Positions 1-21,260 of a stretch of DNA of 21,260 nt are shown here, piece after piece. How positions within the stretch are numbered: the stretch's first letter is position 1; each line of letters starts with the position of its first letter. The position numbers were made by a program, and so were the translations under genes. The stretch is taken from positions 1 through 21,260 of IMG/VR virus record IMGVR_UViG_3300011113_000320. One strand, given 5' to 3'. The notes under the pieces were generated by a model, which saw nothing but the letters and a program-made list of their open reading frames with translations, was not told where the DNA came from and ran no database searches. The stretch comes from a virus.

Positions 1-642
1 TATTATACAGGTTCAGAGTTTAAGGTTATAGATAGTCCACCTACAGTTACAATAGTATCTCCTTTAGAAGTTGATAGCCAAGCAGGTGGTAATATTACTT
101 TCACTATAACAGGAACTAATTTTCAATCTGGTGCAGTTACTAAATTTATAGGTAATGATGGAACAGAAATTACAGCATCAACAACTACAGTAACTAATTC
201 AACAACTATTAGTGCTGTTATTGCTAGAAGTTCTTTTGTGGGTGCTAAAGAACCTTACGATGTTAGAGTTGTAAATGCTTCTGGTTTATCAGGAACTTTA
301 GATAATCAAATTAATATAGATGTAGCTCCAGCTTGGAATACAGCTTCAGGTTCATTAGGAAGTTTTAATACAGGAGCTTCAGTTAATGTAAGTGCTACAG
401 CAACAGACGCAGATGGAGATACTGTGAGTTATTCAATTTTATCTGGTTCACTACCAACAGGTTTATCTTTAAATTCTTCTACAGGTGCTATTACAGGAAC
501 AATATCTTCTTATTCATCTACAACTTCATCATTTACTTTAAGAGCAACTGCAAATTCTAAAACAGCAGACAGAGCTTTTAGTATTACAGAAGTATTAACT
601 AACTATTTTGGTAGCGGTTCAGATGGTTCACTTTCAACTTAA
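1..642 (+). CDS. Tail-fibre/structural protein with Ig-like C-terminus (5' end outside window)
   Basis: The frame is open from base 1, so the gene starts before the window; the GTG at 238 is an internal valine, not a start. The 213 visible residues are rich in Ser, Thr, Gly and Asn and contain two beta-sandwich-like units. The first, about residues 10-110, looks like an IPT/TIG-type Ig fold (TVTIVSPLEV, then ITFTITGTNF). The second, about 111-195, has the signature of the putative-Ig (He_PIG) family, with DADGDTVSYS followed by LPTGLSLNSSTGAITG. Such domains are common in phage tail fibres and decoration proteins, where they bind surfaces or act as spacers. It lies 19 bp before the glycine-rich gene and is probably co-transcribed with it. 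Tail fibre is inferred from domain type and position upstream of the packaging genes; a head decoration protein is the main alternative. Confidence 0.8.
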   Translation, partial: YYTGSEFKVIDSPPTVTIVSPLEVDSQAGGNITFTITGTNFQSGAVTKFIGNDGTEITASTTTVTNSTTISAVIARSSFVGAKEPYDVRVVNASGLSGTLDNQINIDVAPAWNTASGSLGSFNTGASVNVSATATDADGDTVSYSILSGSLPTGLSLNSSTGAITGTISSYSSTTSSFTLRATANSKTADRAFSITEVLTNYFGSGSDGSLST

Positions 643-661
643 CAACATGGAGAATAATTAA

Positions 662-1873
662 ATGGCAAATGTAACTTACACAGTTCAAAACAAAAATGGT
701 TCTTATGATGGAGATATGGTTGTTAAACAATATACTTCAGTAACAATTAATGCTGGAGATACTGTTACTACAGACCAAGCTTGTCGTGGAATGTTTATTT
801 TTTGTCAAGGTAATATGACTGTTAATGGAACTTTATCTATGTCTTTAAGAGGTGCTTCAGCAGATCCAACTATAGCAGGTGCTTCAGATAGTAATGCAGT
901 AAATTCTAATGGATTACAATATGGATTTTTTAAATCTGGTTCAACAGACAGTTTGTCTTTTTCTTCAGCTTTATGGAATGGATTTGGAACTACAATAAGA
1001 AATATTGCAGGAAGTAATTTTTTAAGTGGTAGTGGTATAAATTATAAAGTTCACACAATAAGTAGAACAGGAGCTTCAGGTGCTTCAAGACCATCAGTAT
1101 CTAGTGATGGTGTACGAGAAAATCCAGCAGACATTAGAGGTTCAAATTCTTCATCTACTAATAGAACAGGCGGCGGTGGAGCTGGTGGTATGGCATACCA
1201 AATTCAAGGTGGTCATGGTCAAGGTGGAGCAGGAGCTTCAGGAACAATTTTTTCTGGTGGCTCGGCAGGTGGTGGTGCGGCAGGTGGTGGTTCGGCAAGT
1301 TCAGGTCATAGAGGAAGCGATGGTTCTGCTAATGGTGGAGCAGGTGGAACAGGTGGAAATCATATTGAAAGTTCAGGCAGACCAAAAGGAACAGGTGGAG
1401 CAGGAAATCCAAAAGGAAGTGATGGTTCTATTGGAACACAAGGATTAAACGATGCCGAAACTGGAACAGGCGGATTAATTATATTAGCTGTTGGTGGTAA
1501 TTTAACTATTGGTTCATCAGGAAAAATCATAGCTAATGGTGGCAGAGGTGGAGATAGTACCAATTCAGACGATAACTCATCTATGGGTGGCGGTTCTGGT
1601 GGTGGTCATATTTTAATATTATGTAAAGGAACTGTAACAGCAAATGGAAATGTAATTTCTGAAGGAGATTATATTGGTAATGCTGGTTCACAAATTGGTT
1701 CTGCTGATAGCTTTGGTGTTGTTCATTATAACTTACAATGCTGGGGTGGTAGAGGTGGAAAAAACAATAATACTACCGATTGTCCAGCACAAAATTTATA
1801 TTCAGGAACTTCCTTAACTAGACAAGGCGGTACAGGTGGTAAAGGAACAATAAGCATTTATACAGTTCTGTAA
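662..1873 (+). CDS. Glycine-rich tail adhesin-like structural protein
   Basis: This 403-residue protein starts at an ATG preceded by GGAG at 649-652. The N-terminal part, about residues 1-75, resembles a short beta-rich module (MANVTYTVQNKNGSYDGD, with TVNGTLSMSLRG). From about residue 165 to 385 it is dominated by Gly-Gly repeats such as GGGGAGGM, GGHGQGGAGASG, GGSAGGGAAGGGS and GGGSGGGH. Arrays of this kind form polyglycine-II helix bundles in phage adhesins such as the T4-like gp38 tip protein and are frequent in marine phage tail fibres. Its place next to an Ig-like fibre gene supports a role at the fibre tip in receptor binding. The GGT/GGA-rich stretch makes this segment locally richer in G than its neighbours. 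Function is inferred from composition and context. Confidence 0.75.
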   Translation: MANVTYTVQNKNGSYDGDMVVKQYTSVTINAGDTVTTDQACRGMFIFCQGNMTVNGTLSMSLRGASADPTIAGASDSNAVNSNGLQYGFFKSGSTDSLSFSSALWNGFGTTIRNIAGSNFLSGSGINYKVHTISRTGASGASRPSVSSDGVRENPADIRGSNSSSTNRTGGGGAGGMAYQIQGGHGQGGAGASGTIFSGGSAGGGAAGGGSASSGHRGSDGSANGGAGGTGGNHIESSGRPKGTGGAGNPKGSDGSIGTQGLNDAETGTGGLIILAVGGNLTIGSSGKIIANGGRGGDSTNSDDNSSMGGGSGGGHILILCKGTVTANGNVISEGDYIGNAGSQIGSADSFGVVHYNLQCWGGRGGKNNNTTDCPAQNLYSGTSLTRQGGTGGKGTISIYTVL

Positions 1874-1878
1874 TCTCA

Positions 1879-1897
1879 AAAAGACCATAAGTCTTTT
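1879..1897 (+). terminator. Stem-loop after the adhesin gene
   Basis: AAAAGAC (1879-1885), loop CATAA, then GTCTTTT (1891-1897). A 7-bp stem begins five bases after the stop codon and its right arm ends in a T-tract. This is the form of a small Rho-independent terminator, or of a 3' stabilising hairpin, for the structural transcript. Confidence 0.5.
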
Positions 1898-1921
1898 AAA
1901 CAACAAAAACATAAGTAAAAT

Positions 1922-2194
1922 ATGGTAAAAAAAGTATATCAAAACCCTAGCGGTGGTTTAAATGCTAAAGGTCGAGCATACTTTAATAGAAAAGAAGGCT
2001 CTAATTTAAAAGCACCAGTTAAGTCTGGGGTTAACCCTCGCAGAGTTTCTTTTGCGGCTCGTTTTGCTGGAATGAAAGGTTCTTTACAAGATGAGAAAGG
2101 AAGACCCACACGTTTAAAATTAGCACTTCGGGCTTGGGGCTTTGCCTCGAAAGAAGCTGCTAGAAATTTTGCTAATAGACATAAAAAATCTTAA
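1922..2194 (+). CDS. Small basic protein, DUF6321-like
   Basis: This 90-residue, strongly basic protein has the motifs GGLNAKGRAYFNRKEGSNLK, PRRVSFAARFAGMKG and DEKGRPTRLKLALRAWG. From memory these are the hallmarks of a conserved small protein of cyanophages and other marine phages (DUF6321), whose molecular role is not known. The high Lys/Arg content and lack of a membrane segment point to nucleic-acid binding, or to packing with DNA or acidic proteins, but this is inference. It sits between the fibre genes and the lysis/packaging genes. There is no clear Shine-Dalgarno; the upstream region is A-rich, as for several genes in this window. Confidence 0.75.
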   Translation: MVKKVYQNPSGGLNAKGRAYFNRKEGSNLKAPVKSGVNPRRVSFAARFAGMKGSLQDEKGRPTRLKLALRAWGFASKEAARNFANRHKKS

Positions 2195-2211
2195 CAACCA
2201 ATATAAAAACA

Positions 2212-2298
2212 ATGCCAAAACACTCAAACAAAAACACCCATAAAATGCCAAACGGCAAAATTATGAAAGGTGCAAAACACAACAGTAAAAAAAAGTAG
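2212..2298 (+). CDS. Tiny basic protein, 28 residues
   Basis: ATG to TAG encodes MPKHSNKNTHKMPNGKIMKG followed by AKHNSKKK. It is composed mainly of Lys, Asn, His and Met. It lies 17 bp after the DUF6321-like gene and 6 bp before the next small gene, which fits the tight packing of this module. Short Lys/Met-rich proteins of this kind, with an MPNGK-like core, recur beside structural genes in marine podoviruses and myoviruses, as far as I recall. The function is unknown. An accidental ORF cannot be excluded at this length. Confidence 0.5.
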   Translation: MPKHSNKNTHKMPNGKIMKGAKHNSKKK

Positions 2299-2304
2299 GA
2301 ACAC

Positions 2305-2436
2305 ATGAAAGGAAGACAAGGACTCTACGCTAATATTAATCGTAGAAAGAAATTAGGTATATCTAGACCTAAATCTAAATCAACAATATCAGCTAAAGCA
2401 TACGCTAATATGAAAGCTGGTTTTCCTAAGAAGTAA
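2305..2436 (+). CDS. Small conserved-type phage protein, GLYANIN motif
   Basis: The 43-residue product begins MKGRQGLYANINRRKKLGIS and ends with a Lys-rich segment (KAYANMKAGFPKK). The motif GLYANIN(x)RRK is one I recognise from many short uncharacterised phage proteins encoded near capsid or tail genes, and this supports a real gene despite its size. GGAA just upstream (2298-2301) is a weak ribosome-binding site. The protein is very basic and has no membrane segment. The function is unknown. Confidence 0.6.
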   Translation: MKGRQGLYANINRRKKLGISRPKSKSTISAKAYANMKAGFPKK

Positions 2437-2501
2437 TTATGATACCCTATACTTTTGAAGAAGTACAGTTTTTAAACAAACAACCAAAAAAGGAAACAAC
2501 T

Positions 2502-2651
2502 ATGTTCACACCTAAATTCGAAATACCTTCATACGAAGACGCTAAGAAAGCCGTTGAAAGTTATGTAGGACAAGTTCAGAAATTTTGGGCGGACGCTTTT
2601 AAAGACTGGTCAAAGTCAGTAGAAGTGTTTTTTCAAAATAACAAAAAGTAA
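2502..2651 (+). CDS. Small amphipathic helical protein, 49 residues
   Basis: I place the start at ATG 2502 because AGGA at 2491-2494 lies 7 bases before it. An in-frame ATG at 2439 would add 21 residues (MIPYTFEEVQFLNKQPKKE...), but it has no convincing ribosome-binding site. The product, MFTPKFEIPSYEDAKKAVES and onward, looks like one long amphipathic helix with conserved-looking aromatics (VGQVQKFWADAFKDWSK). The shape resembles phasin-like or scaffold-like helical proteins, but I do not recognise the family. It is co-oriented with the small genes around it. Confidence 0.6.
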   Translation: MFTPKFEIPSYEDAKKAVESYVGQVQKFWADAFKDWSKSVEVFFQNNKK

Positions 2652-2682
2652 ATAAACAAACAATAACTAAAAGGCGACTACT

Positions 2683-2844
2683 ATGGCAAAGAAGAAAAAA
2701 GAAGTGTCAGTTATAGATTTGATTGAAGAAATTGAAGATAAATTGGCAGAGTTAAAAGACAAAGTAGACGATCAACAAGACGACTTCGAGGACACAGATT
2801 TTGAAGATGATGATGTGGATTTCGATGAAGAAGACGAAGACTAG
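2683..2844 (+). CDS. Small acidic-tailed protein, 53 residues
   Basis: ATG with AAGG upstream (2671-2674). The product starts with a basic patch (MAKKKKEVS), continues as a short charged helix (IDLIEEIEDKLAELKDKVDD), and ends in an almost purely Asp/Glu tail (residues 34-53, DFEDTDFEDDDVDFDEEDED). The heptad-like spacing of Ile/Leu in the helix suggests a coiled coil. Acidic tails of this type mimic DNA or bind basic partners. The basic small proteins encoded nearby are possible partners, but this is only an inference. Family unknown. Confidence 0.65.
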   Translation: MAKKKKEVSVIDLIEEIEDKLAELKDKVDDQQDDFEDTDFEDDDVDFDEEDED

Positions 2845-2856
2845 TTAAATATTAAG

Positions 2857-2891
2857 TAGTCGGTTGTTACTTGTTTAGATACAGCCGACTA
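2857..2891 (+). terminator. Long stem-loop between small genes
   Basis: TAGTCGGTTGT (2857-2867) pairs with ACAGCCGACTA (2881-2891): 11 bp with a single G-U pair and a 13-nt loop. It starts 13 bp after a stop codon and ends 11 bp before the next ATG. It is followed only by TTAAAATT, so it is either a weak terminator or an mRNA processing/stability element. It is among the strongest hairpins in this AT-rich window. Confidence 0.5.
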
Positions 2892-2902
2892 TTAAAATTA
2901 AT

Positions 2903-3160
2903 ATGAAAACTAAAAAAAGACGTTCAACAACTAAAAAAGATCAATTTAACAGTAATCTTTTAGTCCATATCTTAAAAGATATGAACACTAAAATAGCACA
3001 CATACACACAGACATAACTAAACACGGTGATGATATAGTTGAATTAAAACAACAAATTGCTATGTCTAAAGGTGGTTTAAAAGTTTTAATAGGAATTGCA
3101 GCTATGTTGGGAACTATATTTACAATATGGCAATACTTTTTAGGAAAAAATGGCTCGTAG
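2903..3160 (+). CDS. Coiled-coil plus single C-terminal membrane helix (lysis-accessory candidate)
   Basis: This 85-residue protein has a basic N-terminus (MKTKKRRSTTKK), a helical stretch with regular hydrophobic spacing (residues about 17-55, ILKDMNTKIAHIHTDITKHG) and one membrane helix near the C-terminus (about 58-79, GLKVLIGIAAMLGTIFTIWQ). The arrangement of a coiled coil followed by a C-terminal membrane anchor resembles XhlA-type accessory lysis proteins. The holin-like gene lies 250 bp downstream. The stop codon overlaps the start of the HNH-like gene by 11 bp, which implies translational coupling. The lysis role is an inference from architecture; no signature motif is visible. Confidence 0.65.
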   Translation: MKTKKRRSTTKKDQFNSNLLVHILKDMNTKIAHIHTDITKHGDDIVELKQQIAMSKGGLKVLIGIAAMLGTIFTIWQYFLGKNGS

Positions 3161-3392
3161 AAATTACAGATTAGAGTATCAAAAATATCAATCTTCAACA
3201 GAAGCTAAACTAGATAGAGCATCTAGAAACAGAGCTAGACGAAATTTAATGGCACGTGGAGTTGTTGCTAAAGGTGACGGTAAAGACGTAGACCACAGAG
3301 ATAGCAACCCACAAAATAATTCTCCTGATAATCTAAGAGTAACTTCTAGAAAATTAAATAGAGGAAAATTTAGAGTTCAATATAAACGTTAA
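3150..3392 (+). CDS. Small HNH-like protein
   Basis: This 80-residue basic protein has an N-terminal helix with many Arg (KLDRASRNRARRNLMARG) followed by a compact HNH-like core, DGKDVDHRDSNPQNNSPDNL, residues about 43-62. Asp-His, the central Asn and the NLRV ending match the beta-beta-alpha metal motif of HNH proteins, although the first His of a canonical motif is not obvious. AGGA at 3142-3145 precedes the ATG. Small HNH proteins encoded beside terminases are known to help terminase cleavage in some phages, and terS/terL lie 1.3 kb downstream. A homing endonuclease is less likely because the protein is short and embedded in an overlapping operon. Confidence 0.7.
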   Translation: MARRNYRLEYQKYQSSTEAKLDRASRNRARRNLMARGVVAKGDGKDVDHRDSNPQNNSPDNLRVTSRKLNRGKFRVQYKR

Positions 3393-3407
3393 TAAAAGGA
3401 TAAACAT

Positions 3408-3788
3408 ATGTGGTGGAGTATATTACCAACAGTTTTAAAAACTGGTGCTGAGATTTATAAAAACCATAAGACATCAGAACTATTAGAATCTGAAGCAGAA
3501 CGTAAATACTATGAACGTATGGCTCGTGGTGAAATAGAATATCAAAGAGATGTATCAGATCAACAAGACAAGACTTGGAAAGATGAAGCAGTCTTAATAA
3601 TCGTCTGTATCCCCATAGTTCTTTTATCGTATGCTATTTTTACTGATGACCCATTAATCAAATCTAAACTAGATTTATTTTTTGATTACTTTGGTAAATT
3701 CCCAAGTTGGTATCAATGGTTAATAGTAGGTATCTTCGGTGCAATTTACGGGCTTAAACCCACATTAGATATATTCAACAAAAAATAA
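3408..3788 (+). CDS. Holin-like membrane protein (GTA-type 3TM holin family)
   Basis: This 126-residue protein has AAGGA 7 bases before its ATG. It starts with a weakly hydrophobic helix (MWWSILPTVLKTGAEIYKNH), continues with a charged linker containing ARGEIEYQRDVSDQQDKTWK, and then has two clear membrane helices at about residues 62-79 (AVLIIVCIPIVLLSYAIF) and 100-117 (WYQWLIVGIFGAIYGLK). The pattern of a charged linker, a helix ending in a short polar loop and a final WYQW-type helix matches, from memory, the 3TM holin family of gene-transfer agents and marine phages. Such proteins permeabilise the inner membrane at lysis. No endolysin gene is visible in this window. The next gene starts on the last base of this stop codon. 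Confidence 0.7.
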   Translation: MWWSILPTVLKTGAEIYKNHKTSELLESEAERKYYERMARGEIEYQRDVSDQQDKTWKDEAVLIIVCIPIVLLSYAIFTDDPLIKSKLDLFFDYFGKFPSWYQWLIVGIFGAIYGLKPTLDIFNKK

Positions 3789-3985
3789 TGATCGAAAGAT
3801 TAAAAGATTTAATAGCAAAGAATTTTGCTAATAAAGAAATAGAAAAGAAAAATAATACTTTATTAAAAAGTAGAAAAGAAGTTGAGATTAATGGTAATGG
3901 GACTTCTGGTTATGTTATTAAAGAAGGTGAACATAAAGGTACAGTTCTAGGTCACATTAAAAGAGATAAACCCATAATAGAATAA
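3788..3985 (+). CDS. Small hypothetical protein, 65 residues
   Basis: The ATG overlaps the preceding TAA by one base (TAATG), so translation is probably coupled to the holin-like gene. The N-terminal half is a charged helix (MIERLKDLIAKNFANKEIEK). The C-terminal half looks beta-rich, with GTSGYVIKEGEHKGTVLGHI. No membrane helix or signal peptide is visible and I do not recognise the family. Position suggests a lysis or packaging accessory, which is inference. Confidence 0.6.
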   Translation: MIERLKDLIAKNFANKEIEKKNNTLLKSRKEVEINGNGTSGYVIKEGEHKGTVLGHIKRDKPIIE

Positions 3986-3989
3986 TAAT

Positions 3990-4133
3990 ATGTTTTCAAT
4001 GCTACAAATTTTAAATAAATTAAATTCAGTATTGACTAGAATACTATGGAATTTAGAAAGTGAAAAACGAGCTAGACGAATAGTAAGATTTAAAAAAGTA
4101 ATAACTAAAAGCAACAAATTTAAAAAGAAATAA
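3990..4133 (+). CDS. Small basic protein, 47 residues
   Basis: The product, MFSMLQILNKLNSVLTRILW and onward, has an amphipathic N-terminal helix and a C-terminal half full of Lys and Arg (KRARRIVRFKKVITKSNKFK). It starts 4 bp after the previous stop and ends 4 bp before the next ATG, and that exact fit is the main evidence that it is translated. There is no clear ribosome-binding site. Function unknown; membrane or nucleic-acid binding are both compatible with its composition. Confidence 0.5.
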   Translation: MFSMLQILNKLNSVLTRILWNLESEKRARRIVRFKKVITKSNKFKKK

Positions 4134-4137
4134 TTAT

Positions 4138-4386
4138 ATGACTAACAATTTTCCTTACAAAAAAATCAAAGGAGAATTGCATTGGCTAGATGCTAAATCT
4201 AGGACTGGTTGGTCTACTAAGGAAGATATGAAAGAATTAAAACCAGCTACTTGTGTTACTAGTGGTTGGATATTTGAGGAGACAAAAGATTATATTAAAA
4301 CATTTTCTACGTACTCTTTAGACGAAGATGGAAGCATTGAGTTCGGGGAAATAGTGGTCATACCTAAACAATGGATAATTAAATAA
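4138..4386 (+). CDS. Hypothetical protein, 82 residues
   Basis: A soluble, mixed-charge protein with several Trp residues (ELHWLDAKSRTGWSTKED, SGWIFEE, KQWIIK). The predicted strands and the spacing of Trp and Thr suggest a small beta-fold, perhaps of the type in which a sequence ending in PKQW follows an EIVVI strand, but I do not recognise the family. Its TAA overlaps the next ATG by one base, so the two genes are probably translationally coupled. Confidence 0.6.
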   Translation: MTNNFPYKKIKGELHWLDAKSRTGWSTKEDMKELKPATCVTSGWIFEETKDYIKTFSTYSLDEDGSIEFGEIVVIPKQWIIK

Positions 4387-4616
4387 TGTATAATGTAATT
4401 ATTTGGTTAGCTTTGTTTGTTAATGGATTTGATGAAATGTTACCAGTATACAATCCAAATATTTCATTTAAAGATAAACAATCTTGTGAGCAGTTTATTA
4501 AAAATAATTATTCTAAAATATCTTTAGATATAGAAAAACAATTTCAATTTCAAAAAGAAATACAGTTAAAAGAAATTGTAACTATGGAATGTATTGTAAT
4601 TGGTAATAAAATATGA
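4386..4616 (+). CDS. Small, possibly exported protein, 76 residues
   Basis: It begins with a short hydrophobic segment (MYNVIIWLALFVNG) that could be a signal or membrane anchor, though it lacks N-terminal positive charges. The rest is polar, with exactly two Cys residues (about 34 and 69), which could form a disulfide if the protein is exported. The ATG overlaps the preceding stop (TAATG) and its TGA overlaps the next ATG (ATGA), so it belongs to a coupled chain of small genes ahead of terS. In phages this position often holds spanin-like or periplasmic lysis proteins, but no diagnostic motif is present. Confidence 0.55.
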   Translation: MYNVIIWLALFVNGFDEMLPVYNPNISFKDKQSCEQFIKNNYSKISLDIEKQFQFQKEIQLKEIVTMECIVIGNKI

Positions 4617-4741
4617 AATATAAAAACTCAAAACAAAAGTATTATTGTATATGGAAACTTTGGGCTGGTTTTTGTGCACTATTAAATAATTGTAAATGTA
4701 AAACTAAAGAATGTAAATGTCAGAAAAAATTAAAAAACTAG
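4613..4741 (+). CDS. Small Cys/Lys-rich protein, 42 residues
   Basis: The ATG overlaps the preceding TGA (ATGA, 4613-4616). The product, MKYKNSKQKYYCIWKLWAGF and onward, has six Cys, four of them clustered as CKCKTKECKC (residues 27-36), in a Lys-rich setting. The short hydrophobic stretch WKLWAGFCALL could be a weak membrane segment. The cluster resembles small metal-binding or disulfide-rich peptides. The last 25 bases overlap the start of terS in another frame. The ATGA junction favours translation, while the overlap and short length argue for caution. Confidence 0.4.
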   Translation: MKYKNSKQKYYCIWKLWAGFCALLNNCKCKTKECKCQKKLKN

Positions 4742-4956
4742 AAGATCTACACGAGTTGTTAGCTAAGACTCTACTAGATAAAATCAGAGACCCAGAAGTT
4801 AAAAGTTCAGATTTAAATGTAGCCCGTCAATTCCTAAAAGATAACAATATAGACTGTATTCCAAAGCAAGGAAATTCAATAGGCAAATTAGCCGAGGAAT
4901 TGCCCTTTAAACTTGAAGATTTACAAGATATAGTGCAGGACAAGGAATACAACTAA
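4717..4956 (+). CDS. terS: Terminase small subunit (T7 gp18-like)
   Basis: This 79-residue, mostly helical protein contains LHELLAKTLLDKIRDPEVKS followed by DLNVARQFLKDNNID, the pattern typical of short T7-type small terminase subunits. These proteins form a ring that recognises concatemeric phage DNA and hands it to the large subunit at the portal. T7 gp18 is about 89 residues, so the size fits. The C-terminal part is acidic (EELPFKLEDLQDIVQDKE), plausibly the contact surface for the large subunit. It lies 43 bp before terL, the standard gene order. The start overlaps the upstream Cys-rich ORF. Confidence 0.8.
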   Translation: MSEKIKKLEDLHELLAKTLLDKIRDPEVKSSDLNVARQFLKDNNIDCIPKQGNSIGKLAEELPFKLEDLQDIVQDKEYN

Positions 4957-4958
4957 AG

Positions 4959-4976
4959 AACGCATATACGTGCGTT
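4959..4976 (+). terminator. Stem-loop between terS and terL
   Basis: AACGCA (4959-4964), loop TATACG, TGCGTT (4971-4976), then TTAAAT. A 6-bp stem with a short T-run lies directly after the terS stop. It could attenuate terL transcription or protect the terS mRNA end. Confidence 0.4.
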
Positions 4977-4984
4977 TAAATCGG

Positions 4985-4999
4985 AAATAGAGGCTATTT
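4985..4999 (+). promoter_or_regulatory. terL ribosome-binding site inside a small hairpin
   Basis: AAATAG (4985-4990), loop AGG, CTATTT (4994-4999), directly before the terL ATG at 5000. The Shine-Dalgarno AGAGG (4989-4993) lies partly in the 5' arm and partly in the loop, so folding would restrict ribosome access. This could keep terL expression low relative to terS. Confidence 0.4.
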
Positions 5000-6628
5000 A
5001 TGAGTGATGTAACACGTGATTTTAGAAACTTCCTATATTTAGTGTGGAAACACCTCAATATTGAGCCTACTCCAGTCCAATACGATATAGCCGATTTCCT
5101 ACAAAAAGCTCCTCGTAGAAGTGTCATACAGGCATTTCGAGGTGCAGGTAAATCTTGGATATGTAGTGCATTTGTTTGTTGGAACTTATTGCGTAACCCA
5201 GATTTAAAATTTTTGGTAGTATCTGCTTCTAAAAACAGAGCCGATGACTTTAGTACATTCACTAAAAGATTAATTAGTGAAATGGATATATTAAAACACC
5301 TTACACCAAAGGCAGACCAAAGAGGCAGCAACGTGTCCTTTGATGTCGCTTTGTCAAAAGCATCTCACGCACCTAGTGTTAAGTCAGTTGGTATAACTGG
5401 ACAGATAACTGGTTCAAGAGCTGATTTTATTATTTCAGATGACTGCGAAAGTTTAAACAACTCATTGACACAAACAATGAGAGACAAGTTATCAGACAGC
5501 GTAAAAGAATTTGAAGCCGTATTATCTCCTAATGGTAAGATTGTATTTCTAGGTACACCCCAGTCAGATATGAGTTTGTATAACGAGTTACCAACTCGTG
5601 GATATGAAGTTCGTATATGGACTGCACGTATGCCAGAAACTAGTAGGATTATTAAATATGGTAATCGGTTAGCTCCGTTTGTTATTAATAGTAAACTAAC
5701 TAGTGGTGAGCCTATAGACCCAAAAAGATTTACTGATATAGACCTAAAAGAAAGAGAAGCCTCTTATGGTCGTTCTGGGTTTGCTTTACAGTTTATGTTG
5801 GACACTACATTGTCCGACAAAGAAAGATTTCCACTTAAATTGTCTGATCTAATAGTTATGGATATAGACAATAAGATAGCACCAGTACAATTAGCTTGGG
5901 CTGGTTCTCAGGAATATGTTTGTGATGATTTACCTAGTGTCGGATTTACAGGAGACAGATACCATAAACCTATGTTTGTGTCTAATGAGTTTGATGCTTA
6001 TAAAGGTTCTGTTATGGCTATTGACCCTAGTGGTAGAGGTAGTGACGAACTAGGTGTTGCTATTATCAAACAACTAAACGGAAACTTATACTTACACACT
6101 TGTAAAGGACTACAAGGTGGTTATAGTGAAGCTAATTTAATAACTCTAGCTAAGATGGCTAGAGACGCTGAAGTTAATATGGTTATTGTTGAGAGTAACT
6201 TTGGTGATGGTATGTTTACACAATTACTTAAACCAGTAATTAATAAATACCACCCAGTCACTATTGAAGAAGTTAATCACTCTAAACAAAAGGAACTAAG
6301 GATAATAGATACCTTAGAACCATTACTTAACCAACACCGACTAATTGTTAGCCCACAGCTTATACGTGCTGACTTTGATACAAACGACCCACACTACCAA
6401 CTGTTCTACCAATTAACTAGAATCACTAAAGATCGTGGTTGTCTTCGTAATGATGACCGACTAGATGCTTTGGCGATAGGTGTAGCCTACTGGATTGAGC
6501 AACTGTCGGTAGACAGTACAAGACAAGTAGAGGATTTTAGAGATAGGAAACTACAAGCTGAGTTAGATAAGTTTATGGAACACGCTGTAGGTAGGAAGAC
6601 AAATGGGGATAATTGGATAAAGATATAA
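5000..6628 (+). CDS. terL: Terminase large subunit (T7 gp19-like)
   Basis: This is the 542-residue DNA-packaging motor, an ATPase that translocates DNA into the prohead and a nuclease that cuts concatemers. The Walker A motif FRGAGKSW is at about residues 46-53, in the variant form typical of T7-type terminases. ADFIISDDCE at 141-150 fits Walker B plus the catalytic acidic residue, and LGTPQS at 184-189 fits the coupling motif. The RNase H-like nuclease has Asp in MAIDPSGRGSDE (D342), Glu in VESNFGDG (E398) and the C-terminal acidic group NDDRLDAL (484-491). T7 gp19 is about 586 residues, so the length is usual. The last residues (NWIKI) precede a non-coding region, as expected for the final late gene of a T7-like genome. 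Confidence 0.95.
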   Translation: MSDVTRDFRNFLYLVWKHLNIEPTPVQYDIADFLQKAPRRSVIQAFRGAGKSWICSAFVCWNLLRNPDLKFLVVSASKNRADDFSTFTKRLISEMDILKHLTPKADQRGSNVSFDVALSKASHAPSVKSVGITGQITGSRADFIISDDCESLNNSLTQTMRDKLSDSVKEFEAVLSPNGKIVFLGTPQSDMSLYNELPTRGYEVRIWTARMPETSRIIKYGNRLAPFVINSKLTSGEPIDPKRFTDIDLKEREASYGRSGFALQFMLDTTLSDKERFPLKLSDLIVMDIDNKIAPVQLAWAGSQEYVCDDLPSVGFTGDRYHKPMFVSNEFDAYKGSVMAIDPSGRGSDELGVAIIKQLNGNLYLHTCKGLQGGYSEANLITLAKMARDAEVNMVIVESNFGDGMFTQLLKPVINKYHPVTIEEVNHSKQKELRIIDTLEPLLNQHRLIVSPQLIRADFDTNDPHYQLFYQLTRITKDRGCLRNDDRLDALAIGVAYWIEQLSVDSTRQVEDFRDRKLQAELDKFMEHAVGRKTNGDNWIKI

Positions 6629-6682
6629 CCAATACCAATAGATACTATTATTAATCTATTATTAGACTACTACTAGTTCCTA

Positions 6683-6723
6683 TATAAGTGTTATATTAGT
6701 TAGTTATAAGTGTTATACTAGTT
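6683..6723 (+). repeat. 19-bp direct repeat, two copies
   Basis: TATAAGTGTTATATTAGTT (6683-6701) and TATAAGTGTTATACTAGTT (6705-6723) differ at one position. The sequence CTAGTTCC also occurs at both edges (6673-6680 and 6718-6725). It lies 55 bp after the terL stop in the putative genome-end region. Confidence 0.7.
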
Positions 6724-6862
6724 CCAATACAAGTAGTTACTAGTAGTATACCAGCTGGTAAATAACCACAATATAGACCTATATGTCTATTTTACCGTGA
6801 TTTTCGGTATTGTCAAATACTTTTTTTAAAAAAATATGAAACGGTATCTCGGTATCTCTCGC

Positions 6863-6945
6863 TGTCAAAAACCCCCCGCAACCCCAAGTTGTACAACTTT
6901 TAATTGTATTTTAAAAAACACGTATAGATTGCGGGTTTTTAGACA
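6863..6945. repeat. Inverted repeat enclosing a perfect 14-bp palindrome
   Basis: The left arm TGTCAAAAACCC-CCC-GCAA (6863-6881) matches, apart from the extra CCC and one inserted A, the complement of the right arm TTGCGGGTTTTTAGACA (6929-6945). Between them lies the palindrome AAGTTGTACAACTT (6886-6899). The arms could form a large stem in either strand's transcript, and the palindrome has the symmetry of a dimeric repressor operator. Confidence 0.55.
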
Positions 6946-6953
6946 ATAACTAA

Positions 6954-6972
6954 AAAAGATAAACTATCTTTT
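6954..6972. terminator. Bidirectional terminator between terL and the minus-strand genes
   Basis: AAAAGATA (6954-6961), loop AAC, TATCTTTT (6965-6972). The 8-bp stem has an A-tract on one side and a T-tract on the other, so it could stop transcription from both the late plus-strand genes and the minus-strand genes that converge here. Confidence 0.5.
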
Positions 6973-7046
6973 ATTTATTATTGATTATTATTGATTGAAA
7001 ATAATTCCGCTTGATTGAGTTCCAAGCCGTATCTGTTTTTTTTATT

Positions 7047-7253
7047 TTAGGTATCTTGATTGAATAACTTATCTAACTTTGATTGTAATTCTAGTTTATG
7101 ATTATCTGGTAGGTACTCAATATAATCCATAAACAACTGATAAGCATTTTTATACAAATCAAAATTAACTGAATTGATACACATTAAACAAAATAAATCG
7201 GGGTTATGATTGCAACTTAAATTGCTAGTATCTGGTTTTAATCTCATACACAT
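7047..7253 (-). CDS. Small Cys/His protein, possible zinc knuckle
   Basis: This 68-residue protein has a Cys/His cluster, CNHNPDLFCLMC at residues 14-25 (C14, H16, C22, C25), plus Cys2. The C-x-H-x5-C-x2-C spacing could bind one zinc ion. The rest is predicted helix with a hydrophobic-aromatic face (LYKNAYQLFMDYIEYL), ending in a charged segment. It is the last gene of the minus-strand set and is followed by a bidirectional hairpin at 6954-6972. I do not recognise the family. Small zinc-binding proteins in phages are often regulators or inhibitors of host enzymes, but nothing here shows which. Confidence 0.55.
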   Translation of the reverse strand: MCMRLKPDTSNLSCNHNPDLFCLMCINSVNFDLYKNAYQLFMDYIEYLPDNHKLELQSKLDKLFNQDT

Positions 7254-7262
7254 AGTAAATCA

Positions 7263-7439
7263 TTATATATTACAATTACAGTTTTCGCCCTCTAAGTAAT
7301 CACTAGAGCAATCGTCGCAAAAACGATAATCGGGCTCATCATCAAGACCGCCTACATTAACAGTAGGAATTGGAACATTTAAACTTTTATAAGTTTTTAA
7401 GTTAGTATCAAATTCAACTAAAAACCTTTTTTTATTCAT
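7263..7439 (-). CDS. Small acidic protein with paired CxxC and CxC
   Basis: ATG at 7439 to TAA at 7263 encodes 58 residues. The N-terminus is basic and beta-like (MNKKRFLVEFDTNLKTYKSL). The C-terminal third is acidic with four Cys, CDDC at 41-44 and CNC at 54-56, in a C-x2-C-x9-C-x-C arrangement that could form a zinc-ribbon-like site. It ends 9 bp before the start of the next minus-strand gene, so the two are probably co-transcribed. The family is unknown. Intact reading frame, neighbouring spacing and the Cys pairing support a real gene. Confidence 0.5.
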   Translation of the reverse strand: MNKKRFLVEFDTNLKTYKSLNVPIPTVNVGGLDDEPDYRFCDDCSSDYLEGENCNCNI

Positions 7440-7470
7440 TTTAATTTTAAAAAACCTATTTAGATTAATT

Positions 7471-7513
7471 CTTAGGGGGTAAGTTAAGACCTTGCCTTGC
7501 CTAAGTACCCCCC
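7471..7513 (-). terminator. GC-rich stem-loop after a minus-strand gene
   Basis: GGGGGTA (7475-7481) pairs with TACCCCC (7506-7512), 7 bp with a 24-nt loop. An alternative pairing, CTTAGG (7471-7476) with CCTAAG (7500-7505), excludes the first. It begins 9 bases after the stop codon at 7522 on the minus strand. There is no strong T-tract. The two competing stems make it look like a terminator or attenuator between 7522-7707 and the next gene. Confidence 0.4.
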
Positions 7514-7521
7514 AAAAATAT

Positions 7522-7707
7522 TTAATCTTGTTTATGTTTATTTTTGTTTAACTCAACTAAATAATAAATATGATTATCTAGTTTCGCCTTTTTAGCTATT
7601 CTGTTGGTAGTAAATACATCTATTGCATAAAACAATAAAAATATAACTACAACACTAAAAGCCAACACTAAAAACAAAATTAAATCATCTAATAGATAGT
7701 TTTCCAT
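7522..7707 (-). CDS. Small single-span membrane protein, 61 residues
   Basis: The N-terminus MENYLLDDLILFLVLAFSVV continues into a hydrophobic segment of about 25 residues (roughly 8-32), which is one membrane helix. A positively charged tail (NRIAKKAKLDNHIYYLVELN, then NKHKQD) follows and would stay in the cytoplasm. The layout matches small phage inner-membrane proteins such as superinfection-exclusion or lysis-control proteins; no family motif is visible. It lies 12 bp downstream of the 63-residue gene on the same strand. Confidence 0.55.
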   Translation of the reverse strand: MENYLLDDLILFLVLAFSVVVIFLLFYAIDVFTTNRIAKKAKLDNHIYYLVELNKNKHKQD

Positions 7708-7719
7708 TTTTGTATTTAG

Positions 7720-7911
7720 TTAGTTTAAAGTTTTAAACTTGCTTTCCAATTCCATTAAATAGAATTTAGCAAATTTAGTTATTACCATTTTATTACCGAC
7801 TTTGAAATAAGGCGATTTAAGTATCAAAGCCGTAAAGTACTTATTTCTAAAATTATTAACCTTTGATACAGTTAAATGTCTTTTATCTTTGTTGGTAGTC
7901 ATCATTAACAT
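7720..7911 (-). CDS. Small basic hypothetical protein, 63 residues
   Basis: The product starts MLMMTTNKDKRHLTVSKVNN; several Met codons (residues 1, 3 and 4) are possible starts. The protein is basic, with alternating aromatic and Lys residues (NKYFTALILKSPYFKVGNKM) and a C-terminal helix (FAKFYLMELESKFK). No membrane helix, Cys cluster or helix-turn-helix is evident. It is the first gene of the distal minus-strand group, with 386 bases of non-coding DNA upstream that probably contains its promoter. Confidence 0.5.
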   Translation of the reverse strand: MLMMTTNKDKRHLTVSKVNNFRNKYFTALILKSPYFKVGNKMVITKFAKFYLMELESKFKTLN

Positions 7912-8227
7912 ATTAAATAAACTAATATCATAACTTTAAAATAAAATAAACTATTAATTAAAATTAATTTTACATCAGGGGGGAACGGTAGTCAGCAAGG
8001 TTTATTGTCTACCATTACAAGTTAAATTAACTTTAATTTTATTAGTATTAAAACGGGTTAAGTCAATTCTATTGCACACGGGGTATGATACCTAGTAGTT
8101 AGCCCGTAAATTATCCTATATTTATTCACTATCATAAACGGGTTAAATGACTAAACCTACCTAGTGTTGCTACCTGTGTTTAAAACTAGATATAGTTATT
8201 AAATCAATTTTAAGTAATTTTTAATTA

Positions 8228-8250
8228 AAAAAGTCTTATTTAAAAGACCT
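8228..8250 (-). terminator. Rho-independent-type terminator of the amidoligase operon
   Basis: Read on the minus strand, GTCTT, loop TTAAAT, AAGAC is followed directly by TTTTTT. The stem is short (5 bp), but the T-run is complete. It lies about 50 bases after the amidoligase stop codon. Confidence 0.55.
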
Positions 8251-8275
8251 TAGAGCATCAAAGAAATTATTTAAC

Positions 8276-8290
8276 GGGGCTAAGTACCCC
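8276..8290 (-). terminator. GGGG/CCCC hairpin directly after the amidoligase gene
   Basis: On the minus strand, GGGG-TACTTAG-CCCC follows the stop codon by 7 bases. The string CTAAGTACCCC (plus strand, 8280-8290) recurs at 7501-7511, also just after a minus-strand stop codon. It is probably a 3' mRNA stabiliser or the first of two tandem terminators. Confidence 0.45.
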
Positions 8291-8297
8291 AAAAATT

Positions 8298-10229
8298 TTA
8301 GTTTTTAGATTGTCTAGGTTTTCTAACTTTTGCTAATTTAATATTTTCTAATAATTCAAATTTAACTGGTTTATAATTAATATTTCTTTTTTCTAAACTT
8401 TTAACAAATCCATAGCCGTTCTTTAAATTCCTAAAATCTCTTAAACCATTTTTAACAATCTCAACTTGATTAAAAGCATATAAAAAAGGATATATCTTTT
8501 TATTTTCATCTACAAATTGAATAAATTTTACGTAATCGTTATGAGACACGGGGCGATTTTTTACAAAATTAATTAAACAATCTGTAAACTCTACGTATCT
8601 ATTTAAAACATCAAATCTTATATTGCCTTTAAATATTCTTAGTTCAACTGTACTTTTTTTAGATAAATTAACCGCCGAATATTTTGCCGAATAAATTAAA
8701 TTGGGGTAGTTTTTAAAATAGCTATCTAATTCCAACACATTTTTATTCTTGAAAATCGCCTCGCAATAGTGATTGTTAAAAAATTCCCGCCCCGCAATTC
8801 TACTGATATAATTAAAATTCATTTCATTATTAATAAATTCAACTATTCTTAAAATTTGTAATTTAGTTAGTGTGTCTCTACTAATATGAATATGAACACC
8901 AGTCTCTTGTCTTGAATAACTACCTAAATAATCTTTAATATTATTATAAAAATTATAAAACAAATCAGTATTTTTTATATAATTAAATGACATAGCCGTT
9001 GATACAATTTCAATTCCATTTGTACCAATACTACCATCACTTTTACATAGTGCTTGACCTCTTAAATAATTCTCCTCTAAATCTTTTATAATTGTAGGCG
9101 GGGCTTTGTCTTGGATTGAAAATGTTTCAATTTCAATACCGAACATTTGCGTTGTTTTTCTGTTTTCATCTAAAAAATATAACTTATCCAAAACTTTTAA
9201 GACATCATCATAGCAACTACGTAGTTTATTATTATTACTTTTAAACTTAGTTAAATAATTGGTAGTTTTGAAATAACTATCATCAGAAAAAATAGCCGTA
9301 TTTAAAAACTTAATATATTTAATTTCTGGTACTGGTTTTAAATTATCTATTACATCTGTTAAATCTAATTTTAAGAAAAAATTACTTGAATACGGTACTA
9401 ACTGTTTTTCTACATTTGAGACATAATATTTATAAACGTAGTTTTGCTCATCAAATTTATAAAATCTTTTTAAATTAAATTTATTATCATCTTTAAATTT
9501 TTCAAAAGCATTTGAACGATTATCAGTATTATAGAAACTTATTAAATTATTTTTATGGAAATAAAAACCAGTTAAACAGCATTTATAAACATTACAGTTT
9601 TTAAGAGTATCAAAGTTTAAATCTTTTAATAAATTTTCTACATCATTTAAAATCAATTTAAATATGTCTAAACAATTTTGATGATTATTTAAAAACGACA
9701 AATAAAATTTATGATTAAAACCTTGAATACCTTTTGTTAATTTATAATCAGAAATAAAAAGGCAATCTAATAAACTTAAATTATTAACGGATTTACTTTG
9801 TAAGTATCTTTGAAAATCGTTTGTTTGATACTGAAAAAAACAACTTTGAAAACTTGAATTGTAATTTCTTAACCCGTCGGAATTGGGCAATTGACTGAAA
9901 AATCCTCTTAAAATTATGCTATTAATATAATCCGATAAACTTACAGATACTTTATAATTTTTATTTCTTTGGGTACATATTTCATTAATGCTAATAATAT
10001 CATCATCATCTTTAAAATTATCAAAAAATAATTGACGACCGTCGTTTTTATAAGAGTGTAAAGCATTATAAAAATCTGTTGTATTTATATCCGTAAAAAT
10101 ATCGGAATAGTTATTTTTTAAATAATAGTTTTTCTCATTTTTCAAATATCTTAAATTACTTAAAATATACTTATCTAGTTTTAATCTGTTATACTTATCA
10201 ATTAAGTTTATATCTTTATTAATACTCAT
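8298..10229 (-). CDS. Amidoligase (glutamine-synthetase fold, Amidoligase_2-like), 643 residues
   Basis: The C-terminal half carries the ordered motifs of GS-fold COOH-NH2 ligases: GIEIET (364-369), KSDGSIGTNGIEIVS (396-410), GVHIHIS (444-450), ISRIAGRE (475-482), KYSAVNLS (516-523) and TVELRIFKG (527-535). The Glu, His and Arg residues in these motifs are those expected to hold metal-ATP and activate a carboxylate. Such enzymes form amide bonds using ATP and an amine or ammonia; the substrate here is unknown. About 350 residues precede the domain; this part is Asn/Lys/Tyr/Phe-rich, has Cys clusters (CNVYKCC, 212-218) and matches nothing I recognise. Its start overlaps the end of the amidotransferase gene by 11 bp, so the two are almost certainly co-translated and probably work together. 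Terminator-like hairpins follow the stop. Confidence 0.85.
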   Translation of the reverse strand: MSINKDINLIDKYNRLKLDKYILSNLRYLKNEKNYYLKNNYSDIFTDINTTDFYNALHSYKNDGRQLFFDNFKDDDDIISINEICTQRNKNYKVSVSLSDYINSIILRGFFSQLPNSDGLRNYNSSFQSCFFQYQTNDFQRYLQSKSVNNLSLLDCLFISDYKLTKGIQGFNHKFYLSFLNNHQNCLDIFKLILNDVENLLKDLNFDTLKNCNVYKCCLTGFYFHKNNLISFYNTDNRSNAFEKFKDDNKFNLKRFYKFDEQNYVYKYYVSNVEKQLVPYSSNFFLKLDLTDVIDNLKPVPEIKYIKFLNTAIFSDDSYFKTTNYLTKFKSNNNKLRSCYDDVLKVLDKLYFLDENRKTTQMFGIEIETFSIQDKAPPTIIKDLEENYLRGQALCKSDGSIGTNGIEIVSTAMSFNYIKNTDLFYNFYNNIKDYLGSYSRQETGVHIHISRDTLTKLQILRIVEFINNEMNFNYISRIAGREFFNNHYCEAIFKNKNVLELDSYFKNYPNLIYSAKYSAVNLSKKSTVELRIFKGNIRFDVLNRYVEFTDCLINFVKNRPVSHNDYVKFIQFVDENKKIYPFLYAFNQVEIVKNGLRDFRNLKNGYGFVKSLEKRNINYKPVKFELLENIKLAKVRKPRQSKN

Positions 10230-11196
10230 AATTATATTTTAAATCATCAACTTGAATATCATTGTCGTTTATCTCATCTAAGATTTTTTTATCGTCTCTT
10301 AAATCTGTTATTAAATCGGCAATTTGTTTATGATTTAACTTTTTAATAGTTTTAAAAATTTCTTTGTTTGTACCGTTATCAAATATATGAGACAAATTCT
10401 GATAATTTAAATAGGTATTATTTTTTTTATTTTTCTTAGCTTGTTTTTTAAACAATGCTCTTTTTAATAAATCTTGTTTATAAGTTTTATCACTATCATA
10501 GTACGAATTTGAATAGTAATCATCATCAGCATTATTAAAATTATAATAATTATTTGAATCATAACTTTTAAAATTATAATCATTTAAATTTGAATTTCTT
10601 GAATAAGTAATTGTACTTTCATAATCTTGTATTGAATATGTTTGCGATACTTTTAAATTTTTATATTCCGACCAATCGCCCAAAAATTCAAAATTATTAT
10701 TTAAACTGTTTAACAATAAAACTCTTGAATTGGTTTCACTATTAATTATTTTGTTTAAAGATTTAATAAAACTTTCATTGAAAATTAAATCGGGTTTATT
10801 CTTAACTATTGGTTTTAAAATATATCTACTAAAAAAATAAGTATCAGATTTTTTATTATCTAAAATTGGGGCGGGTAATAACGGGCTATTGTGCATTAAA
10901 TACAAATCAAAATTATCGCCTAACTTTTTATTTAAAATACAAAACGGGTGGCTATTAAAATTATTTTTGTCGCCTTGCGTTGCAAATCTAAAATGCAAAG
11001 CAATTTGATTTGTATTTTTTGCGTGTTTGTTAAAACATTTTAAAACTGATTTAAATTTTTTAGGTAAGAATTTTTCTGTTATAATTTTATTATTTTTAGA
11101 ATACATTAACCCAAAACCATCTTTGTTGCCGTTGTATGCTTTTAATAAAATTTTGTTGGTTATGTCTTCGGGCTTACCAACTATAATAATGCACAT
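10219..11196 (-). CDS. Class II glutamine amidotransferase (Ntn hydrolase), 325 residues
   Basis: Cys2 in MCIIIVGKPED would become the N-terminal nucleophile after Met removal, as in all class II glutaminases. Further family motifs are KDGFGLMY (25-32), HFRFATQG (68-75, with the glutamine-binding Arg), NSHPF (81-85), MHNSPL (101-106, containing the oxyanion-hole Asn) and SDTYFFSRYIL (117-127). The enzyme should hydrolyse glutamine to glutamate and ammonia. The position after the conserved Asn is Ser (HNS) rather than the usual Gly. Residues about 190-235 are a low-complexity Asn/Asp/Tyr stretch, followed by a Lys-rich helical tail, so the C-terminal third is not a known domain. It is the first gene of the operon, and the amidoligase start overlaps its end. 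Ammonia delivery to that ligase is the obvious inferred role. Confidence 0.85.
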   Translation of the reverse strand: MCIIIVGKPEDITNKILLKAYNGNKDGFGLMYSKNNKIITEKFLPKKFKSVLKCFNKHAKNTNQIALHFRFATQGDKNNFNSHPFCILNKKLGDNFDLYLMHNSPLLPAPILDNKKSDTYFFSRYILKPIVKNKPDLIFNESFIKSLNKIINSETNSRVLLLNSLNNNFEFLGDWSEYKNLKVSQTYSIQDYESTITYSRNSNLNDYNFKSYDSNNYYNFNNADDDYYSNSYYDSDKTYKQDLLKRALFKKQAKKNKKNNTYLNYQNLSHIFDNGTNKEIFKTIKKLNHKQIADLITDLRDDKKILDEINDNDIQVDDLKYNYEY

Positions 11197-11439
11197 TTTA
11201 AATCTTAATCGCCTAAGTTAATTTTTTTTATCTACCTAACCCGAATATATAGACTAATTTTAAATAAATTAAAAGCATAAAAGACTACAAAATAATTTAC
11301 AATTAACACTTGTAATTACTATTTACTGGTATTATATACCTACTATTAGTATGGTGTTGCAAAAATACCACATACAACGGGTAGTATTATAAAACATCTT
11401 AAAAGGTTTTAACTTAACTAAACACGGGGGGTTTTAAAT
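11197..11439. promoter_or_regulatory. Divergent intergenic region between the amidotransferase and a small plus-strand gene
   Basis: The two genes are transcribed away from each other, so promoters for both strands must lie here or nearby. On the plus strand TTGTAA (11310-11315) and TATATA (11333-11338) are 17 bases apart, a plausible sigma70-type pair. GGTAT-TAT-ATACC (11328-11340) overlaps that -10 box and could be an operator. AACGGGTAG near 11377 is a near match of the ACGGGTTA element. No minus-strand promoter stands out. Confidence 0.4.
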
Positions 11440-11598
11440 TTGAAAAATATTTTTAATCATTTTATTGGTACATTTTTAATAATTTTATTTTGTACTGTTT
11501 TAATAACAGCTATTGCAAACATAAATAATTTTTTAATTTTTTTAGTGTTAATATTATTATTAATACCTATTGTTTATATTCTAGGTTATTGCGATTAA
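11440..11598 (+). CDS. Small two-helix membrane protein with TTG start, 52 residues
   Basis: The frame opens after an upstream stop, so the TTG at 11440 is the only usable start; GGGGGG at 11426-11431 sits 8 bases before it and can act as a ribosome-binding site. The product has two membrane helices, about residues 8-26 (FIGTFLIILFCTVLITAIA) and 31-49 (FLIFLVLILLLIPIVYILG), joined by NINN, and ends GYCD. It resembles small phage membrane proteins such as holins, antiholins or exclusion proteins, but has no family motif. Its place in the early region, before the integrase, favours a host-takeover or lysogeny-related role over lysis; that is inference. Confidence 0.5.
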   Translation: MKNIFNHFIGTFLIILFCTVLITAIANINNFLIFLVLILLLIPIVYILGYCD

Positions 11599-11660
11599 AA
11601 CAGCTCCAATACAACGACAAGTTGAATATCAAAAAAACTTTATATAACATAATAATTTAA

Positions 11661-11717
11661 TACGGGTTAAATAGGTTAGTGAAGGGTAGGCGGGGAAGGT
11701 AAGATATATAACCCGTA
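11661..11717. repeat. Inverted 9-bp repeat TACGGGTTA / TAACCCGTA
   Basis: Perfect arms at 11661-11669 and 11709-11717 are separated by 39 bases that include a G-rich stretch (GTAGGCGGGGAAGG). A third, direct copy lies at 11747-11755. The element belongs to the ACGGGTTA set found also at 8.05-8.15 kb and in the RNA polymerase gene. Confidence 0.65.
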
Positions 11718-11772
11718 ATTAAAAAAGATTTTATAAGGTTAATTTATACGGGTTAAGTCTATTTTGCTGGTG

Positions 11773-11835
11773 TACGGACTTTACTAACTTTACGGACTTT
11801 ACGGACTTTACTAACTTTACGGACTTTACGGACTT
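11773..11835 (+). repeat. Seven tandem 9-bp units with a 27-bp higher-order period
   Basis: The units are TACGGACTT (A) and TACTAACTT (B) in the order A B A A B A A without gaps. The first 27 bases (11773-11799) are repeated exactly at 11800-11826, followed by one more A unit; the next unit decays to TATGAATAT. The array is 208 bp upstream of the integrase start. Regular 9-bp spacing suggests protein binding as in integrase arm sites, iterons or operators. Confidence 0.85.
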
Positions 11836-11921
11836 TATGAATATTAACTTTTTAAAATTTATTTTTTTACAACCTATGATTTTACAACTTAAAATTGAAA
11901 AATAAAAATTTCACTATCATA

Positions 11922-11966
11922 AGTTACAATTGCGTTTTGATTAAGAGTTACAATTGCGTTTTAATT
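11922..11966 (+). repeat. 24-bp direct tandem repeat
   Basis: AGTTACAATTGCGTTTTGAT plus TAAG (11922-11945) is followed at once by a second copy (11946-11966) that matches at 20 of its 21 bases. Each copy contains the palindrome CAATTG. The second copy ends 24 bases before the integrase -35 box, so it may be an operator. Confidence 0.75.
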
Positions 11967-11990
11967 TTTAATTTTATTTTTTAAAAAGAC

Positions 11991-12019
11991 TTGACTTGTT
12001 TTACAAAAAGAATTATATG
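11991..12019 (+). promoter_or_regulatory. Putative sigma70 promoter of the integrase
   Basis: TTGACT (11991-11996) matches five of six -35 bases, and TATATG (12014-12019) is a fair -10 box after 17 bases. A strong Shine-Dalgarno, GGGAGG (12033-12038), follows downstream. The integrase is therefore probably transcribed by host RNA polymerase immediately after infection or from the prophage. Confidence 0.5.
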
Positions 12020-12043
12020 TAAGTAAATTATCGGGAGGACATA

Positions 12044-12883
12044 GTGCAAAATAAAAATATCACTACATCAGAACTACTACAGTTAGTAATTTTAAGAGAA
12101 TGGTCTACTCAAAAAAGTGGAGTAGCTAGTGCCAAGAACGCAGAAGTGTTTATGAATTGGTACGGTGCAGATAAACCATTTAAAGATTTAACTACTGACA
12201 TACTTCGTAATTTTAAATTTTATTGTAAAGATAAATTAAAATACAAAGCAGCTACAATTAATAGGAAGTTAGCGTCAGTATCTAAATTAATAACATATTC
12301 ACGGGGTATGGGCGGGTTTACTTTTAAATGGGGTATACCTATGGTTGAATACGAAACTGAGAATAATCAACGTAAATTCATATTTACTGATACAATAGAA
12401 AAAGAACTATTGCAAACAAGCACGAATTGTGGTTATAATGAACTTAATGATTTGTGGATTTGTTTAATAGAAACTGGTTGTCGTGTTTCTGAGTTATTAA
12501 ACTTAACGTGGGCTAACATTGAAAATGAATTTCTTTGTTTAAAAGATACTAAGAACGGGGACACTAGGTTTGTTCCTATATTTGACAAAGTTAAAAACAT
12601 TTTTAAAAAAAGAAAACAACTAAATTTAGTTAGTCCGTTTCCTTACAAACTGCACGTGGTAGAAAACAGTTGGTCAATGATACGTAAAAAGATGAATATG
12701 CAAAATGAAAAAGATTTTGTTATACACTCATTTAGACACACTTACATTACTAGACTACTTAAACGTAGGATAGGTATAGAAGTTGTACAAAAGGTTGTTG
12801 GACACCGAGATATACGAATGACTCAAAGGTATAATCACCCAACAAAAGATGATTTAAGAGAAGCACTAAAGGTACAGATGTGA
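12044..12883 (+). CDS. int: Tyrosine-family integrase
   Basis: This 279-residue site-specific recombinase starts at GTG, 5 bases after GGAGG, the clearest ribosome-binding site in the window. All catalytic residues are visible: Arg147 in ETGCRVSELLNLTW, Lys170 in KDTKNGDTR, His228 and Arg231 in IHSFRHTY, His254 in VVGHRDIRMT and the nucleophile Tyr263 in QRYNHPT. Residues about 10-85 form the SAM-like core-binding domain (LRNFKFYCKDKLKYKAATIN). There is no large separate N-terminal arm-binding domain, so arm-site binding would have to come from the first 10-20 residues or from a partner protein. It would integrate the phage genome into the host chromosome. Location directly upstream of the RNA polymerase is the arrangement described for temperate pelagiphages. 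Confidence 0.93.
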   Translation: MQNKNITTSELLQLVILREWSTQKSGVASAKNAEVFMNWYGADKPFKDLTTDILRNFKFYCKDKLKYKAATINRKLASVSKLITYSRGMGGFTFKWGIPMVEYETENNQRKFIFTDTIEKELLQTSTNCGYNELNDLWICLIETGCRVSELLNLTWANIENEFLCLKDTKNGDTRFVPIFDKVKNIFKKRKQLNLVSPFPYKLHVVENSWSMIRKKMNMQNEKDFVIHSFRHTYITRLLKRRIGIEVVQKVVGHRDIRMTQRYNHPTKDDLREALKVQM

Positions 12884-13095
12884 TTGGAAACTTTTTAATA
12901 ATTTGGTTAGTAAGTGGAGAGCCATTGTATTTCAAACAGCAAAACAATGGTTGCCATGATACTTTTGAAAGATTAACTCACACTAAAACTATTACAAATA
13001 GTAAAGGTCAAAAACAAATTGCAACCTTTTATATGGGCACAGAAGTTTTAGTTTACAGATGTTTTGATTATGATACCGCACGACTTGAAAATTAA
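12880..13095 (+). CDS. Small hypothetical protein between int and RNA polymerase, 71 residues
   Basis: GTG at 12880 overlaps the end of int by 4 bases and has AAAGG 7 bases upstream (12868-12872), so it is probably translated with int. The product starts with a hydrophobic segment (IGNFLIIWLVSGEPLYF), a possible signal or anchor. Two Cys (about 25 and 62) could form a disulfide. The middle contains HTKTITNSKGQKQIATFYMG, which looks beta-rich. The last 26 bases overlap the RNA polymerase start. I do not recognise the family. It could be an exported or membrane-attached early protein. Confidence 0.6.
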   Translation: MIGNFLIIWLVSGEPLYFKQQNNGCHDTFERLTHTKTITNSKGQKQIATFYMGTEVLVYRCFDYDTARLEN

Positions 13096-15532
13096 ACAAG
13101 AGCTCCTAGAAGGAGAAATGATTAGTGGTGGGAAAGAACGCTACTATAAAACTTTAGAAAAAAATATAAAAAAAGGTAGGCTAAGTGTTACACCACCTTT
13201 TATTTATATACAAAAGTTTTTATTAACACCTTTAGCTGACCGCATTGAAAAATTTGTAAAAGATAGCTATGCGTCAGATAAAGCTGGGGTACGTAAAACA
13301 TCTGCCGAGCCTTTACGAGACTTAAACGACAGTAAAAACGTAGCTTTAACTACACTAAAGTCAGTCATAGATAGCATAGCACTAAATAAAAACCTTTTAC
13401 AAACTTCTATTAACGTAGGTACAAACGTAGAGTTTGAATACAAGGTTAAAATATTTAAAAAAGAAATGCCTAATATACATTATAAAATTGCTGCTGATTT
13501 AAGTAAAAGAACTAAAAATTCTAAGCACAAAAGAAAAGTATTTAGTCACACATTAGACAAGTACAAGGTAAAAGTTGAAGACTGGGATATATCTAAAAAA
13601 GTGTTAGTAGGTCAACAACTCATTGATTTACTTATAGAGAGTACGGGTTTGTGTGAGGTAGTATCCATCAACGTAGCCCGTAATAAAACAGTTAACTACC
13701 TACAGTTTAAAAAAGAAATAAAAGATAAAGTAGATCAAAAGAACTTTGAGTGTAGTGTATTAACGCCTTACTACAAACCTATGATTTCAAAACCTAGAGA
13801 GTGGCGTAATAGTCCTTTTAATGGTGGCTACTACAATGAATACTTGGCTAAACAACCTTTAATAAAAACAAATGATTTTAGTTATTTAAAAGAACTTCAA
13901 GAAGAAGGTCATAAAGATTTTTATGATGCCGTAAATCATTTACAAAATGTTCCGTTTCAAATTGATAAAGAAATGTTTGAAGTTATGGAATTTATTTGGG
14001 ATAGAGATTTAGGTATAGGTCATTTCCCAACACGTGAAAGTTTACTAGATGAAAACAATAGACCAAAAAATATTGTTAGAAGTGAACTGGTTGACACCGA
14101 CAAGGAAGCACTAATTAAATACAAACGAGATTGCACTAATGAATACAAAAATGAAATAGCTAGGATTTCAAAAGTTCTTTCTACGTCAATAGCAATATCA
14201 ATTATAAAAGAATATTTAAATGAAGATATGTTTTATCTTGTTTTATTTATGGATAGGAGAGGTAGGATTTATACTGTAGGTAATTATTTAAGCTACCAAT
14301 CAGATCAAAAAATTAGAAGTGTTATATGTTTTAAGAACGGAGAAAAATTAGGAGACAGGGGTAAGTATTGGTTGTTTGTACACGCCGCTAATACATTTGG
14401 TAATGATAAAATATCGTTTGATGAACGGGTTAAGTTTACTGAAGACAATTTTGAGCTTATGCTTTCTTACGCTGATAACCCGTTTGAGAACAGGGGTTGG
14501 GGTGAAGCCGATAAACCTATGGAGTTTTTACAAACTTGTTTTCATTTAAAACAGTACAAAAAATACGGGTTAGATTATGTTTGTAAACTTCCTGTTTCTA
14601 TGGACGCTACCTGTAGTGGACTACAAATTCTTAGTATATTAGCTAGAGATTACGAAACAGCTTGGAAAGTTAATGTTACTCCGTCAGATAAACCGCAGGA
14701 TATTTATACTATTGTTGCTGATAGTGTTATTAAAGAAGTTAAAGAATTAGCTGGTCAAGGTTCATACGAGGCTAACCGTTGGTTGCAATTTGGCATCACT
14801 AGAAGTATCGTAAAACGAAATATTATGACGTATGTGTACGGGTTAAAACAATTTGGAGCTCGTGAACAGGTGTTTGATGAGTATAAAAAACAATTAGATT
14901 TAGGTAAACCTAAAGTTTTAAAAGATGACGGTTTTCAAGATTGTAAATGGTTAGCTAATATAAACTGGAGACATATACAACAACAAGTACCTAAAGCATC
15001 TGAATTAATGGTTTGGTTTCAGAAAGTAGCTAAATTATTTTCACAAGCTAATTTATGTATGAGGTGGATTACTCCTATGGGATTTAAAGTTACACAAGAT
15101 TATAGATATTTACAAAAGTTTAAAGTTAAAACTGCTATATCTGGTTCACTAGTTTATACAACTTTACGTAGACAACTACATAAATTTGATGTAAGAAAAA
15201 TGCAAAGTAGTATAGCACCTAATATTACACATAGTCTTGATGGTGCTTTAGCACAAGCAGTAGCTTTACGTTGTAAGCATAGCCCAGAACCTATACCAAA
15301 TTTGTTAATGGTTCACGATAGTTTTGCTACTACTCCTAATAAAGTTGATTTATTACATAAATTTATTAGACAATCTGTAGTTGATTTATTTACGGAAGAC
15401 TATTTAATTAAATTGTATGAAGATTTTGCTAAACAATTACCTAACAAACAAAAAGCATTACTAGAACCACCACCTGAAAAAGGAACTTTAGATATTACTA
15501 AAGTATTAGATAGTAAATACTTTTTCATGTAG
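13070..15532 (+). CDS. T7-type single-subunit DNA-directed RNA polymerase
   Basis: With ATG 13070 as start the enzyme has 820 residues (T7: 883). A TTG at 13064 would add only two residues; I prefer the ATG because HDLKIKQELLEGEMISGGKE aligns with the usual N-terminus of the family. Key motifs are FMDRRGRIYTVG (about 393-404), VSMDATCSGLQ with catalytic Asp512, the O-helix RSIVKRNIMTYVYG with Lys582 and Tyr590 (equivalents of T7 Lys631 and Tyr639) and MVHDSFATTP with His749 and Asp750 (T7 Asp812). It should transcribe the middle and late genes from phage promoters, which I could not identify. The start lies inside the preceding small gene with no clear ribosome-binding site, so coupling is likely. 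The gene contains several copies of the ACGGGTTA element. Confidence 0.95.
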   Translation: MIPHDLKIKQELLEGEMISGGKERYYKTLEKNIKKGRLSVTPPFIYIQKFLLTPLADRIEKFVKDSYASDKAGVRKTSAEPLRDLNDSKNVALTTLKSVIDSIALNKNLLQTSINVGTNVEFEYKVKIFKKEMPNIHYKIAADLSKRTKNSKHKRKVFSHTLDKYKVKVEDWDISKKVLVGQQLIDLLIESTGLCEVVSINVARNKTVNYLQFKKEIKDKVDQKNFECSVLTPYYKPMISKPREWRNSPFNGGYYNEYLAKQPLIKTNDFSYLKELQEEGHKDFYDAVNHLQNVPFQIDKEMFEVMEFIWDRDLGIGHFPTRESLLDENNRPKNIVRSELVDTDKEALIKYKRDCTNEYKNEIARISKVLSTSIAISIIKEYLNEDMFYLVLFMDRRGRIYTVGNYLSYQSDQKIRSVICFKNGEKLGDRGKYWLFVHAANTFGNDKISFDERVKFTEDNFELMLSYADNPFENRGWGEADKPMEFLQTCFHLKQYKKYGLDYVCKLPVSMDATCSGLQILSILARDYETAWKVNVTPSDKPQDIYTIVADSVIKEVKELAGQGSYEANRWLQFGITRSIVKRNIMTYVYGLKQFGAREQVFDEYKKQLDLGKPKVLKDDGFQDCKWLANINWRHIQQQVPKASELMVWFQKVAKLFSQANLCMRWITPMGFKVTQDYRYLQKFKVKTAISGSLVYTTLRRQLHKFDVRKMQSSIAPNITHSLDGALAQAVALRCKHSPEPIPNLLMVHDSFATTPNKVDLLHKFIRQSVVDLFTEDYLIKLYEDFAKQLPNKQKALLEPPPEKGTLDITKVLDSKYFFM

Positions 15533-15548
15533 TAAGTAATAGGTCAAA

Positions 15549-15574
15549 AAGAGTACGACCTAAGATGTACTCTT
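15549..15574 (+). other. Perfect 8-bp stem-loop between RNA polymerase and SSB genes
   Basis: AAGAGTAC (15549-15556), loop GACCTAAGAT, GTACTCTT (15567-15574). There is no T-tract afterwards, so a processing or stability element is more likely than a terminator. The loop and 3' arm contain the upstream ATG (15565), which argues against that ATG as the SSB start. Confidence 0.5.
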
Positions 15575-15627
15575 GGAAGTACAAGTTAAATCTTGGAAAC
15601 CAATACACTAACAACAAACAAAAACTT

Positions 15628-16218
15628 ATGGAAAAAATAAAACTAACAACTTATACAACTCCAGCTGGTACGGCATTTTATCCGTATTTGTTTACACCAG
15701 ATACTAAATTTGATGCTAATGGAGTTTATAATATTAAATTAAGGTTAACTGAAAAAGAAGCTAAACCTATAATTGATTTAATCAATAAAGAAATAGCTTC
15801 TGAGTTAGCTAAAAATAAATCAACAAAAAAATCTGAATTTCTACCATACAAAAAAGTAGATGGTGGTATTGAGTTTCATTTTAAACAAAAAGCTAAAGGT
15901 AAAACTAAAGCTGGAGTTGACTACGAAAAAAAAGTAAAAGTATTTGACTCTAAAAGTAAAATGATTACTACACCTTTGATTGTTTATTCTGGTAGTACAG
16001 TAAAAGTTGCTTATCAAATAAGACCTTACTTTACTAACATACTTGGTTGTGGTGCTACGTTAGTATTACAAGCTGTTCAATTATTAAATTTAGTTGAGAG
16101 TAATCAAGCTAAAGATAACTTTGGTTTTAATCAAGAAGACGGTTTTGAATACGTTGAAACCAACCAAACAGTAGCACTTAAAAATGGTTCGGTTCAAGAA
16201 GAAAAATTCGACTTCTAA
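15628..16218 (+). CDS. Single-stranded DNA-binding protein (T7 gp2.5-like)
   Basis: I place the start at ATG 15628, giving 196 residues; an in-frame ATG at 15565 would add a 21-residue basic leader that falls in a stem-loop and does not resemble the family. The body has the features of gp2.5-type OB-fold proteins: KLTTYTTPAGTAFYPYLFTP near the start, VYNIKLRLTEKEAKPIIDLI, a basic segment (KQKAKGKTKAGVDYEKKVKV) and IYSGS-like strands (PLIVYSGSTVKVAYQIRPY). The C-terminus is acidic and ends in an aromatic residue (EEKFDF), as in T7 gp2.5, where this tail contacts the DNA polymerase and helicase. It coats ssDNA and helps assemble the replisome. The last 35 bases overlap the endonuclease gene. 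Confidence 0.85.
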   Translation: MEKIKLTTYTTPAGTAFYPYLFTPDTKFDANGVYNIKLRLTEKEAKPIIDLINKEIASELAKNKSTKKSEFLPYKKVDGGIEFHFKQKAKGKTKAGVDYEKKVKVFDSKSKMITTPLIVYSGSTVKVAYQIRPYFTNILGCGATLVLQAVQLLNLVESNQAKDNFGFNQEDGFEYVETNQTVALKNGSVQEEKFDF

Positions 16219-16576
16219 TTATAGAAGCGGACTAGAAGATACTGTTATTGAAGATTTACAGAAACGTAATATAAATTTTCAATACGAAAAAAAAGTAGTT
16301 TTATATTTAAAGCCTTCTACAAAGCATAAATATAAACCTGATATAATGTTAGATAATGGGATTTTGATAGAGATAAAAGGTTATTTTACTGCGACTGACA
16401 GGAAGAAACATCTTTTAGTGAAAGAGCAAAATCCCGAGTTAGATATAAGATTTGTTTTTGGTAATTCTAAAAATAGAATACATAAAAAATCTAAAACAAC
16501 TTATGCTGACTGGTGTGATAAAAACAATATTAAATACGCTGATAAATTTGTCCCAGCTGAATGGATAAAACAATGA
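16184..16576 (+). CDS. Endonuclease I, Holliday-junction resolvase (T7 gp3-like)
   Basis: This 130-residue protein closely follows the T7 endonuclease I pattern: YRSGLEDTVI, YKPDIMLDNGILIEIKG, DRKKHLLVKEQNPELDIRFV and SKTTYADWCDKNNIKYADK. The catalytic set is Glu18, Asp53, Glu63 and Lys65 (T7 Glu20, Asp55, Glu65, Lys67), all present. The enzyme resolves four-way junctions and branched DNA, breaks down host DNA, and clears replication intermediates before packaging. T7 gp3 is 149 residues, so this is a slightly shorter version. It starts inside the SSB gene and is translated in another frame there. Confidence 0.92.
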   Translation: MVRFKKKNSTSNYRSGLEDTVIEDLQKRNINFQYEKKVVLYLKPSTKHKYKPDIMLDNGILIEIKGYFTATDRKKHLLVKEQNPELDIRFVFGNSKNRIHKKSKTTYADWCDKNNIKYADKFVPAEWIKQ

Positions 16577-16595
16577 AAAACAAGGAGTTAAATTT

Positions 16596-18200
16596 ATGGG
16601 AGAACACAATACTGAAAGCGAGTTTGTTAGGCATATACCGTGCACTAATCCAATTTGTATGTCTAGCGATGCTAATTCTTTATATAGCGATGGGCACACT
16701 TTTTGTTTTAGCTGCAATACTTATGTTGGTAGTTCGGGTGTTATTGAGTCCAATAATCCAACAACTAAACAAAGTGCTGATTTGGTTTTTGGTAATTTTA
16801 TTCCGTTACTTAAACGTAATATCACGTTGGAGAGTTGCCAGAAATGGAACTATCAAGTCGGTAAACTTAATAACGAAATAGTACATATAGCTAATTACTA
16901 CGATAAAAATAAAAACGTAGTATTTCAAAAATTAAGATTTAAAAATAAAGTTTTTAAAACAACTGGTAATATAAATAATGCTTTACTTTACGGTCAGCAA
17001 CTTTGGAGACAGGGTGGTAAAAAAGTTTGTATATGTGAAGGAGAGATTGATTCAATATCTTTGTCACAATTATTTAATCACAAGTATCCAGTCGTGGGAA
17101 TACCTAATGGTGTTAATGGTGCAGTTAAAGCATTAAAGAAACAACTTGAATGGTTAGAAAGTTTTGAAGAAATAATTTTATTTTTTGACCAAGACACTCA
17201 CGGTCAAGACGCTGCCAAAGAATGTGCAGAACTATTTACAGTAGGTAAATGTAAAATAGCTACGTTTGAATTAAAAGATGTAAACGATATGCTTGTTGCT
17301 AATCGTGGCGAAGAAGTTATCAAAGCCATGTGGGAAGCAAAAGAATATAGACCAGACGGAATTGTTTACGGAACTGATTTATGGGATTTAATTAAAGAAC
17401 CTGTACCAGTAGCGATTGCACAATATCCATTTTCTGGTTTAAATAAAAAATTATATGGTTTAAGAAAAAGAGAAATAGTTACTGTGTGTGCTGGTACTGG
17501 AGTAGGTAAAACTTTATTTACTAAAGAACTTATGTATTCACTAATAAAACAAAATCATAAGATTGGTATTATATCTCTTGAAGAAAGTTTACAAAGAACT
17601 TGCCACGGTATTTTAGGTATTAGTTTAAATAAACGTGTTCATATAAAAGGAGTTAGTAACATACCAGTTAATGAACTTGAAGAAGCATACAAAGATACAC
17701 TAGGTAGTGGTAAAGTATTTTTATATCATAACTTTGGTAGCACAGAACAAGATAATATATTTACAAGAATTAAATTCTTTGCAAAAGGTTTAGATTGTTC
17801 TTTTGTAATATTAGATCACGTTTCTATTTTAATATCTGGTCTTGATATTGTAGATGAAAGAAAAGCGTTAGATGTTTTATTTACTAAGTTGAGAACTTTA
17901 ACTGAAGAATTAAATATAAGTTTAATTTGTGTTGCTCATTTAAAAAGATTAGACGGAAACCAAGATCATACTGATGGTGTTGCTGTTTCGTTATCTCACA
18001 TACGTGGGAGTGCGAGTATAGCACAACTTTCAGATGCAGTAGTTTCATTAGAAAGAAATTCTAACAAGAATGAAAACAAAACAATTATTCGTGTGTTAAA
18101 AAACAGATTTTCAGGAGATACTGGGATAGCATCTGCCGTTAACTACGATACAACAACTGGAAGATTATTAGAGGAAAATGACCAAAACTTTATTTTTTGA
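16596..18200 (+). CDS. Primase-helicase (T7 gp4-like)
   Basis: This 534-residue bifunctional replication protein starts at ATG with AAGGAG 8 bases upstream. Its N-terminal zinc finger has Cys16, Cys21, Cys37 and Cys40 (CTNPIC ... DGHTFCFSC), close to T7 but with one extra residue in the first pair. The Toprim primase core is at CICEGEIDSIS (145-155) and FFDQDTHGQD (196-205). The RecA-like helicase has Walker A AGTGVGKT (299-306), catalytic Glu in ISLEES, Walker B VILDHVSIL and the downstream motif HLKRLDGN with SHIRGSASIAQLSD. It unwinds DNA as a hexamer at the fork and synthesises primers. T7 gp4A is 566 residues. The final 23 bases overlap the DNA polymerase gene. Confidence 0.95.
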   Translation: MGEHNTESEFVRHIPCTNPICMSSDANSLYSDGHTFCFSCNTYVGSSGVIESNNPTTKQSADLVFGNFIPLLKRNITLESCQKWNYQVGKLNNEIVHIANYYDKNKNVVFQKLRFKNKVFKTTGNINNALLYGQQLWRQGGKKVCICEGEIDSISLSQLFNHKYPVVGIPNGVNGAVKALKKQLEWLESFEEIILFFDQDTHGQDAAKECAELFTVGKCKIATFELKDVNDMLVANRGEEVIKAMWEAKEYRPDGIVYGTDLWDLIKEPVPVAIAQYPFSGLNKKLYGLRKREIVTVCAGTGVGKTLFTKELMYSLIKQNHKIGIISLEESLQRTCHGILGISLNKRVHIKGVSNIPVNELEEAYKDTLGSGKVFLYHNFGSTEQDNIFTRIKFFAKGLDCSFVILDHVSILISGLDIVDERKALDVLFTKLRTLTEELNISLICVAHLKRLDGNQDHTDGVAVSLSHIRGSASIAQLSDAVVSLERNSNKNENKTIIRVLKNRFSGDTGIASAVNYDTTTGRLLEENDQNFIF

Positions 18201-19941
18201 TATAGAAACAAACGGACTTGACCCGTCACTAATACATTGTTTAGTGATAGTGGACGAGAACGATAAAGAATTTATTTTTACAGGAAATGACATTCTGAAA
18301 GGAACAAAACTTCTCACCGACAACTTGATAGTTGGACATAATTGTATTGGGTATGACCTCCCCGTCCTCAATAAATTATTAAATTATTCTCATAAAAGAG
18401 AGTTAGTCCACGATACGCTTTGTCTTAGTCGCCTTATCTACCCTGACATCGCAAATAGCGTTGATGTCAAGCTGTTGGTGAGAGGTACAATATCTAAAAA
18501 CTCAGTTGGTAAACATAGCTTAAAAAGCTGGGGAGAAAGATTACAATTTAAAAAATTTGATTACCAACAAAATAATCCAGATGCTTTTGAAAAATTTGAC
18601 GAAAAGATGTTGGAGTATTGTATCCAAGACGTAAAGATTACTAAAAAATTATATGAAAAATTTATGTCTAAAGGATTTAGTAAAGAAAGTATTGAACTAG
18701 AACATAAGATAGCTTTCATAACTAAAGAACAAGAACTACGTGGTTTTTATTTTGATGAGAAAAAAGCACAGTCCTTACAAGCTAAATTATTAGCAAAGTA
18801 TAATGAATTAAAATTAAAATTAGAAAAAACTTTTATAGATTGGGAAGAAGATTTAGGAGAGTTTATACCTAAAGTTAATAGTAAAAAGTTTGGTTATAAA
18901 AAAGGAGTGCCAGTTAAGAAAACTAAATTAGTAAAATTTAACCCATCTTCAAGACAACATATTGCTAACAGATTAATAACTTTACACGGTTGGAAACCAA
19001 AGGAGTTTACTCCTACTGGTACGCCAATGATTGATGAAGACATATTGTCTAACTTACCTTACCCAGAAGCTAAATTATTAAATGAATATTTATTAATAGA
19101 AAAAAGATTAGGAATGTTATCTGAAGGTGCTAACGGATATTTAAAAGTAGTTAAGAAAGGCAAGATACATACTTCTTACATAACCAATGTGGTTACTGGT
19201 CGTATGAGCTCTAGGTATCCTAATTTACAAAATATACCAAACACTCATAGTTTATATGGTAAAGAATTTAGAGAATTATTTATACCTAAACCAAACTATG
19301 TAATGGTTGGAGTAGATGCTAAATCATTAGAAGCAGTTTGTTTTGCTCATTACATTTATAATTACAAAGGTGGTAAAGAGTATGCTGATTTAATTCTTAA
19401 TGGAGATTTTCACACTTATAATATGAAAGCTGCTGGTTTACAATCTAGAGAATTAAGTAAGACAATGTTCTATGCTTTATTGTATGGAAGTTCATTTAAA
19501 AGATTATCTGAAATACTTGATTGTCCTATAGCTGAGGCTAAGAATATATTAGATAGATTTTATAGACAATTACCTTTTTTAAAACAAATTAAAATAGACA
19601 TAATAGAAAAAATAGAAGCATACGGAGTTTTAAAAGCATTAGATCAAAGGATATTAACTGTAAGAAGTAATCACGCAACATTAAATACTTTAATACAATC
19701 TTGTGGTGCAATTATAATGAAAAAAGCATTAACAATATTATGGGATAATTTAAAAAATAAAGATGCTTGGGTAGTAGCAACTATTCACGATGAATTTCAA
19801 ATAGAAGCAAAAAAAGAAGAAGCAGAATTTGTAGGTCAACTAGCGGTAGATAGCATAAAAAAAGCGGGAGAATACTTTAAACTTAGAGTTCCAATTAGTG
19901 CCAGTTTCCGTGTGGGAAACAACTGGTCGGAGACTCATTAA
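18178..19941 (+). CDS. Family A DNA polymerase (T7 gp5-like)
   Basis: This 587-residue replicative polymerase has a 3'-5' exonuclease: Asp8 and Glu10 in FFDIETNGLD, Asp60 in GHNCIGYDLP, and Tyr147/Asp151 in YCIQDVK. Polymerase motifs are A, VGVDAKSLEA with Asp380; B, RELSKTMFYALLYG (Arg424, Lys428, Tyr432, Tyr436, Gly437); and C, ATIHDEFQIEA with His537, Asp538 and Glu539. Tyr at the motif B discrimination position is as in T7. The thumb has only about 32 residues between the helix ending ETF-like and FNPSSRQH, where T7 carries a much longer thioredoxin-binding loop, so the processivity mechanism probably differs. T7 gp5 has 704 residues. GAGG lies 3 bases before the ATG, inside the helicase gene. 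Confidence 0.95.
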   Translation: MTKTLFFDIETNGLDPSLIHCLVIVDENDKEFIFTGNDILKGTKLLTDNLIVGHNCIGYDLPVLNKLLNYSHKRELVHDTLCLSRLIYPDIANSVDVKLLVRGTISKNSVGKHSLKSWGERLQFKKFDYQQNNPDAFEKFDEKMLEYCIQDVKITKKLYEKFMSKGFSKESIELEHKIAFITKEQELRGFYFDEKKAQSLQAKLLAKYNELKLKLEKTFIDWEEDLGEFIPKVNSKKFGYKKGVPVKKTKLVKFNPSSRQHIANRLITLHGWKPKEFTPTGTPMIDEDILSNLPYPEAKLLNEYLLIEKRLGMLSEGANGYLKVVKKGKIHTSYITNVVTGRMSSRYPNLQNIPNTHSLYGKEFRELFIPKPNYVMVGVDAKSLEAVCFAHYIYNYKGGKEYADLILNGDFHTYNMKAAGLQSRELSKTMFYALLYGSSFKRLSEILDCPIAEAKNILDRFYRQLPFLKQIKIDIIEKIEAYGVLKALDQRILTVRSNHATLNTLIQSCGAIIMKKALTILWDNLKNKDAWVVATIHDEFQIEAKKEEAEFVGQLAVDSIKKAGEYFKLRVPISASFRVGNNWSETH

Positions 19942-19956
19942 CAACGAAAGAAAACA

Positions 19957-20262
19957 ATGCAAGTAATATTAGTATTAACCGATGTAGGAGACGATAAAAT
20001 TGCTTATTCTCTTTTTGAAGCAAAGGCAGAAGGAGAAACGGCTTACCAAGTATCAGTAAGTCCATCTGTCCAAATAGGAGCTATCTTAGGTTCTTTTTTA
20101 AAAACAGTAGAAACTTACACAGAAGATTTTGCTAAAATAGCAATATCAGAAGAAGTTAAATCTAAATATCCAGAGTCAGATTGGAGAACTAAATTTTTAA
20201 AATCAGATGGTTCAGTAATACAATTAGATTTATCTAAACTTAAACCAAAAGGAACTTCTTAA
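19957..20262 (+). CDS. Hypothetical protein between DNA polymerase and exonuclease, 101 residues
   Basis: The start lies 15 bp after the DNA polymerase stop, in an A-rich leader without a clear Shine-Dalgarno. The product is soluble, starting MQVILVLTDVGDDKIAYSLF, with a helix at SVQIGAILGSFLKTVETYTE and an acidic-to-basic C-terminus (DLSKLKPKGTS). Position between gp5 and gp6 homologues suggests a replication accessory, as for the small gp5.x genes of T7, but there is no similarity I can name. It ends one base before the exonuclease ATG. Confidence 0.65.
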   Translation: MQVILVLTDVGDDKIAYSLFEAKAEGETAYQVSVSPSVQIGAILGSFLKTVETYTEDFAKIAISEEVKSKYPESDWRTKFLKSDGSVIQLDLSKLKPKGTS

Positions 20263-20263
20263 T

Positions 20264-21076
20264 ATGAGTACATTAATAGTAGATGCAGATATAGTTGCAT
20301 ATAAATTATCAACTGTATCAGAAAAACCAATACGTTGGGATAATGATGTGTGGACTTTACACTCAGATGAAACTGAATGTATAGTTATGATTAAAGATTA
20401 TTTTGATAATTTAAAAGAACAAACTGAATGTACAAAAATAGTATGTGCTTTTTCTGATAAAAATAATTTTAGAACTTCTATTTTACCAGATTATAAATTA
20501 AACAGAATAAATACTAGAAAACCTTTAACTTTAAAATTTTGTAAAGATTACATTTATAAAAATTATAATGGTTATGTTAAACCTAATTTAGAAGCTGATG
20601 ATATAATAGGAATACTTGCTACTAGCGATATTATACACGGTGCTAAGATTATATGCTCAGAAGATAAAGATTTAAACCAAGTAGAAGGTTTACATTACAA
20701 TCCAGCTAATAGAGAATTTTATAGAATTAGTCCGCAACAAGCTGAATATAATTTTTATTTTCAAGTTTTAACTGGAGACCAATCAGATAATTATAAAGGT
20801 TGCCCAAGCGTTGGTGCTGTTAAAGCTGCTAGAGTTTTAGCTGATTCTAAAAACTATTGGCAATCTGTAGTTGAGACTTATGAAGAAAATAAACTAACAG
20901 AAGAAGATGCACTAGTACAAGCTAGAGTAGCTAAGATATTAAAAAAGAAAGATTATAATTTTAAATTAAAGAAAGTAATATTATGGTCTCCGCCAACTAA
21001 ACAAAAACCAAAAGGCATTAAGATTTCTTATTCAGAACCAGAAGAAGAAACTACTGTGTTTGGAACAAGGATATAA
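20264..21076 (+). CDS. 5'-3' exonuclease, FEN family (T7 gp6-like)
   Basis: The 270-residue protein has the acidic clusters of flap/5'-exonucleases in order: LIVDADIVAY (Asp7, Asp9), NLEADDIIGIL, ICSEDKDLNQ and LTGDQSDNYKGCPSVGAVKA. The last segment is the helix-hairpin-helix-like DNA-binding element with the final metal-binding Asp residues. In T7, gp6 removes RNA primers, degrades host DNA and exposes ends for concatemer formation. T7 gp6 is about 300 residues. It follows the small hypothetical gene by one base and precedes the partial nuclease gene, so the block is one operon. Confidence 0.9.
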   Translation: MSTLIVDADIVAYKLSTVSEKPIRWDNDVWTLHSDETECIVMIKDYFDNLKEQTECTKIVCAFSDKNNFRTSILPDYKLNRINTRKPLTLKFCKDYIYKNYNGYVKPNLEADDIIGILATSDIIHGAKIICSEDKDLNQVEGLHYNPANREFYRISPQQAEYNFYFQVLTGDQSDNYKGCPSVGAVKAARVLADSKNYWQSVVETYEENKLTEEDALVQARVAKILKKKDYNFKLKKVILWSPPTKQKPKGIKISYSEPEEETTVFGTRI

Positions 21077-21078
21077 AC

Positions 21079-21260
21079 ATGATTGATAATGATTTTAGTT
21101 GTACTTTAAAAGGTTGTTTAGCTGAGTTAGCTGTAGCCTACAAATTTTTAAAACGAGGTTATTATGTTTCTAGACCATTAGACCCATCTTGTCCTTTTGA
21201 TTTAGTTATTACAAATAAAAAAGGTAAAAATTATTTAATAGATGTTAAATCTATTTCATA
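21079..21260 (+). CDS. PD-(D/E)XK nuclease-like protein (3' end outside window)
   Basis: ATG at 21079 with AAGGA 7 bases upstream opens a frame that runs off the window; 60 residues are visible. Glu16 (KGCLAELAVAYKFLKRGYYV), Asp41 (PSCPFDLVIT) and Asp55-x-Lys57 (YLIDVKS) fit the E ... D ... (D/E)-x-K pattern of PD-(D/E)XK nucleases of the Holliday-junction-resolvase or PF11645-like type. The intact catalytic pattern suggests an active nuclease acting on phage or host DNA. Two nucleases of other folds (gp3- and gp6-like) are encoded nearby. The rest of the protein, and thus the subfamily, cannot be judged. Confidence 0.7.
   Translation, partial: MIDNDFSCTLKGCLAELAVAYKFLKRGYYVSRPLDPSCPFDLVITNKKGKNYLIDVKSIS

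Follow-up and report, generated by a model that had tools for sequence, protein, structure and literature searches.

The window analysed here (21,260 bp) corresponds to an entire IMG/VR record and represents a genome fragment. It contains the terminal part of the structural gene region, TerL (5000-6628; phrog_38, E 2e-116), a block of minus-strand genes (7047-11196), the integrase gene int (12044-12883), a T7-type RNA polymerase gene (from 13064) and replication genes. The phage is T7-like and is related to int-bearing pelagiphages. Two genes of the minus-strand block, located between TerL and int, are adjacent and co-directional in the window, and adjacent in the clade described below. The first (10219-11196, minus strand) encodes a class-II (Ntn) glutamine amidotransferase (GATase) of 325 residues, and the second (8298-10229, minus strand) a GS-fold carboxylate-amine ligase (amidoligase) of 643 residues. 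The stop of the GATase gene and the start of the amidoligase gene overlap by 11 bp (ATGAGTATTAA, 10219-10229, minus strand), and this arrangement may couple the translation of the two proteins. The 11-bp overlap is also found in contigs L004, L005, L007, L009 and L015. An assembly chimera is rejected as the source of the pair, because both genes recur with the identical overlap in independent contigs. A sequence-only reading had described both open reading frames with their overlap and their motifs, and had placed the pair between terL and int, opposite to lytic transcription; the annotation confirms this description.

The GATase is made up of a glutaminase domain (residues ~1-190), a low-complexity linker (~190-250) and a conserved helical C-terminus (~255-315). 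It has the features of class-II enzymes, with a Cys residue after the initiator Met and the R-x-x-T-x-G, HN(G) and SD(T) motifs, and the motifs named in the sequence-only reading (Cys2, HFRFATQG and MHN) are all present. Residues C2, R70, T73, G75, H102, N103 and D118 are invariant in 13 sequences, including that of MEP402, and S117-D118-T119 is likewise invariant among GATases with ~40% identity. The single-sequence score against PF13230 (GATase_4) is under the curated cut-off (13.8 bits vs 23), and 13 of 16 relatives match PF13230/PF13522 weakly, with a best E of 0.0015. A profile search of the PDB finds GFAT/GlmS (E 2e-4). The predicted structure, with a mean pLDDT of only 48, aligns with EgtC and GlmS (Z 7.0, 4.0 Å over 151 residues). 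The HN motif reads MHNSP throughout the clade (window 10881-10895, GATase residues 101-105), in place of the HNG that is usual in the oxyanion hole of class-II GATases. The canonical oxyanion Gly is Ser in the whole clade; its main-chain NH would remain after this replacement.

The catalytic domain of the amidoligase covers residues ~354-592, and is preceded by an N-terminal region of ~350 residues for which the model has low confidence. The GIEIE, DGS, GVHIHIS and VELRIF motifs named earlier are found in this protein, and their general forms (G-x-E-x-E, K-x-D-x-S, G-x-H-x-H and T-(V/I/L)-E-x-R-x-F) are invariant in 15 sequences. Ligases down to ~25% identity keep G364, E366, E368, K396, D398, S400, E407, H446, H448, R481, N521, T527, E529 and R531. 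The single-sequence score against Amidoligase_2 (PF12224) is again under the Pfam cut-off (18.6 bits vs 22, E 0.0018), and the same model is matched by all 19 aligned members (best E 3.5e-6). UniProt already holds a 39% identical 'Amidoligase enzyme' from an uncultured phage. A PDB sequence search with the ligase gave no relevant match. Residues 354-634 of the predicted structure match YbdK (Z 11.4, 5.0 Å, 233 residues) and glutamine synthetases (Z ~10), and the Foldseek search with the model gave E 8.5e-5; the mean pLDDT is 52, with residues 360-590 mostly at ~60-85. The catalytic domain thus has the GS/GCS fold, which it shares with YbdK and the glutamine synthetases (PDB 1r8g, 1tt4) at an identity of ~10%. 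YbdK works without a dedicated glutaminase.

Because the single-sequence Pfam scores are below the cut-offs, the enzyme assignment is based on invariant motifs together with profile matches and fold. These make it highly probable that the pair is a working glutaminase and GS-fold ligase at the biochemical level, in line with the expectation in the sequence-only reading of an amide-forming pair with known counterparts in other phages. The catalytic residues align in distant relatives of both proteins (~25% identity for the ligase and ~40% for the GATase). It could be imagined that only the folds are kept and that the proteins are binders or inhibitors without catalysis, a proposal that would accommodate the change from HNG to HNS(P) and the fast evolution of the ligase N-terminal region (see below). 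However, no known catalytic motif has been lost, even though the rest of the ligase diverges to ~25% identity, and we regard a loss of catalysis as very unlikely.

Relatives of the window were gathered from IMG/VR, which was scanned with TerL, and the clade was defined by TerL sequences at least 74% identical. Clade contigs that extend at least 1.35 kb past TerL were testable (n=22), and more distant contigs with at least 3 kb there (TerL identity of at most ~60%) served as the outgroup (n=14). The pair, or part of it, follows TerL in 22 of the 22 testable contigs. Its genes are on the minus strand in 21 of them; the exception is L123, where the plus strand encodes the GATase. The pair is found at the locus after TerL in none of the 14 distant outgroup contigs, and Pelagibacter elements (TerL ~50%) have rightward small genes at the corresponding place. 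The GATase and ligase distances correlate with those of TerL (Spearman 0.78 and 0.64, respectively; 0 of 2000 permutations). Judged from these contigs, the pair is a fixed function of the int-bearing T7-like clade and not sporadic cargo.

This distribution bears on the proposal, made from the sequence alone, of a cargo system possibly expressed from the prophage. As a lysogenic-conversion gene set (moron), the prophage-expressed pair would alter the host surface and block superinfection. The location next to int and opposite to the lytic genes is consistent with such a role, as is the GC content of 22-23% in the pair block vs 28-37% in the core genes, and PMC10580990, citing Iyer et al. 2009, suggests wall modification against superinfection for such pairs in other phages. 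On the other hand, cargo would not be expected in every testable clade contig, at distances that track TerL. Moreover, no integrated clade member was found among the GTDB representatives scanned with the TerL alignment, where the only match was a phage contig, or among the sampled Pelagibacterales (297) and Methylophilaceae (187), collections that are incomplete. The pair of MEP402 is located just before the replication genes, in a genome with no annotated integrase. The presence of an integrase gene does not by itself demonstrate lysogeny, and for T7-like cyanophages integration without lysogeny is reported in PMC8776855. A moron is therefore unlikely, and the cargo and prophage-expression claims are not upheld.

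The single GTDB match, L046 (PBQF01000068), is a 16-kb clade phage contig with the pair that is binned in a 'Parcubacteria' MAG, probably by a binning error. The nearest annotated TerL relatives are a Methylovorus element (61%) and Pelagibacter phages (~50-60%), and for this reason neither host is assigned. A search for the amidoligase in the Pelagibacterales genomes, run without a positive control, gave 0 of 297.

Both genes of the pair are under purifying selection, as judged by dN/dS. Against the nearest relatives, the values are 0.07-0.13 for the GATase, 0.14-0.19 for the catalytic part of the ligase, 0.31-0.37 for its N-terminal 350 residues, and 0.04-0.07 for TerL; values for more distant pairs are rough, with synonymous sites near saturation. 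Phages with 91% TerL identity have ligases that are only 41-49% identical. By these measures the ligase is retained yet fast-evolving, mostly in its N-terminal part.

Many phages have amidoligase-GATase pairs, with annotations that go back more than a decade, and we know of no substrate for any of them. In the OM43 phages MEP401 and MEP402, an amidoligase (PF12224) and a GATase (PF13522) have been annotated (PMC10580990). As in the window, the two genes are adjacent and overlapping, the catalytic motifs are the same, and no further ligase partners are annotated nearby. In comparison to the window, however, the ligase precedes the GATase, two CxxC motifs stand before the ligase domain, the GATase has the HNG motif, and the genes are on the plus strand before the primase gene; overall identity to the window pair is ~20%. 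Podoviridae sp. ctgrD200 (MW202733), with the order int-amidoligase-GATase-RNA polymerase, also has the pair near the int and RNA polymerase genes of a T7-like phage, but on the int strand and with the ligase first, and its ligase has 28% identity over 181 residues. In Mycobacterium phage Marvin, gp105-gp106 are likewise an adjacent ligase and class-II GATase, opposite to the preceding genes and at a genome end. The Marvin ligase differs in its length (453 residues) and in having a CxxC-rich N-terminus, with ~25% identity in the ligase domain. The CxxC motifs of MEP402 and Marvin are absent from the window pair. The two genes are adjacent in Acinetobacter phage 313 as well. In phages of C. difficile and Microcoleus, the ligase is present but no recognisable GATase is next to it.

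The LUZ24-like phages (UFV-P2, tf) have a cluster with a COOH-NH2 ligase, Amidoligase_2, a GATase, ATP-grasp and a GGCT-like protein (PMC3890496). An Amidoligase_2 and a class-II GATase are thus shared with the window, and are in one early cluster there. That cluster is a larger pathway with ATP-grasp and further ligases, whereas only two enzymes are present here. The type of pair is therefore already known. What is new is its clade-wide fixation, the reversed gene order, the fast-evolving N-terminus of 350 residues, and HNS(P) in place of HNG.

The position of the pair in the complete genome was approached through the contig ends. Of the 39 clade contigs with a true right contig end, 19 stop 344-975 bp past TerL. 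This clustering exceeds a uniform null (maximum 16 in 500 trials), although this null model is a simple one and there is some dependence among the contigs. L012 starts at the matching place, inside the 68-residue ORF at 7047-7253. In the int-bearing pelagiphage HTVC120P, TerL is close to the right genome end, which follows it by 998 bp, and int is close to the left one. Because the contig ends cluster after TerL, the likeliest arrangement has the genome terminus there, with the pair at the left end of the linear genome and divergent from the int-RNA polymerase genes. In T7, the left genome end enters the host first. If this phage works like T7, the position suggests that the pair would be among the early-entering genes.

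A candidate sigma-70-like promoter (TTGCAA, 18 bp, TATATA; minus strand, near 11320-11355) was picked out by eye in a block at 11300-11370 that can be aligned between the window, L013, L012 and partly L015; in a promoter scan this candidate is not above chance. The pair had also been credited with its own terminator-like hairpins. Only one terminator-like site was observed, vs 1.0 expected in shuffled sequences, which is not above chance, and it is located at 7027-7009, past the last small minus-strand ORF and not past the pair. A tRNA search for an att context gave none, no tRNA T-arm-like motif is above chance, and attP was not found. There is no match in Rfam or to defence-system profiles, and no NCBIfam family is above the cut-off.

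Taken together, we infer a two-protein, glutamine-dependent amide synthetase that probably has a host-side target and is probably made early, a reading to which we give a probability of roughly 0.6. Removal of Met would expose the GATase Cys, and glutamine would be split to release ammonia. The GS-fold ligase would activate a carboxylate with ATP, presumably as an acyl phosphate, and the ammonia would be joined to it to give a primary amide. The two proteins may form a complex through which ammonia is transferred. Expression of the pair is probably early, on a transcript that runs leftward at the left end of the genome. The target would be a carboxylate on the host side, belonging to a host protein or to a peptide of the envelope or wall. 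It would vary between hosts, and the N-terminal region of the ligase, with its fast evolution, may be what recognises it.

We favour a target on the host side because evolution is fast in the ligase and not in the phage structural genes. Such a target is also favoured because the pair has a probable early position, and is beside replication genes in MEP402, where no phage-DNA modification genes accompany it. This last point argues against DNA or nucleotide hypermodification, in which the ligase would amidate a modified base. Some phage base-modification pathways do include GATase-like and ligase steps. However, the complete MEP402 genome has no annotated base-modifying genes except ribonucleotide reductase, and none was recognised in the window, itself a partial genome, which leaves hypermodification highly improbable. 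Among host homologues and neighbouring genes, none points to a target.

Should the proposed host-directed synthetase make an amide of the wall or of a protein early in infection, this would be a new mode of host remodelling by phages. A clade with the pair in every testable member, two genes and one fast part is also tractable for target finding. A more specific version, which we offer tentatively and consider rather improbable, is an early clade-defining enzyme that amidates a rapidly co-evolving host target in defence or the envelope. The first 350 residues of the ligase would then serve as a substrate-recognition module in an arms race. If true, such amidation would add a new chemistry to the ways in which phages take over their hosts.

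Four small ORFs follow the pair on the minus strand. The first (7720-7911, 63 residues) has a dN/dS of 0.21-0.27 among close relatives and homologues in L015 and L028. The second (7522-7707, 61 residues) has a hydrophobic N-terminal stretch, a dN/dS of 0.09-0.12, and homologues in L015 and L026. The other two contain Cys residues: a 58-residue ORF (7263-7439; dN/dS 0.26-0.29, close relatives only) and the 68-residue ORF near the probable terminus (7047-7253; dN/dS 0.12-0.21, close relatives). Their conservation and their location on the same strand after the pair would suit a pathway that makes an inhibitor or signal by amidation of a metabolite or of a small phage peptide, which may be the product of a downstream ORF. 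Marine-type relatives with a different small gene at the ligase end are also compatible with it. However, the small ORFs are not kept across the whole clade and are rejected as the peptide substrate for this reason, so that such a pathway appears doubtful.

In some relatives, a gene of ~70 residues is found at the 3' end of the ligase gene (L097:4706-4927, L112:3978-4199 and L115:7256-7468). It has a conserved VQ(L/M)SFPFPE motif that resembles clamp-binding peptides.

Several repeat elements are located around the pair. At 8053-8146 and 11662-11756, exactly flanking it, ACGGGTTAA is followed by ~46 bp, an inverted copy, ~40 bp and ACGGGTTAA again. The spacing of this element is kept in the close relatives L013, L012 and L015, and the intervening sequence is not; hairpins at the element show no clear stability (z +1.3 to -1.8). 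The region 6629-12043 (24% GC) has G4/C4 runs at ~10 times and CGGG/CCCG at ~12 times the expectation from base composition, with a similar but weaker excess in several relatives. Upstream of int, tandem 9-bp units (TTTACGGAC/TTTACTAAC) at 11764-11850 are absent from the aligned relatives. The conserved block before int (11922-12020) contains two direct repeats of AGTTACAATTGCGTTTTGATT 24 bp apart, followed by TTGACT-17 bp-TATATG, and has the appearance of an operator-promoter region for the rightward early genes.
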